A stretch of DNA of 64,000 nucleotides. Origin: Alphaproteobacteria bacterium (lineage in GTDB: Bacteria; Planctomycetota; Phycisphaerae; UBA1845). Position 1 is the first letter of the stretch; each line of letters begins with the position of its first letter. Below are positions 1 to 64,000 of this stretch, one piece after another. The notes beneath the pieces are model-generated. The model was not told the DNA's origin and ran no database searches. It saw only the letters and a program-made list of their open reading frames with translations. The stretch spans positions 186,001-250,000 of the forward strand of contig JANQQE010000011.1 of NCBI GenBank assembly GCA_028285105.1, in the 5' to 3' direction. Position numbers and translations under genes: made by a program.

Positions 1-2015
1 AACTACCCGCAATCGCACCGCAGAACGCGACGATTTCGATCGCTGAAGCTGACATCATTATCGCCGACAATCCCAGTCAACCTGACGTTGGCACATCGGG
101 AGTTGTCGTGGTCACCTTACGCTTTGAAGCCGACATGACGACCAATGCGTGTCAATCGGCAGTTCAGGAAACACCGATTACGGTCAATCACTTGGAAAAC
201 GCTGTCACGACCATTTCCCCCGAATCAATCACCGTTTCGACGACTGGCTTGGAATCAATGCTGGCGGGCGAGTTCAGTATGTGCGTGTCGGTTTCAACGA
301 CCATCGCGCGAACTGTCACGCTCAATCGCATCAATGTTAATTTCGGCGAACCGCCACCGATAGTTGCAAACAGTTGCGCGGAGATACTCGCGCTACCGCA
401 GGTGCAGGATGCAATAGTTCAGTTGGTTGCGGCATCGCAAAGTTTCTCGCTGCCTTCCGGTCCGCAACCGCCAAATATTGAGGACTCATATGCGTTGACA
501 CAGGAAACAACGTTCGACCCGGATGGCAGCGATGTTGGCCGCACGCAAACGGGTACGATCGTTTTTTCAAACCAACAATCGCAGACCATCAATCGCAGTG
601 GATTCGACTCCAACGTCAGCCAGTTCATCGTGGGTGATGCAACCAGCGTCGGTCTTTGCGTTATCAGCCGCACCAACGACGCTATTTGCGACCAAACCAT
701 TGCTCGACTCGAATCGATGTCCGTTGATCCTGACACCGGTGAACTCACTGGGCAATTCCTTTCAGTAGCCGTGCGACGACATGGTGGATTAAGTCCATCG
801 TGCGGAGCAACGGGCGATTTCGTCTTTGGCGATGTCCGGTTTCAGTCGCAATCGGGATCGTTGGTACGTCGTCGCGCTAAGATTCCAGTCGCGGAAACCA
901 TCACGCCCGACCTGTTGCAATTGGCCCCAAGCGGTGATGCAGGTGTGTTCAGCGACATCGGAAGCGGTGTCGTCACACAGTTTGAATCGATCAATCCATT
1001 TGCACTGACGACGGTCCCCATTCCCGAATCGTTGGCACCGTTGGGGACAAGCGCTCTGGGATACTCGCCTACCGGTTCAGTTCTTTCGGTCATCACCGAT
1101 CAGCCGGACGCCGGGGTATCGTTCAATGCAGTGACACTAGACGTCATCCGCCAGACCGAAACCACGACTGCAGATTACATTGGCGAGATTGTCGATTTCG
1201 ATTTACAAGAAACCCGCGTGTATGTGCCTGCAACATCTGAAGATTTTGCCGATCGCGTCACCATCCTTCGAACGGACGACAGCGTATTCGCGGACGAAGT
1301 GCGACGAATGCAAACGCCCGATGGGGATGTGCCGGTGTACGCCCGTCTGAGTCCTGACGGTGCGTTGATGGCCACGCTTTTGGAAGACCTGTCTCCCATC
1401 GGACAAGCCGGCGAATTGATTTTTGCCAACGTCGATCGAACCAACCCGAACTTCATCATCCCTCCTCTCGATCTGATCAGTGATGCCGGCGGAACGGTTC
1501 TTGGCCAACAGTTGGTATACGCCCCCGATGGCAGTCGCGTGTTCCTGGCTGGTCTAGGAGCAGTCGTTTCGGTTGAAACTGCGGAACCTTTTGCCATTTC
1601 GCGAATCGACGTGAGTGATGGTGCCAACGATAACCCGGTTGCACTGGCGCTGAGCGGTGATGGTGAAGTACTTGCAGTGGCGGTCGACGATGCGGCTGGT
1701 CAGGTCAACTTTGCGATTGTCGATGTGGCGACCGAACAAGTCATTCACACCACGCGCTTACCTGGAATCGACCCGCGCGGCGCGGTGGACATCGCACACT
1801 TCGAGATCAGCCGCGTTGCGATCGTTGCCAATGCGGTGAATCAGGTCATCGCCATCCAGACGGTAGAACCATTCGCAACCTCCCAGCCACTTTCAGTCGC
1901 AGACGTTCCTGAACGAAACACGGTGGGGCGGTTGGCCGCATCGGGCGACGTGATTGCGGTGTCGAACGTTGACGAACCAGCGATCTATCTTTTCGAAGTT
2001 CCCGTCGGACCGTAG
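1..2015 (+). CDS. Secreted beta-propeller-like protein, 5' partial
   Basis: The reading frame is open from base 3 at the left edge, so the start lies outside the window; about 670 residues are visible. The C-terminal two thirds contain repeated short beta-rich units such as LSPDGALMATL, YAPDGSRVFLAG and LSGDGEVLAVAV, typical of WD40/YVTN-type propeller blades. The N-terminal visible part is rich in Thr, Ser and Val and resembles an extracellular beta-sandwich region. No catalytic motif is seen. It is probably a cell-surface or exported protein. It converges on the next gene with a 6-base gap and no visible terminator. The function is unknown. Confidence 0.75.
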   Translation, partial: LPAIAPQNATISIAEADIIIADNPSQPDVGTSGVVVVTLRFEADMTTNACQSAVQETPITVNHLENAVTTISPESITVSTTGLESMLAGEFSMCVSVSTTIARTVTLNRINVNFGEPPPIVANSCAEILALPQVQDAIVQLVAASQSFSLPSGPQPPNIEDSYALTQETTFDPDGSDVGRTQTGTIVFSNQQSQTINRSGFDSNVSQFIVGDATSVGLCVISRTNDAICDQTIARLESMSVDPDTGELTGQFLSVAVRRHGGLSPSCGATGDFVFGDVRFQSQSGSLVRRRAKIPVAETITPDLLQLAPSGDAGVFSDIGSGVVTQFESINPFALTTVPIPESLAPLGTSALGYSPTGSVLSVITDQPDAGVSFNAVTLDVIRQTETTTADYIGEIVDFDLQETRVYVPATSEDFADRVTILRTDDSVFADEVRRMQTPDGDVPVYARLSPDGALMATLLEDLSPIGQAGELIFANVDRTNPNFIIPPLDLISDAGGTVLGQQLVYAPDGSRVFLAGLGAVVSVETAEPFAISRIDVSDGANDNPVALALSGDGEVLAVAVDDAAGQVNFAIVDVATEQVIHTTRLPGIDPRGAVDIAHFEISRVAIVANAVNQVIAIQTVEPFATSQPLSVADVPERNTVGRLAASGDVIAVSNVDEPAIYLFEVPVGP

Positions 2016-2021
2016 CGATTG

Positions 2022-3218
2022 CTATTGATAAGATTTCGCGACGGCTTCGATACCGTCGAACGCGCGGTTCAGCGTATCTTCCGGAGCGAGGAACACGACT
2101 CGAAAATGCTGCGTTCCCGGTCGCTGCCCGAACCCGCTGCCGTGCACGCAGACGGTTCCAGTTTCGCGAACGAGTTTTTGCACGAAGGCTTCATCCTCCA
2201 CACCCAGATCGATTCGCGGGAACGCATAGAATGCGGCTTGCGGTTTGACGCAACTGATTCCGTCGATGGCATTAAGCCTTTCGACCGTCAAGCTACGCCG
2301 ACGTCGCAGCTTTTCCAATACGGGATTGAGATACGAGTGATCGCCGTCGAGTGCGGCAGGGATGGCGTACTGCTCCGGATGGTTGGCGCTGAGGCGTGCC
2401 CGCTCGAGCTTTTGAATGGCTTCGCAGTATTCGCCGACGATGGCACCAGGCCCGCTGACGATGCCCCACCCAATGCGAAAACCGGGGGCAAGGTATGCTT
2501 TGCTCATTCCGTTGAAGGTGACGATGGGAACCTCGTCGGTCATGGACGCGATCGACGTGTACGGTAAGTCATCGAGCAAGAGTTTGTCGTAAATCTCGTC
2601 GCTGAAGATCACAAGGTTGTGTTGGGTTGCGAGGTCGATGGCGGCTTGCAATGTTTCTTTGGAATAAACGGTGCCGGTTGGATTGTTCGGATTCAACAGA
2701 ATCAACGCTCGCGTTTTGTCGTCGATCTTTGAAGCAATATCGGCGATGTCGGGTTCCCAGTTATTTTTTTCGTCGAGGTAGTACGGGTTGTTAACCGCGT
2801 CGAGCTTCGACAAGATCGCCGTATAAAGCGGATAGACCGGTGACGGTGTCAAAACGTTTTCGCCCGGGTTGACCAGCGCCGTCAATGCCAGGTCAATCGC
2901 TTCGCTGGCACCGGTGGTGACAAAGGTGTGCTGAAGTGACTCGATGCCTTGGCTTGCGGCTTGCCGATTAATCGAAGCGACGGCGCCTTTGGTTCCTGAC
3001 GATGGGGCGTATCCGTTGCGATTCTCTTTCATCGCCCGGTGAACCGCATCGATGATGTGGGGCGGCGTCTCAAAATCGAACAGGTTGGGATCACCAATGT
3101 TGAGATAGCACATCTGCATGCCCGCCGCAGCCACTTCTTGTGCGAGTACGACAACGTCGCGCACCGCATACTTGATGTCCTCGGTCCGTCGGGCTGGGAT
3201 GATTTCTGGAAAACTCAT
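2022..3218 (-). CDS. PLP-dependent class I aminotransferase
   Basis: This 398-residue protein is a fold-type I aminotransferase similar to the AlaA/AspC group. Visible motifs are NPNNPTG (residues 176-182), SDEIYDK with Asp207 to pair with the pyridine nitrogen, GMSKAY with the PLP lysine at Lys240, and FRIGW with the phosphate-binding Arg248. It would move an amino group between an amino acid and a 2-oxo acid in the cytoplasm. An alanine-forming role (glutamate to pyruvate) is the best guess from overall similarity, but the substrate cannot be fixed by eye. It is divergent from the next gene and appears monocistronic. Confidence 0.88.
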   Translation of the reverse strand: MSFPEIIPARRTEDIKYAVRDVVVLAQEVAAAGMQMCYLNIGDPNLFDFETPPHIIDAVHRAMKENRNGYAPSSGTKGAVASINRQAASQGIESLQHTFVTTGASEAIDLALTALVNPGENVLTPSPVYPLYTAILSKLDAVNNPYYLDEKNNWEPDIADIASKIDDKTRALILLNPNNPTGTVYSKETLQAAIDLATQHNLVIFSDEIYDKLLLDDLPYTSIASMTDEVPIVTFNGMSKAYLAPGFRIGWGIVSGPGAIVGEYCEAIQKLERARLSANHPEQYAIPAALDGDHSYLNPVLEKLRRRRSLTVERLNAIDGISCVKPQAAFYAFPRIDLGVEDEAFVQKLVRETGTVCVHGSGFGQRPGTQHFRVVFLAPEDTLNRAFDGIEAVAKSYQ

Positions 3219-3360
3219 GGGCTTCAGTCCAGTTGGATACTCACCGCATTGGTGTCATTCGCGTCATATATGAAATCGTTCGATTGGAAAGCTATCAATC
3301 GTGCAACGTTGGGTCAACTTATGACGCATCTGAAGCGCTGTTCGCGCTATCCGGATCGTG

Positions 3361-3366
3361 TAGAAT
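3361..3366 (+). promoter_or_regulatory. Possible -10 box placing transcription start at the GTG of the TPR glycosyltransferase
   Basis: TAGAAT (5 of 6 to TATAAT) ends 6 bases before the GTG at 3373. No good -35 hexamer is seen at 16-18 bases. If used, the mRNA would be leaderless or nearly so. This is a consensus match only. Confidence 0.3.
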
Positions 3367-3372
3367 GTCCGC

Positions 3373-5424
3373 GTGAACGAGGCGAACTCGCAACAATCCG
3401 ATTCCGGCGGAACAACGCGATGGTTATTTCGCATCGCGATTGTGGTCATCACCTTCGCTGCGTTTGCCAGCGGCTTGTCGGGTGAATTCGTCAACTGGGA
3501 CGACGACGCCAACATTGTTTTTAACGAGGGCATTCGCGGACTCGACGGCGAACATCTCACCTGGATGTTTACCACGTTTCATGGTGGGCATTATCAACCG
3601 CTTGCCTGGTTGAGCCTTGCGGTGGACTTCGCCGTGTGGGGATTGAACCCATTCGGATTCCATCTGACGAATCTGCTCCTGCATTGCCTAGCTGCCGCTT
3701 TGTTCTTTGACGTTGCACTGAAGTTGCTGTTGCGCGGTTTCAAAATGTCAGAGGGAGGTGATGTCAAGTCGCTGCTAAGAGCGGCCTTCATTGCGGCGCT
3801 GTTGTTTTCGATCCATCCGCTTCGTGTTGAGTCTGTCACATGGGTCACGGAAAGGCGCGATGTACTTTCCGGCGTCTTTGTGATGCTGACCGTCCTGAGT
3901 TACCTGAAGTTCGCAACAGCATCACGTGGGCACGGGTGGTTGATCTTTTCGTGGATTGCATTTGCACTGACATTGTTGACCAAGGCGTCAGCCGTTCCGT
4001 TGCCGTTCGTGCTGCTGATCGCAGATGCGTTTCCACTCCGGCGAATTGGGGTTGGCCTGCGGGGTTGGAGTCGGTACCTCGCGGAAAAGATCCCTTACAT
4101 CGCGTGTTCGATCGCAGCATCGGTGTTGGCCATCAAAGCGCAGGCATCGGCGGAGGCGTGGCAATCGGTAGAACGGTTCGATTTGCTTTCTCGCATTGCA
4201 ACCGTCACTTACGGGTTGTGTTGGTATCCGTTTAAGTTTCTGCTTCCGACCAAGCTTTGTGCGCTTTATCCGATCCCGCCGCGGACCGAACTGCTCGGTT
4301 GGTCGTTTGCTTTGACTGTCACGATCATGTTGGTCGCTTGCGTCGTATTCTTCGTTTTGAGACGTAGCGTACCTGCGTTGCTCGCAGCAGCTGTTGCGTA
4401 TGCTCTATTGTTGGGCCCGGTGTCGGGAATCGCCCAGAGCGGCGAGCAGTTTGTCGCAGATCGGTACGGTTATCTGCCGCTGCTACCGGTTGCAATCCTA
4501 ATCGCAGCCGGTCTGCACAAGATCGTTCAGCATGCCAAGACGAATCCGTCGCGTAGGACTTTCGCCAGACTGTTGCGGGGATCGGCTGGCGTATACATCT
4601 TCGGGTTGTTTTTCTTGACTGCGTTTCAGGCGACCGTTTGGAGCGATTCAAGAACTCTTTGGTCGCACGCACTTCGCATGGGTATCAGGAGTCATGTCGC
4701 CTACGTCAATGCGGCTGAATCAATGCGCGAAGTCGGTCATCATCTTGAAGCGTACGAGTACTACGAACAAGCCGCCAAGCTCGATCCGACCGATGCCAAG
4801 GCGCACAACGGTATGGGCATCACCGCGCTAAGGCTCGTGCGCCCCAAGATTGCATTGGCGCATTTGTCAGAAGCGATCAAGCTGTCGCCCGATCACCCGA
4901 AGTATCGATTCAACATTGCTGAAGTCCATGCGGGTTTTGGTCAACTTGACGAGGCGGTCGGTCATCTTCAAGTCGCGGTCAATTCAACGCCGTGCTTTGT
5001 CAAAGCCATTTCGCGACTTGCATCGATGCAGGAAGCCGCCGGTCATTTCGCAGAAGCCATCAAGACGTTAGAAGACGGTATCCAATGTGCTGTCAACACA
5101 CCGGTGCTGAAGGGCCATCTTGCCTGGCTGCTTGCCACCAGCGCAGATGAAGCCATTCGCGACGGAAAACGCGCTGTCGAACTTGCCCGCGAACTCTGCG
5201 AAGGCACGGCATACAACGATGCAATGGCGCTCAGTACGCTGGCAGTTGGATATGCAGAATTGGGCGATTTTGAGCGTGCCCTCTCCACCCAATCCGAAGC
5301 GATCCGCCTGGCAACTCAGCAAGGCCCTAAAGATTCCATCCCCGAACTCCGCCGCAGGCACGCACTGTTTGCCGACGGAGCAACCTACAGCCCGCCGATT
5401 GCCAAATCGAACGAGCTGCCCTAA
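3373..5424 (+). CDS. Multi-pass membrane glycosyltransferase with C-terminal TPRs (TMTC/PMT-like)
   Basis: The 683-residue protein has about ten hydrophobic segments in its first 430 residues and tetratricopeptide repeats from about 440 to 640 (for example AYEYYEQAAKLDPTDAKAHN). After the first membrane segment there is an acidic NWDDD motif (residues 41-45) followed by a histidine-containing GGHYQPLAW stretch, the usual first-loop signature of GT-C glycosyltransferases of the TMTC/O-mannosyltransferase kind. It probably moves a sugar from a polyprenyl-phosphate carrier onto a protein or glycan outside the membrane. The chosen GTG start has no Shine-Dalgarno sequence but lies 6 bases after a TAGAAT box. 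The acceptor is unknown. Confidence 0.8.
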   Translation: MNEANSQQSDSGGTTRWLFRIAIVVITFAAFASGLSGEFVNWDDDANIVFNEGIRGLDGEHLTWMFTTFHGGHYQPLAWLSLAVDFAVWGLNPFGFHLTNLLLHCLAAALFFDVALKLLLRGFKMSEGGDVKSLLRAAFIAALLFSIHPLRVESVTWVTERRDVLSGVFVMLTVLSYLKFATASRGHGWLIFSWIAFALTLLTKASAVPLPFVLLIADAFPLRRIGVGLRGWSRYLAEKIPYIACSIAASVLAIKAQASAEAWQSVERFDLLSRIATVTYGLCWYPFKFLLPTKLCALYPIPPRTELLGWSFALTVTIMLVACVVFFVLRRSVPALLAAAVAYALLLGPVSGIAQSGEQFVADRYGYLPLLPVAILIAAGLHKIVQHAKTNPSRRTFARLLRGSAGVYIFGLFFLTAFQATVWSDSRTLWSHALRMGIRSHVAYVNAAESMREVGHHLEAYEYYEQAAKLDPTDAKAHNGMGITALRLVRPKIALAHLSEAIKLSPDHPKYRFNIAEVHAGFGQLDEAVGHLQVAVNSTPCFVKAISRLASMQEAAGHFAEAIKTLEDGIQCAVNTPVLKGHLAWLLATSADEAIRDGKRAVELARELCEGTAYNDAMALSTLAVGYAELGDFERALSTQSEAIRLATQQGPKDSIPELRRRHALFADGATYSPPIAKSNELP

Positions 5425-5580
5425 AGCCTGTCCCCAAGTAACACCGCATCGATCCCGTTGGTTTGGGCTCCGAAGATCTTATGGATTTGACCGCGAATGG
5501 TCGATGCCAATGATGCGAATTCTGCCAATTCGGTTTGAGCGAAATGCGTTTCAAACCCCAAAGAAAGTGACGGATCTCAA

Positions 5581-7377
5581 ATGCCTTGGGAAGCAATCCT
5601 GACCCTCGCTGTCTTGTTATTGATGCTGGTCGCATTGGTCAAGAGTTGGCTGCCACCTGATGCAGCGTTTACCGGCGGATTGGTGACGGTGGTGGCGGCT
5701 GGCGTGATTTCGCCGGAGCAGGCATTTCATGGCCTCAGCAATCACGGGCTTGTCACCGTTGGGGCGATGTTTGTCGTGGCGGCTGGCCTGCGCGAAACAG
5801 GGGCCCTGCACGTTTTGGTTTCGCGTTTACTGGGGGTGGGTACGGACATTCGAGCGGCGCTCGGTCGTATGATGGTGTCGTCTGCCGGAGTGTCCGCGTT
5901 TCTTAACAATACGCCGATCGTCGCAATGTTGATGCCCGAGGTACTCAGTTGGTGTCGCAAGCGGCAGATTCCGGCATCGAAACTTTTGATCCCACTTTCT
6001 TACGCCACGATTCTTGGCGGTATGTGTACGCTTATCGGGACCAGCACAAACCTCGTCATCGACGGGATGGTGCGCGACACCGGACAACTCGAACCGCTGA
6101 CGCTTTTTGAACTCAGTTGGGTGGGCGTGCCAGCCGCCATCGCGGGCGTTGTGTTCATGCTGACGATTGGTGTACGCCTGCTTCCGGAGCGCAGAGAATT
6201 GCTCGATCAATTCGGAGCTGCCCAGCGCGAATACATCGTCGAGATGCTCATCGAACCGAACTGCCCGCTGATCGGCAAGAGCGTTCAAGATGCCGGTCTG
6301 CGTCACCTGCCCGGATTGTTTCTCATCGAAATCGATCGCAAGGGAGACGTCATTACACCGGTCGCCCCGTCGGATAAATTGCAAGAGGGCGATCGCCTCG
6401 TCTTCACCGGACTGGTCAGCACGATCGTCGACTTGCAGCGCATTCCAGGTTTGGTCCCCGGTGTCGAATCGCATTACGACGTGTCGGCAGAAAGTCGCGA
6501 CTCGCGCCGCCTCTGTGAAGCCGTCGTCAGCACGTCATTTCCAGAACTTGGCCGCACCGTTCGACACTCAAATTTTCGTACTCGCTACGATGCGGTCGTC
6601 GTTGCGGTGCATCGTCATGGAGAACGCATTGAGGAAAAAATCGGCGACGTCATCCTCCACCCGGGCGACACGTTGCTCTTACAAGCCGGTCGTCATTTCG
6701 AGCGCACGTTTCGCGGCAGCAGCGATTTCTACCTTGTCTCGGAAGTGCGCGACAGCGGTCTCGTGCGCCATGAACGGGCGTGGGTGGCGATCGGTATCCT
6801 GCTGATTCTCATTGGGCTCTTGGCGTGGAATACGCTATCGACGGCTGTTTCTGCATTGATCGCGGCTGCCCTGATGGTGATTTTTCGCTGCGTATCAGTA
6901 GGCGTAGCCCGTCGGGCAGTGGACTGGCAGGTGCTGGTCGTGATTGCGACGGCGCTGGGTTTCGGCGAGGCGATCCGTGAATCCGGACTCGACGCCTTGC
7001 TGGCTGGTAATATCGAGCGCATCGGTGGAAGCGTGGGCGGACCCATCGGCGTGCTCATTGGCATCTATCTACTGACGAACATCCTGACTGAATTGATTTC
7101 GCACATTGGTGCGGCTGCCCTGATGTTTCCGATCGCGATGGTTACCGCTCAGGAGTTGGGCGTGTCAGCCGAACCGTTCGTTATCGCCATCGCAATTGCT
7201 GCGTCGGCGAGTTTTGCGACACCGATTGGGTATCAAACGAACTTAATGGTGTACGGGCCAGGCGGATACCGTTTCCCGGATTTTCTCAAAGTCGGAATTC
7301 CGATGAATCTCCTCGTCATGATCGTCGCCATGCTGATCATCCCATGGGTTTGGCCGCTGACGAAGCTCGCATTGTAG
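5581..7377 (+). CDS. SLC13-family permease with two RCK_C (TrkA-C) domains
   Basis: The 598-residue protein has the split layout of DASS/SLC13 anion transporters: an N-terminal membrane half with NNTPIVAMLMP and GTSTNLVIDG signatures (about residues 100-170), two soluble TrkA-C-like domains between about 210 and 390 (GKSVQDAGLR, DKLQEGDRLVFTG, then a second copy with HPGDTLLLQAG), and a C-terminal membrane half with a second GYQTNLMVYGPGGY substrate loop. Proteins of this build are sodium- or proton-coupled carriers of sulfate, dicarboxylates or similar anions. The substrate is not resolvable here. It is tail to tail with the two-component regulator gene. Confidence 0.87.
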   Translation: MPWEAILTLAVLLLMLVALVKSWLPPDAAFTGGLVTVVAAGVISPEQAFHGLSNHGLVTVGAMFVVAAGLRETGALHVLVSRLLGVGTDIRAALGRMMVSSAGVSAFLNNTPIVAMLMPEVLSWCRKRQIPASKLLIPLSYATILGGMCTLIGTSTNLVIDGMVRDTGQLEPLTLFELSWVGVPAAIAGVVFMLTIGVRLLPERRELLDQFGAAQREYIVEMLIEPNCPLIGKSVQDAGLRHLPGLFLIEIDRKGDVITPVAPSDKLQEGDRLVFTGLVSTIVDLQRIPGLVPGVESHYDVSAESRDSRRLCEAVVSTSFPELGRTVRHSNFRTRYDAVVVAVHRHGERIEEKIGDVILHPGDTLLLQAGRHFERTFRGSSDFYLVSEVRDSGLVRHERAWVAIGILLILIGLLAWNTLSTAVSALIAAALMVIFRCVSVGVARRAVDWQVLVVIATALGFGEAIRESGLDALLAGNIERIGGSVGGPIGVLIGIYLLTNILTELISHIGAAALMFPIAMVTAQELGVSAEPFVIAIAIAASASFATPIGYQTNLMVYGPGGYRFPDFLKVGIPMNLLVMIVAMLIIPWVWPLTKLAL

Positions 7378-7398
7378 TCCGACTTTCGGGAAGCCGAC

Positions 7399-8079
7399 TC
7401 ACGGGATAAATTTATACCCGACGCTATGCACCGTAATGATGTGCTGCGGATGCTTCGGGTCTTTTTCGATCTTGCGTCGCAAGCTGACGATGTGGTTGTC
7501 CACGGTGCGATTCGCAGGAAATGCCGACAAGCCCCAGATCACATCAAGCAAGTTGTTGCGTTCGACCGGCTGCTCGGCGTGCTCGATGAGCATCTTGAGG
7601 ATTTCGATTTCAAAGTGTCCGAGGTTGAATGTTTCTTCGCCTTTGGTCACTTTTCCCTTCACCAGATCGACATCCGCAATGCCAACGCGAACGACTTTGG
7701 CAACCGGTGATGACGAGCCACTGCGGCGGAGGGCGGCTTTGATGCGTGCCAAGACTTCGCGAACGCTGAACGGTTTGGTGATGTAGTCGTCTGCACCGAC
7801 TTCGAGCCCACGCACCACGTCGATCTCCTGACTCTTGGCGGTCAGCATCAGAATCGGCACGGTGAAACCAGCATCGCGAACCATCTTGCACACTTCCAGC
7901 CCATCGCGTTTCGGCATCATCACGTCGAGCAGGATCAAATCGGGTCGTTCCGAGTTGGCTTTCTCCAGCGCCTCTTCGCCGTCGGCAGCGACGATGACCT
8001 CGTAGCCTTCGAACTGGAGATTGTCGCGCAATCCCATGGCCATGTCCGGCTCATCCTCGGCGATCAGAATTCGATGCAT
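7399..8079 (-). CDS. OmpR/PhoB-family DNA-binding response regulator
   Basis: This 226-residue protein has a receiver domain (acidic pair at residues 8-9, phospho-acceptor Asp52 in LLDVMMP, Thr80, Lys102 in TKPF) followed by a winged-helix output domain with the NRTVDNHIVSLRRKIE recognition-helix signature. A start at 9 codons further upstream is possible, but MHRILIAEDE is preceded by GGAG with 8-base spacing and matches the family N-terminus. It overlaps the 3' end of the histidine kinase gene by 29 bases, so the two are co-translated and almost certainly form a cognate pair. Target genes are unknown. Confidence 0.92.
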   Translation of the reverse strand: MHRILIAEDEPDMAMGLRDNLQFEGYEVIVAADGEEALEKANSERPDLILLDVMMPKRDGLEVCKMVRDAGFTVPILMLTAKSQEIDVVRGLEVGADDYITKPFSVREVLARIKAALRRSGSSSPVAKVVRVGIADVDLVKGKVTKGEETFNLGHFEIEILKMLIEHAEQPVERNNLLDVIWGLSAFPANRTVDNHIVSLRRKIEKDPKHPQHIITVHSVGYKFIP

Positions 8080-9679
8080 CGTTGTTCTCCATGAGATTTG
8101 TGGCACTCGCTTGAGGCAAGAATATACGGAAAGTACTCCCTTTGACCAGCCTCGATTCGACGTCCACGATACCGTGGTGGGCGTCTACGATGTGTTTGAC
8201 CAATGCCAATCCCAGCCCAGCCCCGCGTCGGGCTCGGACCAGATCGTCATTGGCTCGATAGAAATCGGTAAACAGATGGTTGCGATCTTCCGGTTTGATC
8301 CCAATGCCGCGATCGCTCACGCTGATCAACACGCCATGTCCACCGCGGCGGGTTTCCACCGAAACGTCGATGCCCAGGAATCGATCGTCGCCATCGGAAT
8401 ATTTCATGGCGTTGTTGATCAGGTTAATCAGCGCCTGGGCGACCGCATCGCGATCGCATTGAATCAACGGCAGGTCTTCGGCGATGATGAGTTGATGTTC
8501 GAATTTTTCGTGGTCGAGTTGCAACAGGTATGCCTCATATGTCTCCTTGACGAGGGCGGCGACATCGCACTCGACCATGGTATAGCGTTTTCTGCCGGCA
8601 TCGATTCTCGCGAAATCGAGAATGTTGTTAATCAAGTGCGTCAGGCGGCTGCTCTCACGGGTGATGATCTCGTAGTATTCCCGGCGCTTATCGTCCGAAT
8701 TCACGCGACCGGAAAGCAGCGTCTCACCGAAAAGTCGAATCAATGCAAGCGGCGTTTTCAATTCATGCGATACGTCGGCGACGAATGATTGCTTCATGCG
8801 CGACAGCGCCAATTCTCGATTAAACACTCGCCACATCGCCCACATTACTCCGGTCAGTGCTGTCATAACCAGTATCGTACCGACGATGAAATAGATGGTT
8901 TGACGCTGCACGAGTTTATGTTGTTCGCGAATGAGTTGCTTGCTTGGTGTCAATTCCACGAACGGGACTGCCGGCGAAAGATTTTCCGTCCATTGATTAC
9001 CGACCGACTGGTCTCTGTCGCGATTGACGTTGATGCGATGGGAAAATTGTTCCGGTGAGATCGCCGGGGCCACCACTTCGGTAACGAACTCTTGAATACT
9101 GACCCGGGCGGCGACGATCGTGGGACCGTTCGCGCCCTGCATGTCAGTCGCGTACGCAATGACGACTGGGGCCCCGGACTCGACATCGTGAATGAATTCG
9201 ACCGATTCGGATTGTGAATGAAACTGTGCGGTCAAAAGCGGCGGGAAAAGGCGGGCCATGATCGATGCCTGGGCTTGATCGCCTTCCTGCGGCCGACCCG
9301 ACGGGCTGGGCGTTCGTTCCCAATGATTTTCACCGGTTCGACGCCAGATGATAATCAGCGATGTCGAATCGAACATATAAACTTCGTCCACCCATTCTGG
9401 AGGGCGTCTTGCCCCAAAAGGCGGCAATCGCAAGCTTGAACGCCAGTTGCGGGATATGTTTTCCAGAGTGCGTTCAAGCTCTCCAGCCATCTGTTCATTG
9501 ATCTCGGCCCGAATTCGACGAGCCTCTGGCCGAAGGTCGTTGATCCGTTGCGAGGCGAGCAGCTGGGTCTGGCGGATGGCCAGCACCATCCCGAAACCTG
9601 CGAGGACCAGCGTGATCGTCACGACGCCAATTCCTGCGACCGTCCACGCGGTGAGTCTGGTTTTGTCCTGATCGGCCAT
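8051..9679 (-). CDS. Membrane sensor histidine kinase
   Basis: The 542-residue kinase has TM1 (about residues 12-35), an extracytoplasmic sensor region of about 220 residues, TM2 (about 261-285), a HisKA dimerisation helix with His305 in VSHELKTP, and a HATPase domain with an N-box around 418-427 (INLINNAMKYS), DRGIG at 456-460 and GAGLGL at 486-491. It would autophosphorylate on His305 and pass the phosphate to Asp52 of the overlapping regulator. An upstream in-frame start at 9751 would add 24 residues; MADQDKTRL directly before TM1 is preferred, although neither start has a strong ribosome-binding site. The sensor domain was not recognised. Confidence 0.92.
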   Translation of the reverse strand: MADQDKTRLTAWTVAGIGVVTITLVLAGFGMVLAIRQTQLLASQRINDLRPEARRIRAEINEQMAGELERTLENISRNWRSSLRLPPFGARRPPEWVDEVYMFDSTSLIIIWRRTGENHWERTPSPSGRPQEGDQAQASIMARLFPPLLTAQFHSQSESVEFIHDVESGAPVVIAYATDMQGANGPTIVAARVSIQEFVTEVVAPAISPEQFSHRINVNRDRDQSVGNQWTENLSPAVPFVELTPSKQLIREQHKLVQRQTIYFIVGTILVMTALTGVMWAMWRVFNRELALSRMKQSFVADVSHELKTPLALIRLFGETLLSGRVNSDDKRREYYEIITRESSRLTHLINNILDFARIDAGRKRYTMVECDVAALVKETYEAYLLQLDHEKFEHQLIIAEDLPLIQCDRDAVAQALINLINNAMKYSDGDDRFLGIDVSVETRRGGHGVLISVSDRGIGIKPEDRNHLFTDFYRANDDLVRARRGAGLGLALVKHIVDAHHGIVDVESRLVKGSTFRIFLPQASATNLMENNDASNSDRRG

Positions 9680-9834
9680 CGGGGCATGATAACATGGAAA
9701 CGTCGGGCACGCGCTCTTCGGATAGCTCAGCGCACAATGCTGATTGGACACTCTGTTTCAGGCCACTATATTCCGATGTCGATCCGATAGATCGGACAAG
9801 CCATAGAGCAGTTACCGAAAGGAGCAATCGCAAC

Positions 9835-10689
9835 ATGTCTGACCCGCAACCGATACCTCGACCGGGACGCGTTCCATCTTTGTCCAACGTCAAGAACATT
9901 GTTGCCGTCGGCGCGGGCAAAGGTGGTGTCGGTAAGAGTACGCTCGCGGGGCTGCTGGCATTCGGGTTGTCGCGGGGTGGGGCAAAGGTCGGATTGCTGG
10001 ATGCGGACATTTATGGACCTTCAATTCCGACGCTCATGGGAGTCGGTGGACAACAACCAACGGTCGACCAGGCCCGCAAGATGATGATGCCCGTTGACGC
10101 GAAAGGTATCAAAGTCATCAGTGTGGGATTCATCATCGACCCGAACGAAGCCGTCGTCTGGCGCGGACCGATGGTGCACGGTTTGCTCAAACAATTTCTC
10201 GAACAAGTTGAGTGGGGCGAGTTGGATTATCTGATCGTTGACCTGCCGCCCGGTACTGGAGATGTGGCGTTGACGCTTGCCCAGTCGATTCCGATGACCG
10301 GTGCGGTGGTCGTGTGTACGCCGCAGGACTTGGCCCTTCAGGACGCCAAACGGGCGCTAAAGATGTACCAGACGCTCAACGTACCTGTTTTGGGTATCGT
10401 CGAAAACATGAGCTACTACCTCTGTCCCAAGTGCGGAAATCGCGACGACATCTTTGACAACGGTGGGGCTGAAGAAGCGGCTGCGGGGTTGAATGTTCCT
10501 TTTTTGGGGGCCATTCCCCTCAATGCCTCGGTGCGGTCGTCGGCTGATTCGGGACAACTTGGCGATAACTTCGTTGAATCGCAAGACAAAGTATCTGCTG
10601 CTCTCGAAGTACTGATGGACCGATTCCAAGCCGAAGTCGAATCCGCCAACAAGGAATTCGACGGCGCGCCAACGCTGACCATTGAATAG
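9835..10689 (+). CDS. mrp: Mrp/NBP35-family iron-sulfur carrier ATPase
   Basis: This 284-residue P-loop ATPase has a deviant Walker A motif GKGGVGKS (about residues 28-35), a switch region DLPPGTGD (136-143) and a CPKC motif at 197-200 that in this family bridges an Fe-S cluster across the dimer. It is expected to hold and transfer Fe-S clusters to apoproteins in the cytoplasm. It lacks the N-terminal DUF59/MIP18-like domain found in longer Mrp proteins. The start ATG has an excellent AAAGGAG site at 9818-9824, which rules out the longer in-frame extension. The gene is divergent from the histidine kinase. Confidence 0.92.
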   Translation: MSDPQPIPRPGRVPSLSNVKNIVAVGAGKGGVGKSTLAGLLAFGLSRGGAKVGLLDADIYGPSIPTLMGVGGQQPTVDQARKMMMPVDAKGIKVISVGFIIDPNEAVVWRGPMVHGLLKQFLEQVEWGELDYLIVDLPPGTGDVALTLAQSIPMTGAVVVCTPQDLALQDAKRALKMYQTLNVPVLGIVENMSYYLCPKCGNRDDIFDNGGAEEAAAGLNVPFLGAIPLNASVRSSADSGQLGDNFVESQDKVSAALEVLMDRFQAEVESANKEFDGAPTLTIE

Positions 10690-10760
10690 CTTGGCCATCA
10701 AATAACCCAGCCATTTGACAAACGGTTGACTAAACACCGGGGGCAACGAAAAGCGTAATC

Positions 10761-11618
10761 ATGTCTGATCGTATTGACCAATTCGAATCAATGTTCAAGT
10801 CAGCAGAGAAAGCACGGTATCAATACGATCCGCCGCTCTTGCAACGCATTGTCGTATTGGTGGATACACCAAGAGGGGACGCCACCGCTTACACCGAATC
10901 GGTGCGGGCATACATGAAGGCGAGCAATATTAAGGCCGACGATTTTGAAATTCTTGGCAACGAAGACTTCACCGACATTCAGCAGATGTTGGCGGCAGTC
11001 CATTCAAAGTCGCCGAATTTAATCGTCACCCATCGCCATCTTCACCTTCATCGCGAGGAGCTGGAACACAGTCTGGGGACGTACCTCGACACACTAATTC
11101 AAGGCACGAGCATCCCCGTACTGGTCACACCCAGTCCCAATGCCGACGGGTCGCCCAAACCGCTCGAGGCAGCCAACGACGTGTTGGTCATGACTGACCA
11201 CCTGCTCGACGATCCCAAGTGCATTAACTACGGTGTGCGTTTTGTCGCACCGGGCGGGATCGTTCATCTCTGTCACATCGAAGATGACAGTGTGTTTCAA
11301 AAGTACATGTCGTTGATCGAGCGGATTCCGGAAATCGAAACGGATGTGGCCCGCGAAAAACTGCGTGGTAAACTATTGCAACTGCCGAGCGATTACATCG
11401 ATTCGTGTATCGAGGCATTGAGAACGGAATCGATCGACGCACACATCAACCCGATCATTCGCCTTGGACATCGCGTGAACGACTACCATCAGCTCATCGA
11501 CGAACACGAAGGCGACCTGCTCGTTTGCAACACGAACGATCCTGAGGATCTGGCGATTCACCCGATGGCCTACGCCATTGCTTTGGAGTTTCGTCATCAA
11601 CCGCTGCTACTTCTTTAG
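10761..11618 (+). CDS. Tandem universal-stress-protein-like protein
   Basis: The 285-residue protein looks like two Usp-type alpha/beta domains in tandem. Residues about 28-125 run from IVVLVDTPRGD to IPVLVTPSPN, and about 135-285 run from VLVMTDHLLDD to a closing PLLLL strand. The ATP-binding GXXGX9G(S/T) motif of ATP-binding Usps is not evident, so it may belong to the non-nucleotide-binding type. It sits 21 bases upstream of the ion permease gene in the same direction, suggesting it regulates or senses for that carrier. Family assignment rests on fold pattern rather than a strict motif. Confidence 0.6.
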   Translation: MSDRIDQFESMFKSAEKARYQYDPPLLQRIVVLVDTPRGDATAYTESVRAYMKASNIKADDFEILGNEDFTDIQQMLAAVHSKSPNLIVTHRHLHLHREELEHSLGTYLDTLIQGTSIPVLVTPSPNADGSPKPLEAANDVLVMTDHLLDDPKCINYGVRFVAPGGIVHLCHIEDDSVFQKYMSLIERIPEIETDVAREKLRGKLLQLPSDYIDSCIEALRTESIDAHINPIIRLGHRVNDYHQLIDEHEGDLLVCNTNDPEDLAIHPMAYAIALEFRHQPLLLL

Positions 11619-11639
11619 CGACCGTTACCGAAATTACAC

Positions 11640-13058
11640 ATGACTCCGAATCTTCAAACCATCCTGCTGGCATCTGCCGAAGCTCACGCTGAACCCCATG
11701 TTTCAAGTGGGATGACCATGCTGTTCGGTGGGCTGCTGCTGGCGATGATCGGGTGCCTTGCGTTTGAAGAAAAACTTCACGCCAAAAAGTCGCTGATCAC
11801 CGGTATCTTTGCGGTCATTTGTCTGCTGTTGGGGGAAATGACCGGGATACTGCCGAAAGAGTCGATCGCGAGAATTGGTGAGCATACGATCCGTCTGCCG
11901 GTCTACATCCCGGCGATCGACTGGGAGGTTATTGCCATCATCATGGGGGCGTCGCTTTTTGTGGACGTCACCAGCAAGTCGGGCATCTTCAGTTGGATCG
12001 CCATCAAACTGACGAAGACTTCCGGCGGTGATCCGCTGAAGCTCCTGATCTATTACGGAATTCTCACGGTTATCTTTTCGGCTGTCCTCAACAACGTCAC
12101 CGCGATGATTATCATCGGATCGCTGACGACCGTATCTCTCAAGAAACTCGGAAGAGGCGACAAGCTGCTCGGATTTCTGATCACCGAAGGATTGCTCACG
12201 AACATCGGCGGGTTGCTCACGCTGATCAGTTCAGTCCCCAACATCATCGTAGGCAACAAAGCCGGCATCTCATTCGCCACATTCTTTCTTAAGGCTGCCC
12301 CATTCGTCGTCGTCGCAACGCTGGCGACCTTGTGGATGGCCCGTTCGCGATTTGGCGTCAAGCGACTGGTGACGGAAGGCGAGAAAACGGAAGCGGCTGA
12401 CCGCGTGTCGGCGTTTGACGAGAACGAGGGCATCCCGTCGAAACGATTCTTCTATGCATCAGCCGTAGCGTTTGTGCTATTAATTGCTGCGCTTTCGACG
12501 ACGTCCATTCTGCCATATGTGCAGGACCTGGGAATGGGATTCGTGGCGATGTCCTTCGCTGTAATCATGTTGATCGCCTTCAAGAATGAAGTGAACAAGT
12601 TTTACGCCGCGCTCGATTGGGACTTGCTGGGATTCTTTGCGAGTCTCTTCGTCGTCATCAATGTCATGGAGCACGCATTGGTCCTCGACGTAGTCGGCAA
12701 AGCCTTGAGCGCGCTTCTCGACCTTGGCGAAACCGTCGGGACGGGCAGCCTTCTGGTCACGTCGGCACTTGCCAGCAGCGTGACGGATAACATTCCGCTG
12801 TCGGCAGTTCTCGCGCAGATTCTAGGCAACCATGATCCAGCCTACCCGGCTAGTTCGCCGGTGTGGTGGGCGGTGGTGTTTGGCGCGAACCTCGGCGGAA
12901 ACCTGACACCGATCGGTTCGGCATCGACCCTGGTCGCGATGACGGTCATTCACCGCAGCGAAATCAATTTGAGTTTCACGGGCTTCGTAAAGGCCGCAGT
13001 ACCCTTTGCCATTGTTCATCTGGTATTGGCTGTCGCTTATGTACTTATTGTGCTGTAG
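11640..13058 (+). CDS. Ion-transporter-superfamily permease (NhaD/ArsB/SLC13-like)
   Basis: The 472-residue protein is almost entirely hydrophobic, with about 11-13 membrane segments. It has two pseudo-symmetric re-entrant signatures: LNNVTAMIIIGS near residue 145 in the first half, and TDNIPLSAVLAQ plus GANLGGNLTPIGSASTLVAM in the second. This is the layout of NhaD sodium/proton antiporters and ArsB-type carriers. The EEKLHAKKS stretch after TM1 resembles NhaD. The transported ion is not certain; Na+/H+ exchange is the leading guess. It is transcribed with the Usp-like gene. Confidence 0.78.
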   Translation: MTPNLQTILLASAEAHAEPHVSSGMTMLFGGLLLAMIGCLAFEEKLHAKKSLITGIFAVICLLLGEMTGILPKESIARIGEHTIRLPVYIPAIDWEVIAIIMGASLFVDVTSKSGIFSWIAIKLTKTSGGDPLKLLIYYGILTVIFSAVLNNVTAMIIIGSLTTVSLKKLGRGDKLLGFLITEGLLTNIGGLLTLISSVPNIIVGNKAGISFATFFLKAAPFVVVATLATLWMARSRFGVKRLVTEGEKTEAADRVSAFDENEGIPSKRFFYASAVAFVLLIAALSTTSILPYVQDLGMGFVAMSFAVIMLIAFKNEVNKFYAALDWDLLGFFASLFVVINVMEHALVLDVVGKALSALLDLGETVGTGSLLVTSALASSVTDNIPLSAVLAQILGNHDPAYPASSPVWWAVVFGANLGGNLTPIGSASTLVAMTVIHRSEINLSFTGFVKAAVPFAIVHLVLAVAYVLIVL

Positions 13059-13085
13059 TCGAAACTACCGGGAAGGAACACGCTC

Positions 13086-13586
13086 ATGACAATTCCGGAA
13101 TTGCTATGCGATCAGACGCGCCGCACACGCGAATGGACCGAAATGCTCATCGCCGATTTGTCGGGCGACGATTGGACGTTTCAACCCCAACCCGGGATGG
13201 CCCACGCATTGTGGCTGTGCGGGCATCTCGCCTCCGCTCAAGAGACGTTATTGTTTAACCGCTGCCTTGATACGAGCGTATTGGAATCGGAATTCACGAT
13301 TCACTTTCCCATCGGCGCTCCAATCAAATCCGCTACCGATCACGATTGGCCGAGCGCCGACGCGGTGTTGGCAAAAATGGAAGAAATGCAGACCAGGTCG
13401 GAAGAAGCAATACTCGGAATCGACGAGTCAATCCTGGACGATCCAGCTTTTGGCAAGAACGGCGGTAAGCATCCACACTACGACACCAAAGCCGGAGCAA
13501 TCAGTCACATGATTCGCCATGAAGCATTTCATGCGGGACAGATCGCGTCGCTTCGGCGGCTGCTGGGCAAGGGTTTTTTGAGATAA
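13086..13586 (+). CDS. DinB/YfiT-family four-helix protein
   Basis: The 166-residue protein has the DinB-like pattern: an N-terminal helix with TREWTEML, the early histidine in CGHLASAQE (about residue 44), and the late pair of histidines in IRHEAFHAGQIASLRR (about residues 140-150), which together form the family metal site. Members include thiol transferases and many proteins of unknown role. The ATG is preceded by GGAAGGAA. It follows the permease by 27 bases and may be co-transcribed. Substrate unknown. Confidence 0.82.
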   Translation: MTIPELLCDQTRRTREWTEMLIADLSGDDWTFQPQPGMAHALWLCGHLASAQETLLFNRCLDTSVLESEFTIHFPIGAPIKSATDHDWPSADAVLAKMEEMQTRSEEAILGIDESILDDPAFGKNGGKHPHYDTKAGAISHMIRHEAFHAGQIASLRRLLGKGFLR

Positions 13587-13607
13587 CGCAACGGGTCTAT
13601 CGCGAAC

Positions 13608-14321
13608 ATGCAGACGATTCATCTCAACCTGTTCGGACCGGCTCGCGACTTCGTGGGCAGTGACGCAACGTCGATCGACGTGCCCGATGGTGCAACAGTG
13701 GGGGACTTGGCGTCAGTATTGGCCGAGAGGTTTCCGAATTGGCGGGCAGGTCTCGAAACGGTGCGCTACGCAATTGACGATGCGTTTGTCACGAGCGATC
13801 ACGAGCTTGCCAGTGGCGATAACGTGGCGGTCATTCCTCCGGTTTCGGGCGGGATGCCAGAAACGCCTAATGATTTGATTGAACTAACGCCCGATCCGTT
13901 GAACATCGCACACTGCTACGCACATCTGGCGTCGTCATCCACTGGTGACGGCGGTGGCGTTTGTGTTTTTGTCGGCAAGACCCGCGCCGAGTCGAACGAC
14001 ATTCATGGCTCGCTCAAGCACCTCGACTATGAAGCCCACGAATCGATGGCCGTCGCCCAATTGCAAAAGCTAGCAGACGAAGCACGAAACCGTTGGACGA
14101 TCTGCTCCGTGGCATTGTGTCACCGCGTTGGCGCGGTGGGTGTCGGTGAATCATCCGTGGTCGTTGGCGTCGCCAGCGGTCACCGCGATGAATCGTTCCA
14201 AGTCTGCCGCTGGTTGATCGACGAACTTAAGCGTGAAGTTCCCATCTGGAAGCGCGAGGTTTGGGAATCGGGCGAGGCCAGTTGGTCAAAGGGCGATCAA
14301 GCCAAGAGCGAGGCCAGTTAG
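13608..14321 (+). CDS. MoaD-MoaE fusion, molybdopterin synthase
   Basis: The 237-residue protein joins both subunits of molybdopterin synthase. Residues 1-82 are a MoaD ubiquitin-like sulfur carrier ending in PPVSGG, with the double glycine at 81-82. Residues 83-237 are MoaE, with VFVGKTRAES, LDYEAHESMA, CHRVGAVGVGE, SGHRDESF and the PIWKREVWESG end. The enzyme converts cyclic pyranopterin monophosphate to molybdopterin using the MoaD thiocarboxylate. Since MoaD must have a free C-terminal Gly-Gly, the fusion needs cleavage after Gly82 or internal initiation at the Met83 codon (13854). No other molybdenum-cofactor genes are in the window. Confidence 0.9.
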   Translation: MQTIHLNLFGPARDFVGSDATSIDVPDGATVGDLASVLAERFPNWRAGLETVRYAIDDAFVTSDHELASGDNVAVIPPVSGGMPETPNDLIELTPDPLNIAHCYAHLASSSTGDGGGVCVFVGKTRAESNDIHGSLKHLDYEAHESMAVAQLQKLADEARNRWTICSVALCHRVGAVGVGESSVVVGVASGHRDESFQVCRWLIDELKREVPIWKREVWESGEASWSKGDQAKSEAS

Positions 14322-14322
14322 G

Positions 14323-14991
14323 GTGGCTGGTCGTGAAACCATTGCTGCCCGCACCGAGCGAGCAAAACGAATCTTGCGAAAACTTCGCAAAGCGTACGGC
14401 GATGCAGACTGTGCGCTGACTCATAGGAGTGCGTTTGAGCTTCTCATCGCGACGATTCTCTCGGCCCAATCCACCGACGAAACGGTCAACAAAGTCACGC
14501 CGGTTTTGTTCAAAAAGTATCCCAACCCATCCAAACTCGCAGCGGCTGAGTTGGAAGATGCCCAGGAGATCGTTCATCCAACCGGATTCTTCAGGCAGAA
14601 GGCCAAGAATATTATTGGGGCGGCAACGCGAATCATGGATGAATTCGACGGCGAAGTGCCTCAAACGATTGAAGAATTGATCACGCTACCGGGTGTCGCA
14701 CGCAAGACTGCTAACGTGGTCCTTGGGACATGGTTTGACAAAAACGTGGGCGTTGTGGTGGATACCCATGTGGGACGACTGGCGGACCGATTGCGTTTGA
14801 CCTGGAACCACAAGGACACAAAGGATGCGATCCGAATCGAAAAGGACCTGATGCGGGTCATTCCCCAGAAGGATTGGACGTACTTGTCGCATGCGTTGAT
14901 CTGGCACGGAAGGAAGGTATGCTCCGCCCGCAAGCCGGACTGCGAACGATGCACGTTGGCGATCGATTGCCCCTCGAAAGGACGGATTTGA
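14323..14991 (+). CDS. nth: Endonuclease III
   Basis: This DNA glycosylase/AP lyase removes oxidised pyrimidines. It shows the helix-hairpin-helix LPGVARKTANVV with the catalytic lysine, the VVDTHVGR motif with the catalytic aspartate, and a C-terminal 4Fe-4S loop of spacing C-x6-C-x2-C-x5-C (CSARKPDCERCTLAIDC). The chosen GTG start, 2 bases after the MoaDE stop, gives 222 residues, close to the usual 211. An ATG at 14233 would add 30 basic residues but overlaps MoaDE by 89 bases. The start is therefore uncertain, the function is not. Confidence 0.93.
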   Translation: MAGRETIAARTERAKRILRKLRKAYGDADCALTHRSAFELLIATILSAQSTDETVNKVTPVLFKKYPNPSKLAAAELEDAQEIVHPTGFFRQKAKNIIGAATRIMDEFDGEVPQTIEELITLPGVARKTANVVLGTWFDKNVGVVVDTHVGRLADRLRLTWNHKDTKDAIRIEKDLMRVIPQKDWTYLSHALIWHGRKVCSARKPDCERCTLAIDCPSKGRI

Positions 14992-15015
14992 GCCGCAGCG
15001 AGAATCAAGGAATGC

Positions 15016-15044
15016 TTGACAGAATCGGGGTGCATTCATACCTT
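15016..15044 (+). promoter_or_regulatory. Putative sigma-70-type promoter for rpmF-plsX-fab operon
   Basis: TTGACA (15016-15021, perfect -35) is followed by a 17-base spacer and TACCTT (15039-15044, 3 of 6 to TATAAT). It lies just after nth, and the resulting leader before rpmF would be about 130 bases. A second weaker pair, TTGGAT about 30 bases further with TATGCT, is also possible. Consensus match only. Confidence 0.45.
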
Positions 15045-15179
15045 GTCGCGATTGGATCTACCGTTATGCGGCTGTATGCTGTATGGTTTTTGTTCGGATC
15101 GGAATTCCGGGCAGGGTTGGTGTTTCGGCCAACTTGTATTTTGGAACAACGGACTCCGGTCTGAAGCGAGGATGGATAG

Positions 15180-15365
15180 ATGTTACCGGTAAAGAAGAAA
15201 TCGAAATGTCGCAAGCGTACGCGTCGGGCGCACCACGCACTGACCAAGCCGACCCTTGCGCCTTGCCCGAAGTGCGGTAAAGCCAAACTTCCCCACTGCG
15301 CCTGCGACCAATGCGGTTATGCCAGCGCAAGCGTTTTGCTTCCGTCGCGCAGCGAGGTTGAGTAA
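15180..15365 (+). CDS. rpmF: 50S ribosomal protein L32
   Basis: This 61-residue basic protein begins with a PVKKKSKCRKRTRRAHHAL segment typical of L32 and carries CPKCGKAKLPHCACDQCGY, a four-cysteine zinc-ribbon form of the protein. The ATG follows GAGGATGGATAG, an acceptable ribosome-binding site. Its stop codon overlaps the start of plsX by one base (TAATG). The rpmF-plsX-fab order is widely conserved and couples ribosome and membrane-lipid synthesis. The DUF177 (YceD) gene often found directly upstream is not present. Confidence 0.9.
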   Translation: MLPVKKKSKCRKRTRRAHHALTKPTLAPCPKCGKAKLPHCACDQCGYASASVLLPSRSEVE

Positions 15366-16411
15366 TGCCTATGCGGATAGGTGTTGATGCGATGGGGGGC
15401 GACCACGCTCCCGGCGCGATTATCCGCGGTTCTCTGCAAGCCCTTACAGACTTCGATCACATCGAGTTGTCTTTGGTTGGTGACGAGAATGTGATTCAGG
15501 ATCACCTAGCGTCTAACGGTGGTGCGCCAAAGCGTTGTCACATTGTCCACGCTTCAGAAGTTGTGGACATGTCGGAAACGCCGACCGATGCACTGAGGCG
15601 CAAAAAGAACTCGTCGATCATGGTGCTGGCGAAGATGGCGGCAGAGGGCAAAGTTGATGCCGTCATCAGCGCCGGAAACACGGGCGCATGCGCCGCGGCT
15701 GCTCAACTTCGGATGCGTTCGCTGCCGTGCATTTCGCGGCCCGGTATTGCAGTGGCGCTTCCCAGTTTTCACGGACCGGTCACACTCTGTGACGTTGGTG
15801 CGAACATCCAGGCGCGTCCGCAGCATTTGTACGAGTATGCCGTTCTCGCGACGGAATATGCCAAGATGGTTCTCGGGGTCGAGTCGCCTCGCGTCGGTCT
15901 TGTTTCAATCGGCGAGGAAAGCCTCAAAGGCACGGACGTTATCAAGAGAACCCACGAGTTGCTCAGTTCGGATGGGGCGATTCGTTTTGTCGGAAACGTC
16001 GAAGGTCGCGAACTGTTTCAGGACAAGTGCGACGTTGCGGTAAGTGATGGTTTTGTCGGGAACATTCTGCTGAAATTCATCGAGGGTCTTTCCGAGGGAC
16101 TTTTCAAAACGATCTCCCGCGAGTTTCAAGACGACGACGCCACTACCAAAAAGAAGTTCGATGATGCTTTACATCGCGTTTGGCAGCGTCACGATTTCAG
16201 CGAGTATGGCGGAGCGCCTCTGCTGGGTATCAACGGGGTCTGCATGATTTGTCACGGTCGAAGCGAGGAACGTGCCATTCGCAACGCGGTCAAAGCGGCA
16301 AGCACCTTCGTCGAACACCGTTTCAACGAAGCGATTACAAACCGGTTGGCGCGAACCGCGAACTCCGGTCAATCCGGAACAGAAGCACCGACCGTCGCCA
16401 ACATCGGATAG
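15365..16411 (+). CDS. plsX: Phosphate acyltransferase PlsX
   Basis: The 348-residue protein starts with RIGVDAMGGDHAP, the family hallmark. It also contains SAGNTGA, GVESPRVGLVSIGEE and DGFVGNILLKFIEG. It converts acyl-ACP and phosphate to acyl-phosphate, the acyl donor for PlsY in phospholipid synthesis. It overlaps rpmF by one base and is followed closely by fabH, so these genes are co-transcribed. Length is normal for the family. Confidence 0.95.
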   Translation: MPMRIGVDAMGGDHAPGAIIRGSLQALTDFDHIELSLVGDENVIQDHLASNGGAPKRCHIVHASEVVDMSETPTDALRRKKNSSIMVLAKMAAEGKVDAVISAGNTGACAAAAQLRMRSLPCISRPGIAVALPSFHGPVTLCDVGANIQARPQHLYEYAVLATEYAKMVLGVESPRVGLVSIGEESLKGTDVIKRTHELLSSDGAIRFVGNVEGRELFQDKCDVAVSDGFVGNILLKFIEGLSEGLFKTISREFQDDDATTKKKFDDALHRVWQRHDFSEYGGAPLLGINGVCMICHGRSEERAIRNAVKAASTFVEHRFNEAITNRLARTANSGQSGTEAPTVANIG

Positions 16412-16416
16412 TATTC

Positions 16417-17409
16417 ATGAAGCAAACCTTACGAGCGGCTATTACAGGTACCGGAATGTCGGTCCCCAAGGAAGTCATCGGCAACGATCACTTCGCCAGC
16501 TATCTCGACACTTCTGACGAATGGATCACAACGCGAAGCGGTATCAAAGAGCGGTACCGTGCGGGTGAGGGTGAGACCACAGTCTCGATGGCGCTCGATG
16601 CCTCGCAGAAAGCCCTCAAGGATGCAGGGATCAGCGCGGAAGATTTGGATTTAATCCTGTTCGCAACGGTGACTCCAGACACTTGCGTCCCGTCGGCGGC
16701 ATGTTGGTTACAAGGGCAGTTGGGGGCTAAGAATGCCGGCGCGATGGACCTCAACGCTGCTTGCGCCGGACTGATTTATGGCATGACCCAAGCCGCAACT
16801 TCCCTTCATACCGGCATGAGTCAGCATGTGTTGGTCGTTGGAGCAGAGACGCTGAGTCGCATCGTTGACATGCAGGATCGCTCGACGTGTGTGCTGTTTG
16901 GAGACGGTGCGTCGGCCATCATTATGTCACGCACCGAAGACTCGAATCGTGGCGTGCTGTATCAGCACCTCGGTGCAGATGGAACATGTGCAGACTACAT
17001 CTGGCAGCCGGCAGGCGGATCGAAACTCCCCCATACGCCAGCAACACTGGCAGAGAACCTTGACAAGTTGCGCATGAAGGGTCGGGAGGTATACAAGTTT
17101 GCAGTCGTGAAATTCAATCGACTGGTTCAAAAAGCCCTTAAAGAAACCGGGCTAAAGGCAGAAGACATTGACCTGATCGTACCGCATCAATCCAATCTGC
17201 GCATCATCGAAAGCGTCCAGGAAAAAATGAAGCTTCCGATGGAAAAATTTGTCGTCAATATTGATCGCTACGGAAACACATCCGCAGCATCGGTTGGGAT
17301 GGCGCTTGATGAAGCCCGGCGGGATGGTCGCGTCAAACCCGGTGGTCTTGTGATGATGATTGCGTTTGGAGCGGGCCTGACGTGGGCGGTCATGATAGTT
17401 CGGGTCTGA
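16417..17409 (+). CDS. fabH: 3-oxoacyl-ACP synthase III
   Basis: The 330-residue ketosynthase has its active-site cysteine at Cys116 in LNAACAGLIYG, the histidine in VPHQSNLRI and the asparagine in YGNTSAAS, giving the Cys-His-Asn triad of FabH. It condenses acetyl-CoA (or another short acyl-CoA) with malonyl-ACP to start fatty-acid synthesis. A much longer in-frame extension back into plsX exists, but MKQTLRAAITGTGM matches the family N-terminus and begins 6 bases after the plsX stop. No clear Shine-Dalgarno sequence is visible. Confidence 0.95.
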   Translation: MKQTLRAAITGTGMSVPKEVIGNDHFASYLDTSDEWITTRSGIKERYRAGEGETTVSMALDASQKALKDAGISAEDLDLILFATVTPDTCVPSAACWLQGQLGAKNAGAMDLNAACAGLIYGMTQAATSLHTGMSQHVLVVGAETLSRIVDMQDRSTCVLFGDGASAIIMSRTEDSNRGVLYQHLGADGTCADYIWQPAGGSKLPHTPATLAENLDKLRMKGREVYKFAVVKFNRLVQKALKETGLKAEDIDLIVPHQSNLRIIESVQEKMKLPMEKFVVNIDRYGNTSAASVGMALDEARRDGRVKPGGLVMMIAFGAGLTWAVMIVRV

Positions 17410-17476
17410 TTGCGAATCCGAAATTCATTGCGCCGAATTCGAGCGCGGTTTTAAGATCGAAGCAGAGAATGACGTT

Positions 17477-18418
17477 ATGCAAAAAAAGGCAGCCATTTTT
17501 CCAGGGCAGGGCTCACAGTTGTCCGGCATGGGAGCGGACCTCGTTGATGCGAGTTCAAACGCCAAGGGGGTTTACGCCAAAGCCAATGAGTTGGTCGGGT
17601 TCGACTTGCAGGCGCTCTGTTTTGAAGGGACCCCCGAACAACTTGAACCTACGGACATACAACAGCCCGCAATTCTCGTAACCAGCATCGCGCTTCTCGA
17701 GGCGCTCGGCGAACAAATCGATGTCCGTTCGACGTTTTCAGCCGCTGCGGGGTTGAGTCTGGGCGAGTACTCGGCGCTGTATCATGCTGGATGCCTCGAA
17801 TTCGACGATGTCGTCCGATTGGTCCATCGTCGCGGTCAGCTGATGCAGGCGGCGGCTGACGCTGCGGACAGTGGTATGGTGTCGCTTATCGGAGTCGACG
17901 AGACGCAAGCAAAAAATGTTTGCGACGAAGCAGCGCAGGGCGGCGTCTTGAGCCCAGCGAACCTCAACTGCCCGGGCCAAATTGTCATTTCAGGCGATCG
18001 GGCAGCGTGTGATCGATCGGTTGAGATTGCATCCGAAAAAGGTTTTCGTGCTGTCGCTTTGAAGGTGGCGGGTGCTTTTCATTCACCACTGATGCAATCG
18101 GCGGCGGACGGACTGGCGGAAGTGCTGGCCGGCGTCGAAATTAAACAGCCTGTCATACCCGTGTTGTCGAACGTTACTGGCGAATACCACAAAGATCCCG
18201 AGTCGATTCGCAAGTTCCTCGTCGCTCAGGTCACCCAGCCAGTGCGTTGGCAGGACTGTGTCGAGACACTCATCGCCGACGGTTATAAGGCTTTTGCAGA
18301 GATCGGCCCCAATCGCGTTCTCAAGGGTCTGGTTCGCAAGATCGACAAGAGCGCCCGCACCGTCAACATTGGCAAGATTGAAGACATCAAGGAACACAAT
18401 CTCGCCGGCATCTCGTAG
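17477..18418 (+). CDS. fabD: Malonyl-CoA:ACP transacylase
   Basis: The 313-residue acyltransferase starts with AIFPGQGSQLSGMG. It has the nucleophile Ser94 in GLSLGEYSA and the catalytic His202 in AGAFHSPLM, plus the usual GPNRVLKGL near the end. It loads malonyl groups onto the acyl carrier protein for FabH and FabF. It follows fabH by about 67 bases and precedes fabG in the operon. Nothing is unusual about the sequence. Confidence 0.95.
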   Translation: MQKKAAIFPGQGSQLSGMGADLVDASSNAKGVYAKANELVGFDLQALCFEGTPEQLEPTDIQQPAILVTSIALLEALGEQIDVRSTFSAAAGLSLGEYSALYHAGCLEFDDVVRLVHRRGQLMQAAADAADSGMVSLIGVDETQAKNVCDEAAQGGVLSPANLNCPGQIVISGDRAACDRSVEIASEKGFRAVALKVAGAFHSPLMQSAADGLAEVLAGVEIKQPVIPVLSNVTGEYHKDPESIRKFLVAQVTQPVRWQDCVETLIADGYKAFAEIGPNRVLKGLVRKIDKSARTVNIGKIEDIKEHNLAGIS

Positions 18419-18496
18419 GCATTGCGTCGCAGGTTTGCGATGGCCCGCAGGACGGGCAGTGTCAAAACGGGTGGCAATGATAAAAGGAGTTGGACG

Positions 18497-19243
18497 ATGG
18501 ACATGCAAGGGCAAGTGGCGATTGTGACCGGTGGAAGTCGCGGTATCGGACGGGCCATCAGTCTCGCATTTGCGGAGAAGGGCGTTTCGGTCGTTGCTTG
18601 CGCCCGTTCGCTCGACAAGCTTGAAGAGGTTGCCAAAGAAGCCAAACAGCGCGAATTCGCTGGCGAGGTTATCCCGGCGACACTTGATGTCACCGACGCT
18701 GCCGCCTGCGAAAAATGCGTCGAAGATGTCGCAGAAAAGCACGGCCGTTTAGACATCCTCGTCAACAATGCCGGCATCACCCGCGACGGTTTGCTTGCCA
18801 GCATGTCGGACGACGATTTCGACGCGGTGATCGATGCGAATCTTCGGTCGGCATTTCGATTGATGCGTTCGGCGACGAAGCACATGATGCGGGCGCGGTA
18901 TGGCCGAATCGTCAACATCTCCAGCGTCGCTGGCTTGATGGGCAACCCCGGCCAAGCGAATTATTGCGCCAGCAAAGCAGCCCTGGTCGGAATGACCAAG
19001 TCGGCAGCGAAAGAATTGGCACGGCGCAAAATTACGTGCAATGCTGTGGCACCGGGATTCATCGAAACGGACATGACCGATGTCCTTCCTGAAAAGGTCA
19101 AAGAAGGGGTCATGCCTTTGATCCCGATGAAGCGATTCGGAAGCGGTGAAGAAATCGCCGAAGCGGTGGGGTTCCTGGCATCGCCGGCGGCATCATATAT
19201 CACAGGTCAGGTCCTCGTTGTAGACGGCGGACTTCACATGTAA
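18497..19243 (+). CDS. fabG: 3-oxoacyl-ACP reductase
   Basis: The 248-residue short-chain dehydrogenase has the NADPH-binding TGGSRGIG at 11-18, NNAG at 90-93 and the full catalytic tetrad Asn115, Ser143, Tyr156 and Lys160 with FabG spacing. It reduces 3-oxoacyl-ACP in the elongation cycle. The start at 18497 has a near-perfect AAAGGAG site at 18483-18489, so the 25-codon longer reading frame is not used. Its place between fabD and acpP supports the fatty-acid role over a generic SDR. Confidence 0.95.
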
Positions 19244-19402
19244 TTTCAGGTCGCGCTCAGGGTTCTGGACCGGGGTTCATTCGATGCCCGTTTAGGGGCT
19301 TCAGCAGAGCGCAAATGGTTGCGGATTTGACACAAGCAGGCTAGGATCACCGCGAACTCGGTTTGGGGCTGTCTCCCGGGTATCTGCCTGCGACGCTGGC
19401 CT

Positions 19403-19431
19403 ACGACAACTGAGTGTGTGCGTCATACAAT
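19403..19431 (+). promoter_or_regulatory. Putative promoter for acpP
   Basis: ACGACA (19403-19408, 4 of 6 to TTGACA) is separated by 17 bases from TACAAT (19426-19431, 5 of 6 to TATAAT). It lies in the 275-base gap between fabG and acpP and would give a leader of about 80 bases containing two short hairpins (AGGGG/CCCCT and TTGGC/GCCAA). Extra promoters for acpP are common because ACP is needed in excess. Consensus match only. Confidence 0.45.
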
Positions 19432-19518
19432 TGAAAGGGGATCAACGGAACCCCTACAGGTTATAAAGCTCGTTTGGCACGACGCCAATCGGCTGACTTA
19501 AATGTCGGAGGACTTTCT

Positions 19519-19776
19519 GTGGCAACTCGTGAGGAAATCGAAGAGAAGGTATGCGAAATCGTCAGCGAGCAAATGGGCGTCGATAAGAGTGAAATCACCA
19601 CGGCGACCTCATTTGTAAACGATCTCAATGCCGACTCGCTGGACACGGTCGAATTGGTCATGGAACTTGAAGACGAGTTTGACACCAGCATACCGGACGA
19701 AGAGGCTGAGAAGCTTCAGACCGTTGGCGCTGCGGTGGATTTCATCGAAAAGCAGATGGCGGCGCGCTCGTCATAA
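19519..19776 (+). CDS. acpP: Acyl carrier protein
   Basis: This 85-residue acidic protein carries the phosphopantetheine attachment site Ser40 in [13 protein letters not shown]. The downstream helix [20 protein letters not shown] is typical of ACP. The GTG start at 19519 is chosen because GGAGGA lies 6 bases upstream and the product then begins with the normal [10 protein letters not shown] helix; an ATG 45 bases earlier lacks such a site. It carries growing acyl chains between the surrounding Fab enzymes. Confidence 0.95.
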
Positions 19777-19887
19777 GTAATTAGTAATTGAAAGAATCGG
19801 AATCGTTTAGAGCGCAAGTTTGATTGCGCGGACCGATTTCGATTCTGTTTATTGGCTCGGTTGTCGGGCATTCAGAAACGGATCGAT

Positions 19888-21138
19888 ATGTCGCAGCGTC
19901 GTGTAGTCGTCAGCGGATTGGGAGTTGTTACCAGCATCGGCATGGACGTGGATACGTTCTGGTCGAATCTGCTGGACGGAAAGAGCGGTGTTCGTGATAT
20001 CACGATCTTCGACGCATCTCCGTTTGAAGTTCGCATTGGCGGCGAGTGCCGAGACTATCGCGAAGAGGATCACTTTGATCGCAAGTCGGCGAAGCGAATC
20101 GATCGTTTTGCACAGTTGGCGATCGTTGCCGCCCGAGAGGCTGCCAAGTCAGCTGGTTTCGATCCCAAGGCATATTCAGGCGACCCACGTCGATTGGGTA
20201 TTATTCTCGGATCGGGCATCGGCGGATTGCTTGAGTTCGAGCAGCAGCATCTGCGTTTGGTCAACAAAGGACCAGACCGTATCTCTGCATTCACAATTCC
20301 AAAATTGATGATCAATGCGGCTTCGGGCAACGTTGCGATTGAGCAGAATCTTCAAGGCATCAGCACGACGGTTGGCACCGCATGCGCGTCCGCAGGACAC
20401 GCGATGAAAGATGCATACAGCGCAATCCATCATAATGAATGCGATTTGGTATTCACCGGCGGTTCTGAAGCAGCCTTGACCCCGCTGGGTCTGGGTGCAT
20501 TTGCCGCCATGAAGGCCTTGAGTACCCGCAATGACGATCCCACGCGCGCGAGTCGTCCGTTCGATCGCGACCGCGACGGTTTCATTCTCGGCGAAGGGGC
20601 CGGACTTCTGGTTTTCGAAGAACTTGAGCACGCCAAAGCCCGCGGCGCGACGATTCACGCGGAAGTCCTCGGATTTGGGGCAACCTCCGACGCAACGCAC
20701 ATCACCCAGCCACTAGAAAGCGGCGAGGGGGCAGCCGTGGCGATGGAGCAAGCGCTTCGACAAGCAGGTCTCAACGTTGACGATATCAATTACATCAACG
20801 CCCACGGGACCAGTACCCCGCTTGGCGATTTGGCTGAAACAACGGCCATCAAGCGTACCTTCGGTGCACAGGCGAAAAGCGTCGCCATCAGCAGCACCAA
20901 GAGTTCAATAGGTCACCTTTTGGGCAGCAGCGGTGGCGTCGAAACCATTACCACAATTTTGGCGATGAAGAATTCAACGCTCCCCCCCACGCTGAATCTT
21001 GAAATTCCGAGCGAGGGCTGCGATCTGGACTATGTGCCCAATACGCCTCGTGACCAGCGGATCAACTACGCCATGAGCAATTCGTTCGGTTTTGGTGGGC
21101 ACAATTCATCGATTCTGCTTGGTCAATATCAGCCGTAG
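19888..21138 (+). CDS. fabF: 3-oxoacyl-ACP synthase II
   Basis: The 416-residue elongating ketosynthase has its nucleophile Cys166 in GTACASAGHAM and the two histidines in NAHGTSTPLGD and SSIGHLLGSSG, giving the Cys-His-His triad expected of FabF/FabB. It extends acyl-ACP with malonyl-ACP. An upstream TTG start would add 12 residues; MSQRRVVVSGLG matches the family start. It ends the fatty-acid operon. Confidence 0.95.
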   Translation: MSQRRVVVSGLGVVTSIGMDVDTFWSNLLDGKSGVRDITIFDASPFEVRIGGECRDYREEDHFDRKSAKRIDRFAQLAIVAAREAAKSAGFDPKAYSGDPRRLGIILGSGIGGLLEFEQQHLRLVNKGPDRISAFTIPKLMINAASGNVAIEQNLQGISTTVGTACASAGHAMKDAYSAIHHNECDLVFTGGSEAALTPLGLGAFAAMKALSTRNDDPTRASRPFDRDRDGFILGEGAGLLVFEELEHAKARGATIHAEVLGFGATSDATHITQPLESGEGAAVAMEQALRQAGLNVDDINYINAHGTSTPLGDLAETTAIKRTFGAQAKSVAISSTKSSIGHLLGSSGGVETITTILAMKNSTLPPTLNLEIPSEGCDLDYVPNTPRDQRINYAMSNSFGFGGHNSSILLGQYQP

Positions 21139-21361
21139 GTTGCACACCTCGCAAGCTCGATCCACTCTCACTGAACACCTGCTGACAGAACGGAAGCGGT
21201 TATTGAAGATGCCGTATCGTTCCGGCTTGGAATTCACCCGTTGCTGCATCCTCAAGGCGGATTTACCCTCCGCCGATAAACCTAACACAGATTGCTGAAT
21301 ACTGGCAGTTGCTTGGATTCACTTCGCATTGGTTGCGCTGCGCGCCGGGTTGGGATTCGAA

Positions 21362-21748
21362 ATGTCGATTCTCGAACAAGACGAAATCGATTCACTGATG
21401 GCCTCTTCATCGGATCTGATGGATGAGCCGGCATCGCCACCCACGTCTGCGCCCGCACCTGTTCAGATCGACTTGTCCAAACTCAGCCCGGAGATGCGAA
21501 AGCTGTTTCATTTGCAGGTACCGATCATTGTTCATCTCGCTGAGCGAACCATGCCCATGCGCGACATTCTCGAAATCGGAGCTGGTTCGATTATCGAATT
21601 CTCCAGATCCAGCGATGCCGAACTCGATCTCGTCGTCGGCAACCGGCCGGTCGGCAAAGGGCAAGCTGTCAAGGTGGGCGAGAACTTCGGACTGCGCATC
21701 ACCGAGATTGGCCCGATCGAAGAACGCATCCGCGCAATGGGCACCTGA
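21362..21748 (+). CDS. fliN: FliN-like flagellar motor switch protein with a FliM-like N-terminal peptide
   Basis: The 128-residue protein has a C-terminal SPOA/FliN domain (about residues 45-120) with VHLAERTMPMRDILEIGAGSI, GKGQAVKVGENFGLRIT and a final EERI segment. Its first 12 residues, MSILEQDEIDSL, closely resemble the CheY-phosphate-binding peptide at the start of FliM (and FliY), then a Pro/Ala/Ser-rich linker follows. It should form part of the cytoplasmic rotor ring controlling motor switching. It stands alone between fabF and cca with no other flagellar gene in the window. Confidence 0.85.
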   Translation: MSILEQDEIDSLMASSSDLMDEPASPPTSAPAPVQIDLSKLSPEMRKLFHLQVPIIVHLAERTMPMRDILEIGAGSIIEFSRSSDAELDLVVGNRPVGKGQAVKVGENFGLRITEIGPIEERIRAMGT

Positions 21749-21768
21749 GTCCGTCAAAATCCAATCGT

Positions 21769-23007
21769 CTATTTCAAATCAGATTCAATCAACGCAATCG
21801 CGATCGCTTCAGCTTCCGCAACCGATGCAATCGTTTCGTTAAGCTGCGCGCGGTAAACGACATCCAGGACCTTGCGATAGATCGGTCCTTGCGGGATGTT
21901 GCGATCAAGCAAAAATGCGCCATCGAGAAGCGGTGGGGGAGCGGCGCATTGGGTCGTTATTCCACTTGCGCGGTGTCGAATCGAATCGATTTCAACACGC
22001 CCTCTTGCCTGAACGAGAGTGCAGATGTCGTCGAAGTGCGTCGATGCCAACATGTTCTTGATGTCAGCCAACTCCAGGTCTTGATCGCTTTCGATACGGT
22101 CACACCATTCGAGCAACTGGCAAACGGAATCCGTTTCTTCGTTGCTGCAACGCAGCGCACGGCTGGCCTTTTTCGCGAGAATCGCTTTGCCCATGAATAA
22201 AGGGGAAAGAATCGCTCCGAACCCCAAGGAAACCGTCGTGCATTCGGGCAAATTTCTGAGGATATTCCCAACGGCGGCTTGCTGGTCTTCTGTCCATACG
22301 ACATTGCCGATGATGTGATTACAAAGCTCTGACTCGCAAAGCATCGCCCACGCATTCGCCCGACTTGTGGAATTCAACATCAAAACCAACTCTGCTCGAA
22401 TGCGCTCGGGACTCACGGAAGCAACCTGTTCCGCGTTCTCCTGGATAGCCGCAAACGTCTCTGGGGAAATTTCAAAATTAAGCCTCGCTGCGAACCGCAC
22501 TGCCCGCAAGAGTCGAAGATGGTCTTCGGCGAACCGCTTGGACGGATCTCCAATGCAACGAATGATGCGTTTATTCAGATCGGCTTGGCCATTGACGTAA
22601 TCGACGAGATGGTCTTCGACCGGATCGAAAAACATGCCATTGATCGTAAAATCGCGCCGTTGGGCGTCGTGTTCGGCATCGGTGAATGTTACTGTGTCGG
22701 GGCGTCGGCCGTCACGATATTCGCCGTCGGATCGAAATGTTGCGACCTCAATCTCCTGCCTTCGGTGCGACACCAGCACAACGCCGAATTGCGCTCCGAC
22801 TTTTTTCGTCCGCTTGAAGATTTTGCACACATCGTCGGGCGTAGCAGACGTTGCGACATCGTAGTCCTTGGGCGTCTTGCCCAGGAGTTGATCGCGAACG
22901 CACCCGCCAGCAAATAGGGCCTGATGACCCTGGTCCTTCAAGACGACGATGATCGCCTTGGCAGCTTCATACGCAGTATTCGGATTGGCGTCTCTCTCGC
23001 GATTCAT
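21769..23007 (-). CDS. cca: tRNA nucleotidyltransferase / polyA-polymerase-family protein
   Basis: The 412-residue protein has the class II nucleotidyltransferase motif GGCVRDQLLG (34-43) with catalytic DYD at 48-50, then RRDFTINGMFFDP and the ADHLRLLRAVRFAARL-type neck motif (AEDHLRLLRAVRF). It probably adds CCA to tRNA 3' ends; a polyA-polymerase or a split C- or A-adding role cannot be excluded by eye. Its ATG overlaps the stop codon of rsmD (ATGA), showing translational coupling. It converges on fliN with a 20-base gap. Confidence 0.88.
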   Translation of the reverse strand: MNRERDANPNTAYEAAKAIIVVLKDQGHQALFAGGCVRDQLLGKTPKDYDVATSATPDDVCKIFKRTKKVGAQFGVVLVSHRRQEIEVATFRSDGEYRDGRRPDTVTFTDAEHDAQRRDFTINGMFFDPVEDHLVDYVNGQADLNKRIIRCIGDPSKRFAEDHLRLLRAVRFAARLNFEISPETFAAIQENAEQVASVSPERIRAELVLMLNSTSRANAWAMLCESELCNHIIGNVVWTEDQQAAVGNILRNLPECTTVSLGFGAILSPLFMGKAILAKKASRALRCSNEETDSVCQLLEWCDRIESDQDLELADIKNMLASTHFDDICTLVQARGRVEIDSIRHRASGITTQCAAPPPLLDGAFLLDRNIPQGPIYRKVLDVVYRAQLNETIASVAEAEAIAIALIESDLK

Positions 23008-23648
23008 TCAACTTTCGATTCCAGATGTTCTTTCCATGCCGGTTCACGATCGACATCTTCCCCGCGAAGCAGCGACAGCACGTTGCGGCCATACGTGCGC
23101 TGATCGAATAAGTGCCAATCGCCAGGAAGCTGATCGGTCACCTCCACGGACTGTTCATGTCGAAACACGAGCAGGGCGTCAGCGTTGACAACATCGTTTT
23201 GTCGCAATCGTTGGAGCAGGACACCCATCCTTGATCCCGATGATATATCCTTCGTCATCGGAAAGGGTGGGTCCAGCATCACCAGATCGTGTTTGCCCAT
23301 GCCTGTTGGCAGTGTGATACCCTTGCGCCATAAATTCGTCGCGACGATGGCTCCCTCAGCCCCCATCTGCAACTGCTCCATGTTGCTCTTGAGAACCGAG
23401 ACTGCCCGTCGATCCTGCTCGTAGAACACAACCCGTGCAGCCCCCCGCGACGACGCTTCCAGACCGATCGATCCGCCACCCGCAAAAACGTCAGCCACCT
23501 GAATCGCGGGCAATTCACCGGGCGTATCGTAGTACGAACCCAGAATATCGAAGAGCGCCGACTTCACCCGATCGGTGATGGGGCGGGTCTGGCCACTCTG
23601 TGGCCACTTGATTTTTCGCGAGCGCCATCGCCCACCGATGATTCGCAT
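23004..23648 (-). CDS. rsmD: 16S rRNA m2G966 methyltransferase RsmD
   Basis: The 214-residue SAM-dependent enzyme starts MRIIGGRWRSR, the RsmD hallmark, with TRPITDRVKSALFDIL, the SAM-binding VADVFAGGGSIGLEASSRG (about 51-69) and the catalytic LDPPF motif at 125-129. It methylates the exocyclic amine of G966 in 16S rRNA. The ATG follows GGTGAGG. It is co-translated with cca. Confidence 0.93.
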   Translation of the reverse strand: MRIIGGRWRSRKIKWPQSGQTRPITDRVKSALFDILGSYYDTPGELPAIQVADVFAGGGSIGLEASSRGAARVVFYEQDRRAVSVLKSNMEQLQMGAEGAIVATNLWRKGITLPTGMGKHDLVMLDPPFPMTKDISSGSRMGVLLQRLRQNDVVNADALLVFRHEQSVEVTDQLPGDWHLFDQRTYGRNVLSLLRGEDVDREPAWKEHLESKVE

Positions 23649-23731
23649 GCCTCACCATCTCACAACACATCGCCAACTCACAGCACAACGCCATCGCACA
23701 CAACGCCGAACGAATTGAGAACGATTGAATA

Positions 23732-23761
23732 TTGGCATCGCGTCGCGTTCACTTCTATAAT
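23732..23761 (+). promoter_or_regulatory. Putative sigma-70-type promoter upstream of the YkgJ-like gene
   Basis: TTGGCA (23732-23737, 5 of 6 to TTGACA), an 18-base spacer and a perfect TATAAT (23756-23761) lie in the divergent gap upstream of the gene starting at 23833. The predicted leader is about 65 bases. Consensus match only, but one of the best in the window. Confidence 0.55.
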
Positions 23762-23832
23762 CCTACACATGTATGATCCGCAAACCGCGGGAACCTGGCA
23801 AGGATTGCGAACGCTAAACGGAATTTTGACTC

Positions 23833-24303
23833 ATGGGTTCGATTTTATGTGAACATTGTACCGGGGCATGCTGTCGCTATATCGCGCTTCCGATTGAAGA
23901 ACCGACGGACCGTCGCGATTTTGACGACATGCGCTGGTACGTCATGCACAAGGGGATTTCGGTGTTTGTCGAGGACGGCGACTGGTACATCCAGATTTCG
24001 GCTGACTGCGAAAACCTCCAGCCCGACAATATGTGCGGGATTTATGAAACACGTCCGATGATCTGCCGCGAGTACGATGCAGGCGAATGCGATTATTCCG
24101 GTGGCGACTACCAGTACGATATCATCCTTCGAACTCCGCAGGATGTGCAGGATTATGCCGTTGAGCAAATCGGCAAACGAGGCATTTTCGACAGTCCCCC
24201 GAAACCAAGAGCCCGAAAGAACGGCGCGCGGAAGGGCGGTTCCAAAGGATTGCTGGCTACCAGTTCAATCGCTTCATTGAAGGTACTCTTCCGACATGAC
24301 TAA
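23833..24303 (+). CDS. YkgJ-family cysteine-cluster protein
   Basis: This 156-residue protein has the YkgJ/Fli-type cysteine cluster: CEHCTGACC at residues 6-14, a central cysteine in SADCENL, then CGIYETRPMICREYDAGEC. The family (zinc- or iron-chelating by prediction) has no firmly established function. The C-terminal tail is basic and rich in Lys, Arg and Gly. The start of the next gene overlaps its 3' end by 8 bases. Confidence 0.85.
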   Translation: MGSILCEHCTGACCRYIALPIEEPTDRRDFDDMRWYVMHKGISVFVEDGDWYIQISADCENLQPDNMCGIYETRPMICREYDAGECDYSGGDYQYDIILRTPQDVQDYAVEQIGKRGIFDSPPKPRARKNGARKGGSKGLLATSSIASLKVLFRHD

Positions 24304-25066
24304 CTCGTCAACCCAAGCGAGAATGTGGTCCGTCCTGACTTGTTGCAGCGTCTTGATCGGAACTGGCGGTTGCCTTTCGGGATCGTTGGCAACATCGTCG
24401 GGAGGCACCGACGGAGGAAAGTGGTCGATCGCGAATCGTCAGCAAATCCACGTCGGCGAAACGGTTGAATTCAGCTTCGTATTGAAGAAACCGCTCAGCA
24501 ATGATTCGGTTAGTGCAAACGGCATCGCCGACTATTGCGCGTTCTTGATTGGTGGCGACCGGGTCGAATCTGAGATTGATGACGCTGGTGGATTTCGCGC
24601 CAAATACAAATTCGCTGATGTCGAAGATGGCGCTCAGGTTCAGGTGGTTGCTTCGGCATTTTCCACCCAAGACGACCGCGACTTCATGCAGATCGCTGGA
24701 AAGTGGCTGCAAACCGAAAGCCCATACAACAAACCCGACCAGCGTGTGGCCAGCGCAAACGTGCTACTGTCTTTTTATCAAAGCGTCGTCCGATTCAAAC
24801 TACTCAAACCTGAACACGCTTACGATTTGGGTACAGGCAAGATGACATTTCGATGCGAAGGCGATCGACTGGTCAGTGTCTTCGAAAACAGACCGCCCAG
24901 AGTTGGCTTTGAGATTTCGGAAGAAAACGCCGACGGCTCAAGGTGGGTGGCGTATTTGCCCAGCGGCGACCAACTTAATCCAACGGGAACGACCGAGGTG
25001 GAGTTCTCGATTTACGATGTTGCGGGTAACCGCATGACCTTCACCGAAACGATAGAGACTCCTTAA
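24296..25066 (+). CDS. Hypothetical exported protein, possible lipoprotein
   Basis: The 256-residue protein has an N-terminal signal-like segment (SVLTCCSVLIGTGG) ending in a cysteine that could be lipidated, although the residue at -3 is Thr rather than Leu. The mature part is beta-rich with two immunoglobulin-like stretches: VGETVEFSFVLKKPL near residue 55 and TEVEFSIYDVAGNRMTF at the end. No family was recognised. It overlaps the YkgJ-like gene by 8 bases and precedes hisS by about 80. Confidence 0.65.
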   Translation: MTNSSTQARMWSVLTCCSVLIGTGGCLSGSLATSSGGTDGGKWSIANRQQIHVGETVEFSFVLKKPLSNDSVSANGIADYCAFLIGGDRVESEIDDAGGFRAKYKFADVEDGAQVQVVASAFSTQDDRDFMQIAGKWLQTESPYNKPDQRVASANVLLSFYQSVVRFKLLKPEHAYDLGTGKMTFRCEGDRLVSVFENRPPRVGFEISEENADGSRWVAYLPSGDQLNPTGTTEVEFSIYDVAGNRMTFTETIETP

Positions 25067-25147
25067 TCTGAAGCATCGCAAAGATTCGTATGCGATGATG
25101 TCGGTCCTGCGTTTTTGAGAGCATTTCGACCCAGACAAAAGTGATTC

Positions 25148-26479
25148 ATGCGATTCAAATCACCCAAAGGCACACGCGACTTTTATCCGGACGAGATGGA
25201 TCTGCGCCGCTGGATCATGGGCAAATGGGATCGCGTTTCCAGGCGCAACGGTTTCGTTGAATACGACGGACCGATTTTCGAAAACTTAGACCTGTATCGT
25301 GTCAAGAGTGGTGATGAAATCGTCGACCAACTCTTTCACTTTACGGATCGCGGCGGGCGCGAGTTGGCGATTCGCCCCGAAATGACGCCGACACTCGCCC
25401 GCATGGTTGCCGCCCGCGTCAACTCGCTACCCAAACCGATCAAGTGGTATTCGCAACCCCGACTGTGTCGCGCCGAACGTCCGCAGCGGGGTCGCCTTCG
25501 CGAATTCTTTCAGTGGAACATCGACATCATCGGCGAGCAAAGTGAATTGGCTGATGCCGAGTGTATTTTTGTGCTGGTCGATTTCTTTCGCGCGTTGGGC
25601 CTGTCTCCCGAACAGGTGGAAATCAAACTGAACTCGCGCGAAATTGTTGCAGCGTTGTTGCAAGCTGCAAAGGTTCCGGATGAAAAACAGCCAGCGGTCT
25701 ATGCAGCCCTCGACAAGCGCGACAAGCTACAGCCCGAGGCCTTCAAAGAATTGCTCGATAAGATTGAACTCGAATCGGATCAAAAAGAATCGCTCAAGCG
25801 TTTTGGCGATTCGTCCGGCATCGAAGGGTTGAGTTCGATTGCAGCATTTCTCAAAGAGTCGGGCGCATCGATGGACGGCTGCGATCGCGTTGGCAATGTA
25901 CTTCGGTTACTCGATGCGTTTGGCGCAATAGACTATTGTCGGTTCGACATGGGTGTGGTGCGTGGTTTGGCATACTACACCGGTGTCGTATTCGAAGCCT
26001 TCGGGAAGGGGGGGCTTCGCCGTGCGGTCGGGGGTGGGGGGCGATACGACCAACTCATCGAAAACATGGGTGGACCGTCGGTTGGTGCGGTTGGATTTGC
26101 AACGAGCGATGTGGTGATTGCCGATTTGCTCGAAGAATTCGATCGCCTGCCGTCAGAGTCGCAATTGCTCGATTACTTCGTGATCGATGCCGACCCATCG
26201 GTTTTCAATGCGGTATTGAGAATCACTGCCAAACTTCGCGAGCAAGGATTCTCTGCGTCGTTTTCGTATATGCGGCAGGGCGTTGGCAAACAATTCAAGC
26301 AAGCCGCCTCGCGAAATGCGGCGCGGGTGGTTATTGTAGAAGCGGATTTTGAATCGTCGCAAACGATAGGTGTAAAAGACATGGTCAATTCCAGTCAATC
26401 CACCATCGCGCTCGACACGTTTCTGGGCAATCCAAAATGCGGGATTGGACCGAATTGTGAAACAGGTTCCGATTTGTGA
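25148..26479 (+). CDS. hisS: Histidyl-tRNA synthetase
   Basis: The 443-residue class II synthetase has KGTRDFYPDE at the N-terminus, RPEMTPTLARM (motif 2 region), GRLREFFQWNIDIIG, the histidine-A signature GVVRGLAYYTGVVFEAF, GGGGRYDQL (motif 3 area) and a C-terminal anticodon-binding domain ending in DMVNSSQSTI. It charges tRNA-His. The fit is good in length and order. The two extra residues after the first Met and the C-terminal SDL tail are unremarkable. Confidence 0.94.
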   Translation: MRFKSPKGTRDFYPDEMDLRRWIMGKWDRVSRRNGFVEYDGPIFENLDLYRVKSGDEIVDQLFHFTDRGGRELAIRPEMTPTLARMVAARVNSLPKPIKWYSQPRLCRAERPQRGRLREFFQWNIDIIGEQSELADAECIFVLVDFFRALGLSPEQVEIKLNSREIVAALLQAAKVPDEKQPAVYAALDKRDKLQPEAFKELLDKIELESDQKESLKRFGDSSGIEGLSSIAAFLKESGASMDGCDRVGNVLRLLDAFGAIDYCRFDMGVVRGLAYYTGVVFEAFGKGGLRRAVGGGGRYDQLIENMGGPSVGAVGFATSDVVIADLLEEFDRLPSESQLLDYFVIDADPSVFNAVLRITAKLREQGFSASFSYMRQGVGKQFKQAASRNAARVVIVEADFESSQTIGVKDMVNSSQSTIALDTFLGNPKCGIGPNCETGSDL

Positions 26480-26513
26480 AACACGTACTGAATTCTGAAA
26501 CGGATTCCAGGGG

Positions 26514-27059
26514 ATGACACGTCGCCACATCCATTACGAAGCCGCTTTTGAAGACTACCTTCGGTCGCGCGGTCAGCCTTACGTGGCAGTGGATGAAAAA
26601 CGGAAGGCCATTTTTTCCGGCAATCGTGTGAAGTCGTTCGATTTCCTTGTATACGGTATCGGCGGAAGAACCGGCTTGGTGGATATCAAAGGCCGACAAT
26701 TCCCATACGACCACGACGGGAAAAAACGCTACTGGGAAAACTGGATCACCCGCGACGACCTCGACGGTTTGACACAGTGGCAATCCACATTCGGCGAAGG
26801 ATTTCTGGCGATGCTGGTCTTCGCTTACCACATCACACAAATGGATTCGCGACTTCCGACGCATCATCTTCACCCATTCAGGGACCAGATATACGCTTTT
26901 ATGTGCGTCACACTTGACGAATACAAGGACGCCTGTAGGCATCGCTCGGAAAAATGGGAAACCGTGACGGTTCCCATCAAACAATTCAAAGCGATGGCCA
27001 AACCCATTCAGTCACTCGCCGGAAACAACAGTTTGCGAGCGTCGGGCGCGTGCCTATAA
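26514..27059 (+). CDS. HYExAFE-type protein, PD-(D/E)XK nuclease-like
   Basis: The 181-residue protein begins THRRHIHYE-like: the HYEAAFE motif lies at residues 7-13, the signature from which an uncharacterised planctomycetal family is named (recalled, not searched). Further on, FDFLVYG and, about 14 residues later, VDIKGRQFP give the spaced Asp and Asp-X-Lys of PD-(D/E)XK nucleases. A conserved-looking W-rich stretch (RYWENWITRDDLDGLTQWQ) follows. The function is unknown; a DNA- or RNA-cleaving or Mrr/VRR-like role is only suggested by the motif. It follows hisS by 34 bases. Confidence 0.72.
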   Translation: MTRRHIHYEAAFEDYLRSRGQPYVAVDEKRKAIFSGNRVKSFDFLVYGIGGRTGLVDIKGRQFPYDHDGKKRYWENWITRDDLDGLTQWQSTFGEGFLAMLVFAYHITQMDSRLPTHHLHPFRDQIYAFMCVTLDEYKDACRHRSEKWETVTVPIKQFKAMAKPIQSLAGNNSLRASGACL

Positions 27060-27060
27060 T
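27033..27060 (+). promoter_or_regulatory. Putative promoter for the small membrane-protein cluster
   Basis: TTGCGA (27033-27038, 4 of 6), a 16-base spacer and a perfect TATAAT (27055-27060) that includes the stop codon of the HYExAFE gene. The leader to the start at 27165 would be about 100 bases and contains a 9-bp hairpin (GCCAATTGC with GCGATTGGC, one G-U pair). Consensus match only. Confidence 0.5.
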
Positions 27061-27164
27061 TTGTGTAGGCGATCGCCAATTGCCTGCCTGTGCATTTGCG
27101 ATTGGCCATGAAACTTAAAGATGCGGTCGAAGATCGCATTTTCGTACAACGGAGCGCAGAACCC

Positions 27165-27365
27165 ATGCGACGAATGAGCAGAGCTTTCCAATTCCTTTGT
27201 GTGGTGTGTGCCTTTGCAAGTCCTGTGGTTGCTTTCGCTGAGGTCAAGCCGATGGCTCCGCCGGCTGATGTGAAGCCAATGTGGCAGTGGGTGGCAGCGA
27301 TTGGAATTTTTATCCTATGTGGGGCAATCTTGTTCAAAAACGCCAAGCGATCTCACCAGGATTAA
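27165..27365 (+). CDS. Small membrane protein with signal peptide and C-terminal TM segment
   Basis: The 66-residue product has an N-terminal signal peptide (MRRMSRAFQFLCVVCAFASPVVAFA), a short linker with a repeated VKPM motif, and one C-terminal transmembrane helix (WVAAIGIFILCGAILF) followed by a basic tail. The ATG follows GGAG at about 10 bases; an upstream ATG at 27108 would add 19 charged residues before the signal peptide and is less likely. No family recognised. It heads a run of four small envelope-protein genes. Confidence 0.6.
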   Translation: MRRMSRAFQFLCVVCAFASPVVAFAEVKPMAPPADVKPMWQWVAAIGIFILCGAILFKNAKRSHQD

Positions 27366-27415
27366 TTGGTTTGCGCAATACCGCACAGCCAGCTAGATAA
27401 TGGAGACGTACCAAT

Positions 27416-27706
27416 ATGAACAAGAAATCAATCATCGTGGGGCTTGTGGGCCTTAACTTGTTTCTTTTGGCTGTTCTGATTCTGGCCAGCTACGATCCGC
27501 CCATTGCCAACGCTCAGGCCCGTGGCGGGCGTGCAGGCGACTTTCTGATGGCCACCGTCGAAATCCATGAAGACTACGATGCACTTGCAGTCATCAATGT
27601 GCCCCTGGGTACGATGCATATTTTCGTACCGCGCGAAACAAAAGCCGGCGCCAAACTCCAGCATACTGATTCGCGAAACTTGAACATGGACTTCGGCCGT
27701 CGTTAG
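27416..27706 (+). CDS. Small signal-anchored protein, copy 1
   Basis: The 96-residue protein has a hydrophobic N-terminal anchor or signal (residues 6-25), then about 60 residues of beta-strand character with GDFLMATVEIHEDYDALAVIN and GTMHIFVP. The pattern parallels that of the next gene. The ATG is preceded by GGAGACGTACC. No named family is recognised; the product is predicted to face the periplasm or cell surface. Confidence 0.65.
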   Translation: MNKKSIIVGLVGLNLFLLAVLILASYDPPIANAQARGGRAGDFLMATVEIHEDYDALAVINVPLGTMHIFVPRETKAGAKLQHTDSRNLNMDFGRR

Positions 27707-27785
27707 GAAATCCGCAGATGTACCGTCCATGCGAATTCCGTTTAAAAAACATAAAGCATGCAATTGAACCAAAAGGGTTATCGAT

Positions 27786-28070
27786 ATGAGTTCCAACACA
27801 AAAAATCTAGCCATTGGTCTTTTGACAATCACCGCCGTGATTCTCACGGTTGGTGTCATCTTGACCGGGTCAGCCGCTACCAAGCCAGCATATGCCGGAA
27901 ATGTCAGCAGCTATGGCGGGGCGTTTACGGTCACCATCGGGCGAGTGACCAGAGATGCTGAATTGATCTACTTGGTCGACAACACGACCGAACGCCTGCT
28001 CGTATACGGACTGAACCGCAGAAGCGGCAAGTCCGCGATTCTCGACAAAGCCGAACTCAGCCAGCGCTAA
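27786..28070 (+). CDS. Small signal-anchored protein, copy 2
   Basis: The 94-residue protein has the same layout as the preceding gene: N-terminal hydrophobic segment (about 8-27), an Ala-Gly-rich cleavage-like site, then a short beta-rich domain with YGGAFTVTIGRVTRDAELIYLVD and RLLVYGLN. The strand pattern, an aspartate-rich turn and a closing V-Y strand recall a single propeller blade. It is probably a paralogue of its neighbour. Function unknown. Confidence 0.65.
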   Translation: MSSNTKNLAIGLLTITAVILTVGVILTGSAATKPAYAGNVSSYGGAFTVTIGRVTRDAELIYLVDNTTERLLVYGLNRRSGKSAILDKAELSQR

Positions 28071-28081
28071 CTTGAGGCGAG

Positions 28082-28675
28082 ATGCACAAAGACCCTTCAA
28101 CCGAAGTCGATCTGTTCCTTCGCCGTGCCTTGGTCGTGATGCTGGTGATTTTAGTCACCGGGGCGATCACGCTTTTCGTATACGGCCGCTATTTTGACTC
28201 GCGCTTGGATACCTTTGAGGAACAACTAAGCTTCAATGCACACGTTGAGATTCCTTCGCAATCCCCGGAATCTTCGCATTCGACGGATCAAGTCGTTCAG
28301 GGGCAAACCGTCTATGTTCCAGCCTATTCACACGTGTATCATCAAGACGGCGATCCTCACCTTCTGACCGTCACGCTCAGCGTGCGAAACACGAGTGTCG
28401 ATCAGGAGATCGTTATTCAATCGGTCCGATATTTCGACACCCAGGGTCGCCAAGTCAAATCGCACCTGACCAAGCCCCGCCGATTAAGCCCCCTGGCAAC
28501 GGCTGAGTTTCTCGTCGCACGCTCAGACAAGACCGGTGGCAGCGGCGCGAACTTTCTCGTCGAATGGACCGCCAGCCACCCCGTCCCCGATCCCATTATT
28601 GAGACCGTCATGATCGATACCACACGCGATCAGGGCATCTCGTTTGTGCGCAGGGGAACGGTCATCAAAGAATAA
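28082..28675 (+). CDS. Membrane-anchored DUF3124 protein
   Basis: The 197-residue protein has one N-terminal transmembrane helix (about residues 17-37) and a DUF3124 domain from about 70 to the end, with VYVPAYSHVYHQDG, LLTVTLSVRNTS, VRYFDTQGRQVKSHL and TGGSGANFLVEW. The domain is of unknown function and predicted to be extracytoplasmic. It starts 12 bases after the previous small gene, so the four genes 27165-28675 probably form one transcript with a shared envelope role. Confidence 0.8.
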   Translation: MHKDPSTEVDLFLRRALVVMLVILVTGAITLFVYGRYFDSRLDTFEEQLSFNAHVEIPSQSPESSHSTDQVVQGQTVYVPAYSHVYHQDGDPHLLTVTLSVRNTSVDQEIVIQSVRYFDTQGRQVKSHLTKPRRLSPLATAEFLVARSDKTGGSGANFLVEWTASHPVPDPIIETVMIDTTRDQGISFVRRGTVIKE

Positions 28676-29038
28676 ACCCCACCGATCAGATCGTTCTGTC
28701 AGGCCATCCAGCGAAAACAAGGTGCAAGGCTTCTGAATCGGCGTGAAGGGCATTCAGCACGAACAATCGTCCTAGTATCGTGCAAGGTCACGAATCGCGC
28801 GCAATCGCATCTTCTGACCGCCCCACCTCAAACGCAACATAATATATATTATCGGACGTTCCACTGAGCCGGTTTTGGATGACGGAATCCGTCTTAAGAA
28901 CTGCTGCTCTTTGCGGGCAATGCCCTTGGTTGCAATCGTTAGGCGGGGTATTGTTTGTCCTGGTCGCGGGCAGGCAGCGTTGAGGTTGTCAGTGTCCAGG
29001 CGTTGCTTCCGGGCCGCCTTGATTGCAATTCGGTATTC
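28676..29038. other. Intergenic region without a supported gene
   Basis: This 363-base gap lies between the DUF3124 gene and the 3' end of the glycosyltransferase gene on the other strand. It holds a perfect 14-base AT palindrome, ATAATATATATTAT, at 28839-28852. Short open frames here have no ribosome-binding site or recognisable product. No tRNA or clear terminator was seen. Confidence 0.5.
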
Positions 29039-30202
29039 CTACGGCATTAGCTTGGAGAGTGCTTGATCCAGACGGGCGACTTGGTGGTCGGCGCCGAATC
29101 GGTGATAAAGGCTCTTTCGAAGTGATTGGCCATGACTGCGCAATCCAGCTGATACTCTTGGACTGCAAAGCTGCGTAAGAATTCGATGAAGATCACCGTC
29201 GTTTTCGTAGAAGCATGGCCGATCGGCACACGGTTCGAAAGCACGATCGTCAAGCAGTTCGGGATAGCTCAGGCGGTTCGGAAACAGCGGATGACAGCCG
29301 GCCAGCATGGCTTCGACGACGGCTAAGCCGAAGTTCTCCTGGATCGCCGTACTGACCACCACATCGCAAGATTGAAGCAATGCCCAATAGTCTTCGCGTT
29401 TCGGGAGGAATCCGGCATGGTGAATGCGTGATTCCAAGTAGGCAAGAGCCGATTTGAATTCTGGCGGGGCGGTTCGGAAGGTTTCGCCCAGCAGGACCAA
29501 TTCAAAGTCGATTTCTGAGTCGTGGAGTTTCAAAAGGGCGTCAAAGAATGGTTTTGGATTCTTGTCATACTCCCACCGATGCGGCCAGAGGATTCGCAGA
29601 CTGGCATCTGAGTCTTTGGTATTGGAGTCAGATTCAAACGCCCCACTCAGTTTTTGTAAATCTGATTTCGGCGGTATTTCCACCGGGGGATATTGAACAC
29701 TCGATTTCGCTTCGATCCCTGGAAGCACATCGGCAGTCAGATTCTCGGGCATGGTTCTCAGCAATTGTCGGACGGCCAACAAAAACGCATGCATGTGGGC
29801 ATTTGAGTTAAACCACACCGCGTCTGCCGCCAAAGCCGATGTGACGTTCGTGAATCCGAATTGATAGTCCTGCCAGTCATGATCCGACAGCGGATAGGTC
29901 AACTGATTTTCGTGAAAGTAGCAAACGATGGGGATGTTGCGAATGTTACCCGGTAACAGGGCTCGCAGGTCGGCAACCGAAGTCATGTCGCAGGTGAACA
30001 GCACGTCGAACCGCCCCGCCGGAGCGTCCGCAAGCTGACTTGCCAACCAGATCGCCGAACCCCGCATTCGCCATTTCCAATGCCTGGCTGGCAGCGTATA
30101 CAATTCCCAGTCGTGAACGCTCGATGCGACCCACGTATCGAGAAATGCCCGATGCGATCCGCCATAATATGGTTCAAATGCGAGGATGCGGAGCGGCTTC
30201 AT
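29039..30202 (-). CDS. QTMAN-like (DUF3524) tRNA-queuosine mannosyltransferase homologue
   Basis: The 387-residue GT-B glycosyltransferase begins RILAFEPYYGGSHRAF and continues with HWKWRMRGSAIW, CYFHENQLTYPLS, GFTNVTSALAADAVWFNS and a C-terminal donor-binding part with ILWPHRWEYDKNPKPFFDALL and QENFGLAVVEAMLAGCHPLFPNRLSYPEL. These are signatures of the DUF3524/GTDC1 family, whose animal member attaches mannose to queuosine in tRNA-Asp. It is therefore a candidate tRNA-Q glycosylase, but other acceptors are possible in bacteria. It is divergent from lgt. No queuosine-synthesis gene is in the window. Confidence 0.8.
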   Translation of the reverse strand: MKPLRILAFEPYYGGSHRAFLDTWVASSVHDWELYTLPARHWKWRMRGSAIWLASQLADAPAGRFDVLFTCDMTSVADLRALLPGNIRNIPIVCYFHENQLTYPLSDHDWQDYQFGFTNVTSALAADAVWFNSNAHMHAFLLAVRQLLRTMPENLTADVLPGIEAKSSVQYPPVEIPPKSDLQKLSGAFESDSNTKDSDASLRILWPHRWEYDKNPKPFFDALLKLHDSEIDFELVLLGETFRTAPPEFKSALAYLESRIHHAGFLPKREDYWALLQSCDVVVSTAIQENFGLAVVEAMLAGCHPLFPNRLSYPELLDDRAFEPCADRPCFYENDGDLHRILTQLCSPRVSAGLRSHGQSLRKSLYHRFGADHQVARLDQALSKLMP

Positions 30203-30320
30203 TGGTGTGTTCTAGTCGATCCATCGCTTCCACGTCAACGAGAAGAGCATCGCCAATTGCGGCCAACTCGGTTACGATACGAACTGCGAAGGAATCTCGA
30301 TCAGCAAATGGAATGGAATC

Positions 30321-31454
30321 TTGCATCCGCATCTTTGGACCATCCCCGGCATAAACTTCCCGATTCGCACTTGGGGCTTTGTCGTCGGACTGAGTTTCGT
30401 CATCGCCCTATTCATCGCTCGACGCCGAGCCCGCCTTACCGGTCTCGATCCGAGCGTGATGGTCAACTTGACGTTGATCGGAATGATCGGTGGTCTGATC
30501 GGCGGACCATTAATGTACCTGTTGAATCATAAATCTCTCGGCGGCCGGGAGATCGTTGGCGGCGTGATTCTTGGCGTCGTCAGCGTTCTAGGATATCTCT
30601 GGATCACGAAGCGATCAATCCTGCGTTACATGGACGCCGCCATCCCCGCTTTGATTCTCGCAATGGGCATCGGTCGAATCGGTTGCCTTATGTTTGGCTG
30701 CTGCTGGGGCGGAACCTGCGAAACGGCATCGGGCGAACGATCCCTGGCGTGGGCAATTCGATTCCCTTATTTCAGCCCCCTCTACATCAAGGATTGGCAG
30801 AAGCCTCTCAGCGATGTGCCCAAAGAATTGATATGGATTAACCCGGAATCGAAAGAGAAGGAACCTATCCCGCCGCAAATCCTCGCGATCGACGACATCG
30901 ATTCCGACAAATCGTTAATGGACTGGGGGGCAGCCGCTTACGCCTTTAACCAAGCACGCAAAGGCGATCCTCGGAAATCGGATTTGGACGCCGTATCAAA
31001 AGCATATGCCGATGCTACCAAAGTTCTTAAGGACAAAAACGCATTGCGACTGGCGGCTGCTGCACATCTGACGAAACTCAATGCGACGTCGGAAACGGGC
31101 GCGACGACTTGGCATGACCTTCGCGAACTTGCCAAGAGCGAGCACACGGCATGGGTGCATCCGGCGCAGCTTTATGACTTCATCGCCTTGGTGCTTTTGT
31201 TCTTCGTTTTGTCTGCGATTTTCTGGCGCAGGTATCGTTGTGGTACAGTCTTGGCATGGGCGATGATTCTCTACCCGATCAATCGGGTTACGCTGGAAAT
31301 CATCCGCACCGACAATGCCCGCGAATTTGGCGGACTGACAATCTCACAACTCATCTGCTCGATCATCTTTGTCGTGGGCGTTGTCTTTACAGTTTGGCTT
31401 GCGTATTCCAAACCAGCCTCCCCCACCACCGTCACTCATGCGCATTCGACCTGA
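30321..31454 (+). CDS. lgt: Prolipoprotein diacylglyceryl transferase with large insertion
   Basis: The 377-residue membrane enzyme transfers diacylglycerol to the lipobox cysteine of prolipoproteins. Visible are the N-terminal RTWGFVVGLSFVIAL helix, MIGGLIGGPLMYLL, the signature region GIGRIGCLMFGCCWGG (117-131) and the C-terminal WVHPAQLYDFIALV. Compared with the classic GRIGNFINGE motif the Asn and Glu are replaced by Cys residues, a variant seen in other phyla. Residues about 150-276 hold an extra, mostly soluble, Lys/Asp/Ala-rich segment that makes the protein about 85-100 residues longer than usual. Confidence 0.87.
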   Translation: MHPHLWTIPGINFPIRTWGFVVGLSFVIALFIARRRARLTGLDPSVMVNLTLIGMIGGLIGGPLMYLLNHKSLGGREIVGGVILGVVSVLGYLWITKRSILRYMDAAIPALILAMGIGRIGCLMFGCCWGGTCETASGERSLAWAIRFPYFSPLYIKDWQKPLSDVPKELIWINPESKEKEPIPPQILAIDDIDSDKSLMDWGAAAYAFNQARKGDPRKSDLDAVSKAYADATKVLKDKNALRLAAAAHLTKLNATSETGATTWHDLRELAKSEHTAWVHPAQLYDFIALVLLFFVLSAIFWRRYRCGTVLAWAMILYPINRVTLEIIRTDNAREFGGLTISQLICSIIFVVGVVFTVWLAYSKPASPTTVTHAHST

Positions 31455-31941
31455 AACCGATCAAGACTACGTCGCAGTTCGTGAGGTCATTATCGCCGCA
31501 TTTGAATCACCGGCAGAGGCGGATCTCGTAGAGCAATTGCGAGAACACGCCCGCCCATTGATTTCGTTGGTGGCGTCAATCGACGATTCCATCGTCGGAC
31601 ACATCCTGTTTTCGCCTGTCACGCTGGAGGGGCATCCTGAATTCAACGCGATGGGACTTGCCCCGATGGCGGTTGTACCGTCTTTTCAACGACAGGGTAT
31701 CGGTTCAAATTTGGTGATGCGTGGATTGGAAGCGGTGCGGCAGTTGAATGCGCATGCAGTCGTTGTGCTTGGGCATCCGGAATACTATCCACGTTTCGGA
31801 TTCAAACCGGCATCGCATCACGGGATTAGGTCCACGTACGATGTGCCCGATGGAGCGTTCATGATTCTCGAGCTTCAATCTGGTGCGATCAAAGACTCGG
31901 ATGGGACAATTCATTACCATCCCGTCTTTGGAAATCTGTAG
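31438..31941 (+). CDS. GNAT-family N-acetyltransferase
   Basis: The 167-residue protein starts MRIRPETDQDY, with the acetyl-CoA-binding motif A region MAVVPSFQRQGIGSNLVMRGLEA and the downstream VVVLGHPEYYPRFGFKPA typical of the YhbS-like GNAT group. It acetylates an unknown small molecule or protein. The ATG lies inside the last 17 bases of lgt, so the two are co-translated; a longer in-frame start within lgt is rejected because it would add proline-rich residues unlike the family. Confidence 0.88.
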   Translation: MRIRPETDQDYVAVREVIIAAFESPAEADLVEQLREHARPLISLVASIDDSIVGHILFSPVTLEGHPEFNAMGLAPMAVVPSFQRQGIGSNLVMRGLEAVRQLNAHAVVVLGHPEYYPRFGFKPASHHGIRSTYDVPDGAFMILELQSGAIKDSDGTIHYHPVFGNL

Positions 31942-31970
31942 ACTTCGATGGCCTGCGTCCCGTGGCAAGA

Positions 31971-33185
31971 CTACAACCGAGTGAGTTCGGACTGATTCTC
32001 GGCGGACCTTTTCTTGGCCTCTTCCTCTTTGCGAAGTGCATCCTCGACGGCGGCTAACCGCTGCTCAACGAACCCGCGAATGTCATCTGCAAGTTGCGAT
32101 TCGATATCATCGCGTGGCGCAAACTTGTCGTATTCATTGCGCAACTCGATCAACACTTCCCGATCCCAAGTGTCAGCCGCATCGCGATCGAGCGACAACT
32201 TTGCGGCGCGGGCGAGCGATATCTGTGTGGCCAGTTCCGTCATCTGATGGGTCAGTCTTCCAACTTCCAAAAGTCGTCCCTGATCGGCACGACGACCGAT
32301 GAATGCAAGCCATTCGGAACAGAGATCCTGTCGAACCGGCTGCTCTACGCTTAGATCGCGCCATTGGATTTTCTGACCGGCGACCATCTGATGGACGCGT
32401 TCCAGATCGTGATGGAGAATCGTCGTCGACAGGTTGCGAGTCAACGAGAACTTGACGCCCACCGAATACGAGCGCCTCGCTCGCATCGATAAGGGAATCA
32501 TCATCACCGCCCATTGCAATGTTGGGCGGGTTTCCGGAACGGATGCGAGAATACACGGTTCATCGCCCAGCAGCGCACGAATCACCCGCAGGAAAACCTC
32601 CGGGCCGGGCGCTGCGGTTAGATGTCTCGGTGGCGTGTAGAGATCGGACGATTTGAGGGTCAACCGCCCCATCGTCGGATTAAACGATCGAGCGGCTTCA
32701 ACCGGAACCTTGCTCAGCGCCTGATCGACCCAGAACGGATTGTCATCGAACTTGCGAAAGTCTTTCGGATCGAGAATCGCCGCGTGTGTCCGCACGCGCT
32801 GACCGCCCCTCGCCGTATGCTCTACACCATCATGCTTGCAATGACAAACGCAGTATCGCCCTGAAGGCAAGGGATAAGCCAACATCCCTTCGCTCTGTGG
32901 CGAGTCGCCTGCCAGCGCACCGTGCGAGGGCGATCGGCGGGTGATCTCGGCTTTCTCATCAGGACGAATGCCAGGACTGGCCGCGACGATCCGATACCCC
33001 TCCCCCATCGGCGATTTCTGGGAAGTGAAGATCGCCTGGTCGCACTCGATTTCAATCGGTTTTGCGGCTGACGGGAGTTTGTCCGGAACCGGCGACACTT
33101 GCTGGCCGGCCGAGTGCAACTTCGACGACACGAAACCAGCCGGTCGGGCGGACGACGATTGGCTTACAGTTGGTCGGTGATCCAT
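31971..33185 (-). CDS. GAP1-like GTPase-associated protein
   Basis: The 404-residue protein is the last gene of a five-gene minus-strand operon. After a disordered N-terminus (about 1-45), residues about 46-155 contain CDQAIFTS, GEGYRIVAASPGI, RRSPSHGAL, LPSGRYCVCHC, GQRVRTHAAIL and DDNPFWV. This closely resembles, from memory, the N-terminal domain of GTPase-associated protein 1 found beside predicted conflict-system GTPases. The C-terminal 130 residues are charged helices. Its ATG overlaps the GTPase gene by 22 bases and is preceded by GGAG, so the two proteins are translationally coupled. Confidence 0.6.
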   Translation of the reverse strand: MDHRPTVSQSSSARPAGFVSSKLHSAGQQVSPVPDKLPSAAKPIEIECDQAIFTSQKSPMGEGYRIVAASPGIRPDEKAEITRRSPSHGALAGDSPQSEGMLAYPLPSGRYCVCHCKHDGVEHTARGGQRVRTHAAILDPKDFRKFDDNPFWVDQALSKVPVEAARSFNPTMGRLTLKSSDLYTPPRHLTAAPGPEVFLRVIRALLGDEPCILASVPETRPTLQWAVMMIPLSMRARRSYSVGVKFSLTRNLSTTILHHDLERVHQMVAGQKIQWRDLSVEQPVRQDLCSEWLAFIGRRADQGRLLEVGRLTHQMTELATQISLARAAKLSLDRDAADTWDREVLIELRNEYDKFAPRDDIESQLADDIRGFVEQRLAAVEDALRKEEEAKKRSAENQSELTRL

Positions 33186-34045
33186 TCGAACGGCTCCAAA
33201 ACGCCGCGCAAGGCGGTATGCAAAGGAACGGGAACCACATAATCGTCTGCGTGTCCGGAGGTTGCGTAACCGAGCGATCCAACGACGCTCGATGCAAAAA
33301 ACTCAACGTTCTCGAAACGCGATTCGCACATGTTCCAGACGCGGTTCAGATTGGCTTCAACGAATCGGGGCGGATCGTCGAACACCTCCGGACAGTAGTC
33401 GCCTTTGCACAGGACGATCGCCGTCGGCGTCTTTACCCGTTGTTCCCGCTGTCCTCCGGTCATTGCATCGATGTAACTCATCATCTTCAATGCGAAGAAG
33501 TCGGGCTGCGTCGAACCGTTCGCCGCTTGTGCCGCGTCGATCAGAACGATCAACCCTTCCGACTGATTCATCAGGCTGTTGATGACCTTGAACGTCTTGG
33601 GCGTAGCGATTTCTGCCGCCAGCGATTCACCGGCCATGTCGGGCATAACCAGATCGAACCACTGCTGACTCTGTTCCTGCATTTTGCATATCTGGTAATA
33701 CGCCCAATACCATTCGTTCGGTTCCATCGGTGTCTTGGGCGGGAACATTCGGTGAGCCATGTAATTCACGACCGTCTGCTGCAAGTCGACGCTGTATGCC
33801 CCCTTCGGTACAGCTTTGAATTCGCCCGCCCGCTGCGAGAGCATGTCCAAAAGGAAGCCCAGATAAACCGTTTTGCCGACGTTGCTTTCTCCAACAATGG
33901 TGATGACCTGCGGGTTGCGTTGCTGCGCGATCGAGTCGTGAACGATCGACATTGGCGCAGAGCACGAACCACACAGCATCGCCTCGGCTGTGTTCTCTGT
34001 GTTGCAAATCAGGCAGGTTGTCGCCTGCGCGTATGTCGTAGCCAT
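33164..34045 (-). CDS. Zinc-ribbon TRAFAC-like GTPase (DO-GTPase-like)
   Basis: The 293-residue protein has an N-terminal zinc ribbon (Cys11, Cys14, Cys25, Cys28), a P-loop GESNVGKT at 51-58, a G3-type DMAGES at 135-140 after a hydrophobic strand, a strand LIVLIDAA (164-171), and LCKGD at 211-215 at the position of the G4 (N/T)KxD motif, where Asn is replaced by Cys. This order indicates a GTPase of the kind paired with GAP1-like proteins. The start at 34045 has GGGAG 8 bases upstream; an 8-codon longer frame is less likely. The neighbour at 33185 is co-translated. Confidence 0.75.
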   Translation of the reverse strand: MATTYAQATTCLICNTENTAEAMLCGSCSAPMSIVHDSIAQQRNPQVITIVGESNVGKTVYLGFLLDMLSQRAGEFKAVPKGAYSVDLQQTVVNYMAHRMFPPKTPMEPNEWYWAYYQICKMQEQSQQWFDLVMPDMAGESLAAEIATPKTFKVINSLMNQSEGLIVLIDAAQAANGSTQPDFFALKMMSYIDAMTGGQREQRVKTPTAIVLCKGDYCPEVFDDPPRFVEANLNRVWNMCESRFENVEFFASSVVGSLGYATSGHADDYVVPVPLHTALRGVLEPFEWITDQL

Positions 34046-34095
34046 CGTCGTGTCTCCCAAGCACCACACCGAACGATCAGTGCAGTACGTTTAAG

Positions 34096-35088
34096 CTAAC
34101 CCCTGATGTCCATCGCACATCGGAACCCGACATTGTGCGCGCGAACCAGGCTGGCGAGACCGGTTCTGAAGCAACTCGTGGCCTGCGCGGGGAAGTACGT
34201 GTCATACGCTCCGCCCCGAATACTTTTCATCAACATATCTCCGACAATCGGTCGATCCTGTTCGTCGGTCAGTTCCAAATCGGAGTCGGTCCATTCCCAG
34301 ACGTTTCCAACCAATTGTGCTACACCATTGGGGGCGTCGCCGGCTTTGAATGCGCTGACTGGTGCGGTCGCCGCCATGCCGCTCGACCAAATATTACAGC
34401 GCGAACGGTCCAGCGCATCGCCCCACGGATACCGCCGCAGGATGTATGCCGAGCTTCGAATCCGCCAACTGGCCGCCACCTGCCACTCTGATTCTGTCGG
34501 CATTCGATAGCCAGCCCATTTCGCATATGCCTGTGCCTCATAAAAACTGACGCCAACAACCGGATGGTCGGCCAACAGCTTGTTGTGACGTCCGCCCTTC
34601 CAAAACCGTGGACCGGCTGACCCGGTCAGATCAACGAAATCGATCAAATGCGTCCACAAGTCCTGCGGCCAGAATTCGAGTTCTTCGTATCCACCGCAAT
34701 CGACAAAGTGCTGAAACTCGGTATTTGTGATCGGATGCTTGGAAAGCACATACGAGTTCGTTTCGACTTCCATTTCCGGACAACCGGGTGCATCGTTGAT
34801 GGTCATCGGAAGCGTCGCGCTTCCCTCGGGCACCAAGGCAAACTTGTTGTCGATCGCGTCGTTTGCCCGCTTCAATGCTGAACGAATTTCCGGATGCCCG
34901 CGCCATCGATCCGGGTTGGCTGCGATCGCACCGAAGCGACCGATTTGGAGGAACCGGCGAAGTTCGTCGCTCTCAAATTCCACCTGCTCTGCCGCCTCAA
35001 ACCCCAAGGCCTGATTCGCAGCGGTCGTCTTTTTGTTCCGCGCCTTCTGCGCAGGCTTTTGCTTTCGGGCCAGGAGTCTTAGTGGCAT
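34096..35088 (-). CDS. FGE-sulfatase (SUMF1) fold protein, probably non-catalytic
   Basis: The 330-residue protein has a basic N-terminal tail and a C-terminal formylglycine-generating-enzyme fold (about 100-330) with HPITNTEFQHFVDCGG, HPVVGVSFYEAQAYAKWAG, RMPTESEWQVAAS, YPWGDALDRSRCN, VGNVWEWT and RGGAYDTYFPA...CFRTG...VGFRC. Genuine FGE uses a cysteine pair six residues apart just after the RGGS(Y/F) motif. Here the first cysteine is missing (Thr297 region) and only Cys306 remains, so a ligand-binding rather than oxidase role is likely. GGAG lies 8 bases before the ATG. It is the third gene of the GTPase operon. Confidence 0.82.
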   Translation of the reverse strand: MPLRLLARKQKPAQKARNKKTTAANQALGFEAAEQVEFESDELRRFLQIGRFGAIAANPDRWRGHPEIRSALKRANDAIDNKFALVPEGSATLPMTINDAPGCPEMEVETNSYVLSKHPITNTEFQHFVDCGGYEELEFWPQDLWTHLIDFVDLTGSAGPRFWKGGRHNKLLADHPVVGVSFYEAQAYAKWAGYRMPTESEWQVAASWRIRSSAYILRRYPWGDALDRSRCNIWSSGMAATAPVSAFKAGDAPNGVAQLVGNVWEWTDSDLELTDEQDRPIVGDMLMKSIRGGAYDTYFPAQATSCFRTGLASLVRAHNVGFRCAMDIRG

Positions 35089-35128
35089 ATGATGGTCTCC
35101 AATTCAATCCGTCGGTGCAGCCGGTCTG

Positions 35129-36190
35129 CTAACCGATGGCCCGGCGCTTCGCATCTCGACAAAGTTTCTGGAACCGTTCCAGAGACTCGTTGGCATCCTG
35201 TTCCTGTGCGGATGGCATACCCTTGTCTGCCGGTGCCCCCTGACTGGCTGACTCTCGCGTGACCCCGTACTGCGGCAACAATTCGTCGGTCTGCTCGCTG
35301 ATCGTGTTGATCTCCACATCCAGATGCTTTTGCAACGAAGCCAAGGAAGACGATGCAGTCTGCAATTCTCGAAGCTTCACATCCCATTCCTGTTGCGAAG
35401 CTGCCAGTTGCTCGCGCTGTGACGCCAAATCCTGACGACCGGCTTCCAACTGCTGCGCGATGCTTTCCAATTCAATGCGCCGCGTTTCGGTTGCCTTCCG
35501 TTCCTGCTCGACCGCTGCGTTTTGGGCAGCGACCGCATTTTGCTGTTCGACAAGTTGCTGCTGTTGAGCGACGATGCTCTGCTCAGCTTTGGCAATTTCC
35601 TGCTGTTTGGCGGCGAGGCTCGATTTCGCCTCTTCAACTGTTGCCGATGCCTGCCCGATTTCCTTACGGGCTTCGTCAAAGTCGAGGCGTTCTTTTTCAA
35701 GCGTCATCCGCTGCTGTTCGACTTGCTGCATCGCAGCCGTGGCAGCCGACTCGCGTTTGGTCAACTCTTCGACCTGCTTGTCCATCTCGGCGAGTCGTAC
35801 GCTGGCTTGCTCGTCGCGTTGCCGGAGATCCTCAAGTTGGGACTTCTGGGTTGCGGCAAGCTGTTCGGCCTGTGCCTTGAGACTTTCGTATTCTTTCTCT
35901 CGGCCAGCGAGTTCAGCTTCACGCTTCTCAATCCGTTCGCACAATTCGAGTTGCTCGGCACTGAACGACGAGCGCTCTTCGTCGAGCCTTTTGTATTCGT
36001 CAGCCAGCGCCAGGCGACAGGCCTCCAGCGCCTTGGCACGTGCGTCAAGCAGTTCACGCAGGCCACGCATCGCGCTGACAACGTCTTGGCCCATCATTTC
36101 GATACGCTGGCTGTCAAACTCACCTTGCTGCGTTGACTGATTGCCCTGCGCATTTTGATCGTTCTTGTTCTGTTCCACTGCTGTCCCCAC
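35129..36190 (-). CDS. Long coiled-coil protein of the GTPase operon
   Basis: The 353-residue protein is almost entirely heptad-patterned Glu/Gln/Ala/Leu helix from about residue 35 to 300 (for example EKREAELAGREKEYESLKAQ), with a Gln/Asn-rich N-terminus and a short C-terminal helical segment ending in CRDAKRRAIG. No enzymatic domain. It is predicted to form a rod that could link the small basic protein to the FGE-fold and GTPase partners. The GTG start is preceded by AGGGGGG at 8 bases. Spacing to neighbours on the same strand is 36 and 40 bases. Confidence 0.72.
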   Translation of the reverse strand: MGTAVEQNKNDQNAQGNQSTQQGEFDSQRIEMMGQDVVSAMRGLRELLDARAKALEACRLALADEYKRLDEERSSFSAEQLELCERIEKREAELAGREKEYESLKAQAEQLAATQKSQLEDLRQRDEQASVRLAEMDKQVEELTKRESAATAAMQQVEQQRMTLEKERLDFDEARKEIGQASATVEEAKSSLAAKQQEIAKAEQSIVAQQQQLVEQQNAVAAQNAAVEQERKATETRRIELESIAQQLEAGRQDLASQREQLAASQQEWDVKLRELQTASSSLASLQKHLDVEINTISEQTDELLPQYGVTRESASQGAPADKGMPSAQEQDANESLERFQKLCRDAKRRAIG

Positions 36191-36226
36191 AGTTAATCCC
36201 CCCTGCCTTGCGACAACGATCGACGG

Positions 36227-36811
36227 TTACTTGTTCAACTCATTGATCATTTCTCGAACGCTTTTCTTGCCCCGCGAAAGTCGCCGCTTGATTCGGATCG
36301 ATTTGGCCACCTTCGGATCGAGTTGGGCAAGCAAGGCTTCGTCTTCCGCATCCAATTCCTCTTTGGTTTTTTCTGGTATGACCGGTGCCTTCGGCGATTC
36401 GTCAACTGGTTTTGAGTCATCCTTCGCAGCACCCTTGCGCGGGCTGGCTTTGAGTTTCGGCTTTTTCGATTTCTTGCTACCCGGAAGCGTCACGATCCCT
36501 GATACCGGTTCGGCCGGTGCCTCGCTTTTGTCCAGCGGGGCTTCGGCACAACCTTCCGGTTTCGGTGCAACTTCAACCGGTTTTGATTCTGCTCCTGGTG
36601 CCGAATGCGACGCCTCGGCGCTCGACGAGGAATCGGACTCTGCACGAATCGCCGGTTCAGCGAGGGCAACCTGCGCCAAAGCAGCACTGGCTTTGTCCAT
36701 CGCATCAACCCAAGTCGCGATTTTCTGATCCAGATCGTTGATCGCGCTTTCGATGGCACCGTCGTCTTGCGACAATACGGCGATCGCTGGATTTTGCTCT
36801 GCCCCATTCAT
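36227..36811 (-). CDS. Low-complexity protein with basic C-terminal helix, first gene of GTPase operon
   Basis: The 194-residue protein starts with a short helical region (residues 15-50, DDGAIESAINDLDQKIATWV), continues with a disordered Pro/Ala/Glu/Lys stretch of about 90 residues, and ends with a compact charged segment, LAQLDPKVAKSIRIKRRLSRGKKS, followed by VREMINEL. The last part looks like the only folded and conserved portion and may bind a partner or nucleic acid. No family recognised. It probably begins the minus-strand operon running to 31971. The ribosome-binding site is poor. Confidence 0.6.
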   Translation of the reverse strand: MNGAEQNPAIAVLSQDDGAIESAINDLDQKIATWVDAMDKASAALAQVALAEPAIRAESDSSSSAEASHSAPGAESKPVEVAPKPEGCAEAPLDKSEAPAEPVSGIVTLPGSKKSKKPKLKASPRKGAAKDDSKPVDESPKAPVIPEKTKEELDAEDEALLAQLDPKVAKSIRIKRRLSRGKKSVREMINELNK

Positions 36812-37031
36812 AATTGCGTGCGTGTCCCTTCGAGCGGGCGGGTTCTCTTACAGCGCATGCCTTTCGGCGCGCTTCGACCAGTCGCTCTGTCGAAAAATAT
36901 ACGTTTCAGTTTTGGCAAATGACGCCCTTAATTGTGGGGAATGTACTCTGGTCCAGTAACAACTTCGTTTTGTGTGCATGTAACGCCTCTTCCCCCTATG
37001 TGTTCGGTGAAGATTGACAGCGTCCACTTTG

Positions 37032-38069
37032 ATGGCTACACCATCAGCTGTGAACACCCTTAAGATCGACTTACACACGCACATTCTTCCGGAAACCTGG
37101 CCCGATCTTGTCGAACGCTACGGGTATGAAGGCTTTGTCCATTTGCACCACCACGAACCGTGCAAAGCCCGCATGATGATCGGCGACAAATGCTTTCGTA
37201 TCATCGACGACAACTGCTGGTCTGCTAAGCGTAGAATTGCCGACTGTGATCAAACAGGTGTCACCGCGCAGGTCTTGAGCACCGTCCCGGTGATGTTCAG
37301 TTATTGGGCCAAGCCGGCAGACACACTTGACCTTTCGCGCATCCTCAACGACCACATCGCTGGCATCGTCCGAGAACACCCTTCGCGATTCGTGGGGCTG
37401 GGTACGCTTCCGATGCAAGCGCCAGAATTGGCTGTCAAAGAGTTGGAGCGTTGCGTCAACGAACTCGGATTGGCAGGCATCGAAATCGGGTCGCACATCA
37501 ACGATTGGAATCTCAACGCCCCAGAGTTGTTCCCGATCTTTGAATGCGCCGCGGAATTGGGAGCCGCCGTTTTCGTTCATCCGTGGGACATGGCCGGCAA
37601 GGAGCGCATGCCGAACTACTGGTTGCCCTGGCTCGTCGGCATGCCGGCAGAAACGTCGCTGGCGATTTGTTCGATGATCTTCGGTGGCGTGTTTGAACGA
37701 CTCCCGAAACTGAGGGTGGCATTTGCGCATGGTGGCGGATCGTTTCCGGCAACGATCGGACGAATTGAACATGGTTTTAACTGTCGTCCCGATCTGTGCG
37801 CCATCGACAACGATGTAAATCCCCGCGAGTACCTGGGCAAGTTTTACTTTGATTCCCTCGTACACGACGCCGAAGTGCTTCGCTATCTCATCAAGCTTGC
37901 CGGGGCCAACCGCATCGCGCTGGGTTCGGACTATCCATTCCCGCTAGGAGAGGCCGAGCCGGGCAAACTCATCGAGTCGATGGACGACCTTGACGGCGAT
38001 ACAAAATCACTTCTATTGAGCGGAACGGCTATGGAGTTTTTGGGCGTTTCCAGAGATCGCTTTCTCTAG
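37032..38069 (+). CDS. acmsd: Aminocarboxymuconate-semialdehyde decarboxylase-like amidohydrolase
   Basis: The 345-residue metal-dependent enzyme has the N-terminal His-X-His metal site (His15 and His17 in DLHTH), [17 protein letters not shown] with a further histidine, FAHGGGSFP and the C-terminal metal aspartate in [11 protein letters not shown]. This is the ACMSD family, which decarboxylates 2-amino-3-carboxymuconate semialdehyde and diverts it from quinolinate. A TTG 18 bases upstream is an alternative start. It heads a cluster with kynU, kmo, kynA and kynB, which strongly supports the assignment. The dioxygenase producing its substrate is missing here. Confidence 0.88.
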
Positions 38070-38092
38070 ACGTCGTCAGTCTTCGCAGGTAC

Positions 38093-38121
38093 TTCGCAAG
38101 CCAATCTTTTGCGGTTATCAT
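38093..38121 (+). promoter_or_regulatory. Possible promoter giving a near-leaderless kynU transcript
   Basis: TTCGCA (38093-38098, 4 of 6), a 17-base spacer and TATCAT (38116-38121, 5 of 6) end 6 bases before the kynU ATG at 38128. No Shine-Dalgarno sequence precedes that ATG. Consensus match only. Confidence 0.35.
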
Positions 38122-38127
38122 TTGATA

Positions 38128-39441
38128 ATGCACGCCGAGCATCGCACGAATACGGCTTATGATTCGACCGACCGCAGCTTTGCGGAGCAGATGGATGCTG
38201 CCGACCCGCTGCGATCATTTCGCAATCAGTTTTGCATTCCCAAAATCGACGACGGCAACGAGGTCATCTATTTCGCAGGCAACTCACTTGGCTTGCTCCC
38301 CAAAACCGTTGCTCCGATCGTCGAACGTGAATTGGAAGACTGGGCTCGATTGGCCGTGGATGCCCACTTCGACGGACGTCAGCCCTGGTATGACTACCAT
38401 GAACAGTTTCGCGAGTCGGCTTCGCGTATCGTGGGGACGAACGCGAACGAAGTCGTGCTGATGAACAGCCTGACTGTGAACCTACATCTGATGTTGGTTT
38501 CGTTTTACCGCCCTACTTCGCAGCGCTACAAGATCATCACCGATTGGCCGTCATTCCCGTCGGATATCTACGCCGTTGATTCGCAGATTCGCTTTCACGG
38601 TTACGATCCGGAGCAAGCGTTCGTCAAAGTTTGTCCAAAAGAAGGCAAGCATCTGATCGACATGGATGACTTTGAAAACCAAATCGAAGCGCACGGTTCG
38701 CAAGCCGCATTGGTGATGATCAGCGGCGTCAACTACTTCACGGGTCAGTTTTACGATCTAAAGCGGTTGACCGATGCCGCCCATCGCGCCGGTTGCCTGA
38801 TCGGCATCGACCTCGCTCATGCGGCTGGCAATGTCCCGTTGAAACTTCACGAGTGGGATGTCGATTTCGCCGTGTGGTGCAATTACAAATATCTTAACAG
38901 TGGTCCGGGAACGGTCGGTGGGTGCTTCGTTCATGAACGCCACGCCAGGAACCGCGAGTTGAAACGCTTTGCCGGCTGGTGGGGAAACGATCCGAAGCAG
39001 CGATTCAAAATGCACCTTCAACCGCAATTCGTTCCAGTCGATTCCGCCGACGGATGGCAAATCAGCAATCCGCCCATACTCGCGATGGCAGCCATCCGTG
39101 GTTCCTACGATCTGTTCAATCAAACATCGATGGAATTGCTCCGCAAAAAATCCGAACGCCTGACCGGGTATCTGGAATTCTTGATCGATCAACAAGGGCA
39201 GGATCGCTTTGAGGTCATCACGCCGCGCGATCCTCAAGAGCGCGGATGCCAGTTGTCCATTCTAGCCAAGGATAAACCCAAGGAATTGTTCACAGCGCTT
39301 CATCGTGCCAATGCAGTAGGTGATTTCCGCGAGCCGAACGTGATTCGTGTCGCGCCGGTTCCATTGTACAACTCGTTCGTCGATGTCTGGCGGTTCGCCC
39401 AGGTGCTGGCGAAAGCGGGAGGCGGCGAAGTCGATGGGTAA
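38128..39441 (+). CDS. kynU: Kynureninase
   Basis: The 437-residue PLP enzyme has YFAGNSLGL near residue 49, DWPSFPSDIYA (about 139-149), GIDLAHAAGNVPL (226-238), and the PLP lysine Lys254 in WCNYKYLNSGPG, all kynureninase hallmarks. It cleaves kynurenine or 3-hydroxykynurenine to (hydroxy)anthranilate and alanine. With kmo next to it, 3-hydroxykynurenine is the likely substrate. It overlaps kmo by 8 bases. The ATG start is preferred over a TTG two codons earlier. Confidence 0.95.
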   Translation: MHAEHRTNTAYDSTDRSFAEQMDAADPLRSFRNQFCIPKIDDGNEVIYFAGNSLGLLPKTVAPIVERELEDWARLAVDAHFDGRQPWYDYHEQFRESASRIVGTNANEVVLMNSLTVNLHLMLVSFYRPTSQRYKIITDWPSFPSDIYAVDSQIRFHGYDPEQAFVKVCPKEGKHLIDMDDFENQIEAHGSQAALVMISGVNYFTGQFYDLKRLTDAAHRAGCLIGIDLAHAAGNVPLKLHEWDVDFAVWCNYKYLNSGPGTVGGCFVHERHARNRELKRFAGWWGNDPKQRFKMHLQPQFVPVDSADGWQISNPPILAMAAIRGSYDLFNQTSMELLRKKSERLTGYLEFLIDQQGQDRFEVITPRDPQERGCQLSILAKDKPKELFTALHRANAVGDFREPNVIRVAPVPLYNSFVDVWRFAQVLAKAGGGEVDG

Positions 39442-40795
39442 CGCGGCAAATGGTCAACGAATCACGATTGTCGGTGCGGGGTTGGCAGGGGCACTTCTGG
39501 CGACGCGATTGGGCAATGCCGGTTTCGAGGTCAGCGTTTACGAATCGCGCCCCGATCCACGCGGCAAAGACATGGTGGCTGGCAGATCGATCAACCTGGC
39601 GCTTTCGGCGCGAGGGTTTCATGCGTTGGGGCAAGTTGGATTGACCAACCGCATCATGGAATTGTCCACACCGATGCGCGGCAGGATGATGCATTCCGTT
39701 GAAGGCCATCTACAATTTCAGCCCTACAGTGCCCATGCCGACGACGTTATTCACTCTGTCTCGCGAGCCGATTTGAACATGGCGCTGATCGCAACCGCTG
39801 ACGAAGTACCCAACGTAGATTTTCATTTCGATCACAAATGCGTGGGAACGGATTTCGACAGTGGCGTTGCAACATTCGTTCATCGATCGAATGACAGCAA
39901 AGTTGAAAGCAATCGCGGATTGGTCATTGGATGCGACGGTGCATATTCATCCGTTCGTAAAAAGATGCAGCGCCTCGAACGATTCGATTTCAGCCAGCAG
40001 TATTTGAAACATGGATACAAGGAGTTGTGCATCCCAGCCAACATCGACGGCACGCACGCCCTCGAACCCAATGCCCTGCACATCTGGCCGCGACAATCGT
40101 ACATGATGATCGCCCTGCCCAACCTGGATGGATCGTTTACATGCACACTGTTTCTAGCGTTTGAAAGCAACAGCGGTCCCGCATTTTCAAAGCTCAAAAA
40201 TGAACAGAACGTTAGTGCATTCTTTGAAGAACAGTTCGCCGATGCCAAAAAACTCATGCCGACTTTGATCGAGGAATTCTTTGAAAACCCGACCAGTTCG
40301 CTCGTCACCATTCGCTGCGCGCCTTGGTACCATGAAGACAAAGTGGCGCTATTGGGCGACGCAGCCCACGCGGTCGTTCCCTTTTATGGCCAGGGTGCAA
40401 ACGCAGCATTCGGCGATTGCGCTAAACTCGGCGACCTGTTAATCGAACAAAAGAACATGGGCAAAAGAATTTCGACCGCAACGTTGAGCGCGTATTTCGA
40501 TAAGCGAAAGATTCACACCGACGCGCTTGCGGACCTGGCTGTCGCTAATTTTATCGAGATGCGCGATCACACCGGATCACGCATCTTTCTTCTCAAGAAA
40601 AAACTCGAACAAACGCTGCATCGATTCTTTCCAAAATCGTTCTTGCCTCTTTATTCGATGGTTTCCTTCTCGTGTATCCCCTATCGGGACGCTTTGGATC
40701 GGGCCAATCGGCAGTGGCGTTTCGTCCGGCGGATCGCGCTTGCAGCCGCCGTCGCAATCATTACGCTGATCGCTTGGTTCGTGACCCTCGGATAA
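39434..40795 (+). CDS. kmo: Kynurenine 3-monooxygenase with C-terminal membrane anchor
   Basis: The 453-residue FAD monooxygenase has the dinucleotide-binding GAGLAGALLA (14-23) with Glu37 to bind the FAD ribose, GRSINLALSARG (about 55), a CDGAYSSVRKKM region and LLGDAAHAVVPFYGQGANAAFGD (about 310-332). It hydroxylates kynurenine using NADPH and O2. Residues 433-452 form a hydrophobic helix preceded by RRIA, a tail anchor like that of eukaryotic KMO. The ATG lies within the last 8 bases of kynU and the next gene follows 6 bases later. Confidence 0.93.
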   Translation: MGNAANGQRITIVGAGLAGALLATRLGNAGFEVSVYESRPDPRGKDMVAGRSINLALSARGFHALGQVGLTNRIMELSTPMRGRMMHSVEGHLQFQPYSAHADDVIHSVSRADLNMALIATADEVPNVDFHFDHKCVGTDFDSGVATFVHRSNDSKVESNRGLVIGCDGAYSSVRKKMQRLERFDFSQQYLKHGYKELCIPANIDGTHALEPNALHIWPRQSYMMIALPNLDGSFTCTLFLAFESNSGPAFSKLKNEQNVSAFFEEQFADAKKLMPTLIEEFFENPTSSLVTIRCAPWYHEDKVALLGDAAHAVVPFYGQGANAAFGDCAKLGDLLIEQKNMGKRISTATLSAYFDKRKIHTDALADLAVANFIEMRDHTGSRIFLLKKKLEQTLHRFFPKSFLPLYSMVSFSCIPYRDALDRANRQWRFVRRIALAAAVAIITLIAWFVTLG

Positions 40796-40801
40796 ACCAC
40801 C

Positions 40802-41584
40802 ATGCCCATGAACTACGCTGAGTATCTGAAAGTAGACCAGTTGCTGCAATTGCAGCAGGTGCGTTCCGAGCCACCGGAACACGATGAGACGCTGTTTATT
40901 ATCATTCACCAAGTCTACGAGCTATGGTTCAAACAATTGTTGCACGAATTCGATCGCCTTAAATCCGAGTTTTCAAACAACGATCTATACGGCGCGATCC
41001 ATCGGTTGGGCCGAACGCGCACGATCATGAAAACGCTCGTGTCGCAGTTGGACATTCTCGAAACCATGACACCCATGTCGTTCGCGAGTTTTCGCGATCG
41101 TCTCGAAGAGGCGTCCGGATTTCAGTCGGCACAGTTTCGCGAGATGGAATTCGTCCTGGGTTACAAGCGGGCCAAGACGATTGAATTTGTCCCCGAAAGT
41201 TCGCCTAGTCGCGCAAGGCTCGTCAAGCGCTTGAACGAAAGAACGGTGGTCGATTGCTTTTACGAATTCCTGGCACACCATGGCGTCGCAACACCGGCTG
41301 AGTTGTTGAACCGCGATCTTACGAAGCCAACGGAACCCAACAAGGATATTCAGGAGGGGATCCTTAAACTCTATCGCGAGCAACCGCAACTCGCGATTCT
41401 GTTTGAACAGATGGTCGATTACGATGAAGGCCAACAGGAATGGCGCTACCGCCACGTCAAAATGGTCGAACGTACCATCGGCAACAAGCAAGGCACCGGT
41501 GGTTCGCTTGGCGTTGCGTTTCTAAAGCAGTCACTGTTTAAGTCGATCTTCCCGGATTTGTGGGAAGTGCGTCACAAATTCTAA
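40802..41584 (+). CDS. kynA: Tryptophan 2,3-dioxygenase
   Basis: The 260-residue haem enzyme has FIIIHQVYELWFKQLLHE with the active-site His36, a RLGRTRTIMKTLVSQLDILETMTP segment and RHVKMVERTIGNKQGTGGS with the haem-ligand His218. It oxidises tryptophan to N-formylkynurenine, the first step of the pathway. It is somewhat shorter than characterised bacterial enzymes (about 280-300 residues), mainly at the ends, but all catalytic elements are present. It is translationally close to kmo. Confidence 0.95.
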   Translation: MPMNYAEYLKVDQLLQLQQVRSEPPEHDETLFIIIHQVYELWFKQLLHEFDRLKSEFSNNDLYGAIHRLGRTRTIMKTLVSQLDILETMTPMSFASFRDRLEEASGFQSAQFREMEFVLGYKRAKTIEFVPESSPSRARLVKRLNERTVVDCFYEFLAHHGVATPAELLNRDLTKPTEPNKDIQEGILKLYREQPQLAILFEQMVDYDEGQQEWRYRHVKMVERTIGNKQGTGGSLGVAFLKQSLFKSIFPDLWEVRHKF

Positions 41585-41621
41585 TTCTCTACAATTTTTA
41601 GTTCTTTTTGGCGAACCGATC

Positions 41622-42236
41622 ATGATCTACGACCTTTCGCCGGACATCTCCGAGCAGCTTGCCGTTTGGCCGGGCGACACGCCTGTCTCGCGCGAAGTCC
41701 TTTTGGACATGGCCGACGGCGACAACCTGACACTCTCGACGCTTCGGGCGACGGTCCACCTGGGAACGCATGCCGACGCTCCCAGTCATTACGGAACGAT
41801 CGCGCCATCCATCGATCAACGCCCCCTGGAACCGTACATTGGGCAATGCCAGGTGATCCATGTAAACGCCCGACGCAATGTGCGAATCGGGATTGAAGTT
41901 CTGCCAGACAAACTGGATGCCCCCCGAATTCTGTTGGCAACGGGAACCCACCCGGATTCAAATCACTTCAACGAAGACTTCGCAGCATTGGAGCCCAGCC
42001 TCGTCGATGAGTTGGCCAGCCGCGGTGTTCAATTGATCGGTGTGGACACCCCAAGCGTCGATTTGTTTGCGTCCAAGGATTTGCCAGCCCATCAGGCGTG
42101 CCTGCGAAACGACATTTGCATCCTTGAAGGATTGAGACTTGCCGATGTACCGGAAGGCGTCTATGAGTTGATTGCCCTGCCGCTCAAGCTGGTCGGATTC
42201 GATGCGAGTCCGGTTCGTGCAATCATTCGCGATTAG
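41622..42236 (+). CDS. kynB: Kynurenine formamidase (cyclase family)
   Basis: The 204-residue protein has IYDLSPDISEQLAVWPGDTP, the metal-binding HLGTHADAPSHY (His46, His50, Asp52, His56) and late conserved GVDTPSVD. These are features of KynB, which hydrolyses N-formylkynurenine to kynurenine. With kynA it completes the first two steps. A TACAAT box lies about 26 bases upstream of the ATG but has no clear -35. It closes the core kynurenine cluster. Confidence 0.95.
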   Translation: MIYDLSPDISEQLAVWPGDTPVSREVLLDMADGDNLTLSTLRATVHLGTHADAPSHYGTIAPSIDQRPLEPYIGQCQVIHVNARRNVRIGIEVLPDKLDAPRILLATGTHPDSNHFNEDFAALEPSLVDELASRGVQLIGVDTPSVDLFASKDLPAHQACLRNDICILEGLRLADVPEGVYELIALPLKLVGFDASPVRAIIRD

Positions 42237-42418
42237 CCATTTCGGAAGAGGGTCCGCATACTGAACAAATAAAGGCATGATTGAAGCGCATGCAAGGTGG
42301 CGATGCTTTTTGTTGATGTGGTCCAATGAGCCTCATATAGTAATGACACGTGCAGCGATTCGATTCGCGCAAACGATTCGATAAATGATATTGCGACGTT
42401 GCAAACGGAGAGGCAACG

Positions 42419-43513
42419 ATGAAAATCCGTCTGTTCGATCTACCATCCAGCTCGCCACTGAAGGCATTCGCATTCATCGCGGCCATGGCGTTTGCGATTG
42501 CGTTTGTTCCTTCCGTACATGCCGACGACGAATTGGCATACCGCCGCCAGTTTCAAGCGCTCGAGCCATCCGATATTGACGGTCATATGAATCTCGCCAA
42601 GTGGTGTCGAGAGCAGAAGGCGTGGGAGCTTCTTGAGAAGCAATGCAACTACGTCCTTCGCCTGGACGCTGACCATGCGATGGCCACGGTTTACCTTGAG
42701 TTGGCCAAGAGCTATCTGGGCAACAATGGAACGAACACCCCAGCCTCAACCGACCCGCAAGCTTCGAACAATGGCGTTCCACGCAAACGCGGCGAACCCA
42801 TTCGCGAATTGACCAATGATGAAATTCGGATTCTACGCCGCCACGAATTGCTGTTGAATCAACCCGAACGGGTACCGGTCGAGTTCAAGAACAAAGTACT
42901 GGATCGATTTTGGAACTATCTGGCATTGCGCGAAAACCTGGTTCCCAAAGACCGAGCCGGCTTTAACCGCTTGAGGCCGGCAGTTCGCAAGGCGCAATTC
43001 ATCTTGAGCAAAGTCGAAGAGTGGGAACGGGCCAGTACAGAAGAAGAGCCATATGACGATGAATTTTCAGCAGACATCATCATCGAAGACGACCCTGCGA
43101 TCTTTCGCGAATTCAAGAGTCCGAAAGTGTCGGGCGTGATTCTCAATTCGTGCGCGACAGCCCGTTGTCACGGTGGGCGCGATGCCGGCGAATTCGTTCT
43201 GTACAATGAGCGGATTATGAACGACAAGTTGCACTATGCGAATTACATGGCCCTCAACGAGTACGAAAAAGACGGCGAACGTTTGGTCAATCGCGACGAT
43301 CCTCCCAGCAGCCTGATTTTGATATTTGGCCAACCTAAAACCACTGGACCGGATACCGCACATCCAACACCGGTCGGTGTGGTGTTCAACAGTCCGCAAA
43401 ATCCCAAGTATCGCAACCTGCTCGCGTGGCTCGTCAGTCTGGGTGTCACTCAACCGGACTACGGATTCACATTGGCAGATCCGTTGCCGACAAACAAAGG
43501 GTCGCGTCCGTAG
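42419..43513 (+). CDS. Exported TPR-like protein with a CX4CH motif
   Basis: The 364-residue protein has a signal peptide ([20 protein letters not shown] ends near residue 35), a helical repeat region (about 40-100) resembling TPR, a Gln/Asn-Pro linker, and a C-terminal domain with [15 protein letters not shown] (Cys245, Cys250, His251) and [13 protein letters not shown]. Such C-X4-C-H motifs can attach haem c, as in cytochrome c3, and similar segments are common in planctomycetal proteins. Function unknown. It lies between kynB and trpB on the same strand after a 182-base gap. Confidence 0.72.
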
Positions 43514-43586
43514 ATCGTATCGAAAACCGCCCATCATGTGGGATCGAGAGCAGGATTCATTGTCAACATCAGAATCAACCCAGCGG

Positions 43587-44798
43587 ATGGCCAGTCCGTG
43601 TGAAAGCAACTTTCCCGACAAACACGGGCGATTCGGCGATTTCGGAGGACAGTACGTTCCCGAAACGTTGATGGGCGCGGTCAAGGAACTCGAAGATGCT
43701 TATCTAGCCGTACGCAATGACGACTCATTCTGGAATGAGTTTGACCAACTGTTGATCGAATACGCGGGCCGCCCCAGCGCATTGACTGCCGCCCCGCGCT
43801 TGACCGAGAGTTTGCGCGGCGCTCAAATCCTACTCAAACGCGAAGACCTCAACCACACCGGTGCCCACAAGATCAACAACACGCTGGGGCAGTTATTGCT
43901 CGCCCAACGAATGGGAAAGAAACGCGTCATCGCCGAAACCGGTGCCGGTCAACATGGCGTTGCAACGGCGACTGCGGCTGCCCGACTGGGCATCGAATGC
44001 GAAATCTACATGGGCGCAGAAGACGTCCGCCGCCAGAAGCTAAACGTGTTTCGGATGGAACTGCTCGGCGCCAAATGCATCCCGGTGGAAACGGGACAGC
44101 GCACACTCAAAGATGCCATCAACGCAGCCATGCGCGATTGGATGGCCACCTGTGGCGAAACGCACTACGTCATCGGAAGCGTCATGGGGCCTCATCCGTT
44201 TCCGCTGATGGTGCGCGATTTTCAATCGGTCATTGGACGCGAACTGCGGGCGCAGATGCTCGATCAATATCAACGATTGCCCGATTGCGTCGTCGCGTGC
44301 GTTGGTGGTGGCAGTAGCGCTGCTGGAGTATTCGCACCGCTGATCGACGATGAATCCGTCAAACTTGTCGGCGTCGAAGCTGGCGGCGTCGGTGTTGGCA
44401 AGGGGCTTCACGCGGCAACGTTGTCTGCCGGTCGTGTTGGCGTTCTGCACGGCATGGAGACGTTCGTGTTGCAGGACGATGACGGGCAAACCATGCCGGT
44501 TCATTCGGTCTCTGCGGGCCTCGACTATCCTGGTGTTGGACCGGAGCACGCCTATTGGCATTCGATCGGCCGCGTAGAGTACACCAACGTCGATGACGAG
44601 CAGGCACTGAAGGCCTTTACCACGCTTTGCGAAACGGAAGGGATCATTCCGGCGTTGGAATCATCGCACGCCGTCGCCAGCGCCATGGAACTGGCACCTG
44701 AGATGGCCAAGGATCAAATCCTCGTGATCAATCTTTCAGGACGTGGCGACAAAGACGTGATGGAAGCTGCGCGGGTGCTTGGCCGAGAAATTGGTTGA
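43587..44798 (+). CDS. trpB: Tryptophan synthase beta chain
   Basis: The PLP enzyme has [16 protein letters not shown] near the start, the PLP lysine in [48 protein letters not shown] and the C-terminal [12 protein letters not shown]. It condenses indole and serine to tryptophan. The start is uncertain: ATG at 43587 gives 403 residues, ATG at 43536 gives 420, and a TTG at 43560 has AGGA nearby. No trpA is in the window. Finding it downstream of the tryptophan-degrading genes is unusual. Confidence 0.93.
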
Positions 44799-44804
44799 TT
44801 TCAA

Positions 44805-45689
44805 TTACCGATTACCGTCGTGCGACAAATCCGAAAACACCTCAGCCAGCGCGTCGATCATATCGAGGGCAGTCATTGAAATCCGTCCCTGATGTGCAGC
44901 GGCTGCATCGCCCGCCAATCCATGGGCGTAGACGCCGAGTATCGCTGCGTCTGTAGCGCTCAATTTTTGACCCACGAGCGCAGCAATCATACCGGTCAAT
45001 ACATCTCCTGTACCGGCAGTTGCCATTCCGGAATTGCCCGTTTGATTGACGTAATACTGTTCGGGATCACTGACGATTGTTCCCATGCCTTTTAGCACGA
45101 CAGTCGTTCTTGTGACGGCTGCAAAGGCGTTAGCGGATTCAGCCCGATCGCGTTCGCTCGCTTTGTCGCCTTCACCCAATAGCGGCATGCCGAATCCTTC
45201 AAGCAGCCGATTGAATTCTCCCGGGTGCGGAGTGAGTACAACATTGCCCGGCCAAGCCGCTAACCATTCGCCGACGGTTGCAAGCGTATTGAGGGCATCG
45301 GCATCGACGACAATTCCGCCACTGAATGATTGGAGTAGCGACAAGATTTGATCGGCGCTGACCGCATTTCCCATACCCGGTCCGATCGCGACGACGTCGG
45401 CACCGAATTCAACCGCTAGTTTTGACAGATCGGCAGATGATTCGAGACATCGGGTCGTCGCACAGGGCGCGAGGGTCGCCACCATTGGCATTGCGTCGGG
45501 TTCGGTGACGATTTGTACCAGTCCCGCCCCGCTGCGAAGTGCCGCATTCGCCGTCAGTGCCGGCGCTCCGACCATCCCGACTTCACCCCATGAACCACCG
45601 AATACGACAATGCGACCGACGCTGCCCTTGTGGCTGTCTGCCGGTCGCTGAGGAACTCTGGGTATGCTCGTGGTCGGCTTCTGATTCAA
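44805..45689 (-). CDS. nnrD: ADP-dependent NAD(P)H-hydrate dehydratase
   Basis: The 294-residue ribokinase-fold enzyme has VFGGSWGEVGMVGAPAL, GSGAGLVQI-like RSGAGLVQIV, IGPGMGN, VVDADALNTL, TPHPGEFNRLL and the signature GNSGMATAGTGDVLTGMIA. It repairs NAD(P)HX hydrates to NAD(P)H using ADP. The epimerase domain (NnrE) normally fused or paired is not present here. It begins with TTG that overlaps the larB stop codon (TTGA), with GGAG 7 bases upstream, so it is coupled to larB. It converges on trpB with a 6-base gap. Confidence 0.93.
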   Translation of the reverse strand: MNQKPTTSIPRVPQRPADSHKGSVGRIVVFGGSWGEVGMVGAPALTANAALRSGAGLVQIVTEPDAMPMVATLAPCATTRCLESSADLSKLAVEFGADVVAIGPGMGNAVSADQILSLLQSFSGGIVVDADALNTLATVGEWLAAWPGNVVLTPHPGEFNRLLEGFGMPLLGEGDKASERDRAESANAFAAVTRTTVVLKGMGTIVSDPEQYYVNQTGNSGMATAGTGDVLTGMIAALVGQKLSATDAAILGVYAHGLAGDAAAAHQGRISMTALDMIDALAEVFSDLSHDGNR

Positions 45690-46486
45690 GAACGATCTCC
45701 ACGATCATTTGATGCATTTTTTTTTGTCAAGACACCGTTGATTCGACGATTGATCATCGCAGCCGAGTAACCGGCTGAGAATCCGTTATCGATGTTCACC
45801 ACGGTGACGCCAGCCGCACACGAATTCAACATCGCCAGAAGTGCAGCCAACCCTCCAAAGCTTGCGCCGTATCCCACACTTGTCGGTACCGCGATGACTG
45901 GGCAACTCACCAACCCGCCAACAACAGAGGCCAGCGCCCCTTCCATCCCGGCAACGACCACGATCACATTTGATTCGGTGATCACTTCGTGGTGGGCGAG
46001 CAACCGATGCAAACCGGCGACGCCGACGTCGGTGATCAGTCGCGTGCGCTGGTCGAGATGTTCGGCGGTGTTCCGGGCTTCATGCGCAACAGGCAAATCG
46101 CTCGTGCCAGCCGTCACGATCGTGATTTCCGTGTCGGACCAATTCGCCTCAACCTGGCGCAGCGCAATCGTACGTCCAAGTTCGTCAAAAACCGCACCGG
46201 GAAAATCTTCGATCACACCAAGCGCAACATCTTTGGTCGCCCGCGTGGCCAGTACGTTTCCACCGCGTTTGGCACATACCGAGAAGATCGATCGAACCTG
46301 CTCGGGCGTTTTGCCCTGACAAAAAATGACCTCGCCAACACCACAGCGCAAATCGCGATGGTGATCGATCGTTGCGAAACCAAGCTCTTCAAACGGAAGC
46401 GTACGAAGGCTTTCGACGGCGTCAGCCACCGGCAATTCGCCGCCTTTGACGCGATTGAGCAATGTTCGGATCAAGTCTTCATTCAT
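45686..46486 (-). CDS. larB: Nickel-pincer cofactor biosynthesis protein LarB
   Basis: The 266-residue protein shows the LarB/PurE-like C-terminal domain: VTAGTSDLPVAHEA, VGVAGLHRLL, VVVAGMEGALASVVGGLVSCPVIAVPTSVGYGAS and a GGLAALLAMLNSC segment. The N-terminal part has FATIDHHRDLRCGVGEVIFCQGKT. LarB carboxylates and hydrolyses nicotinic acid adenine dinucleotide to start pincer-cofactor synthesis. LarC and LarE are not in the window. It is co-translated with nnrD, which acts on a related nucleotide. Confidence 0.92.
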   Translation of the reverse strand: MNEDLIRTLLNRVKGGELPVADAVESLRTLPFEELGFATIDHHRDLRCGVGEVIFCQGKTPEQVRSIFSVCAKRGGNVLATRATKDVALGVIEDFPGAVFDELGRTIALRQVEANWSDTEITIVTAGTSDLPVAHEARNTAEHLDQRTRLITDVGVAGLHRLLAHHEVITESNVIVVVAGMEGALASVVGGLVSCPVIAVPTSVGYGASFGGLAALLAMLNSCAAGVTVVNIDNGFSAGYSAAMINRRINGVLTKKNASNDRGDRS

Positions 46487-46558
46487 GCGGGAAGTGTATG
46501 ACGAGCGTGCAAACGCTTCAACAATTCAGGATGCCCGCTGCGTCATTGGGCAAGGGTG

Positions 46559-47572
46559 TTATCGAGCACAGACGTCGCCATCGAATGCAGCGGTCTTTCC
46601 ATCTCGAAACATGTGATACCCCATCGCCGCAATCATCGCCGCATTGTCCACACAATAGGCCATCTTTGGCGCATGGAATCCCAACTTGCGGTTTTGACAC
46701 TCTGCTTCCAGAGACTTGCGAAGCGAGCGGTTGGCTGCCACGCCACCACCCAATACGACGTTGGCCGCACCGTTTTGGGCGACAGCCCGCATTGTTTTCT
46801 TGACCAGGACATCCACAACAGCCTGCTGAAACGATGCGGCAATATCGGCGACGCCTTGCTCGCTCAGTTGCTCAAGCCCACCGGTCGTTTGCCCCGTGCC
46901 ATGAATCCTGTAGCGGACTGCCGTCTTGATTCCCGAAAACGAGAATTCCAGCGAATCGCTCCCAAGCAACGTTCGAGGAAATAAATGGGCTTTGGGATCG
47001 CCCGATTCGGAAACCTTATCGATGATGGGCCCGCCCGGGTAACCGAGTCCGAGCATGGTTGCGACTTTATCGAAGGCTTCACCGGCTGCGTCATCAATGG
47101 TTGCTCCGAGCAAACGGATCGACCCAAACCCATCGACTCGATAAAGCGACGTGTGCCCACCCGATACCACCAGCGCGACTGCCGGCCAAGGGGCTGCGTC
47201 AGCGTCTATGGCGGCACTGACGGCGTGCGCTTCTACGTGATTGACCGCGATCAATGATTTCTGCCAAGCCCACCCCAAAGTCTTCGCTGCCGTCGCGCCA
47301 ATGAGGAGCGAACCCACCAAACCGGGTCGGCTGGTGTAGGCGATGGCATCGACATCCGATGGCTTGCAACTTGCTTCCGTCAATGCCATGCGAACGACGT
47401 TGTGGATGCATTCGATGTGTGCCCGCGAAGCGATTTCCGGAACGACTCCGCCATACTTGCGATGGAGGTCCACCTGCGACGCTACAACATTGCTTTGTAC
47501 GTCGGATCCGTTGACGACGACCGCAGCAGCCGTTTCGTCGCATGAGCTTTCTATTCCCAAAATCCGCGCCAT
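46559..47572 (-). CDS. tsaD: tRNA threonylcarbamoyladenosine synthase subunit TsaD
   Basis: The 337-residue ASKHA-fold protein starts ARILGIESSCDETAAAVV and has the metal-binding NHVEAHAVSA histidines, LVVSGGHTSL and the late VVLGGGVAANRSLR motif. It transfers threonylcarbamoyl to A37 of ANN-decoding tRNAs. ATG at 47572 is chosen over a TTG one codon upstream; GGGAG lies 10 bases before it. The protein is standard in length and the gene is probably single. Confidence 0.95.
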   Translation of the reverse strand: MARILGIESSCDETAAAVVVNGSDVQSNVVASQVDLHRKYGGVVPEIASRAHIECIHNVVRMALTEASCKPSDVDAIAYTSRPGLVGSLLIGATAAKTLGWAWQKSLIAVNHVEAHAVSAAIDADAAPWPAVALVVSGGHTSLYRVDGFGSIRLLGATIDDAAGEAFDKVATMLGLGYPGGPIIDKVSESGDPKAHLFPRTLLGSDSLEFSFSGIKTAVRYRIHGTGQTTGGLEQLSEQGVADIAASFQQAVVDVLVKKTMRAVAQNGAANVVLGGGVAANRSLRKSLEAECQNRKLGFHAPKMAYCVDNAAMIAAMGYHMFRDGKTAAFDGDVCAR

Positions 47573-47720
47573 CAATGGCTTGCTCCCAATGCAACAATCT
47601 CAATTGTTTTTATTTGACGCTTCCGGCGATTGATTGTCAAAACCGTTGGCCCATAATGCCGATCGATTGTGCAGGTACGGCAGTCCTGAGAAGCATGCCA
47701 GCAAACCCTTGGAGTGAATG

Positions 47721-48134
47721 ATGAAATACATCCTTGCCCTGTGCGGTGCCCTGGTGCTCAACGCGGTCGCCAATTTGTCGATGAAGGTCGGCACTCAGGC
47801 TGGCGGTCTCGGAGACAACGGACCGGTTGGCGCACTCAAATTCATAATTGGTTCGCCCATACTCTTGCTCGGTCTCATATGTTTTGCCTGCAATGCATTT
47901 CTGTATATGTTCGCACTGCAATCCAAATCGCTTCAGATCAGCCTCGCCTATCCAATCATGGTCGGTGGCGGGTATGCCATCATCTCGGTGGCGGCGTATT
48001 TTCTACCCAGTCTTCAGGAACGATTGTCGCCCGGTCAGTGGGTTGGCGTGGCGATGATTCTCGCGGGTGTGATTACCGTTGCCGTCATGACGCCTTCCGA
48101 ATTACCGGCTGCCGCAGTGGGTGAACAAACATAG
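47721..48134 (+). CDS. SMR/EamA-like small multi-pass membrane protein
   Basis: The 137-residue protein has four hydrophobic helices: residues about 3-20, 44-66, 70-95 and 108-128. It follows an SMR/EamA-type topology with LSMKVGTQAG early, then LQISLAYPIMVGGGYAIISVAAYF and GVAMILAGVITVAV. Such proteins export drugs, quaternary amines or aminoarabinose carriers, or act as half-transporters. A strictly conserved SMR glutamate near position 14 is not obvious, so the substrate is open. ATG at 47721 is preferred because GGAG sits 6 bases upstream. Confidence 0.72.
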   Translation: MKYILALCGALVLNAVANLSMKVGTQAGGLGDNGPVGALKFIIGSPILLLGLICFACNAFLYMFALQSKSLQISLAYPIMVGGGYAIISVAAYFLPSLQERLSPGQWVGVAMILAGVITVAVMTPSELPAAAVGEQT

Positions 48135-48145
48135 CCAAATCCGAC

Positions 48146-49258
48146 TTATTTAACTTGTATAATCGTGGGCTTCTGCCCCGCCGGTGTGAATGAAGCCACC
48201 AGATCAAACATGTCGCACCCGATGTGCTTCGCGACCAAAGGATTTTTAATCATCGCTAGGTGAATCGTGTCGCAGTCGAACACCGCATCGATGTTGGTTT
48301 CTATCGCCCGCCCCATGCCTTCCAGTATCAACAAGTCGCAATCCGACGCATGTTCATTGCATTCAGCCGTTACGCCCGATAGATCGATGAGGGGACAATC
48401 GCAACCACTGTCAACGACGACAAGCCGCTTTTCATCAAATGCAGTTCTTAATTGTGCATCAGCACTCGCCGCAGTCTCAATCGCGGCCGTCAATTCATCA
48501 ACGAGGATATCGTTTAAGGCAGGCTCCCTGTTGGCGGCCAGGACGACATCGCAACCTTGTGCAAGCAGGTAACGTGAAAAAGGAATCGCTCCGAGAATCG
48601 CATCGCCACCCGCGTTGTCCACAAAGAAAATAGCCTTGCGATACCGACAACTGCCTGGCGACAGACGATCGGCAATTACCGCGACATCGTCCTTAAACCA
48701 GGGGCGTTTGGGCAATTCGTTCAACGTCGCCCGAAAGTCGATTCCCCCGGTGGCGTGCTGATCCATCGTTGCCTGCGCGCCGAGGTCGAATTTGTTACCG
48801 GCTAAGATACCTCGAATGAGAATTTCGACCACCCTTCCGTTCGGCCATTCCCCATCCGGCACTTTCCCGTCCCGCTCTTCGTCGACCGCTTCAAGGATCG
48901 ACGGAAGCAACTTAAGGGCGGCTTGGTTTTCGTTGGCTTTGACCCGGTCGTACGGATCGCCAATGTTGTAATCGCGCATCATCTTTGCCCGCTGCTCGCA
49001 GAGTTTATAGATGGTCAGCGGTGCGTAGGCATTCGGATTTTGGCGGACGTCATCGAGCAATTTCAAATATGCGTCTCGATACGAAGTCATGTTTTTCGCC
49101 GAAGGCGGTGCCAGACTTTCGCTGGCATGTTGCAACAATGACGTGGTGTGATTCGCGAATATATCGATCCAGGCGTCGCGCGCAACAGAGTCCGAATTCA
49201 AATCCCAATCGCTCGCCCGATAACGTGACGGGTCTTTGATTTTGCAGAATGGTCTCAA
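48146..49258 (-). CDS. DUF89 / ARMT1-like damage-control phosphatase
   Basis: The 370-residue protein has an N-terminal helical region and a C-terminal DUF89 domain with FVDNAGGDAILGAIPFSRYLL, VVLAANREPALNDI, VVDSGCDCP, LLILEGMGRAIETN and a late LAMIKNPLVAKH. These match the plant and PANK4-type branch of the family (metal-dependent phosphatases acting on damaged or surplus phosphometabolites such as 4'-phosphopantetheine). The substrate here is inferred only. The start is TTG with GGGAAG nearby. Confidence 0.8.
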   Translation of the reverse strand: MRPFCKIKDPSRYRASDWDLNSDSVARDAWIDIFANHTTSLLQHASESLAPPSAKNMTSYRDAYLKLLDDVRQNPNAYAPLTIYKLCEQRAKMMRDYNIGDPYDRVKANENQAALKLLPSILEAVDEERDGKVPDGEWPNGRVVEILIRGILAGNKFDLGAQATMDQHATGGIDFRATLNELPKRPWFKDDVAVIADRLSPGSCRYRKAIFFVDNAGGDAILGAIPFSRYLLAQGCDVVLAANREPALNDILVDELTAAIETAASADAQLRTAFDEKRLVVVDSGCDCPLIDLSGVTAECNEHASDCDLLILEGMGRAIETNIDAVFDCDTIHLAMIKNPLVAKHIGCDMFDLVASFTPAGQKPTIIQVK

Positions 49259-49561
49259 GGCTTACTTCCCAGTTTTTGCATGCAAGTTGGTGCGATTTTC
49301 CATGTGTTCAATGGGAGTGAATACGTTCCATCATCCCATAATGGCGCGACTCGCAAGGTAGAATTACCGGTTTCCAGCCAAAGCAAAACGCGCCAACCAT
49401 TGCATCCTGTATTGCTGTCAAACGATCTAAAGCCATGTTCTTTCGTCGACGATATCGAATGCGTATTGGATAGTCAAAGTAGCGTTCCAGTACGCGATTC
49501 TGCACATGACAGTCCAAAGCCTTACCTGCCTTCATTTATCTTTTTATACAGGGAGGCTGTC
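49259..49561. other. Intergenic region without a supported long gene
   Basis: About 300 bases between the DUF89 gene (minus strand) and the tiny frame at 49562. It is open in one frame from 49280, but the translated sequence (PSSHNGATRKVELPVSSQ type) looks non-coding and lacks a ribosome-binding site. AT content rises towards the 3' end (TTTATCTTTTTATACA), where a promoter for the short gene could lie. Nothing else was recognised. Confidence 0.4.
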
Positions 49562-49639
49562 ATGTACGTAGAATTTTTAGGTGCGGTTCGTTGGGTCGCG
49601 GAATTGATCAAGATGTTCATCGATCAGATACCGGCCTAG
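49562..49639 (+). CDS. Possible 25-residue amphipathic peptide
   Basis: An ATG with a strong GGGAGG site (49551-49556, spacing 5) opens a 25-codon frame encoding MYVEFLGAVRWVAELIKMF plus IDQIPA. The peptide is one amphipathic, mostly hydrophobic helix with two basic and three acidic residues. An AT-rich promoter-like stretch (TTTTTATACA) lies just upstream. It may be a real small protein (membrane-associated or toxin-like), a leader peptide, or chance. It stands alone between genes on the other strand. Confidence 0.35.
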   Translation: MYVEFLGAVRWVAELIKMFIDQIPA

Positions 49640-49824
49640 GGAGTTAAACGTCTGATGATTATGGTGATTACACCCATCGACGAAATCCTGATCGACACGC
49701 GGGAGACCACCAATATGAGGGTCTGAAACGTCAACGAAGCCAGTCGAAAATCGACGGCATTGCCACTCTAAACCAATGTCCCCTCGCCTCAACCAGTCTT
49801 CGCAGGATTCTTACCCTTCTCCGA
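49640..49824. other. Short intergenic region
   Basis: About 185 bases between the tiny frame and the 3' end of the radical SAM gene. No gene, tRNA or convincing hairpin terminator was seen. Confidence 0.3.
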
Positions 49825-50691
49825 TTAGTACCCCACCACGTTCAATTTGGTTCTTTGTCTGGTTTTGTCAACGATCCCGATTTTCTCTTCGTCCGACAGC
49901 GCCGAAACATTCTTCTCAGCCGGGTCGCGCGATACCGTGTAGACTTGAACTTCCTTGATTTTTCCGCCAGCGTCAACGATGTGATTCAGTCGATCGCAGA
50001 AAGCCTCAATTTCAAAATCGCCTGGTCCCACATCATCGATGCGCATGAACAACGATTGAATGCAGACTGGTCGGACGCTCGCTGCATCAACAATGTTTTG
50101 AACAACATGATCCAAAGAGTAGTTCGGTCGATTGACTAGCTGATAGTATTCCTCAGTACCGGCATCGAGTTTCGCCCATATCTCGCCATTGCACGAGTCC
50201 ATCAGCGCCAACCCGCGCTTCACGTGGTCACGCATTAAATAGCATGCATCGGTAATCAGCACAATCTTGACATCTGGCAATTGATACGATCGCAGGCCGG
50301 TGGCAACGACTTCAACTGCACTCGCAAATTCTGGACAAGTGGTTGGCTCACCGTCGCCTGAAAACGCGACGTCATTAACCCGTCGCAATTCTTCCGGCAC
50401 GCTTCCGAAACCCGCATGTTCAAAGATGGACCCGTCCGTCGCCCGTTGCAGCATATCGCCGAGTTCTTCCTGCAAGCGATCGATGCTGACGTCACGGACC
50501 GTCACGGGAAGCGAGCGATCGACCTGACAGTATATGCAGTCGAAATTGCACGCTCGATCGGGATTTAGATTTACGCCGATGCTAAGCCCACGACTTCGAC
50601 GAGAAATCACTGGATAAACGTAGTGGTTGTTTCGCCAATCGCGGGGGTGATGGGCGAATACATCTCTGGTCTTGTCCGTTGGGTCGGTCAT
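49825..50691 (-). CDS. Radical SAM protein
   Basis: The 288-residue protein has the radical SAM motif C-X3-C-X2-C in ACNFDCIYCQV (Cys48, Cys52, Cys55), then AFSGDGEPTTCPEF (the GGE-like SAM-binding motif) and VKIVLITDACYLM, ending in the KLNVVGY tail. It resembles the YfkAB/TYW1-like group that handles small radical SAM partial TIM barrels, but the substrate is not evident. The N-terminus TRDVFAHHPRDWRNNHYVYP seems family-specific. It is monocistronic and divergent from the DUF1579 gene. Confidence 0.82.
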   Translation of the reverse strand: MTDPTDKTRDVFAHHPRDWRNNHYVYPVISRRSRGLSIGVNLNPDRACNFDCIYCQVDRSLPVTVRDVSIDRLQEELGDMLQRATDGSIFEHAGFGSVPEELRRVNDVAFSGDGEPTTCPEFASAVEVVATGLRSYQLPDVKIVLITDACYLMRDHVKRGLALMDSCNGEIWAKLDAGTEEYYQLVNRPNYSLDHVVQNIVDAASVRPVCIQSLFMRIDDVGPGDFEIEAFCDRLNHIVDAGGKIKEVQVYTVSRDPAEKNVSALSDEEKIGIVDKTRQRTKLNVVGY

Positions 50692-50894
50692 TTCTGAGAA
50701 TTCCGCAAACGTTGCCGCATGACGATACGCGATCCCTTAGCGGAAAGCGTAGTTCTGCGGCTGAAAATGGCAACTCAATGGCGTGATCGAGCGGTCGGCG
50801 GGCCGGTACGATTTTGAATTGAAAACAGACTTGTTAACATACCCAGTCATTGCGACCGGGCTGAGCTACCAAATTTCTACGAGGAGTCGAGAAC

Positions 50895-51404
50895 ATGAGC
50901 AACGAAAATGCGTGTGCGGAAATGGGCGCTGTCACAGATGCGCACAAACGATTCGAGCCATTCGTGGGCACATTCGCTGCAGAGGTCAAGATGTGGATGG
51001 GCCCGGGCGACCCGATGGTCTCCACCGGAAAAATGGAGAACGAACTCGAACTCGGCGGACGTTTCCTGAAGCAAATCTACAAAGGCGACGACAACGAAGG
51101 CCCGTTCCCCGATTTTCAGGGTCGCGGCTATTGGGGATACAACACCGTCGACAAGCACTATGAAGGCGTCTGGATGGACACGGCTTGCACGTTCATGCAG
51201 TCCGAGAAAGGAAGCGTGGACGAAACAGGCAAGGTCTGGACGATGATCGGTGAGATGACCAACCCCGGAACCGGAAAACCGATGCGCAAACGAACCGTCA
51301 TCACCCTTCAGGACGACAACCACCACACCATGGAAACCTACTTTACCGGTCCCGATGGCAGCGAAGCCAAATCGATGGAAATCAAATACGTCCGCAAGTC
51401 GTAA
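50895..51404 (+). CDS. DUF1579 family protein
   Basis: The 169-residue protein starts with a short polar segment, then HKRFEPFVGTFAAEVKMWMGPGDPM, ELGGRFLKQIYKG, GRGYWGYNTVDKHYEGVWMD and a C-terminal EAKSMEIKYVRKS. This matches DUF1579, a lipocalin-like beta-barrel family of unknown function common in planctomycetes. GAGGAG lies about 8 bases before the ATG. It is followed by an inverted repeat at 51439. Confidence 0.85.
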   Translation: MSNENACAEMGAVTDAHKRFEPFVGTFAAEVKMWMGPGDPMVSTGKMENELELGGRFLKQIYKGDDNEGPFPDFQGRGYWGYNTVDKHYEGVWMDTACTFMQSEKGSVDETGKVWTMIGEMTNPGTGKPMRKRTVITLQDDNHHTMETYFTGPDGSEAKSMEIKYVRKS

Positions 51405-51438
51405 CCACAGGCATAACCGAATTCGAGAAAGACAGAAG

Positions 51439-51471
51439 AAGCCCGCGTCCGAAACCATCGAACGCGGGCTT
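51439..51471. terminator. Inverted repeat between convergent genes, likely bidirectional terminator
   Basis: A 10-bp perfect stem AAGCCCGCGT (51439-51448) pairs with ACGCGGGCTT (51462-51471) across a 13-base loop. It lies between the stop of the DUF1579 gene (51404) and the stop of the minus-strand gene ending at 51506. The U-tract is weak on the plus strand and moderate (CTTCTGTCTTTC) on the minus strand. Confidence 0.6.
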
Positions 51472-51505
51472 ATCGTTTATAAGCAGCATCGACGAATCCG
51501 GCGGC

Positions 51506-54500
51506 TTACAAGCCTGCCGCTTTCTGCATCAGTGCCATATCGCCAAGGTCCACATCGCCATCCTGATCGAAGTCAGAGATGGCACATGCGTCATCTGGCG
51601 TAACCGAGCCCGCTCCGGGACCGGTGATGCATCCCGAAATGGCGTTGTTGTAGTCATCGACGTCGATGTCGTTGTCGCCATCGTGGTCGAACTCGGCGCG
51701 TCCCAGTGAATCCAGAAACGCTACGAGGGCGTCCTTGTCGCCCTGCGACAGTGCGGCAAACGCCTGTGCCGATGCAGTTCCCTGGCTGCCCGGAGCGTCA
51801 TGCTCGGCAATCGCCAGCGCCATGCGGTCTGGGAATGTTCCACCCACGATGCGACCGTCATGCATCAACTGGTCACGCCAACGCACGCCCCAAAGCGACG
51901 GGGTACGCATTTCAAATTCGTTGGCGTCTCCCTGGACGATGCCGTCGCCCAACTGACCCATGTTGTGGAGCAGGAAGTCGGAGTACGGTTTGATCGACTG
52001 ACCCGACAGTGCCACCTCCGGCGCCGCACCGGTCGTGAACGTCGGCGTGTGGCATTCGGCACATCCGATCGTCTCAAACACGACCGCACCGGTCATGCCC
52101 GAACGCGGGGTCTGGGGCGGTTGAGCAAGGAAACGCTGGAAGTCGGTCACCCGGTCAATGAAGTGCGGCAACACGCCGCCAGGGCCATCTTCGGGTCCGT
52201 CTTCAGGATCTGGAACCGTATCGCATGCGGCAAGGTCCGGAGGACGTATACCGTTTGGATCGTTTTCTGCCTGGAGGAACCGGTTGGTCAGACCCATTTC
52301 ATTCAGCGCTGCATCGGCACTGAACGTGAGAATGGTTGCAACTTGTGCTTTCCACCCGAATCGGCCAACGCGGAGAGGTGCTCCACCGCCGTCTTCAAAC
52401 GCTTCGACCATGTGGGCTTCTCCCTGAACAGCACCAGGTTGCGCGGCTAGGTTGTCGAGCAAGTCGAATTCTGGAATCGCTTCGACCAGACCCGATCCGA
52501 ATGTCGAGTTGGTGAGACGACTGGCGACGACATTCGCTTCGACCGGAACCACTTCTTCGCATGTACCTGAAATGCCGTTTGCTTGCCGCAACGAACCGCC
52601 GAATTCTTCCAGGGCATTGAATCCGCCCTTGTCAGCCAGTCCGAAACGCGTGACCAGGGTTGCACCGGAACCGCCCAGACCGCCCGCGTTGTGACAGGCA
52701 CCGCAGGCATTTTGGTTGAAGACCGGTCCAAGACCGTTTGCAATGGACAGCGTTTCATCAAATCTCGTCCGACCCGTCATGAATCGATCGGCTTGTCCGG
52801 GAGTCAGGCCAAGAACAGGCGCGCCTACTCGCGGCTGAAGTACACGGATACACTCGTCATTAAGTTCGTCGCACTGTAAATCACCGCACGGATTTGATCC
52901 GGCTTCACAGGTTCCGCCATTGCATGCTTCGGCACCGTTGCAGAACAGTCCGTCATCGCAGTCGCCCGCTGTGAAACATTCGACGCAGGCGTCAATGCCT
53001 TCGTCGCAGGATTCGCCGGGACACGGATCGGTACCCGCTTCGCACGAGCCATTGACACACATCTCTGCACCGGTGCAGAATTTTCCGTCGTCGCAATCGC
53101 CGGCGTCCAGGCAATCCACACAAGTGTCGGTGCCTTCATCGCAAAGCTGACCGGTACACGGATCGCTGCCCGGCAGGCAGGTGTTTGTACCGTCATCGCA
53201 TGTTTCCTGACCATTGCAGAAATCGCTGTCATCGCAATCGCCGTTGACGAGGCAACCGACGCACTGATCGCCAACCTCGTCGCAAACCTGACCAGGACCG
53301 GTGCAAGGATCGGCACCATTGACGCATGCGCCGGCGACACAGGTCTCGGGACCGTCACAGAATGCAAGATCCGGACAGTCGCCATCCACCAGACACTCGA
53401 CACACTGATCGCTGTCTTCATCGCAAAGTTGTCCGGGGCACGGGTCGGTTCCTGGTTCGCAAACGTTGCTGCCATTGCAAGTCTCGTCACCATTGCAGAA
53501 CAGCCCGTCGTCGCAATCTGTGTTGTCGATGCAAGGATCGGCGCAGACGATCTGCGAAACGCTGAAGTTGTCGATCGCCGACTCGGTCACACTGTCGTTG
53601 GGCTGATCCGAAGAAACGAACCGAACCTGAACGTTCGCGGACGGAGTGACAAAATCGCTGACCTTAAACGAGTGGGTTGCCCATTCGCTGTTGGTGCCAT
53701 TCGTCGAATCGACCTGAACCCAGTTGGTACCGTCGTTGGACACCTCGGTGATCAAAACGTCTTGAGCGCCGCTGTCACTGAAGAAGTGCCAATAGGCATA
53801 GCCAACCACTGCATCGCTTCCGCTTAAGTCGAACGACGGCGATGTCAAAATCGTCGGTCCACCGTCAACGTCGCCAGTACCCGCCGCCCCGCCAGCATTC
53901 TGGCCGGTGAAGAAACACTCAGTTTCGTCGACAGATGCACCAAAGTCGTTCTCCGGTTGGGCTGCGTTTCCGCTGCCCGTCGGGAAGAATGTTCCGATTG
54001 GGTCGCCGCGCAACCATTCGCCCGTAGAAATCGACTGGCTGGTCACCGTCCATGCCGGATTGGCTGTTTCAAAATCATCGAAGAACAACACCTGAGTTCC
54101 AAGCGACGCCAAGAGCGAAATCGCGCTGCCCGGTGCGCCAGGCGGATCGGTCACCACATCAGACGCAGTGGTCTCGACCGAAACGTAAAACGAAACAGTG
54201 GACGTGCATGGAACGCCCGGCAAGTTGATGAAATAAACGTTGGGCGATTCCTCGGTCATCACCGTTTCTACAAACGCGCCCCCATCGATCGAAACAAACT
54301 GCTTGCCAGTGTTTGGCTGAGGCGTTGATCCCGTGCCGCTTACCGAAACCCTGAATGACGTCGGCGTATTCGGAACCAGCGATCCGGGGATACCGTCGGG
54401 ATAGGCAAAGACGAGATCGATCGGTGGAAGATTCAGCCAAACTTCTGTTCCGGTACACGTTCCAATGAACATGTCCTTCCAGCCGTCGTTGTTAAAGTCG

Positions 54501-55822
54501 AAGACCGCCAGGTCATGAACACCGTTGGGGGTCCACGGCTGACTCGGGCCCTGCTCCTGCAAAGTGACGGTCGGCGTGTTGCCAAGGTTGCGATACATGT
54601 GCATCCGGCGACCGCAACCGGGACTGTCCACGTCAACGTCGGCAATGATCACGTCATTGAAACCGTCGTTGTTCATGTCCTCGATGATGTGGTTTCCACC
54701 GAACTCAACGTCGGTACCGGAAGATCGCTGAAATGGTTGTTGAACAAAGTTGGCCAACCCGTCACCGCCATTTCCAGTGTTCAATAGATAAACGTCCTGG
54801 CCGTCGTCCGTAATGACAATATCAGGCAGTGTGTCATTGTTGAGATCGCCAACCGTGATGTGGTATGGCGCGTTTGGATAGACGATGTCAAAATCGTCAA
54901 AGAAGCCTTCATTGGTCGGATCGTTGTACGAAATCGAGACGCGGCGCGGGTCTTGGAGCGCGGTGTCTTTCACGATGTCCAGTGTTCCATCACCATTCAT
55001 GTCGACAATTGCAACGGCCATACTGAATGCCGAAAGCAACATTGTGCTGGTCATGCGCGTTTCACGGGAGTCGATAAACGTTCCCGAACCATTGTTAATC
55101 AAGAGGCGGTCGTTAACGTCCTCGGCTGGATTCTCCGGTGGAGCGGAACCCACGCCATCGCTGTCGTAGTCTCCGATGTAAAGATCCTGCCAACCGTCGC
55201 CGTCCACATCGCCCGCAGCCACCGAACAAAGTCGCGGGGCAACTGGAAGATTCGTTCCGATGGTCGTCAGTTGCGGAATGCGACCTTCTTCATAACGAAA
55301 ACCCTGCCACACGCCAGCAACTTCACCTTTGTTGATATAAATGCGTGGGTGCGAAATGGTCTTGGGCAATCCATCGCTCAGCGTGGAAACCGTCACCATG
55401 TCGAGCCAGGTATCGTTGTTGACATCAACGAGGATCACATCGCGATCGTTGGTCTCGTCAAGAAAACCCTGCCCGCCATCGTCTGCATCGGTCGCGAATG
55501 TATTCGTCATGTCCACGAAAACCCCGTCGATCGCCTGGCCATCGGCAACGCCTTGATTCATAAACAGAACGTTGCGACGACGACCAGTCGTCGTGAATTC
55601 CTGCTTGCGCACGCAAACGATGTCGAGGTCGCCATCTTTGTCTACGTCACCTACTGCGTAGTCCTTTTCCTCGCCGTCGTTAACACCCAGCGAAGGATCG
55701 GCAACGAGGCGCGCTCCGGTGTCGTCGACAAACTCGACCCAGGACCCTCCCGATCCGGCAATGACCGGTGCAGTCAAGAATGCACTTATAAGCACGGTAA
55801 TCTGAAATCGGCCACCCGACAT
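51506..55822 (-). CDS. Secreted mosaic protein: FG-GAP propeller, Cys-rich repeats, di-haem oxidoreductase (DUF1111) and dockerin-like tail
   Basis: The start at 55822 has AAGGAGGAG 5-6 bases upstream and gives 1438 residues with a signal peptide. Parts in order: FG-GAP/VCBS repeats (about 30-470, such as VDKDGDLDIVCV and DMNGDGTLDIV), beta-sandwich region (about 500-755), five and a half Cys-rich repeats (about 759-990), a DUF1111-type di-haem domain with CGACHN (about 1041) and CAECHT (about 1256), SDFLLHNMGQL and LMHDGRIVGG, then an EF-hand/dockerin-like tail (DHDGDNDIDVDDY, DFDQDGDVDLGDMA). It is probably an extracellular c-type cytochrome redox protein. Confidence 0.88.
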   Translation of the reverse strand: MSGGRFQITVLISAFLTAPVIAGSGGSWVEFVDDTGARLVADPSLGVNDGEEKDYAVGDVDKDGDLDIVCVRKQEFTTTGRRRNVLFMNQGVADGQAIDGVFVDMTNTFATDADDGGQGFLDETNDRDVILVDVNNDTWLDMVTVSTLSDGLPKTISHPRIYINKGEVAGVWQGFRYEEGRIPQLTTIGTNLPVAPRLCSVAAGDVDGDGWQDLYIGDYDSDGVGSAPPENPAEDVNDRLLINNGSGTFIDSRETRMTSTMLLSAFSMAVAIVDMNGDGTLDIVKDTALQDPRRVSISYNDPTNEGFFDDFDIVYPNAPYHITVGDLNNDTLPDIVITDDGQDVYLLNTGNGGDGLANFVQQPFQRSSGTDVEFGGNHIIEDMNNDGFNDVIIADVDVDSPGCGRRMHMYRNLGNTPTVTLQEQGPSQPWTPNGVHDLAVFDFNNDGWKDMFIGTCTGTEVWLNLPPIDLVFAYPDGIPGSLVPNTPTSFRVSVSGTGSTPQPNTGKQFVSIDGGAFVETVMTEESPNVYFINLPGVPCTSTVSFYVSVETTASDVVTDPPGAPGSAISLLASLGTQVLFFDDFETANPAWTVTSQSISTGEWLRGDPIGTFFPTGSGNAAQPENDFGASVDETECFFTGQNAGGAAGTGDVDGGPTILTSPSFDLSGSDAVVGYAYWHFFSDSGAQDVLITEVSNDGTNWVQVDSTNGTNSEWATHSFKVSDFVTPSANVQVRFVSSDQPNDSVTESAIDNFSVSQIVCADPCIDNTDCDDGLFCNGDETCNGSNVCEPGTDPCPGQLCDEDSDQCVECLVDGDCPDLAFCDGPETCVAGACVNGADPCTGPGQVCDEVGDQCVGCLVNGDCDDSDFCNGQETCDDGTNTCLPGSDPCTGQLCDEGTDTCVDCLDAGDCDDGKFCTGAEMCVNGSCEAGTDPCPGESCDEGIDACVECFTAGDCDDGLFCNGAEACNGGTCEAGSNPCGDLQCDELNDECIRVLQPRVGAPVLGLTPGQADRFMTGRTRFDETLSIANGLGPVFNQNACGACHNAGGLGGSGATLVTRFGLADKGGFNALEEFGGSLRQANGISGTCEEVVPVEANVVASRLTNSTFGSGLVEAIPEFDLLDNLAAQPGAVQGEAHMVEAFEDGGGAPLRVGRFGWKAQVATILTFSADAALNEMGLTNRFLQAENDPNGIRPPDLAACDTVPDPEDGPEDGPGGVLPHFIDRVTDFQRFLAQPPQTPRSGMTGAVVFETIGCAECHTPTFTTGAAPEVALSGQSIKPYSDFLLHNMGQLGDGIVQGDANEFEMRTPSLWGVRWRDQLMHDGRIVGGTFPDRMALAIAEHDAPGSQGTASAQAFAALSQGDKDALVAFLDSLGRAEFDHDGDNDIDVDDYNNAISGCITGPGAGSVTPDDACAISDFDQDGDVDLGDMALMQKAAGL
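52850..53545 (-). repeat. Coding tandem repeats: Cys-rich units of the mosaic protein
   Basis: About five and a half units of roughly 120-125 bases (38-43 codons) each encode a pattern like CDDGLFCNGxETC ... GxDPCxGQxCDExxDxCVxC, with eight to nine cysteines per unit. Units differ by several substitutions, so they diverged after duplication. They resemble the DCDDGLFCNG repeats known from myxobacterial and other surface proteins. They form a spacer between the beta-sandwich and the di-haem domain. Confidence 0.85.
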
Positions 55823-56062
55823 ACAACTCCTCCTTACGCGTGTCTTTAATTCACCAACGATTTGGACCCGCCTGCCCTTGCGATCGAATTGAAACATTCT
55901 GAGAATCCGCATTATAGCGCAAGGCGATATGCGAGCGAAAGTCGAATATTTGCGTGAATCATTCGCAGAAACTTGGACAAACTTAGGACACAGAATGGCG
56001 GCTTACGCTTTGTGATCAGATGACAGTCAAATAGAGCAGTTTGCCACTGATCGCGTTGCAAT

Positions 56063-59000
56063 TCATCGACGGGAACGGATCTGTCGCAATTCGAGGAATT
56101 GCTTCATGTAGAACAGCGAATCCTCGCGGCGCCGACGATACTTGAGGTCTTCTGCCAAAGCCTCGAGATTGCGCCGAGATCGGAAGTACCAACGTCCTTG
56201 AAGCGATGAACGCAGGTGCGGTTTGCGTGGTGTTTCAACGAATTCGGCTTGATCGATCAGCAATTGATCGATATCTACAGGACCAAAATAAACAATTTGA
56301 ATCCGGGCAGTACCATCGACCAACAAACCCAATGGCATCGGCCAATCGTTCATGCGGCCGCGGATATGATCGACAATGGCGTCAATCGTCACCATCAGAT
56401 CAGGCTCAGCCGCCAGTTCGCTGATGCCTTTGGAAGCGACGATCGGTTCAATTTGTGTACGGAAAAAGTCGATCGCCTTCCGCCGATTTTCCAGCTTGTC
56501 TATATTGAGCGCAACCACGTTTAAACCGGCATCATTCATGCGTTTGCTTTGTCGGGCCAATTCCGCGAGTTGATCCACGCAATCGTTACAATCGTATTCC
56601 CAAAGCGTAACCAGCACCGGTCGAACCCGATCGGCGGTTGAAAACAACGCATTCAGCAATGACGGCGGAATGGCCAACGGAATTTTCAATACCAAACGTG
56701 ACGATGAGCTTGCCGCCTTGCCATCGTTGTTCGACGCTTCGGGTATTTTGATGGGCGCAACATTCGCTGGCACCATTGAACCATCTTCTTGTCGAATGAT
56801 GTACCGCCGATTCAATGCAGGCGGCTTAAATCCCTGTGATTTTCCGTTTGGCCATCGAACCGTGATGCCATCAACCGCCTTCGCGTCACCCAAGCCGAAG
56901 TGCAGACATCGACTTGACTGCGACAGGTACCCGCTTCCGGCAAAGACTGTGCGCGTTTGCCGCTTACCAGCGTATGCAATGGTAATCTTCGCACCAATGG
57001 CGTCACGGTTTTGCTGTTCGCCTTCTAGTTTCAATGACAGGTAAGCGTTTCCATGCTGCTGCGTGTTCTCCATGAAGCGCAGTGTGGGACCCGTCCGATT
57101 CTTAAGCCACAGATCCAGATCGCCATCCAAATCCCAGTCGCTCGCGACAAATGTTCGACCGTCATCTGCAAAATCTAATCCGCTTATTGCCGACACATCG
57201 ATGAAATTCCCATCGCCTGCATTGAAGTAACATCGGTTACGCTGACGCCCCCCCCAGGAAAACTCATCTTCGATCAATGCCGACATCGCCAACCAACCTT
57301 CCCAGTAGGCAAACGGCATGGAAGTACCCGCATTTTCCTCGATCGGTGTGGCATTTGCGGCGACTTGCCGCCACCAGAAACTGTCGAGGTCTTCGGCCTG
57401 GTCATTGGTCAGGAATCCATTGGGCGCAACGACATCGTCAAATCCGTCGTTGTTCAGGTCCACGAATTGCGCTCCCCAGGTCCAGTCGCCAAACGCCGAA
57501 TCAACCGCAACTCCGATATTTTCAAATTGGCTATCTTTGAGTTTCGCAAACAACACGTTTCCAATACCGCGCCCTACGACGTGCTTTCTGATGAAATCAT
57601 CGGTATTCTCAAGAAACCGCGACTGATCGGCCATCCATTGAGCCACCGGCGCGTCAATGCCGCTCACAAGCAGATTGGCGTTCCCGTCCAGATTGTAGTC
57701 GGACCAACTGACGCCCATGCCGCCGGCAGGGCCATCGACACCGAAATCCCCAGCGACATCGACAAATACTCCCCCATCATTTCGATAGAGGTTGTTCGGT
57801 CCAAAATCATTGGCGACGTACAAGTCCTGATCGCCGTCATCATCGAAGTCATACCAACTGGCTGCGAAACTGAAGCGTGTATTGTTGACCCCTAACCCGC
57901 ACTCCTTTGTTGCATCCGTGAACCCGCTCATACCGTCGTTTCGCATGAGGTGGTTGGAAGGCCCGTTTCTTGCATCGTGAATGGCAGCGGGATTGTGACC
58001 GCGCGTCAGCGGATTGACCGAGCGAGTCGCGAAAATGTCCAAATCGCCGTCGTTGTCGTAGTCGGCTGCTGCCAGCGAATAAAACGGTTCCGGTGTGGGC
58101 GCTTTGAACGCGCGGGCTGGAACGAACGTGCCATCGCCGTTGTTCTTACAAAGAATGATCGACGAGGCGATCGCGCACAGCAGATCCTGATCGCCGTCGC
58201 CATCAATATCGACGAACAAAACACCGCGCGTTGTATCAAGCCAATCGACACCGGCTTGTGCAGACTCGTCGCGTACCGTTCCATCAGCCTGTCGCACGAG
58301 CAGTTTGTTCGGAACGCCTTCACCCATGGCCACGTACAGGTCTTCAAGCCCGTCACCATTGACGTCAGCGATTGCAATGCCTTGATGCCCAAGTTGATTC
58401 AGTTCGCCAACGGCATCAATGTTGCCATACCAATGGTCAACCCCCTTCGACAATTGGGTTTCCCAAAGTTCGGAGTTCGTGATGATCGCCTCTGTTCGTT
58501 CGCGAAACTGCATCGAAGGTGAATCGACAATGGTTCCCTCAGTCAATCGAATTCGCCGAATCCGCCATTCGCCGGGAGTGGTTTGAATCCATTCGATCGC
58601 CCAGTCAATGCTAATCTGCCGCGCAAGATCCTGTCGTCGGCAGAAGAACTCGATTCGAGTATCGGAGGAACAGGCCTTTTCACGCAAATCAGTGATGCCC
58701 ACGACTTCGATTGACGCACGAACATCATCGAACGGTGAGAGTAATCTGCGCAGCGCACCCAGCCCATGATTCGGTTTGTCTGCATTGGTTGCGGTATGCT
58801 CGGCGGGGCGTAGTTTTAGAACGTGAATTGACTCGATTTGAAATGGGGTTGGAAATGAACCTATCGAGTCAACGGTAGCATTATCTGTAAACCATCCGTC
58901 GATCTGGAGCGGATCGTTTTCGCCGGTTTTGCATAGCGTATCCGTCAGCGCCTCCAGACGATCTCGCACGCGAACAGCCTGAACCTCGCTCGACCAGTCG

Positions 59001-59164
59001 TCCAGTGTCGGATCAACCATTCGCTTAAGTTCTTGCAGCCCGGTGTCAGGACCAAACGCATCGCTCTGCTGCGCGAACGTCGGCCCAGCACTCACACAGA
59101 AAAGCAGGACAATGCTCCGCCTGATGCAAAATCGTTTCGCCTCCGATGTATTGCTCAAACGCAA
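56063..59164 (-). CDS. CRTAC1-like FG-GAP/ASPIC-UnbV protein with C-terminal thioredoxin-like domain
   Basis: The 1033-residue protein has a signal peptide, an N-terminal unknown region (about 30-230), FG-GAP/VCBS repeats (about 255-640, such as ADVNGDGLEDLYVAMG and DYDNDGDLDIFAT), an ASPIC/UnbV domain (about 710-800, with GAKITIAYAGKRQTRTV, GYLSQSSRCLHFGLG, ITVRWPNGKSQ) and, after a linker, a redoxin-like domain with LVTLWEYDCNDCVDQLAELARQ (CXXC at about 860). The start is a TTG (59164 or 59158) without a good ribosome-binding site, so it may vary. It follows the DUF2330 gene by 15 bases. Confidence 0.82.
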   Translation of the reverse strand: MRLSNTSEAKRFCIRRSIVLLFCVSAGPTFAQQSDAFGPDTGLQELKRMVDPTLDDWSSEVQAVRVRDRLEALTDTLCKTGENDPLQIDGWFTDNATVDSIGSFPTPFQIESIHVLKLRPAEHTATNADKPNHGLGALRRLLSPFDDVRASIEVVGITDLREKACSSDTRIEFFCRRQDLARQISIDWAIEWIQTTPGEWRIRRIRLTEGTIVDSPSMQFRERTEAIITNSELWETQLSKGVDHWYGNIDAVGELNQLGHQGIAIADVNGDGLEDLYVAMGEGVPNKLLVRQADGTVRDESAQAGVDWLDTTRGVLFVDIDGDGDQDLLCAIASSIILCKNNGDGTFVPARAFKAPTPEPFYSLAAADYDNDGDLDIFATRSVNPLTRGHNPAAIHDARNGPSNHLMRNDGMSGFTDATKECGLGVNNTRFSFAASWYDFDDDGDQDLYVANDFGPNNLYRNDGGVFVDVAGDFGVDGPAGGMGVSWSDYNLDGNANLLVSGIDAPVAQWMADQSRFLENTDDFIRKHVVGRGIGNVLFAKLKDSQFENIGVAVDSAFGDWTWGAQFVDLNNDGFDDVVAPNGFLTNDQAEDLDSFWWRQVAANATPIEENAGTSMPFAYWEGWLAMSALIEDEFSWGGRQRNRCYFNAGDGNFIDVSAISGLDFADDGRTFVASDWDLDGDLDLWLKNRTGPTLRFMENTQQHGNAYLSLKLEGEQQNRDAIGAKITIAYAGKRQTRTVFAGSGYLSQSSRCLHFGLGDAKAVDGITVRWPNGKSQGFKPPALNRRYIIRQEDGSMVPANVAPIKIPEASNNDGKAASSSSRLVLKIPLAIPPSLLNALFSTADRVRPVLVTLWEYDCNDCVDQLAELARQSKRMNDAGLNVVALNIDKLENRRKAIDFFRTQIEPIVASKGISELAAEPDLMVTIDAIVDHIRGRMNDWPMPLGLLVDGTARIQIVYFGPVDIDQLLIDQAEFVETPRKPHLRSSLQGRWYFRSRRNLEALAEDLKYRRRREDSLFYMKQFLELRQIRSRR

Positions 59165-59179
59165 CTCGCAATCGCCACC

Positions 59180-60835
59180 CTAGCGCCGACGCTTCAAGAA
59201 GCCCAGACCAAATACTGTAACGATCAGCGTGCCAGCCGCACCACTACCACATCCGAATAGACCGACACCGCAACCCGTTTCGTCGGGTTCTCCGCCACCC
59301 GCGCCAATCACGCGGGCAACGCCAAACGTTCGCAATGTTTCAACTTCGGGCGGGCCCGAGGTGTCGACCCGTTCACTGCGCCACATCGATTCCTGATCGA
59401 TCGTCGGAGCGGAGAATCCCGGCGGATCGCCCGATCCGTTGATTACCAATTCGCCGTCGCGGCCTGTACCTTCGCCGAGCGTCAGCGTCCAGGTCGTCGC
59501 ACCAAAGTTGCAATCGACATTCATGGAAGCGCGGCGGGTCATCGGTTGATCGTCGAGATCGGGATTGAACGAGAAAGATGGGTCCAGCGTCATTTCGTCG
59601 GCTGACAACGTCGTGTACATGCGCGTCATGTATGGCATGCCAGCAAAGACAGCCAATGCCTCTTCGAGCGGTTTGACGATTGTGTTGTTGATTTCAACAA
59701 TGATCCGGGCGCGGGCGTCGGCTAACTCTTCTTCGGTGTACGACTCATTCAGCAGTTCGGGAACGGAGTAGATGAAACCATCTTCGCCCTCGGGCAGCGG
59801 TAACTCGCGGCCGAGAATCGCCTGGACTTTGTCCTGCGGGAATACGAAGGTATTGGAGAGATCGGCGACGAATTCGGCATCGTCGTTGATTTCCGACAGA
59901 AAAACCAACTCATCGGTGTAAGTCGAAACTGCCGGCAGCGAGTTGTCAGGATCGAAATCTGAGCCTGCATAATCAGTCGCAAACCCCTGCCCACCCGCCT
60001 CATCCATCGCAGCCGTGATGAGCCCCTGATAACTCGAGTAGGCATTGAACGTTCCAGAGTACCAGTTCAATCGCGTGTAGTTCGGTGTCACATGCAGGTA
60101 GTTCAGCGGAACGGCACGCGACTGACCGAGCAACCAAACCAATACGCCCATATCGTCCTGCGCCGCGACAGCCGTCAACCGAATCGGAACCGTCGCGTTT
60201 TCCGATTGATATTTCATGATCAGCGGTTCGATATCACCTACACCCTGATTCTGTTGCAACTTTAGCGCAACGAAATTCATGCCTTCGTTGACGTATGGCT
60301 CGATCAGTTCATCACCACGCTCGGTAAGGTCATATCCGTTGGACGTCAACCATGTCGACAGGGCCATCGCATCATCGCTGGCAATGATCTCCACATCGAA
60401 GGGTCCAACCGCCAGGCGCTCAAGCACATCGACACCTTCGTTGCCACCATCGTCAGCCGCATTGTCCGCACTCGCACCGCCAAAGAATAAATCGTCGTCC
60501 GATGGGCATCTCTGTCCGTTTGTCTCCAACACAAACTGCGGGCGCGTCGACGACTCCAGCGAAGCGAACACGGCATCGCTACCGACGGACAGTTCTGGAA
60601 TCCCCGGGACGGGAACGACCCACGAGAATTGTTCAGCATCTCCGACGTATTGGATCAAAACCATCGCAGTGACTGTGTCGCCGTCTTTGCGAAAAACGAT
60701 CTGCTCGCCGGCTTGGTCGATGGTAACGAGTTCGCAGAAAAACCCGCCGCATGCCACTGCGCGAGATACTCCGCAAACTGATATCGCAAGCACTGCCAGC
60801 GACAAGATGGCTTGAATGATTGGATTTCGTTTCAT
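59180..60835 (-). CDS. DUF2330 exported protein with C-terminal sorting tail
   Basis: The 551-residue protein has a signal peptide (AILSLAVLAISVCGVSRAVA) followed at once by CGGFFCEL, then VAMVLIQYVGDAEQFSWVVPVPGIPEL-type DUF2330 sequence (here TAMVLIQYVGDAEQFSWVVP) and PLNYLHVTPNYTRLNWYSG. The last 35 residues consist of a Gly/Glu-rich linker, a cysteine-containing CGVGLFGCGSG segment, a hydrophobic helix and an RRR end, the layout of MYXO-CTERM- or PEP-CTERM-like sorting signals. GGAGGAA lies 8 bases before the ATG. It is probably processed at the envelope. Confidence 0.85.
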   Translation of the reverse strand: MKRNPIIQAILSLAVLAISVCGVSRAVACGGFFCELVTIDQAGEQIVFRKDGDTVTAMVLIQYVGDAEQFSWVVPVPGIPELSVGSDAVFASLESSTRPQFVLETNGQRCPSDDDLFFGGASADNAADDGGNEGVDVLERLAVGPFDVEIIASDDAMALSTWLTSNGYDLTERGDELIEPYVNEGMNFVALKLQQNQGVGDIEPLIMKYQSENATVPIRLTAVAAQDDMGVLVWLLGQSRAVPLNYLHVTPNYTRLNWYSGTFNAYSSYQGLITAAMDEAGGQGFATDYAGSDFDPDNSLPAVSTYTDELVFLSEINDDAEFVADLSNTFVFPQDKVQAILGRELPLPEGEDGFIYSVPELLNESYTEEELADARARIIVEINNTIVKPLEEALAVFAGMPYMTRMYTTLSADEMTLDPSFSFNPDLDDQPMTRRASMNVDCNFGATTWTLTLGEGTGRDGELVINGSGDPPGFSAPTIDQESMWRSERVDTSGPPEVETLRTFGVARVIGAGGGEPDETGCGVGLFGCGSGAAGTLIVTVFGLGFLKRRR

Positions 60836-60925
60836 CGCAATATTCCTCCAGATCGTCCGAGTGACCTGCAATTAGTGTCGGTTCAACAGGTGCCCCGTCA
60901 ACAGTCGAATTGAATTGCCGTCCCG

Positions 60926-62407
60926 TCAGGCCATAACGGCACCGCAAACCGCATATGAAATCGAAGCAAGCAAGCCTGCGAACAGTGCGTAGGGCAATTG
61001 CGTCCGCACATGGTCGATATGATCCGATGCTGACGCCATCGACGAAACGATCGTCGTGTCAGAAATTGGCGAGCAATGGTCGCCAAAGACGCCACCACCC
61101 AGGACGGCGGACACTGCCAATGCCGGAGGCAATCCGACTTTTTCCGCCACCGAAAGCCCAATCGGCAACATGATCGCGAATGTTCCCCAACTCGTCCCGG
61201 TCGAAAACGCAATGGCGCTCGCTGCTACAAAGAGCAACGGTGCAACCAACGTTGTCGAGACATCTTCACTTACCAACGAAGCCACATAACCCCCCGTATT
61301 CAAGCCGTCTTTGCCGCACAGTCGTCCGATGGCAAAAGCGAGAATCATCAGCACTCCCAAGGGCACCAACGCGCCAGCCCCTTTCAGGGCCACATCCACC
61401 GATTCCTTCAAACCCATGATGCCTTGAATCAGGTACATCGCGATACCAACGACACACCCCGCGAACACGCCCCAATAAACCGACGTCGATCCGGAACAGT
61501 TTTCCAAAATCACCCACATCCTGGAGCCAAACAATTCCGGCAATGGCTCCTTCGCACCGGTTGTTCCGGTATAGACAATGGTTGCCAAAACGGTAGCGAT
61601 CATCACGATCAGCGGTAGCACCATGTTGATCATTCTGGGCGGCGTCGATTCTGCGCGCGGCATCGCGAGTACTTCTTCCGTCACCATGGGTCGGGCTCCG
61701 TCGGCGAGCAGTTTGCCCTCTTCTTGCGCTCTGCGTTCTGCCGCTCGCATCGGGCCAATATCTCTACCGGACACGATGATGAACAAGAGCATGGCAAAAC
61801 TGACGATGGCATAGAAATTGAGCGGGATCGACTTGATCAAGAGCGGGACCGGCTCACCAACGCCCAGGTCCGCGAGCTGCGCCAGGATGTACGCCCCCCA
61901 TCCATTCAACGGGATCAGGATGCAAATCGGTGCGGAGGCTGTGTCGCAGACATATGCGAGCTTCTCGCGAGAAATCTTCAAGCGGTCGAACAACGGTCGC
62001 CCCACCGTTCCCGTCACCAGACACGAAATGCTCGATTCGATAAACACGCAGGCCCCGACAGCCGTCGCCAGCAAACCGGCGCTTCGACGCGTGTTGGCAA
62101 GTCCGAGTCCTCGAATCCAACCGACAAACCCATCCACTCCACCACTTCGCTGTATCAGCGTGATCAGCGAACCGACCATCAGGCAAAACAGAATCGTGCG
62201 CGTGTTTCCGCTGCCATCAACTGCAAACACATCCACAAAGGCGGTCAGTGTTTTCGTCGTCGCCGCAAAGATGTTCCAGTCAGCCAAGACCAGGAAACCC
62301 ATCCAAATCCCGATCGCCAGCGAAATAAATACCTGCCGAGTCAGAATAGAGAGAACAATCGCCAGCAGCGGGGGTAGCAGCGAGAGGAATTCGTAACCGT
62401 CAGGCAT
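60926..62407 (-). CDS. NhaC-family Na+/H+ antiporter
   Basis: The 493-residue membrane protein has about 12 hydrophobic helices and NhaC signatures: LSILTRQVFISLAIGIWMG near the start, ESSISCLVTGTVGRP, IPLNGWGAYI in the first half, FSTGTSWGTFAIMLPI and GGGVFGDHCSPISDTTIVSSMAS in the second half. It exchanges Na+ for H+ (or a related carboxylate/amine exchange). A strong terminator lies just upstream at 62455-62486, so the gene has its own promoter. Confidence 0.93.
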   Translation of the reverse strand: MPDGYEFLSLLPPLLAIVLSILTRQVFISLAIGIWMGFLVLADWNIFAATTKTLTAFVDVFAVDGSGNTRTILFCLMVGSLITLIQRSGGVDGFVGWIRGLGLANTRRSAGLLATAVGACVFIESSISCLVTGTVGRPLFDRLKISREKLAYVCDTASAPICILIPLNGWGAYILAQLADLGVGEPVPLLIKSIPLNFYAIVSFAMLLFIIVSGRDIGPMRAAERRAQEEGKLLADGARPMVTEEVLAMPRAESTPPRMINMVLPLIVMIATVLATIVYTGTTGAKEPLPELFGSRMWVILENCSGSTSVYWGVFAGCVVGIAMYLIQGIMGLKESVDVALKGAGALVPLGVLMILAFAIGRLCGKDGLNTGGYVASLVSEDVSTTLVAPLLFVAASAIAFSTGTSWGTFAIMLPIGLSVAEKVGLPPALAVSAVLGGGVFGDHCSPISDTTIVSSMASASDHIDHVRTQLPYALFAGLLASISYAVCGAVMA

Positions 62408-62454
62408 GATTGCTTCGCAGGAACGAACGAATTATTAAAAGGACAAAAACAAAA

Positions 62455-62486
62455 AAGACCCGTCGCCGTAGTTTGCGACGGGTCTT
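62455..62486 (-). terminator. Rho-independent terminator of the FG-GAP gene
   Basis: A 12-bp perfect stem AAGACCCGTCGC (62455-62466) pairs with GCGACGGGTCTT (62475-62486) around an 8-base loop. On the minus strand it is followed by a run TTTTTTGTTTTTG, a classic intrinsic terminator. It ends the gene at 62552 and insulates the nhaC-like gene. Confidence 0.9.
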
Positions 62487-62551
62487 TCAATGTGACAAGT
62501 CTATTCTTGATTCAAATCGCGTCAGTTTGCGACGGTTCAATTTACGACGGA

Positions 62552-64000
62552 TCAGTTCGCCACAGTGTTGTTACCGTAGATGATGTAAACCCGACCGTCG
62601 TCCGGACGCCGACCAATGTTCGGATCGGTTCCGACATCGCCCGGCGTCTGTGGAAGGTTCTCATCCACAAAGTCCGAGCGCGTGAGCCCAAGTCCAATAT
62701 CATCGAATCCGTCGTTGTTGATGTCGCCAAGAAGTCCAACGCTATCAATAGGCGCTTCATTGGGCCGACCCGTTTCGTAGGGCGACCAGAATACGATGCC
62801 GGGCAATTGCGGCGTACCGACTTGAGAGAGGGAAAATCCGCCTTCAGGAGCATTATTCAAATGCGTACCACCGAAAATGAGGTACACGACTCCCAAACGC
62901 TCTCGGTTGTTGTCATCAGTAAACCGGACGCCAGGTGCGGCGACGAGCAAATCACCGAATCCGTCGCGGTTGAAGTCGCCCCCTGACACAACATCCTCAC
63001 CCGCACGGTCGCCGGGGGACTCGCCATAGAAAATCACACCAGGCAGACTACTGGTTCCGATTTGACTGATTGTGCGATCTCCATCGAGTGTCACGTTTCC
63101 GAAAATGACGCCGGCAAAGCCATTGTCGACTGGGCATGCGTCGGCAAATCCAGCGACGAGATTGTCGAATGCGGCTTGGTCGTCTTCGTCAATATCGCGA
63201 TCGTTATCAAAGTCGTATTGTTTACATTGATCGCCAATAAAAACTTCATCACCAAAATTGTTGCGACAAGCAGTAAAGGTACTCGTGCTAAGATTCGCAT
63301 CGTCACAATTGGCTGTGACTGAATCCAAGAAATCGACGTTTGGTGACGAGATAAATACATCACCGATGCCGTCTCCATTGATATCCCTACCGCCTACCTG
63401 TCTATGACCGACACGATCGCCTTCCGTTTCGCCGCGAATACGCAAAACAGTGGGTCGCGGGAACGCTGCGTCATCCAAATGGCTCAATGATATGTTTCCG
63501 AATGGAGACCGGCCTTGAAGAATGTACACCGCACCAGTGTCGATACGACCATTGGCACTATTGTCATTACGTGGTGCACCACAAACGATGTCGGGAACGC
63601 CATCGCGATTCATATCGCCGGCGGATTCTGCGCCACCCAATAAGTCCGTAACATCCTCCGCAAGGACTTCGAAACGATTGACCGGACCAATCGGGCCGCT
63701 TCGACTCACAGGCGGCGATCCGGTGCATGATCCTCTACCAGGAATAACATGATTGGGAATTATTTGATTTCCATCCGAATCCGCAAACACACCACTTGCC
63801 GAATAGTCAGCGCCGTTAAGAACGATGATGCTACCAATGAATTGGTTGGAACCAAGTATCTTTGAATCGGCGCTTCCAAGTGGAGCCGCTTGGATCGACT
63901 GGAGATACGCTTCATTGCGAGGCGCGGAAATGACTATTTCTGGCGTACCATCAAGCGTGATGTCTCCGATTGAAGAAACGTGTTCTCCGAAAAAGTCAGT
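62552..64000 (-). CDS. Integrin-alpha-like FG-GAP repeat protein, 5' partial
   Basis: The frame is open to the right edge of the window, so the start lies outside; 482 residues are visible. They contain several FG-GAP blades: DMNRDGVPDIVCGAPRND, DINGDGIGDVFISSPN, DFNRDGFGDLLVAAPG, DINNDGFDDIGLG. Between them are short lead-in strands such as GAVYILQG and RVYIIYGN at the end. A DFDNDRDIDEDDQAAFDNL stretch inside one blade looks like an inserted EF-hand/dockerin-like element. It is predicted to be a secreted or surface propeller of unknown ligand. Confidence 0.85.
   Translation of the reverse strand, partial: TDFFGEHVSSIGDITLDGTPEIVISAPRNEAYLQSIQAAPLGSADSKILGSNQFIGSIIVLNGADYSASGVFADSDGNQIIPNHVIPGRGSCTGSPPVSRSGPIGPVNRFEVLAEDVTDLLGGAESAGDMNRDGVPDIVCGAPRNDNSANGRIDTGAVYILQGRSPFGNISLSHLDDAAFPRPTVLRIRGETEGDRVGHRQVGGRDINGDGIGDVFISSPNVDFLDSVTANCDDANLSTSTFTACRNNFGDEVFIGDQCKQYDFDNDRDIDEDDQAAFDNLVAGFADACPVDNGFAGVIFGNVTLDGDRTISQIGTSSLPGVIFYGESPGDRAGEDVVSGGDFNRDGFGDLLVAAPGVRFTDDNNRERLGVVYLIFGGTHLNNAPEGGFSLSQVGTPQLPGIVFWSPYETGRPNEAPIDSVGLLGDINNDGFDDIGLGLTRSDFVDENLPQTPGDVGTDPNIGRRPDDGRVYIIYGNNTVAN

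Follow-up and report, generated by a model that had tools for sequence, protein, structure and literature searches.

What is a lone SPOA protein with a chemotaxis-type docking peptide at its N-terminus doing beside a fab gene, remote from any flagellar cluster? This is the question raised by the window (the whole stretch of 64,000 nucleotides analysed here), in which a sequence-only reading had seen a FliN that itself docks CheY, or else a redistribution of roles among the switch proteins of this lineage. The gene lies at 21362-21748 on the forward strand, and we annotate it, from its open reading frame, its PF01052 match, a tree of SPOA domains and its distribution relative to FliG, as an orphan SPOA protein and putative third switch protein, FliY-like yet lacking a CheC domain. 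It opens with an ATG at 21362, closes with a TGA at 21746-21748 and encodes 128 amino acids with the N-terminus MSILEQDEIDSLM. An alternative TTG start exists 11 codons upstream, but the methionine stands at the same place in all five sequences of the genus (the window and four others) and the frames 5' of it are unrelated among them, so that we take the ATG to be the start.

The assembly scanned comprises 36 contigs and 4.81 Mb. Close matches to the gene include Phycisphaerales bacterium UBA1845 and Phycisphaerae isolate OFTM112, which marks the source as an uncultured planctomycete of the Phycisphaerae, near UBA1845. Orthologues were collected, among the matches listed, from 41 of 60 genomes, namely the window's own and 40 others of the order; third SPOA matches of other genomes were left out of this set, and one sequence (L059) was excluded from the orphan alignment A1, which thus holds 40 of the 41. 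Upstream lies fabF (19852-21138, forward strand; assigned by tblastn), which is found within the fetched stretch at 33 of the 41 orthologous loci, and downstream lies a PcnB-like gene (21769-23007, reverse strand; named by reading its sequence), which is found at 19 of the 41, contig ends cutting some of the remainder. We regard both neighbours as conserved synteny only, and fabF as having no part in the function of the orphan.

The protein is built of three parts. A CheY-docking-type peptide (residues 1-13, MSILEQDEIDSLM; 21362-21400, forward strand) is defined by its motif in orthologues, by codon constraint and by a predicted helix, and contains EQDEIDSLM, of the EIDAL type, at residues 5-13. 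It is followed by a variable linker (residues 14-47; 21401-21502, forward strand), marked by low column identity over residues 14-36 and by differences within the genus that mostly change the amino acid over residues 17-36, and then by the SPOA domain (residues 48-116; 21503-21709, forward strand), which is supported by PF01052 (E 1e-19), by profile matches in the PDB and by Foldseek. Only about 35 residues separate peptide and SPOA domain, and a Pfam scan up to E 1 returned no family besides PF01052, the CheC, CheX and FliM domains, including the FliM middle domain PF02154, all being absent. AlphaFold2 predicted a helix over residues 6-20 at modest confidence (pLDDT about 68) and gave pLDDT values of 84-97 from residue 31 onward; the best Foldseek matches of the model were the Thermotoga maritima FliN structures 1yab and 1o6a (E about 0.002).

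The peptide is conserved well beyond the genus. With the motif Q..[IVL][DNE][AESDTK][ALMVIT][LMFVI] it was found in 33 of the 41 orphan orthologues, the Q always falling at residue 3-6, where shuffling of residues gives a mean of 0.10, and it is present in all five genus sequences; a stricter form of the motif occurs once among the 61 non-overlapping open reading frames of at least 60 amino acids in the window. At the codon level, among codons that differ between the five sequences of the genus, the fraction that alters the amino acid is 0.38 over residues 1-16, 0.90 over the linker (17-36) and 0.32 over residues 37-128, which argues that peptide and SPOA domain are constrained and the linker is not. 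The sequence-only reading was thus well founded in what it had seen, namely a CheY-docking-type peptide on a lone SPOA protein, joined by a flexible linker and without a CheC domain, and the absence of the motif from close orthologues, which it had named as a point that would count against it, did not occur.

Outside the order the picture changes. At all 19 loci (18 in the same class and one, L091, in another) the orthologue lacks the motif. fabF is nonetheless found in the short flank of eight of these 19 loci, and since it thus occurs at motif-less loci outside the order as well as at 33 of 41 within it, the position beside fabF seems to be older than the peptide. As far as the sequences tell, the peptide seems to have been acquired at or close to the root of this order, or else to have been lost elsewhere. 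Within the order, six of the eight orphans without the motif sit in one nine-row clade of the SPOA tree. Compensation of this loss by FliN copies was considered and dropped, as the FliN proteins read in four of these six genomes bear 0, 2, 1 and 0 copies of the peptide and show no pattern.

The other two SPOA proteins of the genome, FliM and FliN, bear on the claim of redistributed roles. The FliM gene, which the sequence-only reading had proposed to look for, lies outside the main flagellar cluster and encodes a protein of about 353 residues with the PF02154 middle domain (1.7e-66) and LDQNEVDALL retained near its N-terminus. The FliM peptide is kept in all 41 genomes, 38 times by the strict motif and three times as the near-variants LDPNEVNALL or LDPSEVDALL, and a handover of CheY docking from FliM was therefore rejected. 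The operon FliN, inside the flagellar cluster (L001:1471-2142, reverse strand; 223 residues), bears three further copies, QNEIDALM, QADIDAAM and QSDIDALM. Read from these sequences, the pattern is one of multiplication of peptides and not of redistribution.

Such tandem arrays are, in our view, the most interesting part of the finding. Across 49 FliN genes of the order (loci L004-L032 and L231-L250 plus the window genome's own, counted with complete 5' ends only, one of 50, L022, being left out as cut by a contig end), the number of copies is 0 in 13, 1 in 10, 2 in 14, 3 in 11 and 5 in one, the last being five tandem EIDALL-type copies on the FliN of L014. This adds up to 76 copies, spread over 36 of the 49 genes at a median spacing of 33.5 residues, where shuffles lead one to expect 0.21. 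Seven FliN proteins from the rest of the class (L263-L268 and L270) show no repeat by the strict motif. Counted over the switch proteins, docking-type peptides number one in genome G014 (FliM 1, FliN 0, orphan 0), five in the window genome (FliM 1, FliN 3, orphan 1) and at least six in G026 (FliM 1, FliN 5, its orphan lying outside the count).

Whether the orphan is itself a FliN was addressed with a tree of 165 SPOA rows over 88 columns, which included neither SctQ nor a named FliY and in which FliM is represented by 25 rows, thinning having removed roughly two thirds of the FliM sequences of the order, that of the window genome among them. All 61 orphan-type rows, together with nine SPOA domains of longer planctomycete proteins, form one branch (100/100 in a tree whose bootstrap is unsettled), apart from FliN, the genome's own FliN included, and from FliM (100/99). 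Against the FliN model TIGR02480 the orphan scores 55.7 bits, under the cut-off of 84.05, and the operon FliN 106.1, and on these grounds the name FliN given by the sequence-only reading does not hold. In phmmer searches the orphan places Helicobacter pylori FliY (2.9e-9) above Salmonella FliN (6.7e-7) and the operon FliN gives the reverse order; in both cases H. pylori FliY outranks H. pylori FliN, and the best NCBIfam score of the operon FliN is likewise to a FliY model. We therefore describe the orphan, on sequence grounds, as a FliY-like paralogue without a CheC domain and not a FliN copy, "not a FliN copy" being the firmer half of that description.

The nine longer proteins in this branch are FliY-like to varying degrees, and five of them were scanned for domains (L102, L093, L095, L099 and L096). 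L102 matches the NCBIfam FliY model over residues 166-416, below cut-off, and PF13690 (CheX) just under cut-off; L093 has a weaker CheX match than L102, L095 and L099 have no CheX- or CheC-type match by Pfam, and L096 has only SPOA by NCBIfam. By Foldseek the middle domain of L102 resembles T. maritima FliY (4hyn), CheC and CheX, a comparison that rests on a weak model (mean pLDDT 47.8) of which only the middle domain, with blocks at 57-82, was used. As a separate observation, L102 (1-1254, forward strand; from another class) carries, by eye, at least four EIDAL-type repeats in addition to its SPOA and CheC/CheX-like domains, and since the contig start cuts the gene, more repeats are possible.

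Compared with known systems, the orphan shares an N-terminal peptide and a C-terminal SPOA domain with FliY of Bacillus subtilis and T. maritima, which has an EIDAL peptide, a CheC-like phosphatase domain and an SPOA domain in that order, and its SPOA domain groups with the longer FliY-like planctomycete proteins. Unlike FliY as so described, it lacks the CheC-like domain, coexists with separate FliN and FliM proteins and is a lone gene by fabF. It resembles FliN of Escherichia coli and Salmonella in its single SPOA domain and similar length but differs in being separate from the genome's cluster FliN, in the grouping of its SPOA domain and in its N-terminal peptide. With FliM it has in common the EIDAL-type peptide and, in this lineage, an upstream sigma28-type site, although it lacks the FliM middle domain. 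The closest parallel in composition is found in Campylobacter, Helicobacter and Leptospira, where FliN and FliY coexist (PMC6946799, excerpt) and a motor thus has two SPOA paralogues besides FliM; here, however, the second paralogue has no CheC domain and in many genomes a sigma28-type site, and FliN bears zero to five tandem peptides. According to the excerpt of the same study (mBio 2020), which gives a tree of 12 bacteria, full or degenerate EIDAL motifs occur sporadically in FliN and FliY, the two are not discrete clades, and second FliN-like paralogues are proposed to be independent in several lineages. In kind, then, a FliN/FliY-type protein with a CheY-type peptide is known, such motifs being already in print; what the orphan contributes is a further lineage in which FliN/FliY-type paralogues vary in their CheC domain and peptide.

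The link to the flagellum comes first from distribution. In 99 genomes of the class, each at least 95% complete, profile searches with the orphan alignment A1 and with FliG were read with cut-offs set after gaps had been seen (A1 below 1e-20 for the orphan type; FliG below 1e-41 for the main type and 1e-15 to 1e-29 for a diverged type) and tables counted by hand; this sample replaced an earlier, biased test in which genomes picked for an absent SPOA match were then examined for flagellar genes. Wherever FliG is of the main type an orphan-type match was found (59 of 59 genomes); there was none in the 21 genomes whose FliG is diverged, where A1 matches were weaker and FliN-like or missing, and none in the 19 without FliG, which gave no A1 match at all. 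As the two sets of 59 genomes coincide, the orphan goes with one flagellar motor type, with or without the peptide, and judged by its occurrence it is an orphan by position only.

Several observations made along the way deserve mention in their own right. A second type of flagellar motor is perhaps present in the 21 genomes whose FliG is diverged and which have no orphan-type protein (for example G162, G191, G226, G264 and G297). G230 encodes an FlhA-type protein (C18:33695-35722, an 886-residue frame) and has CheW matches but no FliG or SPOA protein, perhaps pointing to a non-flagellar export system. In G125, 99% complete in one contig, an FlhA-type gene with many stop codons (G125:C1:618126-620040) and a damaged second SPOA match suggest decaying flagellar genes, and G027 has a second full-length FlhA-family gene (G027:C1:1604043-1606049) beside one at C1:2726943-2728883. 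A relative of the Phycisphaerae orphan also occurs in a record titled Candidatus Kuenenia stuttgartiensis (L188, CAMDMA010000003.1), an assembly that is possibly mislabelled. A culturable flagellate of the class, strain ZRK32 (L176), likewise has a relative of the gene. Finally, G011 (locus L052; apparently the same as CP070691.1, L152), which lies outside the 99-genome sample and is one contig scored 78% complete, has FliG, CheX and the orphan; FlhA, FliM, FliN and CheW were looked for there and none was detected, so that it may be an incomplete assembly or a flagellum being lost. A reading of the orphan as a non-flagellar relic, drawn from this genome, was dropped because FliG was found in it.

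A second link is a putative promoter. Upstream of the orphan stands a sigma28 (FliA)-type promoter-like site, recognised as a sequence pattern, TCAAG-N15-GCCGATAA (21252-21279, forward strand), whose -10 element at 21272-21279 is the sole occurrence of GCCGATAA in the window (1.79 expected by chance); the two-part pattern TCAAGN{14,16}NCCGATA also occurs once in the window, against 0.06 expected. The general sigma28 consensus is TAAA-N15-CCGATAT (PMC3720852, excerpt), and a first scan with it, in which mismatches were allowed and mononucleotide shuffles served as reference, placed a site upstream of 20 of 41 orphans, where 0.35 were expected, and of 29 of 40 fliM genes, where 0.54 were. A fitted pattern, drawn up after the results of the first scan were known, found a site before 24 of 41 orphans against none of 108 upstream regions of neighbouring genes; it found none before the other 17 orphans of the order and none before the 19 orthologues outside it. 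No sigma54 site was seen before the orphan by eye. Over the whole genome TCAAGN{14,16}KCCGATAA has five sites, one before the orphan and one before fliM, and the reversed control pattern has none. Because three of the five sites precede neither gene, the pattern alone is not diagnostic. One of these three has no open reading frame within 420 nt; the other two precede a glycosyltransferase-like (L286) and a histidine-kinase-like (L287) frame, named by eye, and these are possible unlinked members of a FliA regulon. A gene for a FliA-family sigma factor lies near flhA, and by the site upstream of it the orphan would count as a candidate member of the FliA (sigma28) regulon.

Taken together, we consider it probable, though by no means secure, that the orphan is a third SPOA subunit of the C ring, FliY-like and CheC-less, that offers an additional docking site for CheY-P. 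CheY binds the EIDAL motif at the N-terminus of FliM in other bacteria (PMC6946799, excerpt), and in two-step binding the FliM N-terminus is the high-affinity site or tether (PMC9126983, excerpt). The genome encodes FliM, FliN, FliG, FlhA and the FliA-family sigma factor, along with CheA, CheW, CheR, CheD, CheC/CheX-type proteins and a single-domain CheY-like regulator near cheA. The SPOA domain would anchor the orphan in the rim of the C ring, while the N-terminal helix, carried by some 35 residues of flexible linker, would capture CheY-P; together with the single FliM peptide and the tandem FliN peptides (three here), this helix could make CheY-P locally more concentrated there. Lacking CheC, the orphan would hold CheY-P without hydrolysis, which would fall to the stand-alone CheC-/CheX-type proteins, and motor switching would be affected. 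Against this proposal we count that eight of 41 orthologues within the order and all 19 outside it have the protein but not the strict peptide, although outside the order the gene is no less firmly tied to flagella; docking need not, for this reason, be the core role of the orphan, and a structural role in addition is favoured by its following the motor type at loci without the peptide too. We also count the absence of the promoter-like site before 17 of 41 orphans and before those 19 orthologues, the fact that the peptide belongs to a class that binds FlhG in other bacteria, a tree of 88 columns, and the case of G011.

FlhG is also the chief rival as partner of the peptide. It binds the N-terminus of FliM in monotrichous bacteria and FliY in B. 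subtilis (PMC12826062, excerpt), and in this genome FlhF (TIGR03499, over cut-off) lies beside flhA and is adjoined by a MinD-like ATPase in the position of FlhG. Instead of or besides docking CheY-P, the orphan might act in assembly, recruiting FlhG together with FliM/FliN to the nascent C ring and so helping to set the number or place of flagella. We think this unlikely, as the sigma28-type site suggests late expression, after C-ring assembly, and as the tandem copies on FliN would better fit capture of an abundant small signalling protein than a single assembly checkpoint.

To about the same degree improbable, in our judgement, is that the SPOA domain is what matters and the peptide is secondary. 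The orphan would then belong to the structure of the motor or to its export platform, as a subunit comparable to the second FliN-type protein of Campylobacter, with the task of stabilising the rim or of feeding the FliH-FliI complex. Two SPOA paralogues of Campylobacter jejuni indeed have split roles (PMC6946799, excerpt), and the strict peptide is missing in eight of 41 orthologues within the order and in 19 of 19 outside it, all of which keep the SPOA domain, yet every one of the 59 genomes that have the main type of FliG also has the gene. However, the peptide region is within the genus nearly as constrained as the SPOA part, and across order-level divergence the peptide is kept and the linker is not.

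Use of the SPOA domain outside the flagellum, in fatty-acid or RNA metabolism beside the fab genes or as the SctQ of a type III injectisome, is very improbable. The place by fabF is kept at 33 of 41 loci, and as a single sequence the orphan scores 53.8 bits against TIGR02551 (SctQ), close to its 55.7 against TIGR02480 (FliN), both under their cut-offs. As a profile, however, its best matches in the PDB are flagellar, namely T. maritima FliN 1o6a (1.6e-19), H. pylori FliY (6.7e-16) and Salmonella FliN (7e-16), ahead of YscQ-C (7.7e-8), H. pylori FliN (2.9e-6, weaker than YscQ-C) and HrcQ2 (2.2e-3). A grouping with SctQ, which the sequence-only reading had named as a point against FliN, was thus not found, and an SctQ identity was rejected on these profile matches, the tree having no SctQ row. 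Besides, each of the 59 genomes that have the main FliG type has the orphan and none of the 40 others of the class does, and the orphan shares with fliM a promoter-like site that is missing before its neighbours. That an acidic N-terminus came to resemble the peptide by chance, a view for which nothing but the shortness of the peptide speaks, is next to negligible in likelihood, having already been refuted by the motif counts (33 of 41 orthologues against 0.10 by shuffling) and running counter to the codon-level constraint.

The preferred reading of the orphan as a third, CheY-P-docking subunit can be carried further to the whole switch. In this order the switch might be a multivalent collector of CheY-P, to which FliM contributes one peptide, each FliN a tandem array of up to five and the CheC-less FliY-like paralogue one more, and avidity on disordered arms, not FliM alone, would set how the motor reads CheY-P; we offer this tentatively, as a possibility of which we are less than half persuaded. 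In the literature, judged by titles, abstract openings and partial texts with few subscription papers, we did not find planctomycete FliN peptides or tandem EIDAL arrays, a motor with the peptide on each of its three switch proteins, or a CheC-less FliY-like gene under a sigma28-type site.

The locus illustrates that distribution, together with a sigma28-type site, can identify a flagellar gene remote from any flagellar cluster. The model motor is built of FliM-FliN3 protomers (PMC6946799, excerpt), and if the collector is real, FliN proteins with three repeats would bring the docking sites of a protomer from one to about ten. Motors that range from one to at least six peptides per set of switch proteins would offer a direct test of tethering valency against the gain or bias of the switch, and hence bear on the long-standing question of how binding of CheY-P at many sites of the rotor gives rise to an ultrasensitive switch.

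What the first reader, a model, noticed from the sequence alone, without database searches (positions are those of the whole stretch)
31971..36811. Five-gene operon: basic-tail protein, coiled coil, FGE-fold, zinc-ribbon GTPase and GAP1-like protein
Five co-directional genes with gaps of 36-50 bases and one overlap encode a set with no metabolic enzyme: a GTPase with an added zinc ribbon, a GAP1-like partner translationally coupled to it, an FGE-fold protein, a long coiled coil and a small basic protein. GTPase plus GAP1-type N-terminal domains plus FGE-like domains are known from predicted NTP-dependent conflict/immunity systems described by comparative genomics. The combination with a rod-like coiled coil and a low-complexity first protein was not recognised as a named system.
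Basis: partly seen in the sequence, partly recalled or inferred. Interest (0 to 1): 0.8.

Follow-up and report, generated by a model that had tools for sequence, protein, structure and literature searches.

The report
GTPase-regulated coiled-coil operon in planctomycetes
Five neighbouring genes in an uncultured planctomycete lineage encode a GTPase switch, its probable regulator, a non-catalytic binding protein and coiled-coil rods with membrane-seeking tails, and they are kept together and strongly conserved, so they look like core cell machinery rather than a mobile immune system.

Summary
The operon is real. On the minus strand, 36811 to 31971, five genes encode: A, a linker-rich protein with a basic C-terminal motif; B, a coiled coil; C, an FGE-fold protein without the FGE catalytic cysteines; D, a zinc-ribbon DO-GTPase; and E, a GAP1-N2 protein. 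D and E pass the Pfam cut-offs.

It belongs to a published kind. Kaur et al. 2020 (PMC7159879) described GAP1-N2/DO-GTPase systems and mention planctomycete versions with this fold. They predicted mobile conflict systems.

My data point elsewhere. D is in 76 of 114 genomes of the order, 47 of 51 in the family, nearly always single-copy. D is the slowest-evolving gene of its neighbourhood. C-D-E stay adjacent while flanking genes change.

New here: B and A carry conserved C-terminal motifs across families. In most of the family A is replaced by an 820-1,630-residue coiled coil with the same ends. C begins with a bactofilin-like membrane-targeting motif. The predicted structure of E resembles eukaryotic longin-DENN GTPase regulators, weakly in score but with matching domain order.

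Best reading: a GTPase-controlled, membrane-attached coiled-coil scaffold. Function is untested. One clear horizontal replacement shows that the operon can still move.

The parts
36227..36811 (-). Gene A, 194 aa: N-terminal helix (DDGAIESAINDLDQKIATWVDAM), Pro/Ala/Glu linker, conserved C-terminal basic motif (LDPKVAKSIRIKRRLSRGKKSVREMI). Relatives end in a K/R-W(W/F)-R tail; the window's genus lacks it.
   Evidence: ORF; no Pfam family; relatives and motif; net charge -3 overall
35129..36190 (-). Gene B, 353 aa (GTG start): low-complexity helical coiled coil ending in a conserved motif, ESLERFQKLCRDAKRRAIG
   Evidence: Only generic coiled-coil matches; C-terminal motif in 58 of 76 loci versus 60 of 10,032 ORFs; counterpart in distant planctomycetes
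34096..35088 (-). Gene C, 330 aa: FGE/SUMF1-fold protein lacking the FGE catalytic cysteines, with an N-terminal hydrophobic-basic motif (MPLRLLARKQK; consensus M[AG]LxLFSRK)
   Evidence: Pfam FGE-sulfatase 1.2e-38; alignment to solved FGE and EgtB; N-terminal motif in 33 of 40 relatives versus 39 of 858 background ORFs
33164..34045 (-). Gene D, 293 aa: single-copy DO-GTPase with N-terminal zinc ribbon (C11, C14, C25, C28), P-loop 52-59, DxxGE 136-140, KxD 214-216
   Evidence: Pfam DO-GTPase1/2 above cut-off; invariant motifs; lowest dN of the region
31971..33185 (-). Gene E, 404 aa: GAP1-N2 protein; predicted longin-like N-domain (43-158), alpha/beta M-domain (175-277), helical C-domain (290-403); invariant R126 in the loop between two predicted strands
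   Evidence: Pfam GAP1-N2 in 21 of 21 homologues; AlphaFold2 pLDDT 85; Foldseek; R126 in 28 of 28
33164..33185 (-). 22-base overlap of D end and E start, consistent with translational coupling
   Evidence: Sequence; a start codon at -22 in most relatives, though it overlaps a conserved Glu-Trp codon pair, so coincidence is possible

Best explanation
The operon encodes a GTPase-controlled, membrane-attached coiled-coil scaffold that is core machinery of this planctomycete lineage. D is the nucleotide switch. E is its dedicated regulator, most likely a GTPase-activating protein, using a longin-like N-domain and possibly the invariant loop arginine R126. C is a non-catalytic FGE-fold adaptor, held at the membrane by its N-terminal hydrophobic-basic peptide. 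B and A (or the giant coiled coil that replaces A) form rods. The rods' conserved C-terminal peptides dock onto the C/D/E core, and the K/R-W-W/F-R tail of most A proteins touches the membrane. GTP binding and hydrolysis by D would control assembly or attachment of the rods. Shown here: gene content, linkage, conserved motifs, intact GTPase motifs, missing FGE cysteines, conservation pattern. Inferred: membrane attachment, GAP activity, docking and the scaffold role.
For: C-D-E is contiguous in all 40 loci examined, with B (and A) upstream where detected. B-C-D-E persists in distant families f70/f37 (D about 300 bits). Flanking genes beyond the operon are mostly not shared between genera. D is in 76 of 114 genomes of the order, 47 of 51 in the family, almost always single-copy. 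D is the most conserved gene of the region (96-98% identity to three congeners, omega 0.013-0.025; flanking genes 63-92%). B ends in F.KL.RD.KR in 58 of 76 loci versus 60 of 10,032 ORFs; A or the giant protein shares an LD..T...(R/K).(R/K)(R/K)L motif, with a basic-aromatic tail in 30 of 34. Giant coiled coils of 824-1,632 aa share these ends. C's N-terminus resembles the tested bactofilin consensus MFSKKKK (PMC12448750). E: 3-domain model, pLDDT 85; Foldseek ranks 1, 2, 4 and 5 are longin-DENN GTPase regulators. R126 is invariant in 28 of 28, including distant ones. In three related loci without detectable E, the DxxGE glutamate of D is alanine.
Against: No function has been tested. Foldseek E-values are modest (3e-4 to 3e-3) and TM-scores low (0.16-0.34), so the DENN resemblance rests on partial and domain-order agreement. 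Profile searches find no sequence relation to any DENN or TagF protein. My simple heptad test is weak for B of the window (0.11 of windows, 0.05 expected). The window's genus has lost A's aromatic tail. None of the five proteins has a transmembrane-like segment, so membrane contact rests on short peptides. The operon is patchy in family f4 and absent from three f2 genomes, so it is not essential to the whole order.
Confidence: 0.45

Rival explanations
1. It is an NTP-dependent conflict (immunity or cell-death) system as proposed for DO-GTPase/GAP1 loci: E senses an invader, D sets the threshold, and the FGE-fold protein and coiled coil act as non-enzymatic effectors.
For: Same core pair and a planctomycete FGE-fold component as in Kaur et al. 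2020. A and E evolve faster than the rest (omega 0.13-0.34 and 0.06-0.15). The operon has been replaced horizontally at least once (AU p 3e-92) and is patchy in family f4.
Against: Near-universal and single-copy in the family; C is 43-59% identical across genera and families with many invariant residues and no hypervariable region; no reverse transcriptase on the contig; no PADLOC family beyond generic coiled-coil matches; no toxin, nuclease, pore or FNIII gene in the operon; every gene under purifying selection.
Confidence: 0.22
2. It is an envelope-stress or envelope-assembly module: the GTPase and FGE-fold protein monitor the cytoplasmic membrane, and the coiled coils brace it under stress, as in PSP-type systems.
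For: A DO-GTPase occurs in some pspFABC operons and is predicted to act in membrane stress (PMC11237479). C's N-terminus and A's tail are membrane-peptide-like.
Against: No PspA-type gene or stress regulator is adjacent to the window operon. The only direct evidence is analogy.
Confidence: 0.2
3. It is a cell-polarity or spatial switch analogous to MglA-MglB: D positions client machinery at one cell site, E clears it by GTP hydrolysis, and the coiled coils are the landmark.
For: The longin and roadblock folds are related and both serve GTPases (PMC3521125); E's predicted N-domain has longin topology; single-copy GTPase plus dedicated partner.
Against: No roadblock family match in E and no motility or pilus genes linked to the operon.
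Confidence: 0.1

Closest known systems
GAP1-N2-type DO-GTPase systems (Kaur et al. 2020, eLife 9:e52696, PMC7159879)
   Same: Zinc-ribbon DO-GTPase with DxxGE, GAP1-N2 gene directly downstream, FGE (FGS) fold protein reported in planctomycetes
   Different: One GTPase only, no FNIII protein, no transmembrane part, fixed rather than variable partners, two coiled-coil partners with conserved terminal peptides, core distribution in a family
Eukaryotic longin-DENN GTPase regulators (C9orf72-SMCR8, FLCN-FNIP2, DENND10)
   Same: Predicted order longin-like, alpha/beta, helical; top Foldseek hits for E; encoded with a GTPase; conserved arginine in the longin-like domain
   Different: No detectable sequence similarity; low TM-scores; partner is a DO-GTPase, not a Rab, Rag or Arf; activity untested
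Formylglycine-generating enzyme, EgtB and sulfatase-modifying factor 2
   Same: C has the FGE fold family (Pfam 1e-38; solved EgtB 3e-33, FGE 6e-27)
   Different: C lacks the two FGE catalytic cysteines and has no EgtB DinB-type N-terminal domain
Bactofilin membrane-targeting peptide (PMC12448750)
   Same: C begins M-x-(L/F)-x-(L/F)-F-S-R/K-K, like consensus MFSKKKK
   Different: C is not a bactofilin; the peptide's activity is inferred
TagF (type VI secretion regulator)
   Same: Foldseek hit to E, probability 0.99
   Different: No profile-profile similarity; no T6SS genes in the operon

Membership tests
GAP1-N2 DO-GTPase system | DO-GTPase with P-loop, DxxGE and zinc ribbon | tested here: met
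   Pfam above cut-off; motifs invariant in 21 homologues
GAP1-N2 DO-GTPase system | GAP1-N2 protein encoded directly downstream | tested here: met
   PF20013 2e-9 above cut-off; 21 of 21 homologues
GAP1-N2 DO-GTPase system | GAP1 has three globular domains (N, M, C) | tested here: met
   Three regions in the AlphaFold2 model, pLDDT 85; M and C have no Pfam match
GAP1-N2 DO-GTPase system | FNIII-repeat protein in the neighbourhood | tested here: not met
   None of the five proteins has an FNIII match; the neighbours are a GNAT-like gene and an amidohydrolase-like gene
GAP1-N2 DO-GTPase system | Variable effector component | tested here: not met
   Same C-D-E in all loci, C 43-91% identical to the window protein
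GAP1-N2 DO-GTPase system | Mobile gene neighbourhood | tested here: inconclusive
   Near-universal in the family, but one strongly supported horizontal replacement
Formylglycine-generating enzyme | Two catalytic cysteines after the RGGS motif | tested here: not met
   C has RGGAYDTYFPAQATSCFRTG where solved FGE has RGGSYLCHDSYCNRYR; which cysteines are catalytic is established knowledge
EgtB/OvoA/SenA sulfoxide or selenoxide synthase | DinB-type metal-binding N-terminal domain | tested here: not met
   No DinB family match in C; match covers only the FGE-like part
Longin-DENN module | Longin, DENN, d-DENN domains in that order | tested here: inconclusive
   Secondary-structure order fits; Foldseek E 3e-4 to 3e-3 but TM 0.16-0.30 for DENN hits
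Longin-DENN module | Sequence homology to DENN proteins | tested here: not met
   No DENN match in Pfam or in the PDB profile search
Longin-DENN module | GEF or GAP activity on a GTPase | not testable with these tools
   Needs purified D and E
MglB/Roadblock GAP | Roadblock (Robl_LC7) domain | tested here: not met
   No match in Pfam scans of 21 E proteins

The most novel reading that the evidence does not exclude
GAP1 proteins are a bacterial longin-DENN-type GTPase regulator. In these planctomycetes they control a GTPase that switches giant coiled-coil, membrane-tethered rods, a bacterial counterpart in design to eukaryotic GTPase, DENN and golgin tethering.
Probability: 0.15. Interest if true: 0.92.

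Novelty: new variant of a known kind. Interest (0 to 1): 0.6.

Why it matters
DO-GTPase/GAP1 systems are, in the literature I could search, known only from comparative genomics, and were filed as mobile conflict systems. A lineage where the same core pair is near-universal, single-copy and tied to coiled-coil rods with membrane-seeking ends suggests that at least one branch is cell-organising machinery. It also gives GAP1 a testable biochemical role: a longin-like GTPase-activating protein with a candidate arginine. If the longin-DENN resemblance holds, it bears on the origin of a regulator class described as eukaryotic.

Tried and rejected
Tried and led nowhere: E against PDB chains with a profile and E against a TagF alignment by hhalign gave nothing. 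D against PDB gave only zinc-ribbon noise. The AlphaFold2 model of C was poor (pLDDT 64), so I did not search with it. Foldseek of E against viral models gave no match better than 1e-2; it serves as a background, although a viral longin protein (synaptobrevin) ranked second. PADLOC matches to B are generic coiled-coil similarity. Rejected: FGE or EgtB enzyme activity for C (missing cysteines, no DinB domain); DGR-diversified FGE (no reverse transcriptase on the contig, C conserved); that the operon sits in a variable island in its own genus (flanks are shared by its congeners); that inheritance is purely vertical. For the window's own genus horizontal origin is not settled: family monophyly on C+D is not rejected (p 0.14).
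Full report
WHAT IS THERE. On the minus strand, five ORFs run A (36811-36227), B (36190-35129), C (35088-34096), D (34045-33164) and E (33185-31971), with gaps of 36, 40 and 50 bases and a 22-base D/E overlap. Pfam places C in FGE-sulfatase (1.2e-38), D in DO-GTPase1 and DO-GTPase2 (1e-11, 3e-10) and E in GAP1-N2 (2e-9), all above cut-off. A and B have no specific family. The closest named records include Phycisphaerales bacterium UBA1845 (96% identity in D), so the window comes from a Phycisphaerae planctomycete.

DISTRIBUTION. D occurs in 76 of 114 genomes of the order, including 47 of 51 in the family, with one copy in nearly all. It is not found in the other sampled families of the class. 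More distant versions (about 300 bits) occur in two other planctomycete families, f70 and f37, and at about 30% identity in three named planctomycete MAGs, L145-L147. C, D and E are contiguous in all 40 loci of the order that I read, and also in f70/f37. Genes outside the operon are mostly not shared between genera, except within subclades. The operon is therefore the unit that is kept.

SELECTION. Against four congeners, D is 90-98% identical (omega 0.013-0.052, dS near or above saturation, so the ratios are rough). C is 81-91%, B 64-86%, E 59-79%, A 45-63%. The flanking genes (lgt, glycosyltransferase, kynurenine-pathway genes) are 63-92%. D is the most conserved gene of the region, and no gene shows positive selection at this level.

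HISTORY. On an rpoB tree the family f1 is one clade (100/99). On the C+D tree, most of f1 forms one group (type I). The window's genus and G009 of f1 group with families f3, f4, f5 and f8 (type II, 100/100). Placing G009's C+D with its rpoB sisters is rejected (AU p 3e-92), so one replacement by horizontal transfer is clear. Holding all f1 together on C+D is not rejected (p 0.14), so transfer into the window's own genus is not established.

COILED-COIL PARTNERS. B ends in a conserved peptide, (S/A)xERFQKLCRDAKRRAIG or AxQFRKLRRDAKRRAIG. A pattern for it matches in 58 of 76 loci (5 of the others are cut by the contig end), against 60 of 10,032 ORFs in the same loci. In f70/f37 the equivalent reads VMAQFAKLQRDxxRRR. 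A has an N-terminal helix, a linker and a C-terminal motif, LDPETAKAIRVMRRL...KSVRELL, followed in 30 of 34 detected cases by a basic-aromatic tail such as KKRSWWxRG. The four exceptions are the window's genus. In most of f1, A is absent and a divergently transcribed coiled coil of 824-1,632 residues has a similar N-terminal helix and the same C-terminal motif and tail. I read this as a giant form of A; homology rests on the ends only.

C AND MEMBRANE. C lacks the two FGE catalytic cysteines: RGGAYDTYFPAQATSCFRTG stands where FGE has RGGSYLCHDSYCNRYR. It has no DinB-type domain. Its polar residues are nevertheless highly conserved, even in f70/f37, so it probably binds something specific. Its N-terminus (MALxLFSRKK type) matches a simple motif in 33 of 40 relatives versus 39 of 858 background ORFs, and resembles the tested bactofilin membrane-targeting consensus MFSKKKK (PMC12448750). 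No protein of the operon has a transmembrane-like segment.

E. The AlphaFold2 model from 21 homologues is good (pLDDT 85, pTM 0.81). The order of elements is beta-beta-alpha-beta-beta-beta-alpha-alpha (43-158), then an alpha/beta region with five strands (175-277), then helices (290-403). That is the domain order described for longin, DENN and d-DENN, with a five-stranded DENN sheet and a helical d-DENN (PMC3521125). Foldseek against PDB ranks C9orf72-SMCR8, FLCN-FNIP2, TagF, FLCN GAP complex and DENND10 first to fifth (E 3e-4 to 3e-3; TM 0.16-0.41). Kaur et al. do not mention longin, roadblock or DENN. The sequence-level tests were negative. I treat the relation as a lead. FLCN and SMCR8 share an arginine finger in this domain (PMC8336837). 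In E, R126 lies in the loop between two predicted strands and is invariant in 28 of 28 homologues, as are R235 and R250.

A NATURAL EXPERIMENT. In three related genomes with C-D but no detectable E, D has DxxGA instead of DxxGE, while all 28 D proteins with an E keep the glutamate. This is one lineage, and E may simply be too divergent to find.

VERDICT. The operon is a member, by its core pair, of the published GAP1-N2 DO-GTPase kind, and planctomycete versions with this FGE-type domain were already mentioned. It differs in having fixed coiled-coil partners with conserved terminal peptides, no FNIII or variable effector, and core-like conservation. I favour a GTPase-controlled membrane-attached scaffold (0.45) over a conflict system (0.22).

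Noticed in passing
37014-41584, + strand: Next to the operon, on the other strand, lies a run that looks like a kynurenine pathway: amidohydrolase (ACMSD-like), kynureninase-like, kynurenine monooxygenase-like and tryptophan 2,3-dioxygenase-like ORFs.
   Followed up: no
L145-L147: Three planctomycete loci have FGE-fold plus DO-GTPase but no GAP1 detectable in the genome, and their GTPase has DxxGA instead of DxxGE.
   Followed up: partly
L046-L071 (most f1 loci), upstream of gene B: Giant coiled-coil genes of about 950-1,630 codons are transcribed divergently from B and share A's terminal motifs.
   Followed up: partly
E model: TagF, a type VI secretion regulator, is a high-probability fold match to GAP1, although no sequence relation was detectable.
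   Followed up: partly
G054:C19:176591-177091 and G001:C70:1739-2176: Weak second DO-GTPase-like matches in two relatives, outside the operon.
   Followed up: no
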